Of a stretch of 64,000 bases of DNA, positions 1 through 64,000 are shown in pieces. Numbering within the stretch: position 1 is the first letter of the stretch; each line of letters starts with the position of its first letter. The position numbers were made by a program, and so were the translations under genes. The notes under the pieces are model-generated. The model ran no database searches and was not told where the DNA came from. It saw only the letters and a program-made list of their open reading frames with translations. Source of the DNA: Arachnia propionica (lineage in GTDB: Bacteria; Actinomycetota; Actinomycetes; Propionibacteriales; Propionibacteriaceae). The stretch covers positions 3,038,001 to 3,102,000 of the forward strand of contig NZ_CP146373.1 in assembly GCF_037055325.1 (NCBI RefSeq), in the 5' to 3' direction.

Positions 1-2
1 AG

Positions 3-308
3 ACCCTGGATCTGCCGCCGAACTCGGAGACGTGGATCGACGTAATCGAGGTGCGCGGCGCGTGGGCCCGCTACGAGGTCCGTCCCCGAACCGGCCGGAC
101 CCATCAGATCCGCTCCCACTTCAATCAGCTCGGACTGCCGCTGCTCGGCGACCCGCTCTATCCGGTGATCTCGGATGTGGACATCGACGACTTCACCACC
201 CCGCTGCGGCTGCTGGCCCGGGACTTGTCCTTCACCGACCCCATCGACGGAAGCGAACGGCGTTTCACATCGCATCGACGACTCACCTGGCCGGACGAGG
301 TCGCATGA
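3..308 (+). CDS. RluA-type pseudouridine synthase, C-terminal part
   Basis: This is the 3' end of a gene that begins before the window; the open frame runs in from the first bases to a TGA at 306-308. The stretch RPRTGRTHQIRSHF, followed by GLPLLGDPLYP, is the conserved C-terminal motif block of RluA-family enzymes, which isomerise uridine to pseudouridine in rRNA or tRNA. The catalytic Asp lies upstream and is not visible. The family call is firm, but the RNA target cannot be assigned from this fragment. Confidence 0.85.
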   Translation, partial: TLDLPPNSETWIDVIEVRGAWARYEVRPRTGRTHQIRSHFNQLGLPLLGDPLYPVISDVDIDDFTTPLRLLARDLSFTDPIDGSERRFTSHRRLTWPDEVA

Positions 309-330
309 CCCCTCCCCACCCCTCCCCCAG

Positions 331-456
331 TTTGCTGGCCTTATCACCTATTTGCTGGCCTTGTTGATGTTTGCTGGCGTCACAGCGCAGGCAAACGTGA
401 ACAAGCCCAGCAAACCGACATCAGGGCCAGCAAACCAGTGTTAAGGCCAGCGAAAC
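331..456. repeat. Repeat element A (TTTGCTGGCC array)
   Basis: The motif TTTGCTGGCC/G occurs at 331-340, 351-360 and 370-379. Its complement (CCAGCAAACC and variants) then occurs at about 406-416, 425-436 and 445-456, with GGCAAAC at 390-396 in the middle. Units are spaced about 20 bp apart, so the whole forms a large imperfect dyad. Element B at 1732-1857 is the same sequence in reverse complement. The two flank the regulator/VOC gene pair. Function is unknown; it could be a terminator-like or REP/MITE-like element. Confidence 0.8.
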
Positions 457-503
457 TTCTCTGCTCACAGCCCGTCGAGTCGGCGTGCGAGAGGATAGGG
501 GAC

Positions 504-1244
504 GTGTACACGGAAGGTTCCCTGGGGCGCGGGCGCACGGTGTGGCGGTCGCGGGGCGCGGTGGCCACGATCATTCCCGCCGACGGGTGCATTGACGTCA
601 TCCTGCGCGGCGACGACGTCCACCTGGCCGGCCCCTCCACCGTGTGCATTCCCACCAGCCCCGATGTCGGCGAGACTATCGGGATCCGGTTCACCCCCGG
701 GCTGGCGGCCGGGGTGCTGCGGTTCAACCCCGCCGAGGTTCGCGACCTGGCCGACCCGCTACGGGATGTCGTCGGAGCGGCCCGCACTGCGGAGGTCGCG
801 CGGGTTCTGCGTGCTCTTCGCTCCTTCGGAGCCGCTCCCGGGAGCGACCTTCTGGCCTCCCCTGTCGACGGCTGGGCCGGGGTGGCGCGTCGCGCCGCCG
901 CTACCGGGGCCGGTGCCGCGCAGGTGGCCGGGGAGATCGGCTGGTCCGCCCGGCACCTGCGACGCCGAATGCTCGCGACCTTCGGGTACGGCTACGGCGC
1001 CCTGGTGCGGGTCGCACGGATGCGACGGGCTCTGTCGCTGATGAAGCCAGGACGCAGATTCCTCGCAGGCCCGGCCACCACGCACTGGTTGAGCCGGGCC
1101 GCGACGAAGGAGCAGCCCGAGCCACAACTAGCCCTGGCCGATGTGGCGCACGTCGCCGGATACGCGGACCAGGCGCACATGACCCGCGATTTCCGGCTCC
1201 TGGTGGGCCGGACCCCGGCTCAGGTGGCGGGCAGCCAGGCGTAG
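504..1244 (+). CDS. AraC-family transcriptional regulator
   Basis: A protein of 246 residues from the GTG at 504, preceded by GAGGA at 491-495. An upstream start at 438 lies inside the repeat element and is less likely. The N-terminal half resembles the short beta-rich sensor of small AraC regulators (IPADGCIDVIL). The C-terminal half carries the helix-turn-helix, with residues such as GEIGWSARHLRRRM and ADVAHVAGYADQAHMTRDF, ending in the usual RTPAQV box. It converges on and overlaps the 3' end of the VOC-family gene by 25 bp, so the two may share one regulatory circuit. The effector is not recognisable. Confidence 0.85.
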   Translation: MYTEGSLGRGRTVWRSRGAVATIIPADGCIDVILRGDDVHLAGPSTVCIPTSPDVGETIGIRFTPGLAAGVLRFNPAEVRDLADPLRDVVGAARTAEVARVLRALRSFGAAPGSDLLASPVDGWAGVARRAAATGAGAAQVAGEIGWSARHLRRRMLATFGYGYGALVRVARMRRALSLMKPGRRFLAGPATTHWLSRAATKEQPEPQLALADVAHVAGYADQAHMTRDFRLLVGRTPAQVAGSQA

Positions 1245-1618
1245 AGGTCGATCGAGTTGCCGTCGGGGTCGTGGAGCGTGGCGTAACGCTGCCCCCAGTG
1301 AGCGTCCCACGGTTCGACGTGTCCGTGATGCCCAGCCGCCACGAGATCGTGATAGACGCGGTCCACCTGCCCCGGGCTGCCCATGTCGAAGGCCAGGGCG
1401 ATGCGATGCCCACCCGTTGGGATGGTGTAGCCGGCGTCGAACCCGCGGATGACATCGACGGTGTCCCATGCGATGACGGTGCCGCCGTCGAGTGTCGCCT
1501 CGACGTGCGGGGCGTCGTCGGAGCCGGTCGGGATGGTGACGCCGAGGGCGCGGTAGAAGGCCAGCGACGCGGCCATGTCGGAGGTGACGATCCCGATGAA
1601 ACCAAGTGTGAGAGCCAT
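1220..1618 (-). CDS. VOC family (glyoxalase/bleomycin-resistance fold) protein
   Basis: A 132-residue protein of typical single-domain VOC length. The N-terminal LGFIGIVTSDMAASLAFYRALG and the C-terminal HDPDGNSIDLYAW are the two beta-alpha-beta halves of the vicinal-oxygen-chelate fold. The conserved H/E metal positions are only partly visible, and the substrate cannot be told from sequence. Small VOC proteins paired with AraC regulators are common in actinobacteria. The 3' end overlaps that of the convergent regulator. Confidence 0.85.
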   Translation of the reverse strand: MALTLGFIGIVTSDMAASLAFYRALGVTIPTGSDDAPHVEATLDGGTVIAWDTVDVIRGFDAGYTIPTGGHRIALAFDMGSPGQVDRVYHDLVAAGHHGHVEPWDAHWGQRYATLHDPDGNSIDLYAWLPAT

Positions 1619-1731
1619 GTGACCACGCTATTGACCGCCCGAAGTCATCGTCTTGAACAAAACGGACACGACACCTCCCCACCCCTTGAGCGGCCACACC
1701 AGGCCCCACCGCCCCGTCCCCTCCCACCGGT

Positions 1732-1857
1732 TTTGCTGGCCTTACAACCCATTTGCTGGCCTTGATCCGGTTTTGCTGGGCTTGTTCACGTTTGCCTGCG
1801 CTGTGACGCCAGCAAACATCAGCAAGGCCAGCAAACCGGCGTTAAGGCCAGCAAACC
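1732..1857. repeat. Repeat element B (inverted copy of element A)
   Basis: TTTGCTGGCC occurs at 1732-1741 and 1752-1761, with a variant at 1772-1781. Complementary CCAGCAAACC units lie at 1826-1837 and 1846-1857. The core 1770-1825 is nearly the exact reverse complement of 361-416 in element A, including the asymmetric middle part TTTGCCTGCGCTGTGACGCC. Elements A and B therefore form a long-range inverted pair around about 1.3 kb. Confidence 0.8.
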
Positions 1858-1880
1858 GGATTCGACGGGTGGCCGAAGGT

Positions 1881-1934
1881 TGGCCGGGGTCCCGGACTGC
1901 TGGACGGGGTCCCGGAGGTTGGACTAGGTCCCGG
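1881..1934. repeat. Three 20-bp-spaced direct repeats before the oxidoreductase gene
   Basis: The 15-mers at 1881-1895, 1901-1915 and 1920-1934 follow the pattern TGGNCNNGGTCCCGG. They are spaced 19-20 bp apart, about two helical turns, and end about 50 bp before the start codon at 1983. Helical phasing upstream of a gene suggests cooperative protein binding, but no known operator is recognised. Confidence 0.6.
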
Positions 1935-1982
1935 GCGGTTTCCTCACGACAGGTGCGCGGATCCCCACATAGACTTCCTCCC

Positions 1983-2954
1983 ATGCGAGCTGTCATCGTC
2001 GAGGAGCCCGGGGACGTCGAGGCCCTGACCATCAAAGAAACCCCCACCCCCACCCCCCAGCCGGGCGAGGTGCTGGTGCGCACCGTCGCCGCGGGCGTGA
2101 ATCGCGCCGACCTGCTGCAACGCCGCGGCTACTACCCGCCCCCGAAGGGCATCACCGACATCATCGGTCTGGAGGCCTCCGGTGTCGTCGAGGCGATCGG
2201 CGCCGGTGTGACCCGCTGGAGGATCGGCGACGAGGTGGTGGCGCTGCTCGCGGGCGGCGGCTACGCGGAGTACTTCGTCGTCCCCGAGGGACAGCTGGTT
2301 CCCCCACCCCCCGGAGTGGATCTCGTGACCGCCGCGGGCCTACTGGAAGTGGCCGCCACCGTCGTCTCAAACATGGACGTCGCCGGTTTGAAGACCGGCA
2401 AGACGCTGCTGGTCCACGGCGGAGCTGGTGGGGTCGGCACCTTCGCCACCCAGTACGCGAAATCCCTCGGCGCGCGTGTCGTCGCCACCGCCGGCAGCGA
2501 GCCGAAGCTGCGGCACTGCCTGGCCCACGGCGCCGAGGTCGCGCTCGACTACCACGGCGACTGGGTCGACGGGGTGCGCGAGGCCACCGGAGGTCGTGGC
2601 GCGGACGTGATCTTGGACATCATGGGCGCCAAATACCTGGAGGCGAACGTCAAGGCACTCGCAAAACGCGGTCGCATGGTGGTGATCGGCCTCCAGGGCG
2701 GCACCAAGGGCACCCTCAACCTCGGTCTGTTGCTGCAGAAGATGGGAACCATCACAGCCACGTCGCTGCGGTTCCGTCCGGTCGCGGAGAAGGCCGCGAT
2801 CTGCTCCCGGGTGCAGGAGACGGTGTGGCCGAGGATCGGCAACGGCGAGATCCGCCCCGCCCCCGAGACCCGCGTCCCGTTCGACGAGGTGCGCCGGGCG
2901 CACCAGATCCTCGAGTCCGGAAACAACGTCGGCAAACTGGTGCTGGTGTTCTGA
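1983..2954 (+). CDS. NAD(P)H:quinone oxidoreductase (MDR superfamily, PIG3-like)
   Basis: A 323-residue protein from the ATG at 1983. The longer open frame upstream runs through the repeat elements and was rejected. It is a zinc-free medium-chain dehydrogenase/reductase with an N-terminal GroES-like domain (GVNRADLLQRRGYYPPP, IGLEASGVVEAIG) and a Rossmann domain with VHGGAGGVGTFATQYAK near residue 145. This sub-family usually reduces quinones with NADPH. It stands alone, with a hairpin after it. Confidence 0.9.
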   Translation: MRAVIVEEPGDVEALTIKETPTPTPQPGEVLVRTVAAGVNRADLLQRRGYYPPPKGITDIIGLEASGVVEAIGAGVTRWRIGDEVVALLAGGGYAEYFVVPEGQLVPPPPGVDLVTAAGLLEVAATVVSNMDVAGLKTGKTLLVHGGAGGVGTFATQYAKSLGARVVATAGSEPKLRHCLAHGAEVALDYHGDWVDGVREATGGRGADVILDIMGAKYLEANVKALAKRGRMVVIGLQGGTKGTLNLGLLLQKMGTITATSLRFRPVAEKAAICSRVQETVWPRIGNGEIRPAPETRVPFDEVRRAHQILESGNNVGKLVLVF

Positions 2955-2974
2955 GAAGACCCAAAGGAGGCTCT

Positions 2975-3004
2975 GCGGCGCGGCCGACGAATCGGTCGCG
3001 CCGC
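2975..3004. terminator. Hairpin after the quinone oxidoreductase gene
   Basis: GCGGCGCGGCCGA at 2975-2987 pairs with TCGGTCGCGCCGC at 2992-3004 around a 4-nt loop with one mismatch. It lies 20 bp past the stop codon and is followed by a short pyrimidine stretch. It probably acts as a terminator. Confidence 0.65.
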
Positions 3005-3054
3005 CTTCCTACGCTAAGCTGACGGCATCGCACTCCCGACAGAATGAGGTTACT

Positions 3055-4125
3055 GTGCGCGTTGTCAGCATAGTTGGCGCCCGCCCGCAGTTCGTGAAGC
3101 TAGCCCCCATCGCAAAGGCTTTCGAGGCCGAGGGGATAGACCACAGGATCATCCACACCGGCCAGCACTACGACGTGAACATGTCGGAGTCATTCTTCGT
3201 GGAGCTGGGGATCCCCGCCCCGGACCTGCACCTGGGCGTCGGCGGCGGCAGCCACGGTGTGATGACAGGGCGAATGTTGGAGGAACTCGACCCTGCGCTT
3301 TCCGGCCTTGAGCCTGACTGGGTCCTGGTCTACGGCGACACCAATTCCACGATCGCCGGGACCCTGTCCGCCGTCAAGCTTCATCTACGAGTGGCCCACC
3401 TGGAAGCAGGGTTGCGTTCCTTCAATCGACGCATGCCGGAAGAACACAACCGTGTCCTGACAGATCACGCCGCGGACCTGTGCCTGGCCCCCACCGCCGA
3501 CGCGATGGCGCACCTGGCCGACGAGGGCCTGGCCACCCGATCCATACTCGTGGGTGACGTCATGACTGATGTCTGTCTGCAGGTCCGTGATTCCGTTGTG
3601 GCCGCTCAGCGCACCGTTCCAGGCATTCCCAGCGGTCAGCGTTACGTCTTGGCGACTATCCACCGCGCGGAAAACACGGACGACCCGCATCGTTTGCGCA
3701 CGATCCTGACATCACTGAACTCCCTGGATGTTCCCGTGTATCTTCCCGCCCACCCGAGGCTGAAAGCGCGACTGGATTCCGGCGACCTCGGAATCACCCT
3801 GGAGAACTTGCATCTCATCGAACCCCTGGCTTACCCGGATATGGTCGCGGCAGTGATGAACGCCGCAGGAGTCATCACCGATTCGGGGGGCTTGCAGAAA
3901 GAAGCCTTCCTGCTGGGCACGGTGTGCACCACAGTTCGCACCGAAACCGAATGGGTGGAGACCATCCGTAATGGATGGAACGTTCTTGATCCGAACCTGG
4001 AGCGACTGGCCGAGACCGCCACCCGAAACAACCCACCCGCTGACCCCACCGCACCTTATGGTGATGGAACAGCCGCGTTCACGGTGGCACGAACGTTGCT
4101 GGACAACGCACCCGCAAAGATGTGA
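3055..4125 (+). CDS. wecB: Non-hydrolysing UDP-N-acetylglucosamine 2-epimerase
   Basis: A 356-residue protein from a GTG start at 3055. It interconverts UDP-GlcNAc and UDP-ManNAc in the cytoplasm. Family hallmarks are visible: GARPQFVKLAPI at the N-terminus, TGQHYD, YGDTNST, the AGLRSFNRRMPEEHNR segment with catalytic acid and His residues, and the UDP-binding ITDSGGLQKEAF near residue 280. Together with the nucleotide-sugar dehydrogenase at 8118 it would supply UDP-ManNAc and possibly UDP-ManNAcA for a surface polymer. Confidence 0.93.
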   Translation: MRVVSIVGARPQFVKLAPIAKAFEAEGIDHRIIHTGQHYDVNMSESFFVELGIPAPDLHLGVGGGSHGVMTGRMLEELDPALSGLEPDWVLVYGDTNSTIAGTLSAVKLHLRVAHLEAGLRSFNRRMPEEHNRVLTDHAADLCLAPTADAMAHLADEGLATRSILVGDVMTDVCLQVRDSVVAAQRTVPGIPSGQRYVLATIHRAENTDDPHRLRTILTSLNSLDVPVYLPAHPRLKARLDSGDLGITLENLHLIEPLAYPDMVAAVMNAAGVITDSGGLQKEAFLLGTVCTTVRTETEWVETIRNGWNVLDPNLERLAETATRNNPPADPTAPYGDGTAAFTVARTLLDNAPAKM

Positions 4126-4269
4126 GAAGCAGCATCTGTTCGACGCCCTGCGAAGCGATTCCCCCGAGGTTCAGATCCTTACCCTCAGGGCCCGGGAAAC
4201 GCACCGCACGAATTCGTTGGGCGGACACCGTCAGATACCCTGCCACACCTTGATTTGGAGCCGATCACG

Positions 4270-5364
4270 ATGAAGCGCATGATCTACCATCACCCGCTAC
4301 CGCTCACGGAGGATGCAACATCAGCGTCGGGCATCCGACCCGTGCAGATGAAGCGAGCCTTCGAGAAACTGGGCTACGAGGTCTGGGATGTAACGGGATT
4401 CACCAAGGAACGCGCCCAACGTGCCGCCGATGTCCGTCATGCCCTACGGCAGGGAACCCGGTTCGATTTCTGCTACTCGGAATCCTCCACCATGCCCATG
4501 TCCATGACGAACCCGAACCACCTCCCCACCCGACCGCTCCTGGACCCCCTCCTCTTCCGAAAGCTGCGACGTCATCACATTCCGGTCGGCCACTTCCTCC
4601 GAGATGTCTACTGGCGATTTCCCGAGTACAAAAAATCCGTAAAATTCCCCAAACGCGAGGCCGCCCTGCTCGCCTACGGCTGGGACATTCAGGTGTTGCG
4701 ACATCAGGTTGATCACGTTTTCCTGCCAAGCGTTGAAATGGCCGCGTATCTTGATTTGGGGCGAACTCCGTTCTCGGCGCTACCGCCGGGACACGGATAC
4801 TCAGCCCCGGTGGACGGCCCGAAAACTGGGATATCCATTTTCTACGTGGGCGGCATCGGGATGCACTACCGCATGCACCAGCTCTTCGCGGGCGTCAAGA
4901 AGGCCAGCTCACAGGGCATCGACGTCCGACTTACTGTGTGCGTGCGACCTGAAGAATGGGACATCGCCCAGCACGAATACGCGCAATGGGCGTGCCCGGC
5001 AATCACGGTGGTCCACGCCCACGGGCCAGCTCTGCTGGACTACTTCCATGACGCCAACATCGCGTCTCTCATGATCGAACCGATGGAGTACCGCCAACTC
5101 GCGGTTCCCGTGAAACTGTTCGAGTACATCGGGGCAGGCAAGCCGATCCTCGCGACGAAGAAAACCCTCACCGGCAGGAAGGTCGAAGAGGAATCCCTCG
5201 GCTGGGTCATCGACAACACCTCCGACGCCCTAGTCGAGCTGCTCACACGACTCCAGAACGACCCTGGAGAGATAGAGCGAATGAGGCAGACAGTCCTGGC
5301 CCGCCGGGAAGGACACTCGTGGGAAAACCGGGCACGACAGGTGGCAGCCACCCTCCAGGGCTGA
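4270..5364 (+). CDS. Glycosyltransferase, family 1/4-like
   Basis: A 364-residue protein. ATG 4270 is chosen because GGAG lies at 4257-4260; a TTG at 4255 is also open. The N-terminal part has SGIRPVQMKRAF and GYEVWDVTG, as in GT-B enzymes. The C-terminal half contains the donor-binding region with EPMEYRQLAVPVKLFEYIGAGKPILAT, typical of GT4. It probably adds a sugar during surface polysaccharide assembly, since it follows wecB by 144 bp. Donor and acceptor are not identifiable. Confidence 0.8.
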   Translation: MKRMIYHHPLPLTEDATSASGIRPVQMKRAFEKLGYEVWDVTGFTKERAQRAADVRHALRQGTRFDFCYSESSTMPMSMTNPNHLPTRPLLDPLLFRKLRRHHIPVGHFLRDVYWRFPEYKKSVKFPKREAALLAYGWDIQVLRHQVDHVFLPSVEMAAYLDLGRTPFSALPPGHGYSAPVDGPKTGISIFYVGGIGMHYRMHQLFAGVKKASSQGIDVRLTVCVRPEEWDIAQHEYAQWACPAITVVHAHGPALLDYFHDANIASLMIEPMEYRQLAVPVKLFEYIGAGKPILATKKTLTGRKVEEESLGWVIDNTSDALVELLTRLQNDPGEIERMRQTVLARREGHSWENRARQVAATLQG

Positions 5365-5453
5365 AACGCGGATGCACCCTAGGGGCGGCCACCGAACGGA
5401 TGGTCGGTTCACTTCGCTGATCCCCACCAACGCCACCGGGCACGTTCGACTAG

Positions 5454-6887
<1,434 letters not shown>

Positions 6888-6902
6888 GAGACACCTTCTC
6901 CC

Positions 6903-6950
6903 GGCCCGGTTCACCCGGCTTTCACCCCGTGACGCCGGGTGAACCGGGCC
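6903..6950. terminator. Strong hairpin between argG and the convergent glycosyltransferase gene
   Basis: The arms 6903-6919 and 6934-6950 are perfect complements of 17 bp (GGCCCGGTTCACCCGGC on the left), with a 14-nt loop. The hairpin starts 15 bp after the argG stop and lies 46 bp from the end of the convergent gene, so it probably terminates both. Confidence 0.85.
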
Positions 6951-6996
6951 GCGACGGAGAAACAATCCGAGTCGACACCATCGGCAACCGATCGGC

Positions 6997-8043
6997 TCAC
7001 CCGACTCCAAGGAAGGGCGCCAGCCGCTCGGCTGAAACCCGACCATCGTGCCACTTCTTCGCGAACACCCGGTTCTGAGCAGCCACACCGCGCAACTCGT
7101 CGCGACGGTCACGAATGGACGCCACCACCTCGTACAGGTCGTCGGGGGTTGCCTCCAGCAGATGCGGCGACTCCGGCAACCGCTCACGCACCGCCTCGTT
7201 CATGCGCCCGACACACACCCGACCCGCAGCCATTGCCTCCACCGCAGCGACCCCGTAGGAACCGAACATCACCTGATCCACCACCACATCACAGGACCTC
7301 ACCAGCTCCCGAAGCTGCGTGTGCGGCATCCCCGATGGCGCGACGTACTCGATCGCGCCCTCGTCGTGGAGGCGACGCAACACCGGATCGATGAACTGGG
7401 TGCCCTTGATCGGTGGTTTCCGCTGCGAGGGAACATGCACCACGAGAGGTTTCTCACGTTCCAGCAGCGGCGCATCTGAGGCCCACGCCTCGACGTCGAC
7501 CACCACCGGCAACCACGTGCTGAAGGGCAGGTCAAAACCCATGTCCGGGGTGGAATGGAACACCGGCCAGCCACAGGAGGCCGCAAAACCCCGGTTGATC
7601 TCGGTGCGACGGATCAGCGAAGACCGCCACTTCTCGTCGCCGACCGTGAAATACGACCACTCGTCACGGGCCATATGGGCCAAGGGATCGCGCACATCGG
7701 AGCCGTGCGCGATCAACGCCATCGAATATCCCATCTCCGCCAGCCTTCGGGCATCCGCCTGGAAGTGGGAGGCGCGATCCCATCGCGCAAAGGACATGAA
7801 ACCATCGAGCGCCACGTGGGTGACGCCGTCGAACAGACGCCTCGCACGCCACCTCCAGGCGACGGGAGCCCGGAACCCGAGCCGACCGAGCAACTTGTCC
7901 ACCTCGAAGTGGAACCCACCTCCACGCAACGGCACCCCGGAAAACGACCATGCCCCCACCGGAAGATTCGATGCAGCGGCCCGCGCCCATGCGGTCGCCT
8001 GCCCGGCGTAGTTCGATGGCCCGATGGCCAGCACAGGACTCAT
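6997..8043 (-). CDS. Glycosyltransferase family protein
   Basis: A 348-residue protein on the minus strand. The ATG at 8043 gives the N-terminus MSPVLAIGPSNYAGQA, which looks like a natural GT-B start; a TTG at 8070 would add nine residues. The C-terminal half has VVDQVMFGSYGVAAVEAMAAGRVCVGRM, matching the nucleotide-sugar binding region of GT4-type enzymes. The gene is divergent from the nucleotide-sugar dehydrogenase gene, with 74 bp between. The specific sugar is unknown. Confidence 0.7.
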   Translation of the reverse strand: MSPVLAIGPSNYAGQATAWARAAASNLPVGAWSFSGVPLRGGGFHFEVDKLLGRLGFRAPVAWRWRARRLFDGVTHVALDGFMSFARWDRASHFQADARRLAEMGYSMALIAHGSDVRDPLAHMARDEWSYFTVGDEKWRSSLIRRTEINRGFAASCGWPVFHSTPDMGFDLPFSTWLPVVVDVEAWASDAPLLEREKPLVVHVPSQRKPPIKGTQFIDPVLRRLHDEGAIEYVAPSGMPHTQLRELVRSCDVVVDQVMFGSYGVAAVEAMAAGRVCVGRMNEAVRERLPESPHLLEATPDDLYEVVASIRDRRDELRGVAAQNRVFAKKWHDGRVSAERLAPFLGVG

Positions 8044-8117
8044 GCGGCACAGATTATCCCGTGAGTACAATCACCTGCAGCAGCGCGCTGGGTTCAGTGT
8101 TTGGGAAGGAATCGCTC

Positions 8118-9419
8118 GTGAAGATCGCTGTTGTTGCTCTTGGGAAGATCGGGCTGCCCCTGGCAGTCCAGTTCGCAGACATGGGCCATGAAGTCGTCGG
8201 CGTCGACGTTCAGCAGAACGTTGTGGACAAGGTCAACGCCGGAACCGAGCCCTTCCCGGGCGAGGCCCATCTGCAGGAGAAGTTGTCGAGGCTGGTGCCG
8301 GCGGGGAGGTTGCGTGCGACGTGTGACTATTCGGAGGCGATTCCGGGTGTTGATGCGATCGTGATTGTTGTGCCGTTGTTCGTCAACGACGCGACCTGGC
8401 AGCCCGACTTCGGCTGGATGGAGGCCGCCACCCGGTCCTTCGCGGAGCACCTCACTCCGGGCACGTTGGTGTCGTATGAGACGACGTTGCCGGTGGGTAC
8501 TACCCGGGGTAGGTGGAAGCCGTTGATTGAGGAGGTCTCCGGTTTGGTGGAGGGCCGGGACTTTCATGTGGTGTTTTCTCCGGAGCGGGTGTTGACGGGG
8601 CGGGTGTTTGAGGATTTGCGGAAGTATCCGAAGTTGGTGGGTGGGCTCTCTCCCGAGGGCACCGCGAAGGGTGTTGACTTCTATGAGCGGGTGTTGAGTT
8701 TTGATGAGCGTCCTGATTTGCGGCGGGGTAATGGGGTGTGGGATATGGGGTCGGCTGAGGCTGCGGAGATGGCGAAGTTGGCTGAGACGACGTATCGGGA
8801 TGTCAATATTGGGTTGGCGAATCAGTTTGGGAAGTTTGCTGCTGCTCATGGGATTGATGTGTATAAGGTGATTGAGGCGTCGAATTCGCAGCCGTATAGT
8901 CATATTCATCGGCCTGGTATTGCGGTGGGTGGGCATTGTATTCCGGTGTATCCGCGGTTGTATCTGTATACGGATCCGGATGCGTCGGTTGTGCGTGCTG
9001 CTCGTGAGGCGAATATGACGATGCCTGGGTATGTGGTTGGTGTGGTTGAGGGTGTGGTGGGTGATCTGTCGGGTCGTCGTGTGGTGGTGTTGGGTGCGTC
9101 GTATCGGGGCAGGGTGAAGGAGACTGCGTTTTCGGGTGTGTTCCCGACTGTGGAGATCCTTGCGTCGAGGGGTGCTGTGGTGGTGGTGCATGATCCGATG
9201 TATAGCGATGAGGAGCTTGAGGGGTTCGGGTTTACTCCCTACCGGTTGGGTGAGTCGGTGGATGCCGCGATTCTTCAGGCCGATCATCCTGAGTATCTCG
9301 ATCTCACTGCTGCGGACCTGCCTGGGGTTTCGGTGATCATTGACGGACGCGGCGTCCTGGACCCGGCCCGCTGGGAAGGCGTCACCTATCGCTCGATCGG
9401 TGACGGCACCGCCCAATGA
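8118..9419 (+). CDS. UDP-N-acetyl-D-mannosaminuronate-type nucleotide-sugar dehydrogenase
   Basis: A 433-residue protein from GTG 8118 after GGAAGGA. It belongs to the UDP-glucose/GDP-mannose dehydrogenase family, which oxidises the sugar C6 twice with NAD. The Rossmann start KIAVVALGKIGLPLAVQFADMG, the catalytic-Cys motif GGHCIPVYP near residue 275, and the C-terminal LGASYRGRVKETAFS are all present. With wecB nearby, UDP-ManNAc oxidation is the likely reaction. Base composition is mosaic: about 8280-9250 uses many G/T-ending codons, while both ends use the C-rich codons of the neighbours. The gene overlaps the next start by ATGA. Confidence 0.88.
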   Translation: MKIAVVALGKIGLPLAVQFADMGHEVVGVDVQQNVVDKVNAGTEPFPGEAHLQEKLSRLVPAGRLRATCDYSEAIPGVDAIVIVVPLFVNDATWQPDFGWMEAATRSFAEHLTPGTLVSYETTLPVGTTRGRWKPLIEEVSGLVEGRDFHVVFSPERVLTGRVFEDLRKYPKLVGGLSPEGTAKGVDFYERVLSFDERPDLRRGNGVWDMGSAEAAEMAKLAETTYRDVNIGLANQFGKFAAAHGIDVYKVIEASNSQPYSHIHRPGIAVGGHCIPVYPRLYLYTDPDASVVRAAREANMTMPGYVVGVVEGVVGDLSGRRVVVLGASYRGRVKETAFSGVFPTVEILASRGAVVVVHDPMYSDEELEGFGFTPYRLGESVDAAILQADHPEYLDLTAADLPGVSVIIDGRGVLDPARWEGVTYRSIGDGTAQ

Positions 9420-10507
9420 GCAGAGTCCGACACCTCTCCTCCGTCCACGACGTCCACGACACCCGCGTCACCTACAAGGAATGCGCCTCGCTGGCAGCTG
9501 CGGGTCACGACGTCGCCCTCATCAACTGCCACGACGGCGACATCGAAGTGGCGGGGGTGCGGGTGATCGGGCTGGGCGCGCCACGTGGTCGCATCGACCG
9601 GATCCTCCGCAAGACGTGGGCCATCTTCTTCCGGGCGCTGCGGGAACGAGCCGACATCTACCACTTCCACGACCCCGAACTGATGGGGGTCGGACTGGCG
9701 CTACGGCTGTGCGGGAAGAAAGTCATCTATGACGTCCACGAGGACGTTCCCCTGCAGATCATGAACAAAACCTGGATCCCGGGCTGGTTGAAGAAACCGC
9801 TCTCAGCGATCACCCGGGTGCTGGAGGGCATCTCGGGCAGGGCACTGAACGCGATCGTCGCCGCCACCCCGTCGATAGCCGAGAAATTTCCCGCCCACAC
9901 AACGATCGTGGTGCAGAACTTTCCCGAAAAAGGCCTGGCGAACCAACGCAACGACGCCCCCTTCCAGGACCGCACCAATGCCTTCATCTACGTCGGTGGG
10001 CTGTCCGAGCAGCAGGGCCTGTTCGAAATGCTCGCCGCCTTCGAGCACCTCCCCGACGACGTCACCGGCCTGCTGGCGGGCAAGTTCAAACAGCTCCAGG
10101 AACAAGCCGAGGCGCACCCCGGCTGGCAGCACGTCCACCACCCCGGTCCCCTGCCCCGCGACGAGGTCGTCGCCGGGTTGCGTGACGCACAGGTCGGGCT
10201 CGTGCTGGATCACCCGATCAGCAACTACGTGGAAGGGTATTCGACGAAGATGTTCGAGTACATGGCCTGCGGCCTGCCGTTCATCGCATCCGATTTCCCC
10301 CTGTGGCAACGAATCGTCGCCGAACACGACTGCGGCATCACCGTCGACCCGTTCGACACCGACGCCGTTGCCAAAGCCCTGAACCGCCTGCTGGAAAACC
10401 CGGAGGAGGCGGCCCGGATCGGCGAGAACGGACGGCAGGCGATCCTCCGCACGTACAACTGGGATGTGGAGTTGGGAAAACTCCTGTCCTGCTATGAAAG
10501 GCTGTGA
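9416..10507 (+). CDS. Glycosyltransferase family 4
   Basis: A 363-residue protein, translationally coupled (ATGA) to the dehydrogenase. The N-terminal half has YKECASLAAAGHDVALI and HFHDPELMGVGLALRLCGKKVIYDVHED. The C-terminal half has FIYVGGLSEQQGLFEMLAAF and the donor-site NYVEGYSTKMFEYMACGLPFIASDFP, a classical GT4 layout. It probably transfers a sugar during assembly of the same surface polymer as the coupled dehydrogenase. Confidence 0.88.
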   Translation: MSRVRHLSSVHDVHDTRVTYKECASLAAAGHDVALINCHDGDIEVAGVRVIGLGAPRGRIDRILRKTWAIFFRALRERADIYHFHDPELMGVGLALRLCGKKVIYDVHEDVPLQIMNKTWIPGWLKKPLSAITRVLEGISGRALNAIVAATPSIAEKFPAHTTIVVQNFPEKGLANQRNDAPFQDRTNAFIYVGGLSEQQGLFEMLAAFEHLPDDVTGLLAGKFKQLQEQAEAHPGWQHVHHPGPLPRDEVVAGLRDAQVGLVLDHPISNYVEGYSTKMFEYMACGLPFIASDFPLWQRIVAEHDCGITVDPFDTDAVAKALNRLLENPEEAARIGENGRQAILRTYNWDVELGKLLSCYERL

Positions 10508-11148
10508 GCATGCTCATCCCCGAACGGATCCTCGTACTCGCCCCGCACACCGATGACGCCGAGCTCGGCGCCGGTGGATCCATGGCCAAGTGGCTGGAAG
10601 CGGGAGTCGACCTGCACGTCGCAGTGTTTTCGACGGCGGAAGAATCACTGCCAGCCGGTTCCGCTCCGACACGCCTGGCAGACGAATGCCACGCCTCCCT
10701 CGACGCGCTCGGGGTGAAACCGGAAAACCGGCAGATCATGCACTACCCGGTGCGCAAGCTCGGCTACCACCGCCAAGAGGTGCTGGAAAACATGGTGGCG
10801 ATGGAACGCCAGCTGAACCCCCAGTGGATCCTGTTCCCCTCCGGCGCCGACCTGCACCAGGACCACGCCACCATCCACGACGAGGCGATGCGCGCCTTCA
10901 AACACAAGACCCTGCTGGGCTACGAACTGCCGTGGAACCACATCACGTTCTCCGCGTCGGCTTTCGTGACCCTCGACAAGCGCCACCTCGACAAGAAATG
11001 GGACGCCCTGACGAAGTACACCTCACAGCTCGAAATGGGCAGGTCGTATTTCACCAAGGAATTCCACGAATCCCTGGCCAAGGTCCGCGGTCTCCAGGTG
11101 AAACACGAATGGGCCGAGGCGTTCGAACTGATCCGCGTCGTTTTGTGA
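10504..11148 (+). CDS. PIG-L (LmbE-like) deacetylase
   Basis: A 214-residue protein whose GTG start overlaps the preceding stop (GTGA); an ATG follows at 10510. The zinc-binding motif APHTDDAELGAGGS is near the N-terminus and LHQDHATIHDEAMRAF supplies the third His. This family removes N-acetyl groups from GlcNAc-containing lipids or glycans. In this operon it probably deacetylates a sugar of the surface glycan. A second member lies at 58317. Confidence 0.88.
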   Translation: MSMLIPERILVLAPHTDDAELGAGGSMAKWLEAGVDLHVAVFSTAEESLPAGSAPTRLADECHASLDALGVKPENRQIMHYPVRKLGYHRQEVLENMVAMERQLNPQWILFPSGADLHQDHATIHDEAMRAFKHKTLLGYELPWNHITFSASAFVTLDKRHLDKKWDALTKYTSQLEMGRSYFTKEFHESLAKVRGLQVKHEWAEAFELIRVVL

Positions 11149-11155
11149 GGCGAAC

Positions 11156-11821
11156 ATGATCGTCACCATTCACCAACCGAACTTCGCCCCCTGGACGGGC
11201 TTCTTCGACAAAATGACGAAGGCGGATGTCTTCGTCCTGCTGGACACGGTGCCCTTCACCAAGGGCGGATTCCAGAATCGCGTGAAAATCAAGGGACCAG
11301 GCGGGCCGCAGTGGCTGACCGTTCCCGTGCACACCAAAGGCAAGCTGGGACAGCTCACACGCGACGTAGAAACCAACGAGCTGAAACCGTGGCGCAGCGA
11401 CCACGTCAAGACCCTCCAGACCCTGTACGGGCGCTGCCCAGGCTTCGAGACGGCCACAACAATGCTGGAGACCGTCTACGCCCACGAGACGACGAACCTG
11501 GCCGACCTGTGCACCGACCTCATCACCCGGTTGCGCGACCACTACGCGATCCCGACGACACTGGTGCGCGCCTCAGAGCTGAAAGCAACCGGCTCGGCGT
11601 CGGAACTACTGGCCGCCATCACCGCGGAACTCGGCGGTGACGTCTACCTGTCGGGTCCCTCGGGCCGCAACTACCTGGACGAATCGGTGTTCGCGGAACG
11701 CGGCATCGGGCTGGACTACCACTCGTTCACCCCCACTGCCTACCCTCAGCCGCACGGCGACTTCGCGGGGGGCTTGAGCATGCTCGACCACGTGGCATCG
11801 GGCGCTGATCCCTGGTGGTGA
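11156..11821 (+). CDS. WbqC family protein
   Basis: A 221-residue protein starting 7 bp after the deacetylase gene. The N-terminus IVTIHQPNFAPWTGFFDKM and the later LGGDVYLSGPSGRNYLDE are diagnostic of the WbqC family, found in polysaccharide gene clusters. Its biochemical role is not firmly established; an acyl- or amide-forming role in sugar modification has been suggested for relatives. It is the last gene of the coupled 8118-11821 run. Confidence 0.88.
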   Translation: MIVTIHQPNFAPWTGFFDKMTKADVFVLLDTVPFTKGGFQNRVKIKGPGGPQWLTVPVHTKGKLGQLTRDVETNELKPWRSDHVKTLQTLYGRCPGFETATTMLETVYAHETTNLADLCTDLITRLRDHYAIPTTLVRASELKATGSASELLAAITAELGGDVYLSGPSGRNYLDESVFAERGIGLDYHSFTPTAYPQPHGDFAGGLSMLDHVASGADPWW

Positions 11822-11832
11822 CGGGGGTGTGA

Positions 11833-11869
11833 ACCGGCTGGATGCAAGAATGCGGTGACCCCAGCCGGT
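11833..11869 (+). terminator. Hairpin after the WbqC gene
   Basis: ACCGGCTGG at 11833-11841 is repeated inverted as CCAGCCGGT at 11861-11869. It starts 12 bp after the stop of the preceding run and has no U-tract. It is a plausible terminator for the polysaccharide operon. Confidence 0.5.
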
Positions 11870-11948
11870 CCGCCCCCAGGGCAGGACGCCTTCCGGCGCC
11901 GGAACACAGCCCGGTCGGACTCATCGCGCCCCCAGAGGAGACGCAGAG

Positions 11949-13220
11949 ATGACCACGAACCCATCCCTCCGGAATGCAACCTTCCTCGACGCACGGCACG
12001 GTCTGGACGTCACGGCGGTCCTGTTCGGGATCGTGATCGTGTTCCTGGCTCAGGGCATCCTCGGACGGGTGGTGCAGCGGGCCCAGCAGAGCCTCCTCCC
12101 GCCCGACTCAGGCACCCATACCCTGATCGGATCCACCCTGACGCTCCCTGCGCTACAAGTGGCGGTCTGCACCCTCTTCCTGTTCCCGTGGACCCTGCTC
12201 TGCGACCGCTGCGGGCCGCGGCTGCCCTACACCGGCGGCCTGCTCGTGTGGGCACTGGGGGTGTTCACGGGAAGCTGGTCGGGATCAGCGGAGTTCCTGC
12301 TCGGCAGCTACGCACTCCAGGCAGCCGGGGTGGCGGCGATGATCCCCGCCACACTGACCGTCATCACCTCCACCCAACCGCGCCCCGGCGGGTTCCTCAC
12401 AGGAACGGTCCTCGCCTTCCCAGTGCTCCTCCAGCTACCCGGCTCACTGATCGCCGACCTGCTGACCCGATCGATGGACTGGAGAACAACACTGATCGCG
12501 ATCTCCGGAGCCGCGATCCCACCGCTGCTCCTCGGGTGGTTCGCGATCCCCTCCGGCCCCGCGACAACCGGCCCCACCCTCGATCCCCCACCGGATTCCC
12601 CGGCGGGGAAAGGCCAGGCGGTGGTACAGACCCTGCTGCTCGGCGCCGCGCTGGCAGGGGTCCGGATTCACCTGGAGCTGTCCTTCGCGGCCCATCACGG
12701 TTCGCTCCTCCTAGGCGACTCCGCCGGGTACGCAAGGGCCCACAGCGGCCTGGTTGACTTCCCCTTCGCCGCGGGACTGGCCGTCGGGTTCATCACAGGC
12801 GCCGTGCTCCCCGGGGGTCACCGGAAAGCCGTACTGGCGTGGGTGATCGCCGCGACGGGTCCGGTGATGGCCGCGATTCCGCTGCTTCCCTCCGACATCT
12901 CCTTCCTGGCCGGAGCCGTCCTGGGCACAGTCGGGCTCGGCCTCGGACTGTCCACGCAGCTGGTCTCGCTGCTGCGCCTCGCGACCACGAACCGGACCTT
13001 CCGGGCCTCTGCCCTGTTCCAAGGCGTCCAGAACCTCGGCTACGGGGTGGGCATCGCAGTGCCCCTGGTGGTAGTCCTTGTGCTGGGCGACACCGTCGCA
13101 CCGGACACGAGGGCCCACCTGCTCCTGGGCTGCTCCCTGATTCTGCTGGCCGCGGGGTTCTTCCTCGCATTGAGGAAACTAAAACAACGAGTGGCGCCTC
13201 AACGAGGCAGGCACAGCTGA
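11949..13220 (+). CDS. MFS transporter
   Basis: A 423-residue, very hydrophobic protein with about 12 predicted membrane spans and a central loop at about residues 195-220. The segment LLCDRCGPRLPYTGG between spans matches the MFS signature loop after the second helix. The start ATG 11949 has AGAGGAGA upstream. It could export or import a small molecule; no substrate can be named. It has its own upstream region of 127 bp. Confidence 0.8.
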   Translation: MTTNPSLRNATFLDARHGLDVTAVLFGIVIVFLAQGILGRVVQRAQQSLLPPDSGTHTLIGSTLTLPALQVAVCTLFLFPWTLLCDRCGPRLPYTGGLLVWALGVFTGSWSGSAEFLLGSYALQAAGVAAMIPATLTVITSTQPRPGGFLTGTVLAFPVLLQLPGSLIADLLTRSMDWRTTLIAISGAAIPPLLLGWFAIPSGPATTGPTLDPPPDSPAGKGQAVVQTLLLGAALAGVRIHLELSFAAHHGSLLLGDSAGYARAHSGLVDFPFAAGLAVGFITGAVLPGGHRKAVLAWVIAATGPVMAAIPLLPSDISFLAGAVLGTVGLGLGLSTQLVSLLRLATTNRTFRASALFQGVQNLGYGVGIAVPLVVVLVLGDTVAPDTRAHLLLGCSLILLAAGFFLALRKLKQRVAPQRGRHS

Positions 13221-13615
13221 ACGAGTCACTCGGGTCGAAGGAAACACCGATGAATCGACAAAACCGGGCGCCGAAGGCCCTGATCGTCGTGTCCACCGCG
13301 TCGTCACCACCGGTTTTCCACCTGATATTTCCACCCGGACAACGGACACCGAAAAAGCGATTGACTACGTCATCCGGTCGACTGACAAATGAACTTGAGC
13401 ATTGTTGAAGAAAAAATTGTCACGGCGCACCCGGTTCAGCTCGCAAGGCGGGCGAAGCAGCGGTAAGGTCCTATTCTGCGGAATCTCAGTTAACCAAGGA
13501 CAGGTTCATCGTCACGGGGACCCGGCCATCGCCTAGAGTCGGATCACCAAGGCATCCTCACGAGGACAGGAAATCACCTGGAACCTGCACTTGGCGGCAG
13601 GGAGGAAGCTTCGCG
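13221..13615 (+). other. Intergenic region with possible promoter and a weak small ORF
   Basis: This is a 400-bp gap before the ABC ATPase. A 52-codon frame runs from ATG 13250 (behind GAAGGA) to a TGA at 13408. It begins MNRQNRAPKALIVVSTASS, shows no recognisable domain, and is reported only as a possibility. The stretch at about 13404-13425 is the most AT-rich in the gap. GGGAGGAAG at about 13601-13609 is a ribosome-binding site for a TTG at 13616. Nothing else was seen. Confidence 0.35.
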
Positions 13616-13645
13616 TTGCGAACAAATGACAACTACGAGGTATTC

Positions 13646-15058
13646 ATGTGGGATAGTGAGCCGCTACTGGCGGTCCGGGGGATGCGCAAGTCCTTCGGTC
13701 GACTCGAGGTGCTGACCGGCGTCGACATCGACCTCCGACACGGGGAGGTACTCGGCATGGTCGGCCCCAACGGCGTGGGGAAATCCACCATGGCCTCGAT
13801 CATCGCCGGCTACACGTCGGCTGATGAAGGGGTGGCCAGCCTGTCGGGTGGACCGTGGGATCCGCGACGAATCATGCTCATCGACCCCCAAAACGAGCTG
13901 GACCCGAAACTGACCGTCGTCGAGGCCATGTTCCGGCACATCGAGGGACATCACAGCCTCGCAGAACTGATGACCCGGGCCAAACGCATTCTCTCCGAAA
14001 CCGGCATCCCCCTGTCCCCCACCCACCGACTCGGCGGCCTCAGCCACACGGAACGCCGCATGGCCGAGGTGGTCCGGATGCTCGCCGATCCGCGTGAAGT
14101 CATCGTCATCGACGAACTCAGCAACGCCCTCAACGCCGAGGAGCTCGAGGACCTGCGCTACGCCCTCAACCGGACGGTCGAGGAGGGCCGGGGTGTCCTC
14201 TACATCACCCATCAGCTGGAGGAGGCCCTGCGGCTGTGCCACCGGGTCGCGGTGCTGCGCGACGGTCAGGTCGAGGAGATCTTCGACTCCGCCACCACCA
14301 CCGTCGACCAACTCACCGAAGCGATGTTCGGATCCGTCATCGAGATCACACCGCGACGCGCCAACGCCACCGCCGACATCGTGATGGACGTCGTCAACCT
14401 GGAATGCACCAGCGAACCGATTTCCTTCCAGCTGAACCGCGGCGAGGTCCTCGGTTTCACCGGTTCCCGCAACTCGGGCGTGGAAGAGGTACGCGACGCG
14501 CTGACCGGGAAACGCCCCGCCCCCATCGCATCGTTGACCGTCGACGGCCGCCCCGCCAGCATCACCGCCCCCCGCGACCTGCCGTCGCTGGGCATCGCGG
14601 TGCTGACGAACATGCTCGACCCGGAAAGCGAAGCCCACGCGGCACGCAACATCGTCATGCTCGACGGCGAGGACCAGGTCGACGACGAGGCCATCGAGGA
14701 CACCACCCGGATCCTGCTCCTGCTGAAAGAGTCGGAGGACCGGATGAGCGAGATCCTGCACCGCCCCGTGCAGTCCACCGGTCAGCGGCGCTGGCAGCAG
14801 ATGCAGGAGATCGCCAGCCAGAACGCCCGCATCATGATCCTCATCCAGCCCACAGACGGCCTCGACATCGCCACCCGGGAACGTTTCGTGCGTCTCCTGG
14901 AGGAGATCACGGGCCGCGGCGTCGGGGTGCTGCTGTTCACCAGCAACGAACGGGAACTGCACCAGTTCAGCGACCGAGTGCTCGTGATGGCCGACGGCAG
15001 GATCCAGGAGGAGTGGGACACCAAGGCCGTCGCCACCGAAGCCACCCGGGGGGCGTGA
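13646..15058 (+). CDS. Orphan sugar-type (RbsA-like) tandem ABC ATPase, degenerate second site
   Basis: A 470-residue protein with two ABC domains in tandem, as in RbsA/XylG/MglA. Domain 1 has a good Walker A (GPNGVGKST) and Walker B (VIVIDELSNAL), but the signature is LSHTERRMAEV rather than LSGGQ. Domain 2 has TGSRNSGVEEV in place of a Walker A, lacking GK[ST], with STGQRRWQQMQEIA and ILIQPTDGLD near the C-terminus. No permease or sugar-binding gene is adjacent. ATG 13646 is chosen; a TTG at 13616 with a stronger Shine-Dalgarno site is possible. It may energise a transporter encoded elsewhere. Confidence 0.8.
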   Translation: MWDSEPLLAVRGMRKSFGRLEVLTGVDIDLRHGEVLGMVGPNGVGKSTMASIIAGYTSADEGVASLSGGPWDPRRIMLIDPQNELDPKLTVVEAMFRHIEGHHSLAELMTRAKRILSETGIPLSPTHRLGGLSHTERRMAEVVRMLADPREVIVIDELSNALNAEELEDLRYALNRTVEEGRGVLYITHQLEEALRLCHRVAVLRDGQVEEIFDSATTTVDQLTEAMFGSVIEITPRRANATADIVMDVVNLECTSEPISFQLNRGEVLGFTGSRNSGVEEVRDALTGKRPAPIASLTVDGRPASITAPRDLPSLGIAVLTNMLDPESEAHAARNIVMLDGEDQVDDEAIEDTTRILLLLKESEDRMSEILHRPVQSTGQRRWQQMQEIASQNARIMILIQPTDGLDIATRERFVRLLEEITGRGVGVLLFTSNERELHQFSDRVLVMADGRIQEEWDTKAVATEATRGA

Positions 15059-15109
15059 CCGGACGCAGGACGTACGCTGTCACGTCCCAACCCGACAAGC
15101 CAGCCTAGC

Positions 15110-15145
15110 CGTCAAACGCCAGCGCTGTAGCGCTGGCGTTTGACG
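15110..15145. terminator. Perfect 16-bp hairpin terminator
   Basis: CGTCAAACGCCAGCGC at 15110-15125 is exactly complementary to 15130-15145 around a TGTA loop. It lies between the convergent ABC ATPase and aldo/keto reductase genes, so it can serve both strands. Confidence 0.9.
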
Positions 15146-15183
15146 TACGGGCCGGCATGGCACCCCAGCTGGGATGCGACGGA

Positions 15184-16215
15184 TCACTCGCGGCTGCTGG
15201 AGATCCACTGCGGCGGGGTGAACGACAGGTTCCGGGATCCCTGCACCAGATCGGCAACGGCATCGAGTCGCGCCACCTGGTCATCGGTCAGCCGCAGCTG
15301 CACCGCCGCCGCATTCTGCCGGACCCGCTCCGCCGACCGGGTGCCGGGGATGGGAACCACCGGCAGGCCGAGCCGCCCGGTCCGGTCCAGCAGCCAGGCC
15401 AGCGCGACCTGCGCCAGGGTCGCGTCCAGCTCATCGGCAACCCCACGGATCACCTGGAGCAGTTGCTGGTTGGCGTCGTAGTTCCTGACGAACCGGTCCT
15501 CGGCTTTGAGCATCGATCCCGCGATCCGCTCCGGTGTCAACGCACCGGTGAGGAACCCGCGACCCAGCGGGCTGTAGGGCACGAACCCGGCCCCCACCTC
15601 ACGAGCCGCGGGCACCACCTGGGCCTCGACATCACGCGACCACAGGCTCCATTCGCTCTGGACCGCGGTGATCGGGTGGACGGTGGCGGCGGCCCGCAGT
15701 TCGGCCGCGGTCACCTCGGACAACCCCAGGTGACGAACCTTGCCCTCCGCCACGAGATCGGCCATGGCCCCCACCGTCTCCTCGATCGGCAGGTCGAACT
15801 GGCGGCGGTGCATGTAGTACAGGTCGATGGTCTCGACGCCCAGCCTCCGCAGCGATGCCTCACAGGCGGAACGGACGTAGGCGCGGTCACCGCGCGTCGC
15901 CGGAGCGTCGGGGGTTCCGATGAGACCGGTGATGCCGAACTTGGTGGCAACCTGCACCTCCCCCCGACGCTCCCGCAGCAGCTGCGCGAACAACTCCTCG
16001 TTCGTACCTGCCGGCCCCTGGGCGCCGGGCCGGGGCTCACCGTAGACATCCGCGGTGTCGAGGAACGTGACCCCCGCGTCGACGGCGGCGTGCAGGGTCG
16101 CGAGGGCATCGGCGGGATCGGTCTGCCCGTAGACGTGGCTCAACGCCATCCCGCCGAAACCGATCCGGCTGACGTTCAGGCCGTGGCCCAGATCAATGAT
16201 GGGTACCTGGTGCAT
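15184..16215 (-). CDS. Aldo/keto reductase
   Basis: A 343-residue protein. ATG 16215 is chosen because GGGAG precedes it and the protein starts HQVPIIDLGHGLNVSRIGFGGMAL. AKR landmarks are present: FLDTADVYG (Asp and Tyr of the tetrad), VATKFG (Lys), LYYMHR (His), and the C-terminal VVPIPGTRSAERVRQN that binds NADP phosphate. It reduces carbonyls with NADPH. It follows the MerR-fusion gene with one base between, so it is probably that regulator's target. Confidence 0.9.
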   Translation of the reverse strand: MHQVPIIDLGHGLNVSRIGFGGMALSHVYGQTDPADALATLHAAVDAGVTFLDTADVYGEPRPGAQGPAGTNEELFAQLLRERRGEVQVATKFGITGLIGTPDAPATRGDRAYVRSACEASLRRLGVETIDLYYMHRRQFDLPIEETVGAMADLVAEGKVRHLGLSEVTAAELRAAATVHPITAVQSEWSLWSRDVEAQVVPAAREVGAGFVPYSPLGRGFLTGALTPERIAGSMLKAEDRFVRNYDANQQLLQVIRGVADELDATLAQVALAWLLDRTGRLGLPVVPIPGTRSAERVRQNAAAVQLRLTDDQVARLDAVADLVQGSRNLSFTPPQWISSSRE

Positions 16216-16216
16216 G

Positions 16217-17095
16217 TCATTCTCCCAGTGCTCGTTCATAGTTGGTGATCTTGTGGTCGAGGGCGCCGAGGTCGTCGGCAAGCTGATTCAGCTGCTGCTG
16301 GACGGCATCGCGATGCCGTCTGAGCAGAGCCAGGCGACGCCGGTGCGACGACTCCCCCTCGGCAACCAGCGTGATGTACTCGCGCATCTGCTCCACCGGC
16401 ATCCCGGTGCGTCGCAGCCTCACCAGCATCTGAATCATCCGGATCGCCCGCCCGTCGTAGCGGCGGTAGCCGTTGGAGGTCCGGTCGATCACCGGGATCA
16501 GTCCCTCGCGTTCATACCAGCGAAGGGTGTCGCGGCTGAGGCCGGTGATGTCGGCCACCTCGGCTATCCCGACGGCAATGCTCCCGGCCTGCCGCCATGC
16601 CGAGGCGGCCAGGTCATCCGCGGACCGGACGACGACCCCCGCGGCGCGGAGTTCGTCGAGGGCCGCGAGGTGCGCCTCGGCTGTGGTGTCGGCGCAGGCG
16701 TTGGACACCACGGTCACTGCATATCCGCGCTCCAGGGCCGACAGGGCGGCGAGCCGGATGCCGTGGCCGGTCACTAAACCGGTCAACACGACGTGCTCGA
16801 CCCCGAGGCCCCGCAGGGTCTCGTCGGTTTGTGCAACGTCGAAGATGTCGCGGTCGTGTTTGGTGATGACGGGCTGCCCGCGCGGTTCGAAACCGTCCAC
16901 GAAAGCGGCGTCCGGATGATCGGGATCGGCCCGGTCGTCCCCCGGTTCCGGGGACAGGTACCGGGTGCTGATCACCGGCCAACCGAGGTTAGCCAGCAAA
17001 CGCCGGACCTCCCGTCCCAGATGCGCCGACCACGGGTCGTGGGCAAGGGCGAGAACCCAGTTCTGCCAGTCGATTTCGAGCAGTGCACTTCGCAT
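16217..17095 (-). CDS. Isochorismatase-like domain fused to MerR regulator
   Basis: A 292-residue protein from ATG 17095. Residues about 1-165 form an isochorismatase-like hydrolase domain (SALLEIDWQNWVLAL, TKHDRDIFDVAQTDETLRGLG, VVLTGLVTGHGIRLAALSA). The catalytic Cys normally found four residues into TxxC is a Gly here (TGHG), so hydrolase activity is doubtful. Residues about 185-292 form a MerR DNA-binding domain (IAEVADITGLSRDTLRWYER, NGYRRYDGRAIRMI) with a coiled-coil tail. The likely reading is a one-component regulator with a dead enzyme as sensor, controlling itself and the aldo/keto reductase. Confidence 0.85.
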   Translation of the reverse strand: MRSALLEIDWQNWVLALAHDPWSAHLGREVRRLLANLGWPVISTRYLSPEPGDDRADPDHPDAAFVDGFEPRGQPVITKHDRDIFDVAQTDETLRGLGVEHVVLTGLVTGHGIRLAALSALERGYAVTVVSNACADTTAEAHLAALDELRAAGVVVRSADDLAASAWRQAGSIAVGIAEVADITGLSRDTLRWYEREGLIPVIDRTSNGYRRYDGRAIRMIQMLVRLRRTGMPVEQMREYITLVAEGESSHRRRLALLRRHRDAVQQQLNQLADDLGALDHKITNYERALGE

Positions 17096-17103
17096 GACCC
17101 CAC

Positions 17104-17136
17104 ACGCTAAACACTGGAGCCCACTCCAGGGCAAAT
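17104..17136 (-). promoter_or_regulatory. MerR-type promoter/operator
   Basis: The palindrome CTGGAG-N4-CTCCAG occupies 17114-17129, just upstream of the fusion gene. On the minus strand it sits inside a 19-bp spacer between a TTTGCC box and a TTAGCG box. An over-long spacer with a central dyad is the hallmark of MerR-activated promoters. This implies autoregulation of the two-gene operon. The boxes themselves are weak matches. Confidence 0.65.
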
Positions 17137-17423
17137 ACGACCCGACCCGCTGCCGGATTGTTTCAGCCCGGACGTCCTCCGGTTCTCACGTCTCCTTCGG
17201 GCGGTGTGGCACATGCCGAGCCCAGGGCTCGGGTGGCCGCACACGATCCAGTACTGCGTACCGCATGGAGGCGATCGGACGCACGTGGCCACCGGAACCA
17301 GGAACCGACGCACCATTACCAAACAGGCAGTGGAGTCGACCCCGACGAGAAACGAAAGTTATGGTACACCCCCAGCCGATCCTTGACTTTGAGCCAATCT
17401 TGTTTGATGGCATGGCCACGTTC

Positions 17424-17453
17424 TTGACACGGACATGCGAGGCGACTTATCCT
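17424..17453 (+). promoter_or_regulatory. Sigma70-like promoter before the secreted-peptide gene
   Basis: TTGACA at 17424-17429 is followed after 18 bp by TATCCT at 17448-17453, about 75 bp before ATG 17529. The rest of the 430-bp gap between 17096 and 17528 holds the MerR operator and no convincing gene. Confidence 0.5.
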
Positions 17454-17528
17454 TTGCCGAAAGTGGAGCGACGTGGCCCTCCTAACTGCATCGTCGCACT
17501 CCGGATCCGCAAGGAAGGGGAAGAAGCC

Positions 17529-18014
17529 ATGAAGATCCGGAAACTGGTAGCTACATTTTTTATCATTCTCACGAAAGCTGCTCTCACCGTGCCAAGCGCT
17601 TCGGCTGAAACCACTTCGCCAGGCCAACCACCATCCACCAGTCTTCCTGCCACATCTCCCGACGTGGACGGGATCATCGCAAAGGCCAAGTCCAGTGATG
17701 TCGGTTTCTCGGCACGTCGCAATCTCATCGCATCCAGCGCCGCTTTCATGCAGGTACTCAGGAAAACGACTCCTGATCACCAGAGAAGCCTGGATTACTT
17801 CACAGCCATCTCCAGCGATCAGCAGGCTACCGATCTCGTGGCGAACACCGCCGGTAAACACTATGTGGTCTCGGGCACACCATGCAGAACCCCGACGTCA
17901 AACTGGTCGACGGGAAAGCCACCGATGACTCCACCAACCCGCCCGGGGCTAAGAACCTCCCTCAGGATATGCCGCGATGCGGCAAGGCGTGGGCCGCTTT
18001 TTCTGCTTGGCTGA
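17529..18014 (+). CDS. Secreted peptide precursor, N-terminal part (frameshifted)
   Basis: The ATG at 17529 follows AAGGAAGGGGAAG. The N-terminus MKIRKLVATFFIILTKAALT ending in SASAE is a Sec signal peptide with a clear AxA cleavage site. The mature part is Thr/Pro/Ser-rich, then helical. After about residue 117 the frame loses coherent character, while the +1 neighbour frame (17858 onward, ATG 17882) encodes a hydrophobic Cys-rich tail. The two frames were probably one gene. In that case it would be a bacteriocin-like secreted precursor, but family membership is inference. Confidence 0.55.
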   Translation: MKIRKLVATFFIILTKAALTVPSASAETTSPGQPPSTSLPATSPDVDGIIAKAKSSDVGFSARRNLIASSAAFMQVLRKTTPDHQRSLDYFTAISSDQQATDLVANTAGKHYVVSGTPCRTPTSNWSTGKPPMTPPTRPGLRTSLRICRDAARRGPLFLLG

Positions 18015-18124
18015 CCGGAACAACGATGCTGTGCGCACCATTCTCCGGTCCAGCCGCGTGGGGATGCGCAGCAGCGATGGGAATCCTTGGCCTGATGCCA
18101 GATTTCAACAGTGCCTGCGACTAG
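17882..18124 (+). CDS. Cys-rich hydrophobic tail, candidate bacteriocin core
   Basis: 80 codons from ATG 17882, in the frame after the break in the preceding gene and with only a poor ribosome-binding site of its own. The C-terminal 50 residues carry four Cys (PRCGKAW, TMLCAPF, WGCAAAMG, NSACD) spaced through a hydrophobic stretch. That fits a disulfide-stabilised membrane-active peptide of the halocin C8-like kind, though this is only a resemblance. A small two-span membrane protein follows, as expected for an immunity protein. Confidence 0.5.
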   Translation: MQNPDVKLVDGKATDDSTNPPGAKNLPQDMPRCGKAWAAFSAWLTGTTMLCAPFSGPAAWGCAAAMGILGLMPDFNSACD

Positions 18125-18133
18125 GAGGAAGAA

Positions 18134-18391
18134 ATGACCGGTTTCAGAAAATTCAGGAATCCTGACACCTTTTTCGGACGTTTCGTGTGCCACTTCGCGC
18201 TGGGTTTCTCCGCATGCCTTGTGGCACAGGCGATCCTGCTGATGCTGGGACGACTTGACGTCTACCTGGGAGCAATCTGGTCGTTCGGCTTCAGTCTTCT
18301 TTTCGGCCTCATCCGCGCCGTGTTGGCCAAACCAGGAACCCCTTTCTGGAGTTCACCCCTCACACAAGCAGAGAAATCACAAACACGCTGA
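18134..18391 (+). CDS. Small membrane protein, candidate immunity protein
   Basis: An 85-residue protein with a strong ribosome-binding site (GGAGGAAGAA) 9 bp after the Cys-rich frame. Two hydrophobic segments, at about residues 16-40 and 45-66, indicate two membrane spans with a short loop. No family is recognised. Its size, topology and tight linkage to a candidate bacteriocin suggest self-protection, which is inference from context only. Confidence 0.6.
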   Translation: MTGFRKFRNPDTFFGRFVCHFALGFSACLVAQAILLMLGRLDVYLGAIWSFGFSLLFGLIRAVLAKPGTPFWSSPLTQAEKSQTR

Positions 18392-18480
18392 ACCCCATTC
18401 CGAGAGGCTTATTCACAAGCGACGTGTCAACCAGCGAAACCTCCACTTGGGAGCGGCTGTGCATAAGCCTGCAAGAGCGG

Positions 18481-18512
18481 CCCGTAGCGTTCGGCAACAC
18501 GAACGCTACGGG
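18481..18512. terminator. Perfect 13-bp hairpin
   Basis: CCCGTAGCGTTCG at 18481-18493 pairs exactly with 18500-18512 around a 6-nt loop. It ends the peptide/membrane-protein run and also lies at the end of the minus-strand pseudogene remains. Confidence 0.85.
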
Positions 18513-18527
18513 CGCGCTGACCTCGAT

Positions 18528-18690
18528 ACGTGCAACAGCAGCGCGTTCACCCGTCCGTGCGCGACCGGGTAACGACCACCCAGCGCATGCGCCAGCGAAA
18601 CGACGACACCCAGACCGATGTTGCCAAAGCCACCGCCGCCGTGCAGGAGGCATTGCGCATGTGCACACGGGCCTCCAGGCCATCGATCCC
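18528..18690 (-). pseudogene. Iron-containing alcohol dehydrogenase fragment
   Basis: This stretch aligns at the DNA level, roughly four bases in five, with 19808-19965 inside the pduQ-like gene. It encodes AHALGGRYPVAHGR, the conserved iron-ligand region, and LEARVHMRN in another frame, so it is frameshifted as well as truncated. It is the remnant of a second Fe-ADH copy, joined to the AbiEii-like remnant upstream on the minus strand. Confidence 0.75.
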
Positions 18691-19012
18691 ACGCAACGAC
18701 ACCCAGATCGACGGCAACCACCGGCTCCGCGGAGCCTCTGCTGAGGACGAGTCGTGAAAAACAGGGATGCTGTTCCCGGATCTCCACGTCATAGCCTTCT
18801 TCTTGAAAGGCAGCGACGACTCGCTCCAGCGCCGAGGCGAATTCGTGCTGCGCGGACTGTGTGGTGAACAGGTCCACGTCCTCGGTAGGGCGATCGATGA
18901 ATCCGTGTTCACGAATGGCACCAGACCCAGCCAGCGCGAACCCTGCTTCCGGGCCTGCCGCCTCCAGGGCAATCCTCGCGATCCTTCTCTGTTCGGAGGC
19001 ATCCCGGCTCAT
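18690..19012 (-). pseudogene. AbiEii/AbiGii-type nucleotidyltransferase toxin, truncated
   Basis: From ATG 19012 the frame encodes about 105 residues with the nucleotidyltransferase core (ALAGSGAIREHG, then PTEDVDLF), the GS...DxD motif of AbiEii-like toxins. Near 18690 it runs directly into the alcohol-dehydrogenase fragment, so the C-terminal half is gone. The start overlaps the preceding ORF's stop (ATGA), as in toxin-antitoxin operons. It should be inactive. Confidence 0.7.
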
Positions 19013-19343
19013 GTGCGTACCCGGAGTTCGGGGAAACGCGTTTCCCACAGGTCCCGCACCCTCTGGTCCAGGTTGATCACGGGCCACAGCTCGATGAGAC
19101 GATCCCGGTTGAGTAGACGTTCCTGTTCGGCCACCCGCCCTTCGGTGAGCAACGCCTGGTAGGCCATACGCCGCCCCCCACATCATCCACGTCGATCCCC
19201 ACGCGATCCTCCTGCCAGCGAACCCCGTGCGGAAGGTCGATCAACCCGTGATAGGGGCCGCGCAGGGCGTCAAGAGTCGTCGGCGCATGGCAGGGCTTCA
19301 CGTCCCGGAACCGAACACGTCCCGCAACCACACCGGTCACCAT
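19009..19343 (-). pseudogene. Partner gene of the AbiEii-like remnant, frameshifted in a G6 run
   Basis: ATG 19343 has GGGAGG upstream and encodes about 56 sensible residues (VAGRVRFRDVKPCH, GLIDLPHGVRW). At a run of six G on the minus strand (C at 19174-19179) the frame breaks. The following 52 codons (AYQALLTEGRVAEQERLL, WETRFPELRVRT) continue in another frame to a stop at 19009. That tail is typical of small proteins encoded upstream of AbiEii-type genes. It is either a pseudogene or a homopolymer sequencing error. Confidence 0.6.
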
Positions 19344-19501
19344 GAACCTCCCAGCGCTCGTGAGCCGTCAACATCTCGGCCTGTCGGACCAGTGTAATGA
19401 GGTCGCATCGCTGGCCATCAGGTGATCCGCGGTCCCGGCGCCGCCGCCATGATCCGGAGACACTATCACGCCCCTACTTCACGACGTGAAGACCCAACCC
19501 C

Positions 19502-20605
19502 TCACGCGATCCTGCGCAGGATGCCCTTCAGGTCGTCGGGCGAAGGCGCCACCGGGGTGGTCGTGGTGCAGCCATCGGCGAGGGCCGCGGCCACCAGGCC
19601 GTCCTCGTCGCGACGCAACACATCGGATGCGACCTTCAGGTCGCTCAACCGCGACGGGATGCCCAGCCTCGACCTCAACCGTTCGACCGCACCGACCAGC
19701 GACGTCACCGCCGCCCGCCCCCTCGCCGAGGGGTACAGCAGCCTGCCCAGGCGGGCGTAGCGTTCGGCGGCGCGGTCGCTGCGGGATGCGTTGAATTCGA
19801 TGACGTGCGGCAGCAGCAGCGCGTTCAACCGTCCGTGCGCGATCGGATAGCGGCCGCCCAGCGCGTGCGCCAGCGAGTGGACGATACCCAGGCCAACGTT
19901 GTCGAAAGCCATCGCCGCCATGCAGGACGCGTTGTGCATGTGGGAACGCGCCTCCAGGTCGTCGCCGTGGGTGTAGCAGCGCTCCAGGTTCCCGAACACC
20001 AATTCGACGGCCTTCTCCGCCAGCGCATCGGAGAAGTCGCAGGCCTCCAACGCCACATACGCCTCCGTGGCGTGGGTGAGCACGTCCATGCCGGAATCGG
20101 CGGTGATGTGCGAAGGCACCCCGACCACGGCCTCCGGATCCAGGATGGCCAACCCTGCCACCAGCTCGCTGGAGGCGATCGGGACCTTCGTGTGCGTCTG
20201 CTCGTCGGTGACCACGGCAAACGACGTCACCTCCGAGCCCGACCCGCTGGTGGTGGGGATCGCGACGATCCCCTCCGGCGCCCCGAAACCGGCGTCGAGC
20301 GCGGCCTTGTGCATTACCTTCGTGGCATCCATCACCGACCCACCGCCGTAGGCGACGACCACATCGGGCCTGGACTGCAGATACACCGACACCCCGGCGC
20401 CGATCTCGGATGTGGTGGGGTTCGGTTTCACACCCGTGAAGGTCGTCACCTGCTCACCGAGCCTGTCGACCACCTTCCGGTACACGTCGGTGGTTGCCAG
20501 GAAGTCGTCGGTCACGAGGAACACGGGCCTGCCACGAAACTCGTCGAGCGCCTCCAACGCCGCCGCACCCAGCCGCACCCTGGTGGCCAGCCGGAACTCT
20601 CTCAT
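19502..20605 (-). CDS. pduQ: Iron-containing alcohol dehydrogenase, PduQ-like 1-propanol dehydrogenase
   Basis: A 367-residue group III (iron) alcohol dehydrogenase. VVAYGGGSVMDATKVMHK and the metal-binding GIVHSLAHALGGRYPIAHGRLNALLLPHVIEFN are clear. The start ATG 20605 has GGAGCAGGAG upstream and overlaps the stop of the 57-codon ORF. In pdu systems PduQ reduces propionaldehyde to 1-propanol and regenerates NAD+ inside the shell. The role is inferred from linkage to the pdu locus. Confidence 0.85.
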   Translation of the reverse strand: MREFRLATRVRLGAAALEALDEFRGRPVFLVTDDFLATTDVYRKVVDRLGEQVTTFTGVKPNPTTSEIGAGVSVYLQSRPDVVVAYGGGSVMDATKVMHKAALDAGFGAPEGIVAIPTTSGSGSEVTSFAVVTDEQTHTKVPIASSELVAGLAILDPEAVVGVPSHITADSGMDVLTHATEAYVALEACDFSDALAEKAVELVFGNLERCYTHGDDLEARSHMHNASCMAAMAFDNVGLGIVHSLAHALGGRYPIAHGRLNALLLPHVIEFNASRSDRAAERYARLGRLLYPSARGRAAVTSLVGAVERLRSRLGIPSRLSDLKVASDVLRRDEDGLVAAALADGCTTTTPVAPSPDDLKGILRRIA

Positions 20606-20775
20606 CTCCTGCTCCTGTTCTTCTGCATACCCGAGGGTCCTCCCTGACCGGCGGGACAGGTTGCCCGCGGGGACATCGTCGTCACGAGTGGCGCATCCGA
20701 GGTCGCCGGGCCGGCCTCACGGGCGGCGCGGATCATCCAGCGTAGAAGGTGCGCCGAGGGGCGGGACGTGGTCAT
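20602..20775 (-). CDS. Coupled 57-residue protein between pocR-like and pduQ genes
   Basis: This small ORF overlaps both neighbours by ATGA: its ATG (20775) overlaps the pocR stop, and its TGA overlaps the pduQ start. An exact fit on both sides is unlikely by chance. The N-terminal third, SAHLLRWMIRAAREAG, would form an amphipathic helix of the size used as microcompartment encapsulation tags. The rest is Pro/Gly/Ser-rich with a basic end. No family is recognised. It may be expressed as a small protein or may only couple translation. Confidence 0.5.
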   Translation of the reverse strand: MTTSRPSAHLLRWMIRAAREAGPATSDAPLVTTMSPRATCPAGQGGPSGMQKNRSRR

Positions 20776-22118
20776 GCCGCCCTCCCGGAATGTTCCCTGC
20801 GGTACTCGGACGGGGTCATCCCGATGTGTTTCTTGAACTGCCGCGAGAAGTAGTTCAGCGGCGTGAAATCCAGCTCCGCGGCGATCCTGAGCACCGGTTT
20901 GTCGGTGTGGATGAGCACGAACTTCGCGCGCTCCAGGCGTTTGGCGGTCACGTAGTGGATGAAGCTGGAGCCAGTGCGTTCCTTGAACTTCCTCGCGAAA
21001 TGCGACTCCGACCACATCAGGTAGGAAGCTGCCTTGTGCAGCGTCAGGAACGACGACGGATTCTTCTCGATCTCGTTCAGCAGCGTCGTGATGCTGCGTT
21101 CCCCACCCCGGGCTGCGGGCTCGAGGAGGTCGTGGACGCGGATCAGCAGTTTCTCGCAGTACACCTGGCATTCGTATCGGTTCATCGGGCCGCGTCGGCG
21201 TCCCCGGTGGCGGGTGACGATCTGGGAGATGTCGCGCCCGAACTGCACAGCCTCACTCGTGGCGATGCCGATCATCATGTCCTCGTATTCGGACAGCTCC
21301 CTCGGATCCACCTTCTGGCTCCAGCGCGGCAGCAGATGGTCCAGGTAGTCGCCAAGCAGCTCCAGGTTCGCGGCTGCGTTGCCCTGTGCGACGTTGCGGG
21401 CCATCACCGGGGCCTCCAGCGAGATCCGTCGCTTCACCGACTCGACGGGGATCAGCGGCAGGGGTTTCCGGATTCCCGCCAGCAGCGGGGCGAGTGCCGC
21501 GTCGTCACTGGGACCCGGAATCCGCCGGAGCCTGCCCAGCACCGTCCCCGCAACCGCGAAATCCGCCTCGCCGAGAGTGGAACCGAGTTTCGCGTTCGCC
21601 AGGCCGACGACCTCGTTGGCCGCGGCCTGCAGCTTGCCGAGGTCGACCACGGCCACCTGATCCAGCAGCTTCGCGGTCTCCGAGTGTTCCAGCACCTCCG
21701 AGGCACCCACAATCTGCTGGAGCTGCTGCTGCCCCTCGGTAAGCAGCACCTGCCCGGCCATCACCGCGCCCAGATACTGCGCACCCCACATGATCGAGAC
21801 GGAAAAATCCACCAGGCCCGCATGACACCGGTACACGACCGGACGTCCCTCGATGGCGCTCTGCAGCCCGCCGTGGGCGTCGCAGCTGTAGCACTTGGCG
21901 CGGATCGCGGGATCGCGACGCAGGTACTGGCACAGGGTGCTGAACCGCGACGCCTCCGTGACGGGACGACCCATGGAATCGACGGTGATCATCGCCAACC
22001 CGGTGGAGGTGGCGAAATCGTCCTGGATGCGCTGCAACTCCTCGACGTCAATGAGATTGCGCAGATCGAGGGCGGCAGCCGCGTTGCCCGCGACCGGGTT
22101 CACGATGAAGTCCGGCAC
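20772..22118 (-). CDS. pocR: PocR-type AraC regulator of propanediol utilisation
   Basis: A 448-residue protein. Residues about 20-175 are a PocR sensory domain, with its Cys cluster in AKCYSCDAHGG and YRCHAGLVDFSV. Residues about 340-445 are the AraC helix-turn-helix pair (TLHKAASYLMWSESHFARKFKERTG, and FTPLNYFSRQFKKHIGMTPSEYRR). In enteric bacteria PocR activates pdu and cobalamin genes in response to 1,2-propanediol. It is encoded in the leftward operon and probably acts on the divergent promoter region before pduA. Confidence 0.9.
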   Translation of the reverse strand: MPDFIVNPVAGNAAAALDLRNLIDVEELQRIQDDFATSTGLAMITVDSMGRPVTEASRFSTLCQYLRRDPAIRAKCYSCDAHGGLQSAIEGRPVVYRCHAGLVDFSVSIMWGAQYLGAVMAGQVLLTEGQQQLQQIVGASEVLEHSETAKLLDQVAVVDLGKLQAAANEVVGLANAKLGSTLGEADFAVAGTVLGRLRRIPGPSDDAALAPLLAGIRKPLPLIPVESVKRRISLEAPVMARNVAQGNAAANLELLGDYLDHLLPRWSQKVDPRELSEYEDMMIGIATSEAVQFGRDISQIVTRHRGRRRGPMNRYECQVYCEKLLIRVHDLLEPAARGGERSITTLLNEIEKNPSSFLTLHKAASYLMWSESHFARKFKERTGSSFIHYVTAKRLERAKFVLIHTDKPVLRIAAELDFTPLNYFSRQFKKHIGMTPSEYRREHSGRAA

Positions 22119-22537
22119 AGCACCTCCTGCACGCGTTTGAATCCCTTGCCTGTGATCGAGTCGACCGCCACGATCTGGTGGGCACCGGCCCGCGCCAGAT
22201 GGTCGACGGCGTTGTGCACCTGGGTCTCGGTGGCCACCCCGGCATGGGTGACGACCCCCAGCACCTCGCGGTTGAAGGTGGTGGCAAATCCCGGCGGGAA
22301 ACGGGTTTCGTCGCTGGTGGCGGACTGCACCAGCACCACCACGTCCACGTCGTAGGAGGCCAGCATCAGGGCGTGTTTGTAGCGCCCCACCTCCAGGTAC
22401 TCGCCCGGGGTGTCGATGGCGGAGGCGAAGGTCTCGATGGCCTGGGTCTTGGCGTACTCGATGGGCAGCCCTTGGAGACGCTGCCTGAATGTCGTCTTGC
22501 CGGCTCCAATGCTGCCGACAAGCAGGATCGACCTCAT
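22100..22537 (-). CDS. pduV: EutP/PduV-type microcompartment GTPase
   Basis: A 145-residue protein with Walker A GSIGAGKTT at residues 8-16 and the EutP/PduV layout (TPGEYLE, YDVDVVVLVQSATSD). Members of this family bind to microcompartments and may link them to cell-wide positioning. It overlaps the next gene (pocR-like) by 19 bp and follows the PduU-like shell gene. Confidence 0.88.
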   Translation of the reverse strand: MRSILLVGSIGAGKTTFRQRLQGLPIEYAKTQAIETFASAIDTPGEYLEVGRYKHALMLASYDVDVVVLVQSATSDETRFPPGFATTFNREVLGVVTHAGVATETQVHNAVDHLARAGAHQIVAVDSITGKGFKRVQEVLCRTSS

Positions 22538-22545
22538 GCCCTACG

Positions 22546-22899
22546 TCACGTCCTCGTCAACGGCGCCGGGGTGAAGCCGAGAATGGACTGGAGGGTGGTG
22601 ACGATCCCCGTGACGGCGGACTCGACGTCGGCGAGCTGGCCGGTGATGAGCAGCGACCCGGAGAAGCGGTCGACGAAGGCCAACTCGACTCCCGCCGACT
22701 TGGTGGCGATGTCGGCGGCGATCACGGCGGCCTCACCCGGTGTGATGGTCAGCACCCCGATGGCCCCGCTGCTTCCCGCGGGAAGACCGATCTTCGGGTA
22801 CAGGTGCGGATCGGGATTGGCTATCACGTGGGCGAGCGTGACCTGCTTGCCAGGCACGAACTCCTGGATGATGCGCGTTTTGTCGGTCAACTCGGTCAT
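22546..22899 (-). CDS. pduU: PduU/EutS-type shell protein
   Basis: A 117-residue circularly permuted BMC-domain protein starting at ATG 22899 with GAGGAG upstream. The N-terminal RIIQEFVPGKQVTLAHVIANP forms the extra beta-barrel strand of PduU, and SGAIGVLTITPGEAAVIAADIA is the BMC core. It forms hexameric facets, and the barrel side is thought to recruit PduV, which is the next gene here. Confidence 0.92.
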   Translation of the reverse strand: MTELTDKTRIIQEFVPGKQVTLAHVIANPDPHLYPKIGLPAGSSGAIGVLTITPGEAAVIAADIATKSAGVELAFVDRFSGSLLITGQLADVESAVTGIVTTLQSILGFTPAPLTRT

Positions 22900-22935
22900 C
22901 AATCGCTCCTCTGGGTTGCCCTCACGATAGGGGCA

Positions 22936-22995
22936 CTTCCGGTCGGGTTCAACGTTGCACGCATTCTCGAAGCAAGAATGTGTAACAACCGGAAG
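22936..22995. promoter_or_regulatory. Dyad-rich regulatory region between the two pdu operons
   Basis: The 178-bp divergent region contains CTTCCGGT at 22936-22943 inverted as ACCGGAAG at 22988-22995. Between them lie GCATTCT (22961-22967) and AGAATG (22975-22980), extended by GTTGCAC and GTGTAAC. The symmetric arrangement between the pduU and pduA starts is a good candidate for the binding site of the PocR-like regulator or a global regulator. Confidence 0.55.
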
Positions 22996-23077
22996 AAACT
23001 GTGTATCGGAACCTGCTCTATGGTGTCGGGACAGGCCCAATTGGCCTGCCGCTAGGACTAACGACGAAGGAGTCAGC

Positions 23078-23356
23078 ATGCAGGAAGCGCTCGGAATGGT
23101 CGAGACGAAAGGCTATGTCGGAGCGGTTGAGGCCGCCGACGCCATGGTCAAGTCCGCGAATGTGTCCCTCGTGGGCAGCGAGAAGATCGGTGCCGGCCTC
23201 GTGACCGTGCTGGTGCGCGGCGACGTCGGCGCGGTCAAGGCCGCCACCGACGCGGGCGCCTCGGCGGCGGAACGGGTGGGTGAACTCATCAGCGTGCACG
23301 TGATCCCGCGTCCCCACAACGACGTCGAGAAGATCCTCCCCACCCAGGCCAAGTAG
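23078..23356 (+). CDS. pduA: PduA-type hexameric shell protein
   Basis: A 92-residue BMC-domain protein from ATG 23078 with GAAGGAG upstream. The start [20 protein letters not shown] and the end [15 protein letters not shown] are canonical. PduA hexamers tile the shell facets, and their central pore passes 1,2-propanediol. It is the first gene of the long rightward pdu operon and is closely similar to the PduJ-like protein at 29883. Confidence 0.96.
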
Positions 23357-23367
23357 GAGAATGAGCA

Positions 23368-24174
23368 ATGTCTGAGGAACTGATCAACAAGGTCTTGGCC
23401 GAAGTGGTCAAGAAGATGGGCGGCGACGCCCCCGCGCCCTCCGCCACACCTGCCCCCGCTCCCACGCCCGCAGCCGGGACCCTGCCCGCCGTGACCGAAT
23501 TCGTCGGCACCAACGTCCTGGGTGACACCATCGGCATGGTCATCGCCAACGTCGACCCGAAGCTGCGCGCGATGATGAAACTGGAAAAGGACTTCCGCTC
23601 CATCGGGATCCTCGGTGCCCGCACCGGCGCCGGCCCGCACATCTTCGCCGCCGACGAGGCCGTCAAGGCCACCAACTCCGAGATCCTGACCATCGAGCTG
23701 CCCCGCGACACCAAGGGCGGCGCCGGTCACGGCTCGTTGATCATCTTCGGCGCCGAGGACGTCTCCGACGCCCGCCGCGCCGTCGAGGTGTCCCTCGGGG
23801 AGCTGGACCGCACCTTCGGTGACGTCTACGGCAACGACGCGGGCCATCTGGAGTTCCAGTACACCGCACGCGCCTCCTACGCCCTCAACAAGGCGTTCGG
23901 AGCCCCGATCGGCAAGGCCTTCGGCATCACCGTCGGCGCCCCCGCCGGCATCGGTGTCGTCCTGGCCGACACCGCCGTCAAGGCAGCCACCGTCGACGTC
24001 ATCGGCTACGCCAGCCCCGCCGGCGGAACCAGCTTCTCCAACGAGGTCATCTCGTTCCTGAGCGGCGATTCGGGTGCCGTCCGGCAGGCCATCATCGCCG
24101 CCCGCGAGGTGGGCATCCCCCTCCTCGGTGCGCTCGGCGCCACGCCCGAATCCACCACGACCCCCTACATCTGA
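23368..24174 (+). CDS. pduB: PduB-type tandem-BMC shell protein
   Basis: A 268-residue protein with two BMC folds in tandem, forming trimeric pseudohexamers. The N-terminal helix SEELINKVLAEVVKKMGGD, followed by an Ala/Pro linker, is the extension that binds cargo in PduB. FVGTNVLGDTIGMVIANVDP and GILGARTGAGPHIFAADEAV mark the first domain. It starts 11 bp after pduA. Confidence 0.95.
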   Translation: MSEELINKVLAEVVKKMGGDAPAPSATPAPAPTPAAGTLPAVTEFVGTNVLGDTIGMVIANVDPKLRAMMKLEKDFRSIGILGARTGAGPHIFAADEAVKATNSEILTIELPRDTKGGAGHGSLIIFGAEDVSDARRAVEVSLGELDRTFGDVYGNDAGHLEFQYTARASYALNKAFGAPIGKAFGITVGAPAGIGVVLADTAVKAATVDVIGYASPAGGTSFSNEVISFLSGDSGAVRQAIIAAREVGIPLLGALGATPESTTTPYI

Positions 24175-24185
24175 GGACCGATCTG

Positions 24186-25847
24186 ATGCGTTCCAAGAGG
24201 TTTGAGGCGCTCGACGCGCGCCCCGTGAACCAGGACGGGTTCGTCAGCGAATGGCCCGAGGTGGGCCTCATCGCCATGGACTCCCCCAACGATCCGAAAC
24301 CGTCGATCACACTGACCAACGGGCTCGTGACTGAACTCGACGGCAAGACCCGCGACCAGTTCGACATGATCGACACCTTCGTCGCCGATTACGGCATCAA
24401 CCTGGAGCTGGCGGAGAAGGCCATGGCCATCGACTCCCTCCAGGTGGCCCGCATGCTGTGCGACATCAACGTGCCCCGCACCGAGATCATCCCGCTGACC
24501 ACCGCCATGACCCCGGCGAAACTCACCGAGGTCGTCGGCAACATGAGCGTGCTGGAGATGATGATGGCGGTCACGAAACTGCGTGCCCGCAAGCAGCCCG
24601 CCAACCAGTGCCACGTCACCAACGTCGCCGACAACCCCGTGCAGATTGCCGCCGACTCCGCCGAGGCCGCGCTGCGCGGTTTCGCCGAGCAGGAAACCAC
24701 CGTCGGTGTGGTCCGCTACGCCCCGTTCAACGCGCTGGCGCTGCTGGTCGGCGCCCAGACGGGACGTCCCGGCATCCTCACCCAGTGCGCGGTCGAGGAG
24801 GCCACCGAGCTGCAGCTCGGCATGCGCGGACTGACCGCCTACGCCGAAACCGTGTCCGTCTACGGCACCGAGGCGGTGTTCATGGACGGCGACGACACCC
24901 CCTGGTCGAAGGCCTTCCTGGCCTCCAGCTACGCCTCCCGCGGCCTGAAGATGCGCTTCACCTCCGGCACCGGCTCCGAGGTGCAGATGGGCTACGCCGA
25001 AGGCAAGTCCATGCTGTACCTGGAGGCCCGCTGCCTGTTCGTGACGAAGGCCGCCGGCTCACAGGGCACCCAGAACGGTTCCGTCAGCTGCATCGGTGTG
25101 CCCGCGGGCGTACCCGGCGGCATCCGCGCCGTGCTGGCCGAGAACCTGATCGCCACCATGCTGGACCTCGAGTGCGCCTCCAGTAACGACCAGACCTTCA
25201 CCCACTCCGATCTGCGCCGGGTGTCGCGGTCGCTGATGCAGTTCGTGCCCGGCACCGACTTCATCTGCTCCGGCTACTCCTCCACCCCGAACAAGGACAA
25301 CATGTTCGCGGGCTCCAACTGGGATGCCGAGGACTTCGACGACTGGAACATCATCCAGCGCGACCTGCGCGTCGACGGCGGCCTCACCCCCGTGCTGGAG
25401 GAGGACGTCATCGCGGTTCGCCGCAAGGCCGCCCGCGCCCTGCAGGCCGTCTTCGACGAGCTGGGACTGCCGGCCATCACCGACGCCGAGGTGGAGGCCG
25501 CCACCTACGCCCACAGCTCCGATGACATGCCCAAACGCAACGTCGTCGAGGACCTGAAGGCCGCCGAGGACATGATGAACCGCGAGGTCACCGGCGTGGA
25601 CGTGGCCAAGGCGCTGTCGCGAGGCGGTTTCGAGGACGTCGCCGAGGCGGTGTTCAACCTCCTGAAACGCCGCGTCGCGGGCGACTACCTGCACACCTCC
25701 GCGATCTTCGATGCCGACTTCAACGTGATCTCGGCCGTGAACTCGCCCAACGACTACCACGGCCCGCAGACCGGATACCAGATCGACGACGAGCGGTGGA
25801 ACCAGATCAAGACCATCCGTCAGGCCATCAGCCCCGAGAGCATCTGA
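24186..25847 (+). CDS. pduC: Propanediol dehydratase large (alpha) subunit
   Basis: A 553-residue protein of the usual length. With PduD and PduE it dehydrates 1,2-propanediol to propionaldehyde using adenosylcobalamin. Conserved segments include RSKRFEALDARPVNQDGFV, FTHSDLRRVSRSLMQF, and CSGYSSTPNKDNMFAGSNWD in the substrate-binding barrel. Strong conservation and gene order support a diol rather than a glycerol dehydratase, though many enzymes accept both. Confidence 0.95.
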   Translation: MRSKRFEALDARPVNQDGFVSEWPEVGLIAMDSPNDPKPSITLTNGLVTELDGKTRDQFDMIDTFVADYGINLELAEKAMAIDSLQVARMLCDINVPRTEIIPLTTAMTPAKLTEVVGNMSVLEMMMAVTKLRARKQPANQCHVTNVADNPVQIAADSAEAALRGFAEQETTVGVVRYAPFNALALLVGAQTGRPGILTQCAVEEATELQLGMRGLTAYAETVSVYGTEAVFMDGDDTPWSKAFLASSYASRGLKMRFTSGTGSEVQMGYAEGKSMLYLEARCLFVTKAAGSQGTQNGSVSCIGVPAGVPGGIRAVLAENLIATMLDLECASSNDQTFTHSDLRRVSRSLMQFVPGTDFICSGYSSTPNKDNMFAGSNWDAEDFDDWNIIQRDLRVDGGLTPVLEEDVIAVRRKAARALQAVFDELGLPAITDAEVEAATYAHSSDDMPKRNVVEDLKAAEDMMNREVTGVDVAKALSRGGFEDVAEAVFNLLKRRVAGDYLHTSAIFDADFNVISAVNSPNDYHGPQTGYQIDDERWNQIKTIRQAISPESI

Positions 25848-25855
25848 GGTGAGCC

Positions 25856-26551
25856 ATGAGCATTGATGTGAACACCCTCAAGCAGATCATCGCGCAGGTG
25901 GTCCAGGAAATGGCCACCGAGGACCAGGCCGCCGCGGCCCCAGCGTCGAGCACCCCGTCCCCCACCTCGGGGGGCACCGCGACGATGACCGCCACGGCTG
26001 CGGGGAAACTCACCCTGGCCGAGACCGGTCCTGCGGAGCGCGGCGCCGACCCGAAGGAAGTCGTGGTCGCAGTCTCCCCCGCATTCAGCACCCTGATCCA
26101 CGAGACCATCATCGGCCTGCCCCACGCCGACGTCCTCAAGGAGATCGCCGCGGGCATCGAGGAGGAGGGGCTCAAACACCGGTTCGTGAAGATCTACAAG
26201 AGCGCCGACGTCGGTTTCATCGCCCACCAGGCGGCGAAGCTGTCGGGCTCCGGCATCGGGATCGGCATCCAGTCGCGCGGCACCACGGTCATCCACCAGA
26301 AGGACCTGCCGCCGCTCAGCAACGTGGAGCTGTTCAGCCAGTCCCCGCTGATCGACCTGGAAACCTTCCGCGCCATCGGCAAGAACGCGGCCAAGTACGC
26401 CAAGGGCGAGTCGCCACAGCCCGTGCCGATCCGCAACGACCAGATGGCCCGTCCCAAGTACCAGGCCATCGCGGCCCTGCTGCACAACAAGGAAACCGCC
26501 CAGTGCGACCTGGCCAAGAAGCCCCAGGCGCTGCGGGTCAGCACCGCCTAG
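25856..26551 (+). CDS. pduD: Propanediol dehydratase medium (beta) subunit
   Basis: A 231-residue protein. Residues 1-18 ([18 protein letters not shown]) form an amphipathic helix joined by an Ala/Ser/Thr/Pro linker, which is the PduD encapsulation peptide that directs the enzyme into the shell. The core ([39 protein letters not shown]) helps hold the cobalamin tail. It starts 8 bp after pduC. Confidence 0.95.
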
Positions 26552-26561
26552 GAGAGCCACC

Positions 26562-27104
26562 ATGGATCAGGAACAACTCATCCGCCAGATCATGTCGGAG
26601 GTCATGAAGTCCCTCGGGAACGACTCCGTGTCCTTCGCCAAGAACGCCCCGGCACCCGCCGCCCCGACCCAGGCCCCCGCTGCGGGGACCCGACGGATCG
26701 GTCGCGACGAATACCCGCTGGCCGAGAAACACCCGGAGCTGGTGAAAACCAACACCGGCAAGGCCCTCGACGACCTCACCTTCGAGGACGTCAAGTCGGG
26801 GAAGCTGAGCCCTCTCGACTTCCGCATCTCCTCGGAGACCCTGGAACTCCAGGCCCAGGTGGCCGACGCCGACGGACGCCAGACCCTGGCCCGCAACCTG
26901 CGTCGCGCCGCCGAACTGGTGGCGGTGCCCGACGCCCGGCTGCTGGAGATCTACAACGCGCTGCGCCCGTACCGCTCCACCAAAGCGGAGCTGTACGAGA
27001 TCGCCGACGAGCTGGAGGGTCAGTACGGCGCGAAGGTGAGCGCGGGATTCGTCCGTGAAGCCGCCGACGTCTACGAGGCCCGCGGACGTCTGCGCGAAGA
27101 CTGA
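26562..27104 (+). CDS. pduE: Propanediol dehydratase small (gamma) subunit
   Basis: A 180-residue protein with TAGGAGAGCCACC before the ATG. The N-terminal helix DQEQLIRQIMSEVMKSLGND resembles an encapsulation peptide. The core (RIGRDEYPLAEKHPELVKT, and RPYRSTKAELYEIADELE) is the standard small subunit. Confidence 0.95.
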   Translation: MDQEQLIRQIMSEVMKSLGNDSVSFAKNAPAPAAPTQAPAAGTRRIGRDEYPLAEKHPELVKTNTGKALDDLTFEDVKSGKLSPLDFRISSETLELQAQVADADGRQTLARNLRRAAELVAVPDARLLEIYNALRPYRSTKAELYEIADELEGQYGAKVSAGFVREAADVYEARGRLRED

Positions 27105-27131
27105 GAAACACGAGACAAGGAGGCGAGGACG

Positions 27132-28943
27132 ATGGCGAAACTGGTCGCTGGCATCGACATCGGCAACGCGACCACCGAGGTGGCGCTCGCTGAGACTGGT
27201 GCCGACGGACAGGTGAGATTCCTGTCCAGCGCCATCGTCCCCACCACCGGCATCAAGGGAACCAGCACCAACATCCGTGGGCTGTTCCGCTCCCTCACCG
27301 ACGCCCTGAACAAGGCGGGACGCCGCATCGAGGACCTCGACTCCATCCGCATCAACGAGGCCGCCCCCGTGATCGGCGACGTCGCGATGGAGACCATCAC
27401 CGAGACGATCATCACCGAATCCACGATGATCGGACACAACCCCTCCACCCCGGGCGGCCTCGGCATCGGGGTGGGGACCACCATCGCCCTCGACGAGCTG
27501 CCCGACGCCCCCGCCGGGCAGCCCTACATCGTCGTGGCACCCCGCACGATCCCCTACGACCAGGTCGCGGCCCGGCTGAACTCCGTCGCCGAGCGCCTGG
27601 AGGTCACCGGCGCGATCCTGCAAGCCGACGACGGCGTGCTGGTCCACAACCGCCTGACCCGCAAGATTCCCATCGTCGACGAAGTGCGCCTGATCGAGAA
27701 GGTGCCGCTCGGGATGCTGGCCGCCATCGAGGTGGCCGACGTCGGGCGCATCGTCGAGACCCTGTCCAACCCGTTCGGCATCGCGACCCTCTTCGGTCTG
27801 GAGGCCGAGGCCACCCGCTCCGTGGTGCCGCTGGCCCGGTCCCTGGTGGGCAACCGTTCCGCCGTGGTCATCAAAACCCCGGAAGGCGATGTGCAGGAAC
27901 GCCGCATCCCCGCGGGCCGCCTCACCTTCCACGGCGCCAACACCCTCGACGTCGACGTCGACCTGGGTGCCGCCGAGATCATGGACGTCGCCTCCCGGAT
28001 CCGCGACCTCTCCGACATCACGGGCGAACCCGGCACCAATGTCGGCGGCATGATGGAGAAGGTGCGCGTGACCATGGCGCAGCTGACCAACCAACACACC
28101 CGCGACATCCGCATCACCGATCTGCTCGCCGTCGACACCCGGGTGCCGCAGCAGGTGGCGGGCGGCATCGCCAACGAATTCTCCATGGAGGCCGCCGTCG
28201 GCATCGCCGTGATGGTCAGGACCGACCGCCTCCAGATGGAACGGATCGCCTCCGAACTGGCCGCCGAAATCGGTGTGCCCGTCGAGGTCGGCGGCGTGGA
28301 GGCCGACATGGCCATCCGTGGCGCGCTCACCACCCCCGGCACAGCCGCCCCCATCGCGATCCTCGACATGGGCGCTGGTTCCACCGACGCCTCCGTCATG
28401 CGCCCGGACGGCACCGGCACCTCCATTCACCTGGCAGGCGCCGGGAACATGGTGACCCTGATGATCCAGTCCGAACTCGGCCTCGACTCCTTCGACCTGG
28501 CCGAGGACATCAAACGCCACCCACTGGCGAAGGTGGAGTCGGTGTTCAACATCCGTCACGAGGACGGCACCGTGCAGTTCTTCGAGGACCCGCTGCCCGG
28601 GCACGTCTACGCCCGCACCGTGGTGCTCAAACCCGACGGCATGGTGCCCCTCGACGTGGACCTTCCCGTCGAAACCATCCGCCAGGTCCGCATCCGCGCC
28701 AAGGAACAGGTCTTCGTCAACAACGCGATCCGCGCCCTGCAGCGCGTCTCCCCCACCTCGGAGGTACGCGGCATCGACTTCGTGGTGCTCGTCGGCGGTT
28801 CCGCCCTGGACTTCGAGATTCCGCAGCTGGTCACCCGGGCCCTGGCCGACTACCGGGTGGTGGCCGGGCGCGCGAACATCCGCGGCGTCGAGGGACCCCG
28901 CAACGCCGTCGCCACCGGCCTGGTGCTGGGGGGTGAGTCGTGA
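27132..28943 (+). CDS. pduG: Diol dehydratase reactivase large subunit
   Basis: A 603-residue protein with an actin/Hsp70-type ATPase core (VAGIDIGNATTEVALAE at residues 4-20, and ILDMGAGSTDASVM near residue 415). It exchanges damaged cobalamin out of inactivated diol dehydratase at the expense of ATP. A strong AAGGAGGCGAGG precedes ATG 27132. The 3' end overlaps pduH by GTGA. Confidence 0.95.
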   Translation: MAKLVAGIDIGNATTEVALAETGADGQVRFLSSAIVPTTGIKGTSTNIRGLFRSLTDALNKAGRRIEDLDSIRINEAAPVIGDVAMETITETIITESTMIGHNPSTPGGLGIGVGTTIALDELPDAPAGQPYIVVAPRTIPYDQVAARLNSVAERLEVTGAILQADDGVLVHNRLTRKIPIVDEVRLIEKVPLGMLAAIEVADVGRIVETLSNPFGIATLFGLEAEATRSVVPLARSLVGNRSAVVIKTPEGDVQERRIPAGRLTFHGANTLDVDVDLGAAEIMDVASRIRDLSDITGEPGTNVGGMMEKVRVTMAQLTNQHTRDIRITDLLAVDTRVPQQVAGGIANEFSMEAAVGIAVMVRTDRLQMERIASELAAEIGVPVEVGGVEADMAIRGALTTPGTAAPIAILDMGAGSTDASVMRPDGTGTSIHLAGAGNMVTLMIQSELGLDSFDLAEDIKRHPLAKVESVFNIRHEDGTVQFFEDPLPGHVYARTVVLKPDGMVPLDVDLPVETIRQVRIRAKEQVFVNNAIRALQRVSPTSEVRGIDFVVLVGGSALDFEIPQLVTRALADYRVVAGRANIRGVEGPRNAVATGLVLGGES

Positions 28944-29293
28944 CCGACGAACGTCCCACCATCAACCTCGCCGTCCATGAGGGCGTCGGCGACGAGCAGC
29001 TCACCCAGGTGCTCCTCGGCATCGAGGAGGAGGGTGTGCCGAGTCGCGTGGATCGCCTCTCGGAGCTCAACCCCCTGGTCCTGGCGCACCGCGCCGCCAC
29101 CTCGTCGCGGCTGGGCATCGGCTTGGGAATCGCCCTCGACTACGTGGTCATCACCACCGAGAAACTCCCCGAGCAGCGCCCCTACCTGGCACACTTCCTG
29201 GGGCGCAGCGAACAGGCGGACCGAATCATCGGATCGAACGCCGCCCGCCTGGTGAAAAGACTTCCCCTCCGTGAACCCGAAAGGAGCCAGTGA
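28940..29293 (+). CDS. pduH: Diol dehydratase reactivase small subunit
   Basis: A 117-residue protein with a GTG start overlapping the pduG stop. The conserved segments INLAVHEGVGDEQLTQVLLGIEEEG-like start, RLGIGLGIALDYVVIT and QRPYLAHFL match the small subunit. That subunit swaps with the dehydratase beta subunit during reactivation. Confidence 0.93.
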   Translation: MTDERPTINLAVHEGVGDEQLTQVLLGIEEEGVPSRVDRLSELNPLVLAHRAATSSRLGIGLGIALDYVVITTEKLPEQRPYLAHFLGRSEQADRIIGSNAARLVKRLPLREPERSQ

Positions 29294-29886
29294 TGCAAGC
29301 ACTGGGGAGCATTGAAGTGGTGGGCCTCGTCGCTGGCGTTGAAGCCGCCGACGTCGCCTGCAAAACCGCCGACGTCACCCTGATCGGCTACGAACTGGCC
29401 AAGGGTGGCGGCTACGTCTCCATCAAGGTCGAGGGTCAGGTGGCAGCTGTCCAGGCGGCCATGGACGCCGCCGAGGTGGCGGCATCGAAACTGACCCGCG
29501 TGGTCAGCAAGATCGTCATTCCCCGGCCCCACCCGGAGCTGGAACCCCTCGTCTTCTCAGCCGCGACCGTGGGGCTGGCCACGCCCACCCCCCAGGCGAA
29601 GGCGACGACGAAACCCGCCGCCACGACCAAGGTCAAGGCCAAGGCGCCCGGGGCAACCACGCCCGCACCGAAGGCCAGGGCGGCGGAGAAATCCGGCCCC
29701 GCCCCCGCGCCGAAGGCCAACGCGAAACCCGAGCCGACACCGCGCCCCGAACAGGCGCGGCCCGCATCCGGCTCGGACCAGAAGTCCGCACCCGAATCGG
29801 ATCCGAAACCGGGTGCGACACCCAAGAACCCCGCGGAGACCACCAAGGCTCCCCGGACATCCACCACCAGGAGGAAGCAGTCATGA
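29293..29886 (+). CDS. PduK-like BMC protein with long Lys/Ala/Pro-rich tail
   Basis: A 197-residue protein starting at ATG 29293 behind AAGGAG. Residues 1-90 are one BMC domain ([35 protein letters not shown]). Residues about 95-197 are a low-complexity, strongly basic tail of Lys, Ala, Pro, Thr and Ser, ending TTRRKQS. The position matches PduK, whose tail in enteric bacteria holds a Cys cluster. No Cys exists in this tail, which looks histone-H1-like. A disordered scaffold binding cargo, nucleoid or polyphosphate is possible but speculative. Confidence 0.8.
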
Positions 29887-30155
29887 GCAATGCTCTCGGA
29901 ATGATCGAGACCAAGGGCTACGTGGGGGCCGTCGAGGCCGCCGACGCCATGGTCAAGTCCGCGAACGTGACCCTGATCGGCAGCGAGAAGATCGGCGCCG
30001 GCCTGGTCACCGTGATGGTGCGCGGCGACGTCGGTGCCGTGAAGGCCGCCGTCGACGCCGGGTCGTCGGCAGCCGCTCGGGTCGGCGAGCTGATCTCTCA
30101 GCACGTCATCCCGCGTCCCCACGGTGACGTCGAGAAGATCCTGCCGCAGTCATGA
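29883..30155 (+). CDS. pduJ: PduJ-type hexameric shell protein
   Basis: A 90-residue BMC-domain protein overlapping the previous stop by ATGA. It is very similar to PduA at 23078 (shared [19 protein letters not shown] and [12 protein letters not shown]), as expected for the PduA/PduJ pair. PduJ is usually the most abundant facet protein and can substitute structurally for PduA. Its position before pduL supports the name. Confidence 0.92.
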
Positions 30156-30787
30156 CCGACGCGCTCGTTGCCGAGATCACCAGCCGGGTCCTGGAGCGGA
30201 TCGCCGCCCTGGACCCGCGCAAGGTGATCGTCGGCATCTCCAACCGGCACGTTCACCTGTGCGACGCCGACTTCACAACCCTGTTCGGTTACACCGCACC
30301 GAAGGTCAAGAAGCACGTGCGTCAGCGCGGCGAGTTCGCAGCCGAGGAGACCGTGACCCTGCACGGTCCCCGCGGCACCATGACCCGGGTGCGTGTGATG
30401 GGTCCCAACCGTCCCGCCACCCAGGTGGAGTTGAGCCGCACCGACTGTTTCGCCCTCGGCATCAAGGCGCCGATGGCCCAGTCGGGGCATCTTGAGGCCG
30501 CCGCTCCCGTGCGCATCGAAGGTCCTCTCGGCAGCATCGAATGCGACCACGCGGTGATCGTCGCGGGCCGTCACATCCACATGGGCCCCCACGACGCAGC
30601 CGCCCTCAACCTGAAGGACCAGGACCGCGTGAGCGTCCAGTTCGGGGGAGAGCGTGGGGCGCGTCTGGACAATTTCCTGATCCGCGTCAAGGACTCCTAC
30701 TTGGCAGAGCTGCACCTCGACACCGATGAGGGCAACGCCGTCGGAGCCAAGACCGGCGACTACGTAACAATCTGTCTGGACCGATAA
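30152..30787 (+). CDS. pduL: PduL-type phosphate propanoyltransferase
   Basis: A 211-residue protein with two related beta-barrel domains. The zinc-ligand motifs [14 protein letters not shown] and [15 protein letters not shown] are both present. It converts propionyl-CoA and phosphate to propionyl phosphate, recycling CoA in the shell. The N-terminal helix [17 protein letters not shown] is an encapsulation-peptide type signal. It is coupled to pduJ by ATGA overlap. Confidence 0.95.
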
Positions 30788-30789
30788 CG

Positions 30790-31617
30790 ATGACGACGAA
30801 CCCCCAGACCAGAATCAACCGATTCGCGGAGCTCGTGCGAACCGGGAAGGTCGCACACAAGAACGCCAAGCGCAGCGGGCTGCGGCTCGCCGTCGACCTG
30901 GGAACGGCCAACATCGTGTTGGCCGTGGTCGACAGCAGCAACCGGCCCGTCACGGGAGGTTGGCGACACGCGAACGTGGTGCGCGACGGCATCGTCGTCG
31001 ACTGGCTGGGGGCCGTCACCAACGTCCGGGAGATCCTCGCGGAGATCCAGGACAGGCTGGGCCACACCTTCACCGAGGCCGCCGTCACCATCCCACCCGG
31101 GATCAGCGAAGGCACCGTGAAGGTGTTCACCAACGTGCTCGACGCCTGCGAACTCACCCCGTGCGAGGTGGTCGACGAGCCCGTTGCCGCGGCCCGGGCC
31201 CTCGGCGTGACCGACGGCACCATCATCGACATCGGCCACGGCACCACCGGGGTGTCGCGGCTGCGTGACGGGGTGGTCGACTTCTCCACCGACGAAGCCA
31301 CCGGCGGCCACCACATGACGCTGGTGCTGTCGGGGGCACTCGGGATGGACTACGACGAGGCCGAGGCGTTCAAGTGCGACCCCGCCAACGTCCACACCGT
31401 CTTCCCGGTGGTGCGTCCCACCCTGGAGAAGATGGCCACCATCGCTGAGCGGGCGCTCGGCGGCACCGACCCGGGCACGGTGTATCTGGTAGGTGGTTCC
31501 GCCTCCTTGCCCGAGGCTCCTACAGTGTTCGAGAAGATCCTCGGAGTCACGGTCGACCGGCCCGAGGAACCCCTTTTCCCCACCCCGCTGGGGGCGGCCA
31601 TGAGGAGTGCCAGATGA
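30790..31617 (+). CDS. eutJ: EutJ-type microcompartment chaperone (actin-like ATPase fold)
   Basis: A 275-residue protein. LRLAVDLGTANIVLAVVD near residue 30, IIDIGHGTTGVSRL and YLVGGSASLPE mark the actin/Hsp70 ATPase core of EutJ-type proteins. Members occur in ethanolamine and diol microcompartment operons and are thought to help enzyme folding or reactivation; the exact role is unsettled. It starts 2 bp after pduL and overlaps the flavoprotein gene by ATGA. Confidence 0.85.
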   Translation: MTTNPQTRINRFAELVRTGKVAHKNAKRSGLRLAVDLGTANIVLAVVDSSNRPVTGGWRHANVVRDGIVVDWLGAVTNVREILAEIQDRLGHTFTEAAVTIPPGISEGTVKVFTNVLDACELTPCEVVDEPVAAARALGVTDGTIIDIGHGTTGVSRLRDGVVDFSTDEATGGHHMTLVLSGALGMDYDEAEAFKCDPANVHTVFPVVRPTLEKMATIAERALGGTDPGTVYLVGGSASLPEAPTVFEKILGVTVDRPEEPLFPTPLGAAMRSAR

Positions 31618-32348
31618 ACGAGGAACAGCTGCGGGAGCTGATCACCAGGATCGTGCGCGACGTGCTCGCTGAACAACCCCGGCAGGAAACCCCGGCCACG
31701 GGCAAACCCAACGCGCTGGTGCTGTTCTCCGGTGCCCTGCTCGGTTTCGACGCGGCCCTGGAGTCGCTGAAACGGACCTCGGCACACGTCAACCTCGACT
31801 GGCGACAGACCGAGTCGGCCTCCCGCATCCTGGACCAGGAACGCATCGCGGCCCTGGGCATGACCCCGGTCGAGACGTCGCTGGTGCAGGCCCACGACCT
31901 GCTCATCGTCCCCACCCTCACCGCGAACCTGGCCGCGAAGGTCGCCCACGGCATCGGCGACTGCCTGGCCAGCAACGTGGTGGCCGAGTTCATCATGACC
32001 AACAAACCGGTGGTTGTGGCCACCAACGCCGCTTGTCCCGACTCGGCGGACAAACGCGGCTGGTTCCCGCAGATGCCGTCGGGCTACGCGGCGATGCTGC
32101 GTGAGAACCTCGCCGCCCTGACATCCTTCGGGGTGCACCTGGCGACCGCGGAAACCCTCGACCGGGTCGTCGGGGAGGTCGCGGGCGCGGGCGAGGCGGT
32201 GCACTGCACCGCGCGCGTGGTCACCGAATCCGCGATCCGTTCCCTGGCTCCGGGGTCGCGGCTGAGCGTGCACCGCAAGGCGATCATCACCGACCTGGCC
32301 CGCGAGGCAGCGGCGTCGGCGGACATCACGATCACGAGGAGGAGTTGA
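31614..32348 (+). CDS. Microcompartment-associated flavoprotein with encapsulation-type N-terminus
   Basis: A 244-residue protein. Residues 1-20 (NEEQLRELITRIVRDVLAEQ) resemble the PduD/PduP targeting helices and are followed by a Pro/Thr linker. The core, with NALVLFSGALLGFDAALESL, DLLIVPTLTANLAAKVAHGI, EFIMTNKPVVVATNAACP and PQMPSGYAAMLRENLAAL, resembles the HFCD/Dfp-type flavoprotein fold found in some actinobacterial microcompartment loci. It may reduce the cobalamin cofactor or quench radicals in the lumen, which is inference. No PduS-like reductase is seen nearby. Confidence 0.75.
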   Translation: MNEEQLRELITRIVRDVLAEQPRQETPATGKPNALVLFSGALLGFDAALESLKRTSAHVNLDWRQTESASRILDQERIAALGMTPVETSLVQAHDLLIVPTLTANLAAKVAHGIGDCLASNVVAEFIMTNKPVVVATNAACPDSADKRGWFPQMPSGYAAMLRENLAALTSFGVHLATAETLDRVVGEVAGAGEAVHCTARVVTESAIRSLAPGSRLSVHRKAIITDLAREAAASADITITRRS

Positions 32349-32349
32349 G

Positions 32350-32619
32350 ATGTACCTGGCCAAGGTGGTCGGCACGGTGGTCTCCACCAGCAAGGACGAA
32401 CGCCTCGTCGGTTTCAAACTGCTGCTGATTCAGCGCGTCCACTCCGACGGCACCGCCGTCGGTAACCAGGAGGTCGCGGTGGACACCGTCGGCGCCGGAA
32501 CCGGTGAGACGGTCATCATCACGAAGGGCAGCTCTGCCCGGTTCGCTGCGAGCCGGCAACAAGCGCCCCTGGACGCGACCATCGTCGGCATCGTCGACGT
32601 GGTCGAGGTGGAGGACTGA
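32350..32619 (+). CDS. pduN: PduN/EutN-type pentameric vertex protein
   Basis: An 89-residue protein starting 1 bp after the previous stop. YLAKVVGTVVSTSKDERLVG and the end ATIVGIVDVVEVED are typical of the CcmL/EutN/PduN family, which forms pentamers that cap the vertices of the shell. Confidence 0.95.
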   Translation: MYLAKVVGTVVSTSKDERLVGFKLLLIQRVHSDGTAVGNQEVAVDTVGAGTGETVIITKGSSARFAASRQQAPLDATIVGIVDVVEVED

Positions 32620-32624
32620 CCGTC

Positions 32625-33683
32625 ATGCCACACGTGTACACGCGCACCGGCGACAAGGGTGACACCGGGCTGTTCGGGGGCTCCCGGGTGCCCAAGCAGA
32701 GCCTGCGTGTGGAGGCCTACGGCACCGTCGACGAGGCCAACGCAGCGCTCGGGGCGGCGAAGGCGATGCTGCCCGCCGGCCAGTGGCGGCGTCGCGTCCA
32801 CGACGTGCAGCAGCGGCTGTTCGTGCTGGCCGCCGAACTGGCCAGCGACCCCGAGGGCGCGGCGATCCTCGCGAACAAGATCAACACCGGCGACATCACC
32901 GACCTGGAGCATCTCATCGACGACTGCCTGGCCGTCACGGGGCCGCAGCGGGAGTTCGTGGTGCCGGGCCGCGACGACCGGTCGGGGGCTTTCCACCAGG
33001 CCCGCACCGTGGTGCGTCGCGCGGAACGGCGGGTGCTGACCCTGGCCGAGACCGAACCGGTGCGCCCCGAGCTGATCACATACCTCAACCGTCTCTCCGA
33101 CGCCGTCTACTCCCTGGCCAGGCTGGCCGAGACCTGGCGCGACGAGGAGATCGAACGCATCGTCCGAGACGCCGTCGCCAAGGTCCTCGGATCCCCCTCA
33201 TCACCGGACGGCGAGCCCACGGGCGAGCAGTCCGCCTCGACACCCTCCCCCAGTCGAATGCCGGCCCGTCGATTCGATCTCGCCGCGGCCAAACGGATCG
33301 CCGAACGGGCGGAGGCACGCAGCGCCGAGCTGGGTGTGCCCGTCGTGATCGCAGCCGCGGACGCGGGCGGGAACCTGATGCTGCTGCACCGCATCGAGGG
33401 TGCGCTGCTCGCGGCCACAGAGGTCGCGATCAACAAGGCGTGGAGCGCCGTGGCCTTCCAGGCACCGACAGCGACGCTCGGCCCCCTGGCCACCGAGGAC
33501 GGTCCCTTCCCCGGTCTGGCCGACACCAACTCCGGCCGTGTGGTCCTGTTCGGCGGAGGGGTGCCCGTCCATGTCGACGGGGAACTGGCAGGAGCCATCG
33601 GAATTTCGGGTGGCACCGCTGAACAGGACGTGGACATCGCGACCTGCGCGCTGCAGGACTGGAACACGATAGGAGAGCAGTAA
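32625..33683 (+). CDS. pduO: PduO-type ATP:cob(I)alamin adenosyltransferase with C-terminal heme-binding-type domain
   Basis: A 352-residue two-domain protein. Residues 1-190 are the adenosyltransferase (HVYTRTGDKGDTGLFGGSRV, VEAYGTVDEANAALG, RRAERRVLTLAE). Residues about 205-352 are a PduOC/HbpS/GlcG-type domain (LAAAKRIAERAEARSAELG, GALGISGGT-like end). The enzyme makes adenosylcobalamin for diol dehydratase. The acidic/Pro/Ser linker at about 190-207 separates the domains. The stop shares one base with the pduP start. Confidence 0.93.
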   Translation: MPHVYTRTGDKGDTGLFGGSRVPKQSLRVEAYGTVDEANAALGAAKAMLPAGQWRRRVHDVQQRLFVLAAELASDPEGAAILANKINTGDITDLEHLIDDCLAVTGPQREFVVPGRDDRSGAFHQARTVVRRAERRVLTLAETEPVRPELITYLNRLSDAVYSLARLAETWRDEEIERIVRDAVAKVLGSPSSPDGEPTGEQSASTPSPSRMPARRFDLAAAKRIAERAEARSAELGVPVVIAAADAGGNLMLLHRIEGALLAATEVAINKAWSAVAFQAPTATLGPLATEDGPFPGLADTNSGRVVLFGGGVPVHVDGELAGAIGISGGTAEQDVDIATCALQDWNTIGEQ

Positions 33684-35104
33684 TGAAGATAGATCCGGCA
33701 CAGCTGGAAGCGACCATCCGCGAGGTCCTCGCGGCCATGCTCCCCGGCAACGGCAACCAGGCCGAGGCGCCCGCGACGCAGCAGGAAGCCCCGGGTGATG
33801 GGGTGTTCGCCGACATGGATTCTGCGGTGGAGGCCGCCCACCTGGCGCAGCGCGAATACCTGACCCATTCGATGGCCGACCGGCGCCGCTACGTCGCGGC
33901 CATCCGTGAAGCGATGCTGGCCCCCGAGGCTCTCGACTACATGTCGGAGCAGGCCGTGGCGCAGTCCGGGATGGGTGATGTCGGCCACAAGTACCTGAAG
34001 AACAAGGTGGCGGCTGCCGAGACCCCCGGGGTGGAGGATCTCGTCACGGAGGCGTGGTCCGGCGACGACGGCCTGACCACCATCGAGTACTCGCCTTACG
34101 GCGTGATCGGGGCTATCACCCCCACCACCAACCCCACCGAAACCATCACCTGCAACTCCATCGGGATGCTGGCCGCCGGCAACGCCGTCGTGTTCAGCCC
34201 GCATCCGCGGGTCGCCAAGCTGTCGTGCTGGCAGGTGCGTCGCATCAACCGGGCGCTGCGCGCCGCCGGCGCCCCCGACAATCTCGTGGTGACGGTCACC
34301 GCGCCGTCGTTGGAGAACACCAACGCGATGATGGCCCATCCGAAGGTCCGGATGCTGGTGGCTACCGGGGGTCCGGGCATCGTCAAGGCGGTGCTGAGCT
34401 CCGGCAAGAAGGCGATCGGCGCGGGCGCGGGCAACCCGCCTGCCGTCGTCGACGAGACCGCCGACATTGAGCACGCCGCGAAGTGCATCGTCGACGGCGC
34501 CAGCTTCGACAACAACCTGCCCTGCACCGCGGAGAAGGAGATCATCGCGGTCGATTCGATCGCCGACATGCTGAAGTTCTGCATGATCAAGCACGGCGCC
34601 TACGAGGTGACGGCCTCCGAGGTCGCGGAGCTGGAGAAGCTGCTGGTCAATGGCGACAAGCCGCGCACCGAGTGGGTGGGCAAACCGGCAGCGAAGATCT
34701 TGGAGGCCATTGGCGTCACCCCGCCGCCCGGGGTGCGGCTGATCGTGTGCGAGGCCAGCGCCACCCACCCGTTCGTGGTGCACGAGCTGATGATGCCGGT
34801 GCTCGGGCTGGTGCGGGTGCCGGACGTGGACGCCGCCATCGACCTGGCCGTCGAACTGGAGCACGGCAACCGCCACACCGCGGTGATGCACAGCCTCAAC
34901 GTCAGCAAGCTGACGAAGATGGGCAAGCTGATCCAGACCACGATCTTCGTGAAGAACGGCCCGTCGTACAACGGCATCGGGATCGGCGGCGAGGGCTACC
35001 CGACGTTCACCATCGCCGGACCCACCGGCGAGGGTCTCACGTCGGCTCGCAGCTTCACCCGGAAACGTCGCTGCGTGCTCGTCGGCGACCTGAACGTCCG
35101 CTGA
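33683..35104 (+). CDS. pduP: CoA-acylating propionaldehyde dehydrogenase
   Basis: A 473-residue aldehyde dehydrogenase. The catalytic Cys281 lies in FDNNLPCTAEKE, and GVIGAITPTTNPTETITCNS and GGPGIVKAVLSSGKKAIG mark the cofactor site. It oxidises propionaldehyde to propionyl-CoA with NAD. Residues 1-18 (KIDPAQLEATIREVLAAML) plus an Ala/Gly/Pro linker form the well-known PduP encapsulation peptide. Confidence 0.95.
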   Translation: MKIDPAQLEATIREVLAAMLPGNGNQAEAPATQQEAPGDGVFADMDSAVEAAHLAQREYLTHSMADRRRYVAAIREAMLAPEALDYMSEQAVAQSGMGDVGHKYLKNKVAAAETPGVEDLVTEAWSGDDGLTTIEYSPYGVIGAITPTTNPTETITCNSIGMLAAGNAVVFSPHPRVAKLSCWQVRRINRALRAAGAPDNLVVTVTAPSLENTNAMMAHPKVRMLVATGGPGIVKAVLSSGKKAIGAGAGNPPAVVDETADIEHAAKCIVDGASFDNNLPCTAEKEIIAVDSIADMLKFCMIKHGAYEVTASEVAELEKLLVNGDKPRTEWVGKPAAKILEAIGVTPPPGVRLIVCEASATHPFVVHELMMPVLGLVRVPDVDAAIDLAVELEHGNRHTAVMHSLNVSKLTKMGKLIQTTIFVKNGPSYNGIGIGGEGYPTFTIAGPTGEGLTSARSFTRKRRCVLVGDLNVR

Positions 35105-35110
35105 GCCGCC

Positions 35111-36094
35111 ATGACCAGACGAATCGCGATAACGGGAGCAGCCGGGCAGATCGGCTACGCGCTGGTCTACCGGCTGGCCTCGGGCGATCTGCTGGGCGAC
35201 GAGCCCGTCGAATTGCGACTGCTGGAAGTACCGGCGGCTGTGAAGGCCCTCGACGGGGTGGCGATGGAACTGCTCGACTGCGCCTTCCCGCAGCTGAAGG
35301 GCATCGAGGTCACCGACGATCCCGCGGTGGCCTTCGACGGGGCGAACGTCGCGATGCTGGTGGGAGCGTCGCCGCGCAGCGCGGGCATGGAACGCGCCGA
35401 CCTGCTGGAAGCCAACGCCGCCATCTTCGCCGCGCAGGGCCGGGCCCTGGCGGCCTCGGCGGCCTCGGATGTGCGGGTGGTGGTCACGGGAAACCCGGCG
35501 AACACGAACGCGCTGATCGCCTCCCGGCACGCCGACGGGATTCCCGCTTCGAGGTTCACCGCCCTGACGCGGCTCGACCACAACCGGGCCCGCGCACAGC
35601 TGGCGGCGAAGGCCCGCAGGCCGGTGGCTGATGTGACGAACGTGACGATCTGGGGCAACCATTCGGCCACGCAGTACGCGGACGCCTTCAACGCCCGCAT
35701 CTGCGGGAAACCGGCGGACCAGTGGATCGCCGACGACGCCTGGATCGCCTTCGACTTCCTCCCCACCGTCGCCAAGCGCGGGGCCGCGGTGATCGCGGCC
35801 CGGGGACGTTCGAGCGCGGCATCGGCTGCCAACGCCACCATCGATCACGTCCGCGACTGGCTGCTCGGCACCCCCAAGAGCGACTGGACGTCGATGGCGG
35901 TGGTCAGCGACGGCTCTTACGGGGTCCCGGCGGGCCTGGTCTCGTCGTTCCCGGTACGCTGTCACAGTGGAGAGTGGGAGATCGTCCAGGGTCTGCCGCT
36001 CAACGCTTTCGCGAGAAGTCGCGTCAATGTCTCTGTCGACGAACTGAAAGCTGAGGCGGAGGAGGTCAGATCGATGGGCCTCCTCCCCGTGTGA
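35111..36094 (+). CDS. mdh: Malate dehydrogenase within the pdu operon
   Basis: A 327-residue NAD-dependent dehydrogenase of the cytosolic-type family. [19 protein letters not shown] is at residues 6-24, [15 protein letters not shown] binds substrate and cofactor, and [16 protein letters not shown] and [10 protein letters not shown] hold the catalytic Asp and His. It starts 6 bp after pduP and precedes the operon terminator, so it is co-transcribed with the microcompartment genes. It has no targeting helix, so it is probably cytoplasmic, and it may link propanediol redox balance to the C4 arm of propionic fermentation. Confidence 0.92.
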
Positions 36095-36099
36095 GACCG

Positions 36100-36190
36100 A
36101 ACCCGGCAGGGCCGCTCCTGCGAAGCCCACCCACCTCTTCTCAACCACCGAAGAGCCGCAGGGGCCCTGCCGGGTTCTTTATTCTTTTCT
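36100..36190 (+). terminator. Complex terminator of the pdu operon
   Basis: AACCCGGCAGGGCC at 36100-36113 pairs with GGCCCTGCCGGGTT at 36163-36176. The stem continues inward (CCTGCG with CGCAGG) and holds a second hairpin (CTCTTC with GAAGAG, about 36135-36155). A T-rich run (TTCTTTATTCTTTT) follows. It lies 6 bp after the malate dehydrogenase stop. Confidence 0.85.
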
Positions 36191-36234
36191 GACGCCGGAA
36201 GGATTCCCGGGAACCGGTCGCGAAGGAGGTCGCC

Positions 36235-36363
36235 GTGCCAGTTCGTCGTGCCGTGGCAGCCGGCACGACCCACACCGTGGGGCTTCGCGTCGACGGCACC
36301 GTGGTCGCAACCGGTGGCAACAGCCACGGCCAACTCGAAGTCGACTCCTGGCGCCTCGGTTGA
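36235..36363 (+). pseudogene. RCC1-like repeat remnant
   Basis: 42 codons from GTG 36235 behind GAAGGAGGT. The sequence AAGTTHTVGLRVDGTVVATG, followed by NSHGQLEVDSW, is one blade of an RCC1-type propeller of the kind found in secreted actinobacterial proteins. A functional propeller needs several blades, so this is a leftover of a larger gene. It marks the border between the pdu locus and the toxin island. Confidence 0.6.
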
Positions 36364-36484
36364 TGTCCGGCTCCACCGACGTCTCGGAACCGAACCGGCT
36401 CGTATCCAGGATCTCCGGTGCACATCTCGCCCGCCATGGAGGAGAACACCGATGACATCGAATTGATCGCGGTTATCGCAGGAT

Positions 36485-36502
36485 GTCATCCTTTTGGATG
36501 AC
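36485..36502. other. Small hairpin in the gap before the toxin genes
   Basis: GTCATCC at 36485-36491 and GGATGAC at 36496-36502 flank TTTT. The surrounding region, about 36364-36690, is less GC-rich than its neighbours and carries no gene that can be supported. The hairpin could be a weak terminator or part of a promoter region. Confidence 0.4.
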
Positions 36503-36693
36503 TTGACTTGTTGCGAGGACATGGAGAAGCGGGGCGTTGTCGCTTTTCGGGGACGTTTGAGCTGAATCGGCGGGACGCAGCTTGTATTTGATGCTTCAAA
36601 GGTGGTTGTGGGGTGGCGACGTGGTGGGTAAGGGTATGGGGACCTCAATTTTTCGTGCGTGAGGAATTGTTCTTCCGGAAGGGGTGCTTCGCG

Positions 36694-36870
36694 GTGAAGT
36701 TCACAACGAGGAGTGACGCCCCGGTGGCACTGGAACTGTCCTCATCCACGGAATCAGAGGATGTGGAGTGTTGGCGAGGTGGGTGCGCGAGGCTGCTGAG
36801 CCATTACATGAATTCCATGAAACCGGTCGACGGGCTCGAAAGGATCGAACAGTGGATCATTTCCGGCTAA
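36694..36870 (+). CDS. Small hypothetical protein
   Basis: 58 residues from GTG 36694; a longer frame from 36613 is open. It contains three Ser/Glu-rich and two Cys-containing short segments (DVECWRGGCARLL) and ends IEQWIISG. No family is recognised. It lies 18 bp before the ESX-type toxin gene and could be its partner or chaperone. Coding status is uncertain. Confidence 0.35.
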   Translation: MKFTTRSDAPVALELSSSTESEDVECWRGGCARLLSHYMNSMKPVDGLERIEQWIISG

Positions 36871-36888
36871 ACAAGAAAGTGGTGTGTG

Positions 36889-37611
36889 ATGGGTGAGCAG
36901 CCGCAGTCGGGTGACGGGTTGGTGATGCCGGAGGCGTTTCCGTGTAAGAGTAAGGATATTAATGCGGAGAATGTGAGGTCCGCGTCCGGGAAACTGAAGT
37001 CCATGGGACAAACGATTGATTCTCGGATGGATGCGATTGTTGGGTTGTGGAATGGTTTACCGGCTGTGTATGTGGCTCCGGAAGCGGAGCAGGCGTATGG
37101 GTTGATGGCTCCGGCGGCGACGGCGTCGGAGACGATTAAGACGAAGTTTGAGAAGGCTTCTAGTGCGTTGGATGATTTCGCTGGTGCGATAGAACCGGTC
37201 AAGGGTGAGCTTGAGGCGTTGGAGGAGGAGGCTGCTTCGTTTCGTAGCGCCACGTTGTCGGAGTATGGGGATACGTGGCGGGATCATCAGGAGGTGGTGG
37301 ATCGTAACAACGCGTTGTTGGGGCGTTACGCGAAGGTGGTGGAGACTCTCACCACAGCGGCTGCGGCGTGCGCGAATACGATTAATGGGTTGCTGGATGG
37401 GGTAGAGCTGCCCGCGGTGGAGGGGATCTCGGCGGATGCGCTCATGCAGTCCGGGGAGATGATGCCCTGGGGCGCGCCGGTGGAGAAGAACCGTACACTG
37501 TGCGGAATCGGTGGGTCACGGGGTGCAGAGCTTCGCGAAGAACACCTGGGACGGTTTCAAGGCCATGGCTGGGATCGGTGCGGATGGGTCGTGGTCGTGG
37601 GAGAACGCTAG
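36889..37611 (+). CDS. ESX/T7SS-type toxin, N-terminal secretion part (before frameshift)
   Basis: From ATG 36889 (GTG 36886 is also open) the first 203 residues form a helical WXG-like secretion domain (IVGLWNGLPAVYVAPEAEQ near residue 50) with long coiled-coil segments. The sequence stays coherent to EKNRT at about 37497. Past that point the frame encodes nonsense, while the frame at 37511 continues the protein. Removing one base near 37498 would join them as NRTCAESVGHGVQSF. Codon use is G/T-ending, unlike the pdu genes, suggesting acquisition. Confidence 0.65.
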   Translation: MGEQPQSGDGLVMPEAFPCKSKDINAENVRSASGKLKSMGQTIDSRMDAIVGLWNGLPAVYVAPEAEQAYGLMAPAATASETIKTKFEKASSALDDFAGAIEPVKGELEALEEEAASFRSATLSEYGDTWRDHQEVVDRNNALLGRYAKVVETLTTAAAACANTINGLLDGVELPAVEGISADALMQSGEMMPWGAPVEKNRTLCGIGGSRGAELREEHLGRFQGHGWDRCGWVVVVGER

Positions 37612-40066
37612 TAACGCGTGGGTGGGGGTTGGGGATTTCGCGTTGTCGGTGTGGGTGGCGAAGAATCCTGTGGTCGCGGCTGGGGTGACGCTTCTTGGGG
37701 GTAGAGATGGGGCCCAGTGGGTGGCGGATCGTTACAAGGTCGTAGCGAAGGCTGTCTCGGGGATGGTGGGTTTTGATTTGGATGCTCACCTTGAGGGTAG
37801 AGACGGATTCCATAAGTGGAAGAAAGACGGTGCCGTGGCCGCCGTGACTGAGTCTGTGCTCAATATTGCTTCTGCTCGTATTCCTGGCGCCGGGCCGGTC
37901 AAGGGTGTTATCGGTGGTACCAAATTGGGTGCTGCGGCACTGACAACGTTGAACCTGGCCACGCGTGCCGCGGACTACGCACTTCCCGGTGGTGGGTGGC
38001 TGATCCGAGGCGGAGTCAAGGTTGTTGATCTGGGATTGGAACAAATCCAGAAACTTCGTTCCAAAACCTCTATTGACCTCACCGACACAGCAGCACCGGG
38101 GCCAGTGAAACCGGGGCCGCTCACTCCCAGCGGACACACCCCCAGTGGTCACGGCGGCGCTCCCCCACACACCACCAGCAGCAGCAGCAACGGCGGCGGG
38201 GGTGTGGGTGGTGTGTCGAAGTCTTCAGGGCCGGGACCCGATTTCCAGGCCCCGGTCAACCCGCGCGGGCCGAGACTCAACCCCCTCCACGGTTTGAACA
38301 ACCTGGATGCCAACAACCCCACCACCGGCACCAGCACCGGTGCGGGCACCGGTGCCAGTCACGCCGGCACCAGCACCGGAAACAGTACGGGTGCCAGCAG
38401 CACAAACACCAGCACCGGCACAGGCAGCGGGTCGGGTAACGGCACGGGCACCACCAGCACCGGCACCGGTTCCGGCCACGCCGGTACAGGTAGCGGCACC
38501 GGTGCAGGCACCGGTTCCGGTCATGCCAGTACAGGCTCCGGTACGGGCACCACAGGCAGTAGTGGCGCAGGCCATGGCAGCACCAACAGCACAGGAAACG
38601 GTACGGGCGCCACCAGCACCGGCAGCGGTTCCAGTCACGCCAGCACCGGCAGCGGCACGGGCACCGGCAGCGGCTCTACTGTGGGCAGTGGTTCCGGTCA
38701 CGCCAGCACCGGCCACGGGTCTGGTGCAGGCAGCGGTGCAAGTCATGCCGGCACAAGCAGTGGTTCCAGTGCAGGCAGTGGTGGTGCAGGTCATAGTGGC
38801 GCTAGCCAGCAGCCCCACGTGAACACCAGCAGCGGTCCACGTCCTGACCCGCTGATCGAGAAACCACGACCCCACCACAACCCAGAAAACAACCCCACCA
38901 GCAACGGCGATACGGAATCCCCTACCAGCGGGAAGAACCCCGAACACCCCCACCCAAAGGATCTATCAACCCCAACAACCAGGAACAATAACGGGGACAC
39001 CCCACACACCCACCACGACCAGGAACACACCGGCCCCTCCAGTCGCGGGAACCCCCACGTACATGACGGCGATTCCACACCAACCAACAACCACAACCCA
39101 CCCACCAAACCCAGCCACTCCACTGATCCCGACCATCCCACCAGCCCGGAACACCCATCCCAGGCTGGTGACGGGTCGTCTCCTACAGGACAGAACACCA
39201 GCCCTGATGCGTCGAAGTTGCCTGATCCACCCACCGTGGAAACCTGGGATGGCAAAGAGATTCCAAACACACTACGCCCGGGCCAGGCCAAAGAAAGATT
39301 CGGAGTCGACTACACCGACGCGGATGTGAAACACGCCTACGACAACGCATTCGACCCAGTGAAGGGGGAACATGTTGACCCGCGTACCGGGGAACCACTC
39401 GTAGAGACCACCCGTGATGGACGAGGACGCGGCTGGGAGATGCGCTACGACCCAGCCACCAAGGATTGGAGTGCCTGGAACAAAGGCGACGGCTACGGGC
39501 GTGCAGGGAAACCTGTCGCGTTCCCCGACTACGATCCAGCGGTAGGGAAGACCTACTCCTCTGGTGATGGCCTGGCTCCCGGAGACCCCCATCCACACAC
39601 CCCGCCCGAAACCCACAACCGAGCCACCGGAACACCAGGCGTGGAACACGTGAACCGAGGCAACACCAACGGCAAGGAGAACCCGAAAATAGAAAACTGG
39701 TTGAAATACCAGGAACAAATCACCGGCTGGAAACGCAACAACAAAGGCGAAATGCCCGAATACACACGCTACGACTCAAATGGCGAACCTGTGCGTATCG
39801 ACGGGCGCACGTGGCGGGGACAACCCCCACAAGAGGTCTACCTCGACGCGAAACGCGGATACCAACGCGTCTACTACGACCCCACCCACACCAAAGGCAT
39901 GCAACAACAGCTGATTGATGAGGCGAAGAGGCAACGCAGGGTACTTCCCCCCGGTGCTAAACTGGAATGGCACATCTCCTCCAGAGAAGGAGCCGACGCC
40001 ATCAGCAGGATCCTGGAAGACGAAGGTATCTACGACGTTGATGTGATCTACACTCCTGAAAGGTGA
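37511..40066 (+). CDS. ESX-type polymorphic toxin, repeat linker and Tox-REase-5-like C-terminus
   Basis: 851 residues in the frame that follows the break at about 37500. Residues 1-190 continue the secretion-associated region. About 190-430 is a Gly/Ser/Thr repeat linker (STGTGSG-type units). About 430-590 is Pro/Asn/His-rich. The last 130 residues carry KYQEQITGWKRNNKG, EVYLDAKRGYQ and PPGAKLEWHISSREGADAI, matching restriction-endonuclease-fold toxin 5. The GTG at 37511 may only look like a start. The toxin probably cleaves nucleic acid in rival cells. The immunity gene follows directly. Confidence 0.7.
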   Translation: MGHGVQSFAKNTWDGFKAMAGIGADGSWSWENASNAWVGVGDFALSVWVAKNPVVAAGVTLLGGRDGAQWVADRYKVVAKAVSGMVGFDLDAHLEGRDGFHKWKKDGAVAAVTESVLNIASARIPGAGPVKGVIGGTKLGAAALTTLNLATRAADYALPGGGWLIRGGVKVVDLGLEQIQKLRSKTSIDLTDTAAPGPVKPGPLTPSGHTPSGHGGAPPHTTSSSSNGGGGVGGVSKSSGPGPDFQAPVNPRGPRLNPLHGLNNLDANNPTTGTSTGAGTGASHAGTSTGNSTGASSTNTSTGTGSGSGNGTGTTSTGTGSGHAGTGSGTGAGTGSGHASTGSGTGTTGSSGAGHGSTNSTGNGTGATSTGSGSSHASTGSGTGTGSGSTVGSGSGHASTGHGSGAGSGASHAGTSSGSSAGSGGAGHSGASQQPHVNTSSGPRPDPLIEKPRPHHNPENNPTSNGDTESPTSGKNPEHPHPKDLSTPTTRNNNGDTPHTHHDQEHTGPSSRGNPHVHDGDSTPTNNHNPPTKPSHSTDPDHPTSPEHPSQAGDGSSPTGQNTSPDASKLPDPPTVETWDGKEIPNTLRPGQAKERFGVDYTDADVKHAYDNAFDPVKGEHVDPRTGEPLVETTRDGRGRGWEMRYDPATKDWSAWNKGDGYGRAGKPVAFPDYDPAVGKTYSSGDGLAPGDPHPHTPPETHNRATGTPGVEHVNRGNTNGKENPKIENWLKYQEQITGWKRNNKGEMPEYTRYDSNGEPVRIDGRTWRGQPPQEVYLDAKRGYQRVYYDPTHTKGMQQQLIDEAKRQRRVLPPGAKLEWHISSREGADAISRILEDEGIYDVDVIYTPER

Positions 40067-40074
40067 CCACGAAC

Positions 40075-40758
40075 ATGACCCACGATCTCGATGACATTTC
40101 CACACGCGGGTGTTGGACACGCCTCAACGAAACCCCGGAAGACATCGCCCGCATGTCCATGCATTTCATGAAAGAATTCTCCACCCGAATCAAGACGGGC
40201 CCCTGGGAACCACTGGAGGGCGAATGGGACGGCACCGAGGAAGACTTGGTCACAGTGGTGAAGAACAATGCGGTAAAGACCGAGGAAGGCAAAATCAGCC
40301 GCGGCGCCGGATACAGCACAACATTGAACAATGACCGCGGCCCTTTGAACACCCACTTCAATGTTTCCGCCGGCGAGGACCAACTCTTCGAACAAGTCGC
40401 CTCACCTTGCTTCACACAGAAGTATTACCACTCGGAGCATGCGTCGGCGGGTGAATTGTGGGACGCATCGGTTCACGCCGCCGTCACCGCCTTCGATCCC
40501 GCATTCGTCACCGGCCAGGAACGAGCCGTTCTTCGCATGACCCGCCGAGGCAGATGGAAGATCCCGTTCGGGTATCGGGTGTGGATCAACGACTGGGTCG
40601 GAACCATCGCCACCCACGCGGAAGGTTTGACCACCGAACGCCTCGGCAACGGCACCCTCATCAAAGTGCCCGACACCTGGCCCGCACAACAAGTCGTCGA
40701 CGCCCTCACCACCACTTTCCAAGCCAACAACCTCGACGAAGTCCCCATCACATGGTGA
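40075..40758 (+). CDS. Immunity protein (Imm52-like), copy 1
   Basis: A 227-residue protein starting 8 bp after the toxin stop. ATG 40075 is chosen over GTG 40063 because in the second copy the same GTG is GTA while the ATG is kept. It is a soluble alpha/beta protein with Trp-rich segments (GPWEPLEGEWDGTEEDL, GYRVWINDWVGTIATHAEG). Position and partner fit Imm52, the immunity family of Tox-REase-5; family membership is judged by eye. It would neutralise the toxin in the cytoplasm. Confidence 0.7.
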   Translation: MTHDLDDISTRGCWTRLNETPEDIARMSMHFMKEFSTRIKTGPWEPLEGEWDGTEEDLVTVVKNNAVKTEEGKISRGAGYSTTLNNDRGPLNTHFNVSAGEDQLFEQVASPCFTQKYYHSEHASAGELWDASVHAAVTAFDPAFVTGQERAVLRMTRRGRWKIPFGYRVWINDWVGTIATHAEGLTTERLGNGTLIKVPDTWPAQQVVDALTTTFQANNLDEVPITW

Positions 40759-40797
40759 CACCGCCCCACACCCCCTAGAGGGGAAACAAGGCACACC

Positions 40798-41253
40798 ATG
40801 CCCGCACTGACCACCGAAGAATTCACCACATGGGCCAACCGCCTCACAGGCCTCCCCTGGCCCATGACCACCGAGGAATTCGCAACAATCGCGACAGGCG
40901 AGTTCGGTTGGACCATCTTTGACGGTAAACAGGTGCTGGCCATCACTCTCCCGAATTATTCCGAACGCGTTTTTGTTGGAAAGACAAGCGAAGAGGAAGT
41001 TCGAAAGATTCATTTTCCATTAGCTAGAACTAAAACGGAAAACCGAGATTCTGAAATAGAGTTGAATGATCTGTTTGCTAGCTATGCAAAAGTCGGCACA
41101 GAGACTTGGGGGAACCCAGCCAAGACAGAGCATGGCCAAAAGTCTTTGATGACATGGACCCATCCGGCCAGCTGCATACTGAAGATCGTCCGCACACGAT
41201 CCTTGGTATTGTTCACCTTCTACACTCCACAAGGAGCCCGCTACTACGAGTAA
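40798..41253 (+). CDS. Hypothetical protein, possible DUF6301-type immunity-associated protein
   Basis: A 151-residue soluble protein starting MPALTTEEFTTWANRLTGL, with WPMTTEEFATIATGEFGW and a Thr/Tyr-rich end. It resembles the actinobacterial DUF6301 family that lies beside polymorphic-toxin immunity genes, but the assignment is uncertain. A repeat of its first few codons occurs after the second immunity copy (43547). Third-codon GC drops at about 40960-41110, unlike the flanks. Confidence 0.5.
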   Translation: MPALTTEEFTTWANRLTGLPWPMTTEEFATIATGEFGWTIFDGKQVLAITLPNYSERVFVGKTSEEEVRKIHFPLARTKTENRDSEIELNDLFASYAKVGTETWGNPAKTEHGQKSLMTWTHPASCILKIVRTRSLVLFTFYTPQGARYYE

Positions 41254-41255
41254 CC

Positions 41256-41366
41256 ACCACACTCAAACAACACATCCCCACCAGAAAAGAAGCCAACACC
41301 ATCACCAGCATCTTGGCGAAGGAGAAAATCTATGGCGTTGATGTGATCTACACTCCTGAAAGGTAA
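41256..41366 (+). pseudogene. Orphan toxin C-terminal tail
   Basis: In the frame ending at TAA 41366 the sequence reads HIPTRKEANTITSILAKEKI and then YGVDVIYTPER. This matches the last 33 residues of the toxin at 40066 (HISSREGADAISRILEDEGI and YDVDVIYTPER). The following bases, including the immunity start, are also repeated. It is the remains of a second toxin cassette. Confidence 0.7.
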
Positions 41367-41579
41367 CCACGAACATGACCCACGATCTCGATGACATTTC
41401 CGTGTATGCGTGTTGGACACGCCTCAGCGAAACACCGGAAGACATCGCCCGCATGTCCATGCGTTTCATGAAAGAATTCTCCACCCGACTTGAGACGGGC
41501 CCCTGGGAACCACTGGAGGGCGAATGGGACGGCACCGAGGAAGACTTGGTCACAGTGGTGAAGAACAATGCGGTAAAGA

Positions 41580-43005
41580 GGCTCATCGCAAATGAGGGTG
41601 TAGGTGGTTCCTGAAGCCGCTGGTCTCAAGCAGCGACCGGGCGATGTAGTTCGTCAGGTTCCGGAACCCCAAGGCCGATCCGCGGAGGTGCTCGAGGCGG
41701 CCGTTGATTGCCTCCGTGGGGCCGTTGCTGGTGCCGGGGCGGTCGAAGAACGCGAGGATGTCGGCGGCGCGCTGCTTCAGGGTGCGGCCGAGGCGGCGCA
41801 GCTCGACGAGCCGGTTTGGGACACTAGTGGTCAGCGAGTCGATGACGGACTGCATGAGGAACTTTCCGAGTTTGCGGTCGGGTTCCCGGTAGGCGGTGAC
41901 CATCCGCTGGTAGATGCCCCAGCTCGCCTCGACCTCGACATGCTGCTCGTCGGCGAACAGTGCTTTCAGGCGTGTCTGCTGCTTCTCGGTGAGCAGGCCG
42001 GCGCCGGTGTGGAGGGTGCGGCGGGCCTTGTATAGCGGATCGTCCTTCCGGCCCCGCCGCCCGAATACGTCGCGCTGGATCCGGCGACGGCACTGGTCCA
42101 GCGCGTCGCCGGCAAGACGGACGACGTGGAATGGATCTATCACCGTCACCGCGTCGGGCAGCTCCTCGCTGGCGGCGGTCTTGAACCCGGTGAACCCGTC
42201 CATCGTGACGACCTCGACCCCGTCCCGCCAACCCTGGACTCGGGCGGCGAGCCAGGTCTTGAATACGCTCTTGGAGCGCCCCTCGACCATGTCCAGCAGC
42301 CGCGAGGGGCCCGTCTTCTCACGCACCGGGGTGAGGTCGATGATGACGGTGACGTACTTGTCCCCGGACCTCGTGTGGCGCCAGACGTGCTCGTCGACGC
42401 CGAGCACCCGAACCCCGTCGAACCGGCCGGGGTCATCGATGAGCACGCGGCGTCCCTCGGCGAGGACCGCATCATTGGCCGTGTGCCAGGACACCCCCAG
42501 CCCTGCGGCGACCCGGGACACAGTGAGGTGGTCGATCACGATCCCTTCCAGCGCCCACCGCATCCCGCGACGAGACAGCTTCGCCCGCTCCGCCGCCGCA
42601 GCAGTGAGGTCCTCGCGCCAGGAGCGCCCGCACCCAAAACACTTGTATCGGCGGACGCGGACCAGCAGCATGGTCGGGCGGTACCCGAACGGCTCATGCG
42701 CGAGCTGTCGCGTGTCCGTCCCGCGGGAGAGCGCCCTGCTGCCGCAGCCCCGGCACCACGGATCTGGTTCAGCGACCCGGCACTCGATCACCGCCCGATC
42801 CGGGGCCAGCCGCTGGCCGACGGCCACGAGGCCGAGCTCGTCGAGACGGCAGAACACAGTCAGGTCAGGGGTCACGAAGGTAGCATGGAGCACGTCGAGG
42901 TCTTCCAACAGATGGTCAGTGTGAGAACTTCCATCATCGGAAGGCCTCGACCCTCATCCCGGCACCGACGCGCTCAGCCAGCTACCCACTCATCTGCGAA
43001 GAGCC
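41580..43005. mobile_element. ISL3-family insertion sequence
   Basis: 1426 bp with imperfect terminal inverted repeats of about 25 bp (GGCTCATCGCAAATGAGGG left, GGCTCTTCGCAGATGAGTG right on the opposite strand). It is flanked by an 8-bp direct repeat, GGTAAAGA, at 41572-41579 and 43006-43013. An 8-bp duplication is usual for ISL3. Clean duplication and an intact transposase suggest recent arrival. Confidence 0.93.
41583..42908 (-). CDS. ISL3-family transposase
   Basis: A 441-residue protein, full length for ISL3. The N-terminal zinc-binding region (CRVAEPDPWCRGCGS, RRYKCFGCGRSW) and helix-turn-helix (LTVSRVAAGLGVSWHTAND) are followed by the DDE domain with GVDEHVWRH, VTMDGFTGFK and VIDPFHVVRLA. 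The C-terminal NGPTEAINGRLEHLRGSALG-type segment is also present. The stop lies inside the left terminal repeat. Confidence 0.95.
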   Translation of the reverse strand: MEDLDVLHATFVTPDLTVFCRLDELGLVAVGQRLAPDRAVIECRVAEPDPWCRGCGSRALSRGTDTRQLAHEPFGYRPTMLLVRVRRYKCFGCGRSWREDLTAAAAERAKLSRRGMRWALEGIVIDHLTVSRVAAGLGVSWHTANDAVLAEGRRVLIDDPGRFDGVRVLGVDEHVWRHTRSGDKYVTVIIDLTPVREKTGPSRLLDMVEGRSKSVFKTWLAARVQGWRDGVEVVTMDGFTGFKTAASEELPDAVTVIDPFHVVRLAGDALDQCRRRIQRDVFGRRGRKDDPLYKARRTLHTGAGLLTEKQQTRLKALFADEQHVEVEASWGIYQRMVTAYREPDRKLGKFLMQSVIDSLTTSVPNRLVELRRLGRTLKQRAADILAFFDRPGTSNGPTEAINGRLEHLRGSALGFRNLTNYIARSLLETSGFRNHLHPHLR

Positions 43006-43546
43006 GGTAAAGACCGAGGAAGGCAAAATCAGCCGCGGCGCCGGATACAGCATCACCTTACTCAACGGCACTGACTCTTTGAACACCGATTTCAATGTGC
43101 GAGCTGGCACGGAGCGGCTCATCGAACGAATCGCTTCGCCCAAGTTTTCACAGGATTTCTATCACTCGGAGCATGCTTCGGCGGGTGAATTGTGGGATGC
43201 ATCGATTCACGCCGCCGTCATAGCTTTCGACCCCGCATTCGTCACCGGCCAGGAAATGACCATCCTCATGATGACCCGCCGAGGCGGCTGGAAGATCTCG
43301 TTCGGGTATCGGGTGTGGATCAACGACTGGGTCGGAACCATCGCCACCCACGCGGAAGGTTTGACCACCGCACGCCTCGGCAACGGCACCCTCATCAAAG
43401 TGCCCGACACCTGGCCCGCACAACAAGTCGTCGACGCCCTCACCGAAACCTTCCAAACCAACAACCTCGACGAAGTCCCCATCACATGGTGACACCACCC
43501 GGCCCGCGAACCAGAAAAGACAACCCAGCAGTACCTACAGCACGCC

Positions 43547-43573
43547 ATGACCGCACTGACCACCAAATCTTGG
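43547..43573 (+). pseudogene. Start of a second copy of the 40798 gene
   Basis: ATGACCGCACTGACCACC at 43547 matches the first codons of the gene at 40798 (ATGCCCGCACTGACCACC), at the same relative position after the immunity gene. The similarity ends within about nine codons. The cassette was therefore duplicated and its end replaced by the sequence leading to the WD40 gene. Confidence 0.5.
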
Positions 43574-43744
43574 GGTTTCCCTGTTTGGTGGGCATTGTCC
43601 CAGCACCTCCTGACTCGTCCGGGTGAAAGCTGTTCCAGGAAGTCCCGATTCACCCGCAGCCGGCATCAATCACCACACAAGCGGCGTCACAACGACAAGA
43701 CGGAGGCAACCTCAGAACTATCATCGCCTGCAGGAGGTGAGACG

Positions 43745-45796
43745 ATGGGCACTCCCCCACGCGAGACACACAATGTTCCACGCCGCACGAATGACCGTGA
43801 ATCTGGTGAGTACGTCACCGACCCGGGCCACAAGGGTGACGTCGCACTCGGAGACCTGCACACCGGACACACCGGCCCCCTGAACGGAGTGGCGTGGAGT
43901 TCTGACGGCAGTCTCCTGGCCACCGTCGGCGATGACCACACATGTGTCGTCTGGAATCCTCACACCGGCGACCCCGTCGCCACGCTCATCGGTCACACCG
44001 ACGCCGTGAACAGGGTCGCCTGGAGTCCGGACGACAGGCGTGTGGCGACCGTCAGCCACGATGGAACCTGCATCATCTGGAACCCCCACAGCGCAGAAAG
44101 ACTCCTCACCCTCGCCGACCACACCGACGTCGTGATGGGTGTTGCCTGGCACCCCGACGGCACCCGTCTGGTCACCGTCAGCTGTGACGGGACCGGCATC
44201 GTCTGGGATTCGAGGACGGGCCGTCCGGTCACGACTCTCACCGGCCACACTTACCACGTGAACGGGGTCGCCTGGCATCCGGATGGCTCCCGCATCGCGA
44301 CCGCAAGCAGCGATGGGACCTGCATCATCTGGGACGCCAGCACCGCAGAGAAGATCCTCACCCTCACCGGACATGACCGCTTCGGGGTCGAGCACGCGGT
44401 GTACGGGGTCGCGTGGAGTCCTGACGGAAGTCGTCTGGTCACCGCCGGCTGGGACGACGCCTGCATCGTCTGGGACCCCGAAACCGGCCAACCCATCGTC
44501 TCGTTTGTCGATCACACCGACTGGGCGCTCGGGGTGGCATGGAGTCCCGACGGCACCCGGATCGCGACTGCCAGCGACAGAGGAACCTGCCCGGTCTGGA
44601 ATCCAGACACAGCAGAAGCGATCGCCATCCTCGTGCCCCGGTCCGCGGCCAGGACGACATTCGTGAACGGGGTGGCCTGGAGCCCTGACGGCACCCGCGT
44701 CGCCACCGTTGACAGCAACGGGGCCTGCATCATCTGGGATCCCGACACCGGAGAAACAGTCACCACGCTCGCCAGCCGCACCGATTGGGTGGACGGGATC
44801 GCCTGGAGCCCGGACGGCACCCGTCTGGCCGCCATCGAAGGCTTGGCCAGGACATGCACCGTCTGGGACCCGGTCAGGGGTCGCCCCGTGGCCACCCACA
44901 GCGCTCACACCAACCTGGTGGGCGGCCCAGCGTGGAGCCCCGACGGCACCCGCATCGCCACCACCCACAACGACAAGGCCTGCACCATTCGGGATGCCAT
45001 GACCGGACAGTTGCTCATCACCCTCACGAGCAGCATCGGTTTTCCACGCGGGGTTGCCTGGCATCCCGTGGGTGACCTCATCGCTGTCGCCAGCGATGGC
45101 GGGGGATGCACCGTCTGGAATCCCGACACAGGCCAGGACGTCGTCACTCTCACCGATACCGGCGCCACACGCTTGCTTGACGACACCAGGAGTGCTGTCG
45201 CCTGGCACCCCTCAGGCGACCTCCTCGCCACCACCAATGGCGACGGCACCTGCATCATCTGGCAGCCCGCCACCGGGGAAAGAATCCTCACCCTCACCGG
45301 CCACACCGCCGCCGTCACCGGGGTTGCCTGGAGCCCCGACGGCACCCGCATCGCCACCGCCAGCGACGACCGCACCTGCATCATCTGGAACCCCGACACC
45401 GGGGAAAGAATCCTCACCCTCACCGGCCACACCGCCGCCGTCACCGGGGTCGCATGGCACCCCACCGGCGACCTCATCGCCACCGCCAGCGACGACCGCA
45501 CCTGCATCATCTGGAACCCCGACACCGGCGAAAAGATCACCACCCTCACCGGCCACACTCGCGCCGTGACCGGGGTCGCATGGCACCCCACCGGCGACCT
45601 CATCGCCACCGCCGACGCCTCGGGACTGATCCGAATCTCCCACCTCGACGGCACCCTGGAACGCGCCTTCATCTCCGTGCGACCCCGCGTTCCCGGGGCG
45701 GAGAGCTACGCCAGCTGGGCCCCTCAAGGCCTCGATGTCCTGGAAGGAGAAGCCTGGCGGGTGCTGCGCCTCCCGAACCCAGACGACGGAAGCTAG
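43745..45796 (+). CDS. WD40-only protein, paralogue of the STAND sensor region
   Basis: A 683-residue protein. ATG 43745 is chosen because of the strong AGGAGGTGAG; an open frame from 43547 runs through cassette debris. Apart from about 55 leading residues it consists of 14 WD repeats (GVAWSPDGTRIATAS, then TCIIWNPDTG) plus a terminal half-blade (ESYASWAPQGLDVLEGEAW), enough for two seven-bladed propellers. No enzymatic or membrane segment is seen. Its last repeats and 3' end match the STAND gene at 49326, including 76 identical bases at 45613-45688. It may act as regulator, decoy, adaptor or repeat donor. Confidence 0.85.
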   Translation: MGTPPRETHNVPRRTNDRESGEYVTDPGHKGDVALGDLHTGHTGPLNGVAWSSDGSLLATVGDDHTCVVWNPHTGDPVATLIGHTDAVNRVAWSPDDRRVATVSHDGTCIIWNPHSAERLLTLADHTDVVMGVAWHPDGTRLVTVSCDGTGIVWDSRTGRPVTTLTGHTYHVNGVAWHPDGSRIATASSDGTCIIWDASTAEKILTLTGHDRFGVEHAVYGVAWSPDGSRLVTAGWDDACIVWDPETGQPIVSFVDHTDWALGVAWSPDGTRIATASDRGTCPVWNPDTAEAIAILVPRSAARTTFVNGVAWSPDGTRVATVDSNGACIIWDPDTGETVTTLASRTDWVDGIAWSPDGTRLAAIEGLARTCTVWDPVRGRPVATHSAHTNLVGGPAWSPDGTRIATTHNDKACTIRDAMTGQLLITLTSSIGFPRGVAWHPVGDLIAVASDGGGCTVWNPDTGQDVVTLTDTGATRLLDDTRSAVAWHPSGDLLATTNGDGTCIIWQPATGERILTLTGHTAAVTGVAWSPDGTRIATASDDRTCIIWNPDTGERILTLTGHTAAVTGVAWHPTGDLIATASDDRTCIIWNPDTGEKITTLTGHTRAVTGVAWHPTGDLIATADASGLIRISHLDGTLERAFISVRPRVPGAESYASWAPQGLDVLEGEAWRVLRLPNPDDGS

Positions 45797-45801
45797 CCGC
45801 C

Positions 45802-47052
45802 CTACGGACCGAGGAGGGCCAGCGGCACCACCGCCACCCCGTCGGGACGCCGGTAGGCGGCCTTGCCCGTCGTGACGACCACCAGATCGGCCACCCGGTC
45901 GGGGATCTGGTCGCGCAGCCAGAGGAGATGCTTCACGTCCGAGTCGCCCACCGCAGCCGCGAGTTTCACCTCAATGCCCACGATCTGCCCGTCCACTCCT
46001 TCGACGACGAGGTCCACCTCGTGTCGTCCGCCCTGGGTGCGCATGTGGTACACCCGCGCCTCAGCGGCCTGCGCCGCGACCCGCACCGTCAGCGTCGCGA
46101 GCGACTCGAACAGCGGCCCCATCATGTGTGCCCCCGACGCGCTGAGCAGGGAGGACGACGACAACCCCAGCAGCCGGGCCGCCAAGGCGGGGTCGGCGAG
46201 TTGGTGCTTGGGGGCCTGCTGGAAACGCCGGATCGGGTTATTCGCGGGAAGCCAGCCGGGCACCGGATCCAGTATCCACAGGCGGGTGAGGAGGTCCCTG
46301 TACACAATGGTCGTGGTGTGAGCCGGCTGCGCCCCGTCGCCGCCGGTGGTGGCATCCAGCATCCGCGAGTAGGAGGTGGTGGTCGAGGACGCCGCAGCGT
46401 AGGCCCCGAGCCAGCGACGCAGCGTCTCCGGACGTCGCACCGCGAAGCCGTGGTCGGGCAGGTCGCGGTCGATGATGCGTTGCAGGTAGGCGTCCAGCAG
46501 TCCCCGGCGCAGGCGCGGCGGCGCGTTCATGATCCCGGGGAATCCACTGGCGACGATCGCGTCGGCGTAATCGGTGAGCCCGTATCCGCTGTCCCCGCCC
46601 ACCGGATCGCGACCGCCCTCGAGGAGCCGCGCCAGCGACACCGTCGGTGTGGCACGTCCGCGTTCCGGCAACGCCATAGGACGCATCCGCAGCGACAGGA
46701 TCCGCCCCGCCCCGCTGTGGGTCCCGGCGGCATCCGTCGGTGTGGCGGATCCGGTGAGGAGGTAGCTTCCAGGCGGGGCGCCGGAGTCGACACATCGTCG
46801 CACCGAATCCCACACCTGGGGCAGTTTCTGCCACTCGTCGAGGAGCAGCGTTCCCGCCGGCACCGCCGTCAGTCCAAAATCCGCTGCAGCAATCCGCCGC
46901 TGATCCTCGTCATCCAGCAGCCACGTGGTGGTGGCGCGCCGCCGGGCAGTGTCCGTCTTCCCCACCCCCTTAGGGCCGTCGATCGCAATGGCGGGAGCGA
47001 GCGGCAACAGCTCATCCAACTCCAGATCCACCGTCCTGGGCAGATAGTCCAT
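45802..47052 (-). CDS. AAA-type ATPase with DUF4143 domain
   Basis: A 416-residue protein from ATG 47052 (ATG 47073 is also open). The P-loop AIDGPKGVGKTDTARR is near residue 22 and GTLLLDEWQKLPQVW is the Walker B region. The C-terminal third has HEVDLVVEG and IVGIEVKLAAA, the PD-(D/E)xK-like core of DUF4143. Such proteins are widespread in accessory islands and of unknown function. It converges on the WD40-only gene with 5 bp between. Confidence 0.88.
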   Translation of the reverse strand: MDYLPRTVDLELDELLPLAPAIAIDGPKGVGKTDTARRRATTTWLLDDEDQRRIAAADFGLTAVPAGTLLLDEWQKLPQVWDSVRRCVDSGAPPGSYLLTGSATPTDAAGTHSGAGRILSLRMRPMALPERGRATPTVSLARLLEGGRDPVGGDSGYGLTDYADAIVASGFPGIMNAPPRLRRGLLDAYLQRIIDRDLPDHGFAVRRPETLRRWLGAYAAASSTTTSYSRMLDATTGGDGAQPAHTTTIVYRDLLTRLWILDPVPGWLPANNPIRRFQQAPKHQLADPALAARLLGLSSSSLLSASGAHMMGPLFESLATLTVRVAAQAAEARVYHMRTQGGRHEVDLVVEGVDGQIVGIEVKLAAAVGDSDVKHLLWLRDQIPDRVADLVVVTTGKAAYRRPDGVAVVPLALLGP

Positions 47053-47230
47053 GCTGCCTACGCTACCATTCACGCACTTTCTACACTAGGATTCACACAC
47101 TTCTTACGCTACCGTTCCCGCATCTCGCCCCCCTCCACAACCCCCATCCCAGTTCGCCACCCCCAATATCCGCTGGCATTACCACCGCACCCGGGGATCC
47201 CTCCCACACACCCCGAAGACCTTCTTTGAT

Positions 47231-47268
47231 ATGTCACAACACTACCGAAAACGGTAGACTTGTGACAT
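47231..47268. promoter_or_regulatory. Nested palindrome at the AbiEi start
   Basis: ATGTCACAA at 47231-47239 is inverted as TTGTGACAT at 47260-47268, and inside it CTACCG-AAAA-CGGTAG occupies 47242-47257. The right arm contains the ATG of the antitoxin gene. AbiEi proteins repress their own promoters through inverted repeats, so this is a likely operator. Confidence 0.7.
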
Positions 47269-47809
47269 GACAGCGATGGTGAAGTATCGAGATCTCGTGC
47301 ACGAGATCGCCTTGGACAACCACGGCTACGTCACCACCCAGGCGGCAGTCGAAGCAGGAGTGCCCGCGGTCGAGCTTCCGAAACTCGCGGCACGCGGTGG
47401 GATGGAGAACGTCGCCTACGGGTTGTACCGCGTCTCGGCAGTGCCGCGCAGCGAGATCGACCAGTTCGCCGAAGCCCTCCTGCGCGCGGGTGAGGGTGCC
47501 TATCTGTACGGGGAATCGGTGCTTGCGCTGCTTGGCCTCGCCGACGTGAACCCCCGCCGGATCACGGTGGCGGTCCGCAGACGTACCCGCCCCAGGCTGC
47601 CCGCTTTCATGGAGCTGACTCTGGTCAGGGGCGACGCCCACACGACCCGCTATCAAGGCCTGGATTCACAGCCGGTGGCAGACGCGATCCTCACCTGCCG
47701 CGGATCCATCGAAACACCCCGCCTGCTGAACGCCGCCCGGGAGGCCCACGAGGAAGGACTGCTGACCACGCGGGAACTCCGGCTGGTGAGAAAGGAACTG
47801 AAGTCATGA
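47267..47809 (+). CDS. AbiEi-family antitoxin/transcriptional repressor
   Basis: A 180-residue protein. The N-terminal winged helix (YRDLVHEIALDNHGYVTTQ, LPKLAARGGMENVAYGLYR) and the C-terminal antitoxin domain (GAYLYGESVLALLGLADVNPR, DAILTCRGSIETPRLL) are typical of type IV AbiE antitoxins, which repress their own operon. The ATG lies in the operator palindrome, leaving little or no leader. The stop overlaps the toxin start, but the toxin is only a stub. Confidence 0.88.
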   Translation: MTAMVKYRDLVHEIALDNHGYVTTQAAVEAGVPAVELPKLAARGGMENVAYGLYRVSAVPRSEIDQFAEALLRAGEGAYLYGESVLALLGLADVNPRRITVAVRRRTRPRLPAFMELTLVRGDAHTTRYQGLDSQPVADAILTCRGSIETPRLLNAAREAHEEGLLTTRELRLVRKELKS

Positions 47810-47907
47810 CCTACACCAGCGCCCCGCCCAGCGTACGCTCCCTGGAACAACGGATCCGTAACGTCGGGGAAGCACGGAACTCGCACTGCGGAGAAGAGTT
47901 TCCATGA
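47806..47907 (+). pseudogene. AbiEii toxin N-terminal stub
   Basis: The ATG overlaps the antitoxin stop (ATGA) and encodes 33 residues, starting TYTSAPPSVRSLEQRIRNV. This matches the usual N-terminus of AbiEii nucleotidyltransferase toxins, then breaks into unrelated sequence with a stop at 47907. The rest of the toxin has been deleted. Confidence 0.7.
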
Positions 47908-48055
47908 CGATCCGCCTGTCTTCCTCCACCACCCGTCCGCCAGCGCTACAGCGCGAGCACACGACGCATAGGCAGGCAGACCCGCGATTGGCGAAGCCGA
48001 CGCGATAAGCCGGACTACCCTGAGATGCAGCGGCACAAGAAGGCAGGGAGGAGAT

Positions 48056-48556
48056 ATGACGCACACCCACGACTGGGGCAGTTTCGAGGATTTCTTCACC
48101 ACCGCCATGACCCGGCCCGATACCGATTGGCGGCAGCTCCACGGTCACATAGGTCTGACCGGTACGGCTGTCGATGGCGCCCGCGCAGCAGCCGATCTCA
48201 TCGCCGTCGGCGAACCCCTCATCGAGGCGTGGCGATTCGGCATCCTTCACACCGTCGACACCTACGACTCCGCACGCCGACGCGGAGGCACCGAGCTCGC
48301 GGCCCAGGTCTTCGCCGAGGAGCCCCCGCCAACCGGTTCCGTACACGTCGACGCAGCCTTCGCGGCCCTCGCCCGCCACTTGGCAGATCGCGATGGTTGG
48401 CCCCAACCCGCGTGGACCATGCGTCCCGAAAGGGTGAGTTCGGGCTGGTATGTCGCCGCACGTCCGGCCATCGAAGCCATGATCCGCGCCGAGACCCCAC
48501 CCATCTTCCGCGAGCACGGCGTCTTCATCGCCGCCAACGACCTGGACCGGGCATGA
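48056..48556 (+). CDS. Hypothetical protein, probable antitoxin partner
   Basis: A 166-residue soluble protein with AGGGAGGAGAT before its ATG. It is mostly helical and ends AGMI-type helix then FREHGVFIAANDLDRA. No domain is recognised with certainty. Its stop overlaps the start of the nucleotidyltransferase gene (ATGA), the arrangement of two-gene toxin-antitoxin modules, so an antitoxin role is likely. Confidence 0.6.
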   Translation: MTHTHDWGSFEDFFTTAMTRPDTDWRQLHGHIGLTGTAVDGARAAADLIAVGEPLIEAWRFGILHTVDTYDSARRRGGTELAAQVFAEEPPPTGSVHVDAAFAALARHLADRDGWPQPAWTMRPERVSSGWYVAARPAIEAMIRAETPPIFREHGVFIAANDLDRA

Positions 48557-49086
48557 CCAGCGCCGCTCCGCTCAGTCGCGACGAACTCTTGGAGCTCCTT
48601 GAGGATCTGTCGCACACACTGGCTCGCTCCGATGAGCGGGCCCGCATGTTCGTCGTCGGTGGTGCTGCCATGTCGCTGGGCTACGACCAGACCAGAACCA
48701 CACGCGACGTCGATGCCCTCTTTGAACCGAAGCCGTGCGTCTATTCCGCCGTAGCAGATGTGGCAGCCCGTCATGGCCTCGATCCCGACTGGCTCAATGA
48801 CGCCGCAAAAGGTTTCATGCCTGGCCCGGACCCCGACCCACGAACGGTTTATGAATCCGATCATCTCCTTGTACAGGTCGCTTCACCCGAGTACCTCCTT
48901 GCCATGAAACTCCATTCCGCCAGACCGGGACGCGATATCGACGACGCAGCAATTCTCTATCGGACAGCCGGATACACCTCACCCGAGCAGGCACTGGACC
49001 TTCTCGAGCAGCGATTCCCAGGACGTCTTTTGCCCAGGCACCAGTACCTCGTCCACGAGATCGCAGCGCAGGCATACGACGCGTAG
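48553..49086 (+). CDS. DUF6036-type nucleotidyltransferase, probable toxin
   Basis: A 177-residue protein. MFVVGGAAMSLGYDQTRTTRDVDALF contains the nucleotidyltransferase core (GG...DxD; split here as RMFVVGGAAMSLG then TRDVDAL). LLAMKLHSARPGRDIDDAAIL is the conserved C-terminal Lys/His and Asp motif. Small nucleotidyltransferases of this type act as toxins, some by modifying tRNA. The coupled upstream gene is its likely antidote. Confidence 0.75.
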   Translation: MTSAAPLSRDELLELLEDLSHTLARSDERARMFVVGGAAMSLGYDQTRTTRDVDALFEPKPCVYSAVADVAARHGLDPDWLNDAAKGFMPGPDPDPRTVYESDHLLVQVASPEYLLAMKLHSARPGRDIDDAAILYRTAGYTSPEQALDLLEQRFPGRLLPRHQYLVHEIAAQAYDA

Positions 49087-49325
49087 GCAGGTGCGACCCC
49101 GCTCCGAGGGGAGCGACGATCACCCCCGACGGTCGCAGCTGAGACGCAACCCCAGCAGCACGCCCCAGACCCTCCGCTCTCCGACTTCACCACGGTTCGC
49201 TCGGCGAGAGTCCCAAGCGGTCTTATCGGTCGCACAACCCATACTGATTCAATAATTAACTTCACGTCTTCCTCGCAGAGCAACCTGCTAGGTTGAGGGC
49301 ATCGTTGCTCCCCAAGAAGGTGATC

Positions 49326-52300
49326 ATGCCTGTTTTGCAGGACTTTGACGTCCGCAGATGTCTCAAAAAATTACCCTTGCCTGAACATCTGAAGAATCTT
49401 GCGGAAGATACCGCCAGTCTTCTCGACAGCGAAGGTCGGGTCTCCATGCTGCGAGTCGCGAAGATGCTTCGATACGACGACGCCGCTTGGAGGATAAGAA
49501 AGCTTCAGGAACTCCGCACACAGATCGAGAGGCTTTCCGAGGAGAAGCACCTCCAGTTCAGTTTGAAATTACCCGATTCCTGGGACATCAACCTCGAAGC
49601 CCAATTCCTTTGTTTCGAGGGACTAGACGACTATCTCCCCGCGGTCCGTGCGCCACACCCGGAGGCTACTCCACTCACGGAAAACATCGTTTCCGACATC
49701 GATTCAGACGCACGACCTGTTGCCGTGCTGCTCACCTTCAATGAGCATGAAGCTCACAAGGTGTGGGACACATTTGGCCACTCCCGCCGCGAACTACCCA
49801 AGGAAGGCGTGACATATTACGAGCTCGACGAGGTGGGAGGTTTCCGGGTAATCCACGGGCACAGCAGACACCAAGGGCCCCTGGGGGCACAACTCAGCGC
49901 CGCGAAAGCCATCGAGCACTGGAGACCAGAAGCGCTGATCGCTGTCGGCATCGCCTTCGGGGTGAAGGAAGAGAAACATCACATTGGTGATGTCTTGGTC
50001 TCGACAGGAGTACTCGATTACGAGTCGGCTCGAGTGGAACCCGACGGCACCTTCACCCCTCGGGGCGAAACCCTCCCAACCTCTCAGGAGCTGGCCGACC
50101 GCGTGGAGGATCTTAACCTCCGGCGCGCGGAAGTGCGCGACTTGCCTACCATCCACATGGGCACCATTGTCAGCGGGGCAAAGCTGGTGGACAACAAGGA
50201 ATACCGGGACAATCTCGCTTCCTTGCACAGCACGGTCATCGGCGGGGAAATGGAGGGGTCAGGCATTCTGACGGCCTGCAAAGAAAAAAAGGTGGATGTG
50301 ATCGTCATTAAGGCCATCTGCGACTGGGCGGCCCACAAGAACAACCCCTCAAAAGAAGACGACCAGAAAAAGGCATCGAAGAACGCGGCCATCGTCGCGC
50401 GCGCCATCCTGGAGCGGGGACATCTTCAGAACGAAACCGCCAAGCAAAGAAGAAGACTGCGCGAACTGGAAAACCCAACGAGTACTACACCGCGCTGCCC
50501 GGACGTCCTGAAAATGGGCGAACACGACAAAGTGCTTGAGGAGGAACGCCTCATCCGGGATTCCCGCGCCTCCGCTGTGGACCTGGACCCCAAGGCGGCT
50601 CCGGGCATACCCGCCCAGGGCACACCGGTGGTGGATGCCATGCTGGATTGGGCAGCAAACCCCACCGAACCCCGATTATTCGCGCTGCTTGGCGAGTATG
50701 GCATGGGCAAGACCGTGAGCTGCCAGCACTTCATTCGAGAACTCACGGAGCGCCGGAAGGCAAGCCCCACCCTGCCCATGCCCCTCTACTTCAACCTGAA
50801 AAACGTGGCCGACGCGCGCCTGGCCGACAGGCTGGAGGATCTGGTGGTCACCTGCATGCGCGAGGAATGGCTGCCCAAGTACTCCCCGCACCACACGTGG
50901 CAGGCCTTCACGTCCTGGCTCGCCGCGGGGCCCTGCGTCGTGATCTTCGACGGCCTGGACGAGATGCTGGTGAAACTCGACAACACCCAAGGACTGTCGT
51001 TCCTCAGCCGGCTGCTGAACGTGCTGCAGCTGCTCGACGATGAGGATGCGAACCGGCAAATCAGGCTGGTGCTGTCCTGCCGCACCCAATACTTCAAAAC
51101 TTTGGATGATCAGCGATCCGTCTTCCCGGGCAGGGACAGGGAAAACCTGAATGCTGATTCCTATCGGACCATGATCCTGCTGCCCTTGGGCGATGACCAG
51201 ATCCGCCGCTACCTGGAAATCGCGCTTCCCGGCAGCGATATCGCGCACATCATGGACCTGGTGGCCAGCGTCCACAATCTGCCCGAACTGGTCGCCCGGC
51301 CCTACACCCTCCAGCTCGTTGCCGAGCACATTCCGGAGATCGAACGCGACCGCGCCAACGGCAAGCCGGTGTTCGGAGTGACGCTCTACAAAGCGATGGT
51401 GAAGAGCTGGCTGGCACGCGACAAGGGAAAACACTTCATCGACCCGGAGCGCAAGAACGCATTCATGGCAGAGCTGGCCGCCTGGCTGTGGCGAGAAAAG
51501 AAAACCACTGCGCCCGCCGAGGATGTGGAGACCATTTTCCGGCGCTGGGTCCGCGGCGACGAAGACCTGAGCGACATCAACCCCTCAGCACTGACGAAAT
51601 CGGACAAGGACAAACTGTACGAGGACCTGCGCACCGCCACCTTCCTTACCCGACAGGACGACGAACGCGGCAGCACTTTCCGTTTCGCCCACACCTCACT
51701 GCAGGAATACTTCCTGGCCTGCTACCTCTTGGACGCCATACAGCGCGACGACCGCTCCCGCTGGGCCATGCGCGTCCCGAGCGCAGAGACCCTCGACTTT
51801 CTGGGCCAGCTGCTGGCCGGGGCCCAGGACCCAGAATTGATGGACACCCTGGTCTCCTGGAAAACCCCCTACCTGGAGCAGGCGAGCGAGCTCCTGCTGC
51901 GCTACACCTTCACCGCGAGAAAACGGGATTACCCCGCCCCGAATCTGGCACGAATCGACCTGTCGGGCGCTCACCTGGACGATTGGGATTTCCTCGGCAC
52001 CCCCGATAATCCCCTCAACCTGGCCGAGGCAAATTTCACCAACACCTCGCTGCGCAGAACCGCCTTCTCCCACGCCAATCTGACAGGCGCCCACTTCACC
52101 AATGCCGTCCTCAATCAGAGCACCTTCCGCAACTGCACAACCCGACACACCGACTGGCACGACGCCCTCCATCCGGGAGCGGCGTGGCACACCCCTATTC
52201 AGGGCATTCCCACCGGGATAGAAACGGGTCTCTATCCCGGCCACACTAGCCGGGTGACCGGGGTCGCCTGGCACCCCAACGGCGACCTCATAGCCACCAC

Positions 52301-54041
52301 CAGCTACGACCACACCTGCATCATCTGGAACCCCCACACCGGAAAGAAACTCACCACCCTCACCGACCACACCGACTGGGTAACCGGAGTCGCCTGGCAC
52401 CCGGACGGCACCCGTATCGCCACCACCAGCTACGACCACACCTGCATCATCTGGAACCCCCACACAGGGGAGAAAACCACCACCCTCACCGACCACACCG
52501 ACTGGGTAACTAGGGTCGCCTGGAGCCCCGACGGCACCCACCTCGCCACCACCAGCTACGACCACACCTGCATCATCTGGAACCCCCACACAGGGGAGAA
52601 ACTCACCACCCTCACCGACCACACCAGCCGGGTGACCGGAGTCGCCTGGAACCCCGACGGCAGTCTCGTCGGCACCACCAGCTACGACCACACCTGCATC
52701 ATCTGGAACCCCCACACAGGGGAGAAACTCACCACCCTCACCGACCACACCGACTGGGTAACTAGGGTCGCCTGGAGCCCCGACGGCACCCACCTCGCCA
52801 CCACCAGCTACGACCACACCTGCATCATCTGGAACCCCCACACAGGGGAGAAACTCACCACCCTCACCGACCACACCAGCCGGGTGACCGAAGTCGCCTG
52901 GAACCCCGACGGCAGTCTCGTCGGCACCACCAGCTACGACCACACCTGCATCATCTGGAACCCCCACACAGGGGAGAAACTCACCACCCTCACCGGCCAC
53001 ACCAGCCTGGTGACCGGAGTCGCCTGGCACCCCACCGATAACCTCATAGCCACCACCAGCTACGACCACACTTGCATCATCTGGAACCCCCACACCGGAA
53101 AGAAACTCACCACCCTCACCGACCACACCGACTGGGTAACCGGAGTCGCCTGGCACCCAGATGGCACCCGTATCGCCACCACCAGCTACGACCACACCTG
53201 CATCATCTGGAACCCCCACACAGGGGAGAAAACCACCACCCTCACCGACCACACTGGCGCAGTAACCAGGGCCGCTTGGCACCCCACCGAAGACCTCATC
53301 GCCACTACCAGCCACGATGGCACCTGCATCATCTGGAACCTCCACACCGGCGAGAAAACCACCACCCTCACCAGCCACACCAGCCGGGCAACCGGAGTCA
53401 CTTGGCGCCCTTCAAAGAACCTCATCGCCACTACCAGCCACGATGGCACCTGCATCATCTGGAACCCCAACACCGCCCAGAAACTCACGACCCTCACCGA
53501 CCACACCGCCGCCGTCACAGGGGTCGCCTGGCACCCCGACGGCACCCGGATCGCCACCACCAGCACCGACAGCACCTGCATCATCTGGAACCACGAAACC
53601 GGAGAGAGAATCCTCACCCTCACCGACCACACCGCCGCCGTCACAGGGGTCGCCTGGAGCCCCGACGGCACCCACCTCGCCACCGCCAGCAACGACCGCA
53701 CCTGCATCATCTGGAACCCCCACGCTGGCGAAAAGATCACCACCCTCACCGACCACACCCGCGCCGTGACCGCGATCGCCTGGCACCCCACCGACGACCT
53801 CATCGCCACCACCGACGCCTCGGGACTGATCCGAATCTCCCACCTCGACGGCACCCTGGAACGCGCCTTCATCTCCGTGCGACCCCGCACCCCCGAAGTG
53901 GAAAGCTACGCCAGCTGGACCCCCGCAGGCCTCGATGTCCTGGAAGGAGAAGCCTGGCGAGTGCTGCGCGTCCCGGAACCAGGGGGCGGGAGCAGGCGCC
54001 TCGAACTGCCGGGCCTGTCCTACGAACCACCGACCGACTGA
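49326..54041 (+). CDS. STAND immune protein: PNP-nucleosidase, NACHT, pentapeptide repeats, WD40
   Basis: A 1571-residue protein from ATG 49326 (GAAGGTGATC upstream). Residues 1-120 are helical and unassigned. About 128-365 is a PNP/MTAN-fold domain with the nucleoside-site GGEMEGSG (Glu310) and catalytic-Asp motif KAICDWA (Asp333). About 450-750 is NACHT, with Walker A GEYGMGKT at 456-463 and Walker B VIFDGLDE at 539-546. About 870-940 are pentapeptide repeats, and 972-1517 are 13 WD repeats plus a terminal half-blade. Known relatives: PNP-type effectors in bacterial antiphage systems can hydrolyse ATP. The inferred role is abortive infection triggered by a phage ligand bound to the WD40 part. 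Confidence 0.88.
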   Translation: MPVLQDFDVRRCLKKLPLPEHLKNLAEDTASLLDSEGRVSMLRVAKMLRYDDAAWRIRKLQELRTQIERLSEEKHLQFSLKLPDSWDINLEAQFLCFEGLDDYLPAVRAPHPEATPLTENIVSDIDSDARPVAVLLTFNEHEAHKVWDTFGHSRRELPKEGVTYYELDEVGGFRVIHGHSRHQGPLGAQLSAAKAIEHWRPEALIAVGIAFGVKEEKHHIGDVLVSTGVLDYESARVEPDGTFTPRGETLPTSQELADRVEDLNLRRAEVRDLPTIHMGTIVSGAKLVDNKEYRDNLASLHSTVIGGEMEGSGILTACKEKKVDVIVIKAICDWAAHKNNPSKEDDQKKASKNAAIVARAILERGHLQNETAKQRRRLRELENPTSTTPRCPDVLKMGEHDKVLEEERLIRDSRASAVDLDPKAAPGIPAQGTPVVDAMLDWAANPTEPRLFALLGEYGMGKTVSCQHFIRELTERRKASPTLPMPLYFNLKNVADARLADRLEDLVVTCMREEWLPKYSPHHTWQAFTSWLAAGPCVVIFDGLDEMLVKLDNTQGLSFLSRLLNVLQLLDDEDANRQIRLVLSCRTQYFKTLDDQRSVFPGRDRENLNADSYRTMILLPLGDDQIRRYLEIALPGSDIAHIMDLVASVHNLPELVARPYTLQLVAEHIPEIERDRANGKPVFGVTLYKAMVKSWLARDKGKHFIDPERKNAFMAELAAWLWREKKTTAPAEDVETIFRRWVRGDEDLSDINPSALTKSDKDKLYEDLRTATFLTRQDDERGSTFRFAHTSLQEYFLACYLLDAIQRDDRSRWAMRVPSAETLDFLGQLLAGAQDPELMDTLVSWKTPYLEQASELLLRYTFTARKRDYPAPNLARIDLSGAHLDDWDFLGTPDNPLNLAEANFTNTSLRRTAFSHANLTGAHFTNAVLNQSTFRNCTTRHTDWHDALHPGAAWHTPIQGIPTGIETGLYPGHTSRVTGVAWHPNGDLIATTSYDHTCIIWNPHTGKKLTTLTDHTDWVTGVAWHPDGTRIATTSYDHTCIIWNPHTGEKTTTLTDHTDWVTRVAWSPDGTHLATTSYDHTCIIWNPHTGEKLTTLTDHTSRVTGVAWNPDGSLVGTTSYDHTCIIWNPHTGEKLTTLTDHTDWVTRVAWSPDGTHLATTSYDHTCIIWNPHTGEKLTTLTDHTSRVTEVAWNPDGSLVGTTSYDHTCIIWNPHTGEKLTTLTGHTSLVTGVAWHPTDNLIATTSYDHTCIIWNPHTGKKLTTLTDHTDWVTGVAWHPDGTRIATTSYDHTCIIWNPHTGEKTTTLTDHTGAVTRAAWHPTEDLIATTSHDGTCIIWNLHTGEKTTTLTSHTSRATGVTWRPSKNLIATTSHDGTCIIWNPNTAQKLTTLTDHTAAVTGVAWHPDGTRIATTSTDSTCIIWNHETGERILTLTDHTAAVTGVAWSPDGTHLATASNDRTCIIWNPHAGEKITTLTDHTRAVTAIAWHPTDDLIATTDASGLIRISHLDGTLERAFISVRPRTPEVESYASWTPAGLDVLEGEAWRVLRVPEPGGGSRRLELPGLSYEPPTD
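52239..53876 (+). repeat. Thirteen tandem 126-bp repeats encoding WD40 blades
   Basis: Units begin at 52239, 52365, 52491, 52617, 52743, 52869, 52995, 53121, 53247, 53373, 53499, 53625 and 53751, each exactly 126 bp (42 codons) apart. Units 3+4 (52491-52742) and 5+6 (52743-52994) are almost identical 252-bp blocks, differing at one codon by eye. Units 7+8 resemble units 1+2. Differences are concentrated around the residues after the His-Thr (DWV, SRV, AAV). Confidence 0.93.
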
Positions 54042-54490
54042 GGCGACGGGCTCCCGACCCTCGGGCACCCATCCCACAATGATTTCAACTCGGGCCGTTC
54101 CTTCGTCATATCCGCGCCGACTCAATCACTTTTCCGAAAAACTGCGGAAAAAATAGATTTCTTGTCAGACTTTCAGTCATTACATTACGCCAACCCCGAC
54201 TCGGGATGAGCCCATGAGCTTGAGGTTATTTGCCGTTCAACTTCCGGCGCGCTTGGGAACGACGGCCACGTCATCGACGGCATTACCTGCTTCAATCGTT
54301 CGGATACCTTCAGACACACCGAAAATTCCCCCAATCAGCCCCCGGCACAAAAAATCATCATATGATCATCAGTAATGCGCAGTTCTTGCTCATGGCGCTG
54401 TGTTGTACTGCCACCACCCGGACGTGCAGACACTCGTCATCCGCTCTACAGAACTGCGCACTTCTTGATCTCGACGCAAGGGGGTATCAC
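54042..54490 (+). other. Intergenic region with terminator and inverted repeats
   Basis: This 450-bp gap separates the immune gene from the next sugar cluster. TTTTCCG at 54130-54136 pairs with CGGAAAA at 54145-54151 and is followed by A/T-rich sequence, a probable terminator. Further on, TGCGCAGTTCT at 54376-54386 is inverted as AGAACTGCGCA at 54450-54460. The region is AT-richer than its neighbours and may hold the promoter of the following genes. No gene is supported. Confidence 0.5.
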
Positions 54491-55315
54491 ATGCACACCC
54501 GGCCACACATCCCACGCGTGTCTGTCATCATCCCGACCAAGGATGAGGCCAAGAACTTGGAGGTACTGCTCCCCGACATGCCCGACGTCTACGAGGTGGT
54601 TCTCGTGGACGCGGGGTCGCAGGACGGCACCATAGACGTCGCACGCAATCACTTGTCCAATCTTCAGATCGTCCACCAGACCCGCACCGGCAAGGGCAAT
54701 GCCCTGATCTGCGGCATGCACGCCGCCACCGGCGACATTCTCGTTACCCTCGACGCCGACGGCTCAGCCGATCCGTGCGAGATCCCCGCGTTCGTCGACG
54801 CACTCATCGATGGCGCGGATTTCGCGAAGGGATCGCGGTACATGCCGGGCGGGGGCTCCGTGGACCTGACCCGTCTACGTTCAGCCGGCAACTGGGGCCT
54901 GAACGTCTTGAGCAACCTCAGCCTGGGCACAAAATTCACCGACCTGTGCTACGGCTACAACGCATTCTGGAAGAGCATCGTCCCGGCCCTGAACCTGCCC
55001 GACCCGGATCTGCCCCAACCCGCAGACGGGAGCCGCATCTGGGGCGACGGCTTCGAGATCGAGACGCTCATCACGGTTCGCGCCGCACAGGCGGGCCTGG
55101 CGGTCACCGAGGTGCCCAGCTTTGAGCTGAGCCGCATCCACGGTGAGAGCAACCTGCGTACCTTCGCCGACGGACAACGGGTGCTGCGCACCATCACCAC
55201 CGAGACGGCCCGCAACGGTCGCGCCAAACGCACCCGACTGGTCGCCGCCCCGGCGCGCCACCACCTGCCCACCTGCCGCCTGCGCTCACGTGAGTGGGAA
55301 CACGTACATGTCTGA
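54491..55315 (+). CDS. Glycosyltransferase family 2 (dolichyl-phosphate-sugar synthase-like)
   Basis: A 274-residue GT-A enzyme from ATG 54491. VSVIIPTKDEAKNLEVLLPD begins the fold. LVDAGSQDGTIDVA and LDADGSADP (the DxD-like metal site) follow, then ADFAKGSRYMPGGG and LCYGYNAFWK. The layout resembles polyprenyl-phosphate sugar transferases, though without membrane spans. It overlaps the next gene by 8 bp. Confidence 0.85.
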   Translation: MHTRPHIPRVSVIIPTKDEAKNLEVLLPDMPDVYEVVLVDAGSQDGTIDVARNHLSNLQIVHQTRTGKGNALICGMHAATGDILVTLDADGSADPCEIPAFVDALIDGADFAKGSRYMPGGGSVDLTRLRSAGNWGLNVLSNLSLGTKFTDLCYGYNAFWKSIVPALNLPDPDLPQPADGSRIWGDGFEIETLITVRAAQAGLAVTEVPSFELSRIHGESNLRTFADGQRVLRTITTETARNGRAKRTRLVAAPARHHLPTCRLRSREWEHVHV

Positions 55316-56342
55316 CGACCCTTCCGGATCTTCTGCGGACGACAACGGTCACGCCCTAGAAAGCGTCACCGTTGTCGTCTGCGCCTACACACTGGACCGT
55401 TGGACGGACCTCCGCGACGGCGTGCTGGAGGCCGCCCGTCAACTCGAAGCCTCCGGACGTACCGGACGCGTGCTCGTGGTCGTCGACCACAACGACGACC
55501 TCCTCACCAAGGCGGGTGAGCTTTCGGGTCCCTTGGTGGATGTCGTGGCGAACACTCGTAGACGGGGTCTGTCCGGGGGCCGGAACACGGCAATCGGACT
55601 CGTCGACACAGATGTGATCGTTTTTCTCGACGACGATGCCACCCCCGAATCCGGTTGGCTCGAACACCTCCTGGTCCCCTTCACGGATCAGGAGGTGCTT
55701 ATCACTGGTGGCGCCGCCACACCCCGCTGGCCCGACGGAGCCACCCGGCCCGTCTCGCTGCCCGAGGCCCGCAGTGGCCGGGGTGAATTGGACTGGGTGG
55801 TCGGTTGCACCTACGAGGGACAACCCACCACTCTCGCCCCGGTGCGCAACGTCATGGGATGCAACATGGCGTTTCGGACCAGCGTGTTCGACACCGCCGG
55901 GCTGTTCGGCGAGGACCTCGGTCGCGTGGGTCGCGTGCCGTACGGCTGCGAGGAGACCGAGCTGTGCATCCGCGCGACCCGCCACCATCCCAACGCCACG
56001 ATCCTCTTTGAACCACAAAGCCGGGTGCGGCACCACGTCAGCTCCGACCGCCTCACGTGGAGCTACCTGTGGCGTCGCTCCTACGCCGAAGGCATCTCGA
56101 AAGCCGCCGTGAGTGAACGCACCACACGCAAGGCGTCGCTGTCCACGGAGATGTCCTACGCCACGCGCGTCCTGCCGCGTGGTTTCCTGCGGGAACTGTT
56201 CTCGGCCCCCCGCACACGCGGGCGCGGTCTGGGGGGAGCATTCGCGATCGCATCCGCGTTCGTGATGACCGGTATCGGCTACGTCGTCGGGCACTTCGCC
56301 ATTCGACGGCGTCGACGCAAGCAGGAAGGAAACCCTCGGTGA
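55308..56342 (+). CDS. Glycosyltransferase family 2
   Basis: A 344-residue protein from ATG 55308. The N-terminal GT-A domain has TVVVCAYTLDRWTDL, VVVDHNDDL, RGLSGGRNTAIG and IVFLDDDATPESGWLE with the metal-binding acidic cluster. A hydrophobic C-terminal segment at about residues 310-330 followed by basic residues suggests membrane anchoring. It probably works on the same glycan as the coupled genes around it. Confidence 0.87.
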   Translation: MSDDPSGSSADDNGHALESVTVVVCAYTLDRWTDLRDGVLEAARQLEASGRTGRVLVVVDHNDDLLTKAGELSGPLVDVVANTRRRGLSGGRNTAIGLVDTDVIVFLDDDATPESGWLEHLLVPFTDQEVLITGGAATPRWPDGATRPVSLPEARSGRGELDWVVGCTYEGQPTTLAPVRNVMGCNMAFRTSVFDTAGLFGEDLGRVGRVPYGCEETELCIRATRHHPNATILFEPQSRVRHHVSSDRLTWSYLWRRSYAEGISKAAVSERTTRKASLSTEMSYATRVLPRGFLRELFSAPRTRGRGLGGAFAIASAFVMTGIGYVVGHFAIRRRRRKQEGNPR

Positions 56343-57583
56343 GTATCACCTGCCGCCTGTGCGGCAACAGCAAACTCATCTCCGTGCTCGACCTCGGTGC
56401 CAGCCCGCCATGCGAATCTTTCCTGTCCGAGGAACAGCTCGACCTTCCCGAGGCGACCTACCCGCTTCACCTCCGGCTGTGCCCCGACTGCCTGCTGCTG
56501 CAGATTCCGGCCCTCATCACACCGGAGGACACCTTCGGCGGCGACTACGCCTACCACTCCTCCTACTCCACTTCGTGGGTCGAGCACGCCCGAAGGTTCG
56601 TCGACCAGGCCGTGGATGCCCTAGGCCTCGACCCGGACGGTTTCGTCGTCGAAGTGGCGGCCAACGACGGATACCTGCTCCAGCACGTCGTGAACCGCGG
56701 CATCCGCTGCCTGGGCATCGAACCGAGCGTCAACTGCAGCGAAGCGGCCCGCGCCAAGGGCATTCCCATGCTGAGGGCCTTCCTCGACGAAGCGCTGGCG
56801 GCCAGGGTGCGCGACGAACACGGCCCGGCTGATCTCGTCGTCGCCAACAACGTTTTCGCACACATCCCCGACATCACCGGTTTCGCCGCAGGGCTGCGGG
56901 AACTGGTCGCCGACACCGGGCGGGTGTCCATCGAAGTTCACCACGCGCTGTCGCTGATCACCGCCGCACAGTTCGACACCATCTATCATGAGCACTTCCA
57001 GTACTGGACGGTACTCGCCGCCCGACATGGGCTCGCGGCAGGCGGACTGAGGCTCGTCGACGTGGAGCTGTTGCCCACGCACGGCGGTTCAATCCGGCTG
57101 TGGGCGGTGCCCAAGGAAGCGGATGTCTCCGAACATCCACGGGTGGCGGAGGTCGAGGCGGTGGAGAGAACCGCCGGACTCGACAGCCCGGACGGCTACC
57201 TCGGTCTCGCTGAGCGGGTCGCCGGGATCCGCGACGACCTGGTCTCGTTCCTGATCGAGGCTCGGCGGGCAGGTCGGCGGGTGGTCGCGTACGGTGCACC
57301 TGGGAAGGGCAACACCCTCCTCAACTACTGCGGCATCCTCCCCGATCTGCTGGCCTACGCCGCGGACCGCAACACCTTCAAACACGGTCGATACACCCCC
57401 GGTACCCGCATTCCGGTGGTGTCTCCGGAGCACCTCATCGAGGACTGTCCCGACGACGTGCTCGTGCTGCCGTGGAACCTCCGCGACGAGATCACCGCCC
57501 AGCTGACGGCCACCCTGAGGCCCGGCACCCGGCTCGTGTGGCCACTGCCCGAACTTGAAGTCGAAACCCTGGGACAACAATGA
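56339..57583 (+). CDS. NDP-hexose C-methyltransferase family protein
   Basis: A 414-residue protein with GTG start overlapping the previous stop. The N-terminal zinc-binding domain has CRLCG and CPDC. The central SAM-binding domain has VVEVAANDGYLLQHVVNRG and GIEPSVNC. The C-terminal domain has VVAYGAPGKGNTLLNYCGI. This three-part architecture is shared with sugar C-methyltransferases such as TylCIII. It may methylate a nucleotide-activated deoxysugar; the substrate is not identifiable. Confidence 0.85.
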   Translation: MSITCRLCGNSKLISVLDLGASPPCESFLSEEQLDLPEATYPLHLRLCPDCLLLQIPALITPEDTFGGDYAYHSSYSTSWVEHARRFVDQAVDALGLDPDGFVVEVAANDGYLLQHVVNRGIRCLGIEPSVNCSEAARAKGIPMLRAFLDEALAARVRDEHGPADLVVANNVFAHIPDITGFAAGLRELVADTGRVSIEVHHALSLITAAQFDTIYHEHFQYWTVLAARHGLAAGGLRLVDVELLPTHGGSIRLWAVPKEADVSEHPRVAEVEAVERTAGLDSPDGYLGLAERVAGIRDDLVSFLIEARRAGRRVVAYGAPGKGNTLLNYCGILPDLLAYAADRNTFKHGRYTPGTRIPVVSPEHLIEDCPDDVLVLPWNLRDEITAQLTATLRPGTRLVWPLPELEVETLGQQ

Positions 57584-58320
57584 AAGTCGTACTCTTCTGT
57601 GGCGGTCACGGCATGCGCATGCTCGGATGGAGCGGCGAAGGGCTACCCAAACCGCTCCAGCTCGTCGGCGATCTTCCCCTGGTGGTGCATGTGATGAGTC
57701 ACTACGCCGCCTACGGCCACACCGATTTCGTGCTGTGCCTCGGTCACGCCGCCGACCAGATCCAGGAAGCGGTGGCGAGCGTGGTCGCGAACCATCCGCG
57801 GGCCCGGCATTGGCACGTCGACTACCTCGACACCGGCCCGGACACCCTGATCGGCGACCGCCTGAGACTGGCTCGACCCTTCATCGCCGACGAGGAGATG
57901 TTCTTCGCGAACTACTCCGACGTGCTCACCGACGTCTCCCTCGACGACATGGTAGAGCGCATGAAGGCCACCCCTGACGCCGTGGCGATGATGCTGTCGG
58001 TGCGCCCACACGCCACTTTCCACGTGATCAACACCCGTGAGGATGACACCGTCTCCGGATTCCACCTCCTGGAGGAGCTTCCGATTCGCGCAAACGGCGG
58101 CTACCTCATCATGCGCCAGTCGTTCTTCGACCACCTCGGCGGCGGTCGCGACCTGAACGCCGCATTCGCGGAGCTCCTGCCCGCCCGGCGGCTGATCGCC
58201 TACCGGCACGACGGGTTCTGGCTGCCCGCCGACACCTTCAAGGAACGCGCGTTCTTGGACGCGATGTACGATTCCGGAAACGTGCCGTGGGGTCGTCGCG
58301 GCATGGTGACGGTGCCATGA
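57580..58320 (+). CDS. Sugar-1-phosphate nucleotidyltransferase (RfbF-like)
   Basis: A 246-residue protein coupled by ATGA. VVLFCGGHGMRMLGWSGEGLPKPL holds the nucleotide-binding loop (split here: CGGHGMRM and GLPKPLQLVGDLPLV), and FFANYSDVLTDVSL the metal-binding Asp. FWLPADTFKERAFLD near the end resembles glucose-1-phosphate cytidylyltransferases. It activates a sugar 1-phosphate with an NTP, probably CTP. Confidence 0.85.
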   Translation: MKVVLFCGGHGMRMLGWSGEGLPKPLQLVGDLPLVVHVMSHYAAYGHTDFVLCLGHAADQIQEAVASVVANHPRARHWHVDYLDTGPDTLIGDRLRLARPFIADEEMFFANYSDVLTDVSLDDMVERMKATPDAVAMMLSVRPHATFHVINTREDDTVSGFHLLEELPIRANGGYLIMRQSFFDHLGGGRDLNAAFAELLPARRLIAYRHDGFWLPADTFKERAFLDAMYDSGNVPWGRRGMVTVP

Positions 58321-58964
58321 TCCTCGAACCGGTACACCACCTGATGCTGGCGGGGGCGCACTGCGACGACATCGCGATCGGAGCAGGCGCCACCGTCCGT
58401 ATGCTGTGCGAGGCCACCCCCAGGATGCGTGTGACGGCCCTGGTCCTCACCGGCGCGGGAACCGTCCGCGAGGACGAGGAACGAGCTGCCCTGGCGGAGC
58501 TGTGCGCCGGGGCGGACCTCGACGTGCGGGTCGCCGATTTTCCCGACAACCGGCTCCCGGCCCACTGGGGCGAGGTGAAACAGGCCGTCGTGGCGCTGCG
58601 TGAAACGGGAGAACCGGACCTGGTGATCGGTCCCCAGCACGGTGACGCACACCAGGACCACCGGCTCGTCGCCGAGCTGCTGGCCCAGGCTTTCCGCCGC
58701 CAACCGGTGTGGGGATACGAGATCGCAAAGTACGAACCCGACCTGCCCACCCCGGCCACATTCGTGCCCGTTCCCGACGAGGTGGCACACCTCAAAGCCG
58801 ACGTCATCACCCGCCACTACCCCAGCCAGGCCGAGGGACATCCCTGGTTCGACGCGGAGGCGTTCACCGCGCTCATGAGGCTGCGCGGCATCCACTGCAA
58901 CCACCGGTACGCCGAGGCTTTCGTCGTGCCCACCACCACCGTGAAGATCGGAGTTCCCACATGA
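58317..58964 (+). CDS. PIG-L (LmbE-like) deacetylase
   Basis: A 215-residue protein coupled by ATGA. AGAHCDDIAIGAGATVRML is the zinc-binding AHxDD motif, and GDAHQDHRLVAELL provides the third ligand. It removes an acetyl group from an amino sugar. It belongs to the same family as the product of 10504 but is distinct in sequence. Confidence 0.88.
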   Translation: MILEPVHHLMLAGAHCDDIAIGAGATVRMLCEATPRMRVTALVLTGAGTVREDEERAALAELCAGADLDVRVADFPDNRLPAHWGEVKQAVVALRETGEPDLVIGPQHGDAHQDHRLVAELLAQAFRRQPVWGYEIAKYEPDLPTPATFVPVPDEVAHLKADVITRHYPSQAEGHPWFDAEAFTALMRLRGIHCNHRYAEAFVVPTTTVKIGVPT

Positions 58965-59980
58965 AGGTCCTGCTCACCGGCCACCAGGGCTACCTCGGCA
59001 CCGTCATGGCCCCGGTGCTACGCGCAGCGGGCCACGATGTCACCGGCCTCGACGTCGGCTGGTTCGCCGACTGCGTGCTCGGCCCTGCCCCCGCCGACCC
59101 GCCCGGCCTGCGCCTCGACCTGCGGGACGTGGGCGTCGCCGACCTGGAGGGATTCGACGCGGTCATTCACCTCGCGGCGTTGTCGAACGACCCCCTCGGA
59201 CATCTCGCCCCCGAGATCACCTACGACATCAACCACGCGGCCTCGGTGCGGCTCGCGCGACTCGCGAAACAGGCGGGTGTGGGGCGTTTCCTGTACTCCT
59301 CGACGTGCAGCGTCTACGGCGCGGCAGGCGACGGGCTCGTCGCGGAGGACGCCGACCTGGCGCCGGTCACCCCGTATGCAATCAGCAAGGTGCGGGTCGA
59401 GAAGGACCTCGACGAGCTCACCGACGCGGACTTCTGCACCGTTTCGTTGCGCAACGCCACCGCCTTCGGTTTTTCCCCGCGACTGCGCGCCGACATCGTG
59501 CTCAACAACCTCGTCGGGTACGCCCTGCTGACCGGCCAGGTACTGGTGCTCTCCGACGGCACCCCGTGGCGACCGCTCGTACACGCCGCCGACATCGCCG
59601 AGGTGTTCGCAGCCGCTCTGGTGGCCCCCGCCGATGCGGTGCGGGGTGAGAAGATCAACGTCGGCACCGAGGCCAACAACGTCACCGTCGCGGAGATCGC
59701 GGACGTGGTCGCCGCCGAGACCGGAGCGGCGGTGCGGATCACCGGCGAAGCCGGCAACGACCCGCGTTCCTACCGGGTGGACTTCTCCCGGCTGCGTCGT
59801 CTGCTGCCAGGCGCGAACGTGCGCCGCGGCATCGCCGACGGGGCACGGGAACTGGTCGCCGCCTACCGCGACCACGGCATGACCGAGGACCTGTTCACCC
59901 ACCGGTTCGTGCGACTCGCCCGGATCCGTGAACTGCAGGAATCCTCCCGGATCGACGCCGGGCTCCGGGCCACGACATGA
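58961..59980 (+). CDS. NAD-dependent sugar epimerase/dehydratase (extended SDR)
   Basis: A 339-residue protein coupled by ATGA. LLTGHQGYLGTVMAPVLRAAG is the NAD-binding loop (GxxGxxG), FLYSSTCSVYG and PYAISKVRVE hold the Ser/Tyr/Lys catalytic triad, and RPLVHAADIAEVF is the substrate-site motif. It modifies the nucleotide-sugar made by the preceding genes, but the exact reaction is not identifiable. Confidence 0.87.
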   Translation: MKVLLTGHQGYLGTVMAPVLRAAGHDVTGLDVGWFADCVLGPAPADPPGLRLDLRDVGVADLEGFDAVIHLAALSNDPLGHLAPEITYDINHAASVRLARLAKQAGVGRFLYSSTCSVYGAAGDGLVAEDADLAPVTPYAISKVRVEKDLDELTDADFCTVSLRNATAFGFSPRLRADIVLNNLVGYALLTGQVLVLSDGTPWRPLVHAADIAEVFAAALVAPADAVRGEKINVGTEANNVTVAEIADVVAAETGAAVRITGEAGNDPRSYRVDFSRLRRLLPGANVRRGIADGARELVAAYRDHGMTEDLFTHRFVRLARIRELQESSRIDAGLRATT

Positions 59981-59991
59981 GGCCTCGACGC

Positions 59992-60543
59992 TCAGCAGCT
60001 GCGGAGCCGGGCCACCAGGTCCGCCCAGGAAATCGCCGCGAGGTCGCGGTCGCTCACGATCGGGTCGCCGGGGTGCCACGCGATGCCCAGGTCCGGATCG
60101 TCGTACCGCACCGCGACGTCCTCAGCAGGGTCGTGAGGACGGTCGATCCGGTACTGCACATCCGCGGGGCCTCGCAGCACCTGAAAGCCGACGAGACACC
60201 CGGTCGGGACCCACAACACGACGAAGTCGTGGTCGTCGAGCATCAGCGAGACGTGGGAGCCGAAGGTCGAAGACCCGATGCGCGCATCCACCACGACGCC
60301 GAACACCGCACCGGCGGAGACCCGCATGAGCTTGGACTCGCCGTCGCCCAGCCTACCGTGAAGGCCTCGCAGCACACCGAGGGCCGACCGCGACTGGGAG
60401 TCCTGGGCGTGCTCGCCGAACACCACCCCGTGACGCGCACCAATGGCCGCATCGAAGGTCCTGGTGAACACACCCCGGTCGTCGCGATGCGGGCGGGGAG
60501 TAAACGTCACCACCCCGCTGATACCGGTTTCGCGTACCTCCAT
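59992..60543 (-). CDS. dTDP-4-dehydrorhamnose 3,5-epimerase family protein
   Basis: A 183-residue cupin-fold protein from ATG 60543; starts at 60576 and 60588 are also open but would overlap the divergent gene. RGVFTRTFDAA, LRGLHGRLGDGESKLMRV and LWVPTGCLVGFQVL match the RmlC/RfbC family (R, H and Y sites in order). Residues around the catalytic His are kept. It is encoded opposite to the neighbours, within the sugar cluster. Confidence 0.82.
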   Translation of the reverse strand: MEVRETGISGVVTFTPRPHRDDRGVFTRTFDAAIGARHGVVFGEHAQDSQSRSALGVLRGLHGRLGDGESKLMRVSAGAVFGVVVDARIGSSTFGSHVSLMLDDHDFVVLWVPTGCLVGFQVLRGPADVQYRIDRPHDPAEDVAVRYDDPDLGIAWHPGDPIVSDRDLAAISWADLVARLRSC

Positions 60544-60574
60544 GCCCCCATCATGCCGAAGAAGGAGATCCGAC

Positions 60575-61720
60575 ATGGCTGAGTGCATCCTGTGCGGCTC
60601 CCGCGACGGCGTGATCGTGCTCGACCTCGGCGCCCAACCGTCGCCGCGTCACTGGCCGCTGCCCACCGACCCGCTCCCCGACCCCACCCACGCGTTGGCC
60701 ATGCGGCTGTGCCGCGGCTGCGGGTTGGCACAGCTCGACGCCGACGACACCACCGAACCGGAAGTTCCGGTGCCAGAACCGCAGGCGGTCGTCGATCAGG
60801 CCCGCCAGGCGGTCGCGGACCTGGGACGGCTCGGTCACCTCGCCGGTCGGGCCACGGTCGTTGAGTTCGGTTCCCCGCACGGCGGCAGCTGGCTGCCGCT
60901 GCTCGACCTGACCCCAACCGACGGGCCCGCAGATCTTGTGGTCGACAGCTTCGGGTTGATGCACGAACGCGACCTGCCCGCCGTTCTCGCCCGCCACGCC
61001 GAGGCGCTGGCCGGCGACGGCCTGGCCGTTTTCCTCATCCAGCCGCTCGGCGACATCGTCGCGCAGCGCACCTGGACCGCGCTGCGTCACGGCCATCACG
61101 GCTATTTCACCCTCACGTCGCTGAGAACCGCGCTCGGCACGGTCGGTCTCACCCCCATCAGCGCGCTGCGCTACGACCTCTACGGCGGGGTCGCGGTGGT
61201 GCTCGCCAGCCGAGGCGGAGAACCCGACGCCGGTCTGTTGGCCGCCTACGACGACGAGGCCAGGCGGGGGCTGGCAACCCCGGAGGGGCTCGCCTGCCTG
61301 GCGGATGCGGTCTCGGCCTCGACGAACCAGCTGCGCTCCTATCTGGAGGGCCACCGCGCCGCGGGCACGCGTCTGTTCGCCTACGGTGCCGCGTCGAAGG
61401 CTGTCGCGGAACTGGCGATGGTGGGCGAGGCTGCCGGCGCGATCCTCGCGGTCGGCGACGCGTCACCGGCCAAGCAGGGACGGTGCATGCCCGGAAGTCG
61501 CGTGCCCGTGATCAGCCCGGCAGAACTCATCGCCGCCAACCCCGAAGAGGTGTTGCTCCTGCTGCCGGATCTCCACGACGAGCTGCTGGCCACGCACCCT
61601 CAGCTCACGGGACGGATCACGATGCTGGGGGTCGATGTCCCCCGGACATCCCCGTCCCTGAACGCCAGCGGTTGCGTACCTTTCCCAGACACGCCTGGGC
61701 GTAGCGGAAGGGACCGGTGA
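60575..61720 (+). CDS. Degenerate paralogue of the C-methyltransferase
   Basis: A 381-residue protein from ATG 60575 (GAAGGAGA upstream). The zinc-type motifs CILCG and CRGCG, and the C-terminal FAYGAASKAVAELAMVG, match the architecture of the gene at 56339. The SAM-binding loop reads VVEFGSPHGGSWLPLL instead of the usual E-x-G-x-G pattern, and the central domain is shorter. Catalysis by methyl transfer is doubtful; it may bind a partner or a nucleotide-sugar. It overlaps the convergent gene by 104 bp. Confidence 0.75.
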   Translation: MAECILCGSRDGVIVLDLGAQPSPRHWPLPTDPLPDPTHALAMRLCRGCGLAQLDADDTTEPEVPVPEPQAVVDQARQAVADLGRLGHLAGRATVVEFGSPHGGSWLPLLDLTPTDGPADLVVDSFGLMHERDLPAVLARHAEALAGDGLAVFLIQPLGDIVAQRTWTALRHGHHGYFTLTSLRTALGTVGLTPISALRYDLYGGVAVVLASRGGEPDAGLLAAYDDEARRGLATPEGLACLADAVSASTNQLRSYLEGHRAAGTRLFAYGAASKAVAELAMVGEAAGAILAVGDASPAKQGRCMPGSRVPVISPAELIAANPEEVLLLLPDLHDELLATHPQLTGRITMLGVDVPRTSPSLNASGCVPFPDTPGRSGRDR

Positions 61721-62921
61721 GAGCACTGCGCATCTCCAACGCCCCAAGCTCAGCGGTGTATCCCTGCGGAAGTCCAAATTCTGCGTCGGTGTCCTCCGGA
61801 TTCGACGAGCCGCCCCGCGCTATCGTCCGCATCCTGGAGATCGCGCCCGGGACCTTGCCCACCGCCAGTCGCAGCAGCGATGGCGTGCACAGGATCTTCG
61901 TGAACCACGCCCCCATTCCGGTGCCGTATCCGCGGGCCTGGGCTTTGAGCGCGGGAAGGTCGGAGCGATGACGGTGCCACGTGATGGCCGAGGGTTCCAC
62001 GCTGATGAAGTACCCGGCTGCGAGCATGCGCAGGTACATGTCGATGTCCTCTCCACCTTTGGTGGGCTGGCCAACCCCCAGGGTGACGTCGAATCCACCA
62101 AGGCGCTCGAAGGCCGTCCTGGTCAACGCGGTATTGGCCCCTGTGCCGTAGGCGCCCACCTGGAAGGGGAACAGCGGCAGCTCCGCAGGCGGCGAGGACA
62201 GCGAGTACACACAGGGTTTCCGCGCATCAGCCCAGGTCACACGCTGGTCAAACCACGCCTGAGTGCGAGTGCGGATCTCACCGCTGGGCACCAGCCCACA
62301 CACCAACCCGACACGGGGATCGCGACCGAAACCGCGAGCGATTCCCGTCAACCAGTGGCGGTCCACCACCACGTCATCATCGATGAAAGCGACGTATTCG
62401 TGGGCGGCCACCTGCATCCCCCGATTGCGGCCATAGGAGAGCCCTGCAAGCGGCTCGTGGACGTAGCGCACCCGGGGATCGGGATGGCGCAGGGCCACGT
62501 CACGGGTCTCGGACGTGGACCCGGCGTTATCGACCACCACGACCTCGAAGTCCGGGTAGTCGCTAGCCAGGACGGAACCGACCGCCTCGCGAAGCAGCCC
62601 TCCCCGGTCGCGGGTGCAGATCACTACGCTGATCGGTGGCCGGAACGGTTCCGGTTCCGGGACGGCAGCCGGGAGTTCCTCGACGGCACGCCGAAGCTCG
62701 TCGACCCAAACCTGTCCCTCCGCGATGTCGACCGTGACAAAACCACGCACCGTCTGCCCCTCGCGCACCAGGAAACGGGCCCTGTGATAATCCGATCCAC
62801 CGGCCAACTCAAGCCACGAATCCTTCGTTGCCGATGCCAGGTCGCTAAGATCAAGTTCGCCGATCCACACCGCGCCGGCCCACTCGGGGTTGTCGCTGCT
62901 GCGCATAGTTCGTTCCAGCAT
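61617..62921 (-). CDS. Glycosyltransferase family 2
   Basis: A 434-residue protein. After about 95 residues of unassigned sequence the GT-A domain has ISVVICTRDRGGLLREAVGS, VVVDNAGSTSET, EYVAFIDDDVVVDRHWL and the acidic KGGEDIDMYLRMLAAGY motif. The C-terminus includes LKAQARGYGTGMGAWFTK. It probably extends a surface glycan. The 3' end overlaps that of the preceding gene. Translation could also begin at ATG 62906. Confidence 0.87.
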   Translation of the reverse strand: MLERTMRSSDNPEWAGAVWIGELDLSDLASATKDSWLELAGGSDYHRARFLVREGQTVRGFVTVDIAEGQVWVDELRRAVEELPAAVPEPEPFRPPISVVICTRDRGGLLREAVGSVLASDYPDFEVVVVDNAGSTSETRDVALRHPDPRVRYVHEPLAGLSYGRNRGMQVAAHEYVAFIDDDVVVDRHWLTGIARGFGRDPRVGLVCGLVPSGEIRTRTQAWFDQRVTWADARKPCVYSLSSPPAELPLFPFQVGAYGTGANTALTRTAFERLGGFDVTLGVGQPTKGGEDIDMYLRMLAAGYFISVEPSAITWHRHRSDLPALKAQARGYGTGMGAWFTKILCTPSLLRLAVGKVPGAISRMRTIARGGSSNPEDTDAEFGLPQGYTAELGALEMRSALTGPFRYAQACLGKVRNRWRSGTGMSGGHRPPAS

Positions 62922-63001
62922 GACATGACCCTACCTGAGGACGGACGTTATCGACCGCCCATACAGCGCGACACCGCGCATGGCAACGAGGGGAATCCTA
63001 G

Positions 63002-64000
63002 ATGAGTATCGACTCCTTGAAGGGTGAAGAAAAAGCCACCACCCCCGCGCGCATTTCCATCGTTCCCGACCCGGAGATGGAACCCGTCGCCATCACCTCG
63101 GCCGCCAAGGAGGACGAGGAGAAGCTGAACCGGTTCTGGGTAGCCCTGCTCGTGGCCTTCCTCGGAATGGTGGGTGTGTTGTTGACGATCACTGGCGGCA
63201 ACGGCGGATTCCAAGGTCTGCTGGTGGCGATCCTGCTGCACACCGTTCCCGGCCTGGCTATTGCGGTGGTGTACCGGCTGCACGGTCTCGATCTCATCCT
63301 GTCGTGGTTCGTCGGCAGCCTCGCGGTACTGATCCTGTGTTCGTTGCCGATGGCGCTCACCAGCTTCTGGCATCCGCGTGTGATGGCCACGCTGATCCTG
63401 CTCGCCTCGACGGCGGTGGCCGTGTGGGTGGCGTGCAAACGCCCCCCGAGCCTGGAGGCGACGTGGATGCACCGGACGGGCCGAGCGATGATCGGACCGA
63501 TCGGTCTGGCCACGGCAGGCTTCCTCGTCGCCGTGCTCGCCGCGGGCATACAGCCCCAGCCGCCGGCCCTCTACGGTGCTGCGCTGGCCGCCGGCCCACT
63601 GTGGTTCCTCGGACTGGGTGCCATCGTGTTCGCCGTGTGCTGGGCTTTCTCCAGCGTCGGTGGGCGCAGCTGGAGCATCGTGCTGCTGGCCACCGTCGTC
63701 CCCATGAGCCAGGCCCTGATGTACGGCACCCCGACGGTGCAGGTGGCGGCCCGTCACATCGGGTTGGTGAACCTGCTCATCACCCATGGGGGTCTGGACC
63801 GCGAAGCCGGGATCTACCAGGCCTACTCGGGTCTGTTCGCGTCCAGCGCACTGGTGCAGCAGGCCGCGGGCTGGCCGGACCTGATGATGTACGCCGCCGT
63901 GTTCGGGGCCGTCGGCGCGGGCGTGAACTGCCTGGCGGTCGCGCAGCTGGCGCGCTACTTCGTCGACGACGAACGCGCCTGGTGGGCGGGGCTGGTCTTC
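63002..64000 (+). CDS. Polytopic membrane protein, N-terminal part (cut by the window end)
   Basis: An open frame of 333 codons from ATG 63002 continues past the window end. The first 45 residues are hydrophilic, then hydrophobic segments follow throughout (FWVALLVAFLGMVGVLLTI, AVLILCSLPMALTSF, and at least five more), indicating a multi-span membrane protein. It could be a polymerase or flippase of the adjacent glycan cluster, but no diagnostic motif is visible. The 80 bp upstream is divergent with the GT2 gene. Confidence 0.7.
   Translation, partial: MSIDSLKGEEKATTPARISIVPDPEMEPVAITSAAKEDEEKLNRFWVALLVAFLGMVGVLLTITGGNGGFQGLLVAILLHTVPGLAIAVVYRLHGLDLILSWFVGSLAVLILCSLPMALTSFWHPRVMATLILLASTAVAVWVACKRPPSLEATWMHRTGRAMIGPIGLATAGFLVAVLAAGIQPQPPALYGAALAAGPLWFLGLGAIVFAVCWAFSSVGGRSWSIVLLATVVPMSQALMYGTPTVQVAARHIGLVNLLITHGGLDREAGIYQAYSGLFASSALVQQAAGWPDLMMYAAVFGAVGAGVNCLAVAQLARYFVDDERAWWAGLVF

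Follow-up and report, generated by a model that had tools for sequence, protein, structure and literature searches.

What does an isochorismatase-fold domain contribute when it is placed in front of a MerR-type transcription regulator? The question is raised by a gene of Arachnia propionica located in the 64,000-nt stretch of DNA analysed here (hereafter the window), which belongs to a 3.31-Mb genome assembled as one contig. An earlier note, made from the sequence alone, had proposed that this gene encodes a regulator that evolved by using a dead hydrolase as a ligand sensor and that controls an aldo/keto reductase (AKR). We compared the locus with related genomes and loci (handles starting with G and L, respectively) and asked which parts of that proposal hold.

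Both domains are encoded in a single open reading frame and match Pfam profiles above the curated cut-offs; the fusion is real. PF00857 covers residues 3-160 with 105 bits (cut-off, 27), and the C-terminal half is matched by MerR (PF00376, residues 177-213, 58 bits), MerR_1 (PF13411, residues 177-241, 54 bits) and MerR-DNA-bind (PF09278, residues 221-274, 33 bits). In an AlphaFold model of the fusion, built from a 6-row alignment, the MerR half is good and residues 247-289 form a predicted long C-terminal helix with pLDDT of approximately 90, which together with the Pfam matches to the HTH and DNA-binding helices bears out the earlier description of the MerR domain as complete; pLDDT of the isochorismatase half is mostly below 60, too poor for a fold search. 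The gene is present within the span 16217-17136 previously assigned to it, but its 5′ end lies at 17095 and the DNA beyond is promoter; a longer, TTG-started frame reaching up to 17134 would start within the promoter and is unlikely to mark the true start. The fusion is also open over its full length in 2 further genomes, G004 (99% identical) and G002, [Pseudopropionibacterium] massiliense (98% identical), where it sits in the same gene neighbourhood as in the window. The 3 carriers are close relatives, Arachnia bacteria of the oral type.

Features of the fusion operon (positions in the window; a dot marks features given without strand)
Feature	Position	Strand	Details
Isochorismatase-MerR fusion CDS	16217..17095	-	292 aa; ATG 17093-17095, stop 16217-16219
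Isochorismatase-fold domain	16616..17089	-	residues 3-160; Pfam PF00857 and alignments
D9 codon	17069-17071	-	
K79 codon	16859-16861	-	
G112 codon	16760-16762	-	nucleophile position
Complete MerR domain	16226..16570	-	residues 176-290; HTH, DNA-binding helices, long C-terminal dimerisation helix; PF00376/PF13411/PF09278
Promoter	17104..17134	-	-35 TTGCCC 17129-17134, 19-bp spacer, -10 TAGCGT 17104-17109
Operator palindrome	17114..17129	.	CTGGAG-TGGG-CTCCAG, in spacer
Aldo/keto reductase CDS	15184..16215	-	343 aa; AKR13/perakine-reductase-like; PF00248, 248 bits
Hairpin past AKR gene	15110..15145	.	perfect 16-bp stem; -43.4 kcal/mol for 61-nt stretch, z -7.2

The palindrome in front of the gene has the placement expected of a MerR operator, within a 19- to 20-bp spacer between -35 and -10, and it is conserved in relatives: (C/T)TGGAG-N4-CTCCA(A/G) right behind a TTG-type -35, in a 19-bp spacer, recurs before many related stand-alone merR genes. 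With up to 3 mismatches tolerated, a scan of the window for the promoter-operator pattern gave this single match (0.01 expected), and the MerR-type promoter with CTGGAG-N4-CTCCAG described in the earlier note is thereby upheld. Upstream of the -35, the window and G004 have unrelated DNA, whereas their promoters differ at only 3 bases, 2 at the centre of the spacer and 1 at the last base of the palindrome; conservation against such diverged upstream DNA reads as a clear footprint. The ATG of the fusion follows the -10 after 8 nt, and the corresponding gap is 7 nt in L007 and L009; therefore, these transcripts, including that of the fusion, probably have no leader or almost none. The recurrence of a start codon approximately 7 to 8 nt past the -10 (17095-17104 in the window) suggests that such a transcript may be conserved in the merR-AKR family. 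In 6 loci with stand-alone merR-AKR (L010, L011, L012, L017, L021, and L022), a second near-identical operator is found in a promoter immediately upstream of the AKR gene; the Arachnia operon has no such second copy. Elsewhere in the genome, a second copy of the operator, a perfect palindrome at C1:3224654, falls within the gene of a trypsin-like protease, lacks a promoter arrangement and was treated as a chance occurrence.

The AKR gene starts 1 nt after the stop codon of the fusion, with a Shine-Dalgarno-like GGGAG within the end of the fusion gene. The best solved relative of its product is perakine reductase (3uyi/3v0s), and by inspection of the sequence the customary Asp-Tyr-Lys-His residues are kept. 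The hairpin past the AKR gene, which lacks a T run, is the probable, bidirectional end of the two-gene unit; a search for consensus terminators followed by a T run gave none there. The previously proposed control of an AKR thus finds its counterpart in a two-gene unit, with the start of the AKR gene corrected to 16215.

On the other side of the promoter, a short frame at 17531-18124 (+) has a signal-peptide-like start (MKIRKLVATFFIILTKAALTVPSASA) and is interrupted with respect to another frame that lies downstream of it, possibly representing a broken secreted-peptide gene. The ORF at 18506-19186 (-) combines part of an AbiEii-like nucleotidyltransferase (PF08843, 23 bits) with a short C-terminal piece of an Fe-alcohol dehydrogenase, which resembles the intact Fe-alcohol dehydrogenase at 19502-20605, and looks like a chimeric pseudogene formed by partial duplication. 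The region 19502-23356, encoding this dehydrogenase, a PocR/AraC-type regulator, a PduV/EutP protein and microcompartment (BMC) shell proteins (the one at 22955-23356 recognized by inspection), is part of a propanediol/ethanolamine-type microcompartment operon.

The closest relatives of the MerR half are stand-alone proteins of 2 genomes of the same genus, G009 and G034 (approximately 63% to 65% identical), in which an AKR (80% identical) is encoded directly downstream and the isochorismatase domain is missing. When the DNA of these loci is compared with the window, the merR-AKR stretch alone aligns, and the alignment ends at the domain junction. More generally, an AKR gene lies downstream of the MerR gene in most related loci with the operator. 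The simplest history would be that the promoter and the MerR-AKR pair form an older unit, behind whose existing promoter the isochorismatase domain was later added in frame. Because related loci combine this operator with a stand-alone MerR and an AKR but have no such domain, the regulator that received it would apparently already have been functional. Among NCBIfam models, NmlR fits the MerR half best, with 97.4 bits, below the equivalog cut-off of 175, and this half of the fusion contains no Cys. At the position of the NmlR/AdhR Cys, placed by comparison with AdhR, the fusion and most actinobacterial relatives have Arg, and L010 and L021 have Cys.

In the isochorismatase half, which is approximately 7 residues shorter than its relatives in the first helix, alignments show that the Asp and Lys of the family are kept (D9 and K79), as is Q11, two residues after the Asp, and that Gly112 occupies the position of the nucleophilic Cys of the Cys hydrolases (PncA, RutB, YcaC). 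The substitution reported in the earlier note is therefore correct; the conclusion that it denotes a dead hydrolase is not upheld. Among the stand-alone homologues found, those nearest to it, L039, L041, and L042 (31% to 32% identical), have Gly at the same position (TAHGVSATA). A maximum likelihood tree places them with the fusion with support of 96/87, albeit on long branches and together with YcaC, which has the longest branch of the tree. Gly likewise replaces Cys in YecD-like proteins, YecD itself (Asp25-Lys112-Gly145) and EntB (Asp37-Lys123-Gly156) (PMC12553813). EntB-type enzymes are active without the nucleophile, and in PhzD/VibB the main chain of the Gly binds the pyruvyl carboxylate of the substrate (PMC12210187). 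Gly at this position is no proof of a dead enzyme. Since it is common to the nearest stand-alone relatives, YecD and EntB, the domain most likely carried Gly when it was acquired; it would thus have been Cys-free before the fusion rather than having given up catalysis for sensing.

The Asp-Lys-Gly set of EntB/PhzD is thus present in the fusion (D9-K79-G112), but the resemblance does not extend to the substrate pocket. The isochorismate-binding residues of Stenotrophomonas maltophilia EntB, Gln79, Trp95, and Tyr152 (PMC12210187), correspond in alignment A1 to Tyr46, a gap and Val108, respectively, so this half is not a predicted isochorismatase. Nor does it fit the YecD-like group, in that GIRLAAL stands in place of GVESTAR (GVSATAG in L039, L041, and L042). 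Ligands of the nicotinamide or NAD+ type appear less likely because the Cys used by nicotinamidases is absent from the fusion, as is the counterpart of Cys198, which ERM-BP of Entamoeba, a nicotinamidase-fold, NAD+-dependent transcription factor, needs for binding both NAD+ and DNA (PMC6207428). EntB/PhzD-like isochorismatases are encoded in 2 other genomes of the genus Arachnia, namely L088 (G011) and L094 (G005), which carry the YAHIG motif and group with Escherichia coli EntB in the tree.

Comparison of the 3 species shows that both halves of the fusion are under purifying selection and that the isochorismatase half is kept less strictly than the regulator. The dN/dS of the isochorismatase half is 0.13 to 0.18, and the MerR half shows zero amino acid changes, although each pair of species differs there by 3 to 8 synonymous changes; variable residues amount to 6 of 165 in the former and 0 of 122 in the latter (p = 0.04). 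Two of the 6 lie beside the pocket: H80Y, which adjoins K79, and Gly110 of the window copy, replaced by Ser in G002, two residues before G112 and preceding H111.

What can be read directly from the sequences is the fusion itself, its operator and operon layout, the Gly in the relatives and the signature of purifying selection. The reading that we consider best, with a probability of about one half, is that of an autoregulated merR-AKR operon whose MerR gained an N-terminal accessory domain sensing a small molecule. The old unit would comprise a Cys-poor, NmlR/AdhR-like MerR that binds (C/T)TGGAG-N4-CTCCA(A/G) in the 19-bp spacer. MerR proteins act by distorting promoter geometry, and in this way the MerR half would switch its own gene and the downstream AKR gene. 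In a small Arachnia clade, a stand-alone Asp-Lys-Gly isochorismatase-like domain would subsequently have been joined in frame ahead of the HTH, with the old promoter retained. Its pocket would most likely bind a small carboxylate or carbonyl-type metabolite, and the ligand-bound domain may alter the action of the MerR dimer, such that AKR expression would follow the metabolite. More tentatively, the protein could be described as a recent one-component regulator, in which the Cys-free isochorismatase-fold domain serves as an N-terminal ligand-sensing module and gives a new metabolite control over a carbonyl-reductase operon of older date.

Several observations count against a sensor. The related MerR-AKR pairs without the domain indicate that it is dispensable for the basic switch; thus, the domain would tune rather than enable regulation. 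The variation on the side of the pocket (H80Y, Gly110/Ser) does not suggest one strictly fixed ligand. Furthermore, the sensor domains of MerR proteins are normally C-terminal to the HTH, and the extra domain of the fusion is N-terminal. Of the ligand-sensing regulator envisaged in the earlier note, sensing remains plausible, whereas the origin from a dead hydrolase is not supported, and same-operator MerR-AKR pairs manage without the domain.

The strongest competitor, though an unlikely one, holds that the domain binds no small molecule and is instead a protein-interaction or oligomerisation module, or a tolerated passenger that stabilises the regulator. CrcA (PA1677, PDB 8CIB), which has Ser for Cys, acts by binding Crc (PMC10213629), and the same structure (8cib) is among the solved relatives of the domain of the fusion (E = 2.6e-5); in addition, isochorismatase-fold proteins dimerise, as do MerR proteins, and the faster evolution of the domain compared with the MerR half would suit such a role. 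Yet, none of the 3 species has lost D9, Q11, K79, or the Gly loop, which is more conservation than a mere scaffold needs, and dN/dS is well below 1. The residues D9, Q11, K79, and G112, kept as in EntB and YecD, lend some weight to a different view, according to which the domain is a working Cys-independent enzyme, with an EntB/PhzD-like vinyl-ether hydrolase or a YecD-like activity, in a bifunctional protein co-produced with the AKR; purifying selection and the activity of EntB-type enzymes without a nucleophile are compatible with it. We regard this as less likely still, considering that the isochorismate-binding residues are replaced, that the YecD group is without known activity, wild-type YecD showing no gamma-lactamase or amidase activity (PMC12553813), that fusion to a low-copy regulator would leave the enzyme scarce, and that residues beside the pocket differ between sister species. 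Finally, the suspicion that the fusion reflects a sequence error or 2 separate overlapping genes, raised in the earlier note itself, can be dismissed, because a single open frame is present in 3 independent assemblies of 3 Arachnia species, no in-frame start codon occurs around the domain junction (codons 130-180), and the placement of the AKR gene and promoter agrees with that in the older merR-AKR unit.

Within the genomes covered, the fusion was found in this clade only. A full-protein query of the whole family (198 Propionibacteriaceae genomes) found no fourth fusion, and a query with the isochorismatase half recovered stand-alone relatives only, at 42% or less, in genomes sampled from the order (294), class (395) and phylum (396). 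Profile scans of the fetched loci revealed no frames with both domains beyond the 3 Arachnia fusions. Several MerR matches had alignments running into the isochorismatase half (G052, G071, G061, and plasmids) and were judged to be chance extensions; those that were fetched, all from outside the plasmids, have no isochorismatase domain in the same frame. No phage DNA match was found, and a scan of viral contigs with the MerR alignment gave distant MerR genes only. No paper on an isochorismatase-MerR fusion was found in the open-access literature searched. Taken singly, the two halves, the operator and the pairing of merR with an AKR gene belong to known kinds; an architecture in which an isochorismatase-fold domain precedes the HTH of a MerR protein was matched neither in the open-access papers searched nor in the other genomes sampled.

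If the domain is a sensor, the locus would be a clear case of a regulator gaining a new input through the capture of an enzyme-fold domain, and the unfused parent, with the same operator and the same AKR in sister species, makes the gain cleanly testable. Furthermore, a missing Cys is poor ground for calling isochorismatase-fold proteins dead, as Gly at that position is the mark of large natural groups that include active enzymes.

Among known systems, the closest are the stand-alone NmlR/AdhR-like MerR-AKR pairs of Actinomycetota (for example, G009, G034, G042; L007-L009), with MerR proteins 57% to 65% and directly downstream AKRs 72% to 80% identical to those of the window. They share with the fusion the operator in a 19-bp spacer and a start codon a few bases past the -10, but not the isochorismatase domain, and L007 and L008 have no other neighbour genes in common with the window. 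NmlR/AdhR proper, MerR regulators of formaldehyde and carbonyl stress, resemble the fusion in providing its best NCBIfam model and in regulating oxidoreductase genes, yet the fusion scores below the curated cut-off and has Arg instead of the Cys called absolutely conserved in this group (Cys54 in Haemophilus influenzae, Cys52 in Bacillus subtilis; PMC4776306). E. coli YecD and EntB/PhzD share the fold, by profile, and the natural Asp-Lys-Gly set, in which Gly substitutes for Cys, but are 24% to 25% identical and either stand alone or are fused to a carrier domain rather than to MerR; the isochorismate-binding residues of EntB/PhzD are not kept. CrcA of Pseudomonas aeruginosa is likewise a Cys-free isochorismatase fold with a regulatory role, but it is a stand-alone Crc-binding protein with Ser at the position in question and no DNA-binding domain. 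ERM-BP uses the same fold for transcription control, although it keeps Cys198, has no MerR domain and is of unrelated origin. As regulators made from the isochorismatase fold, ERM-BP and CrcA are precedents that support a sensor-type reading of the fusion.
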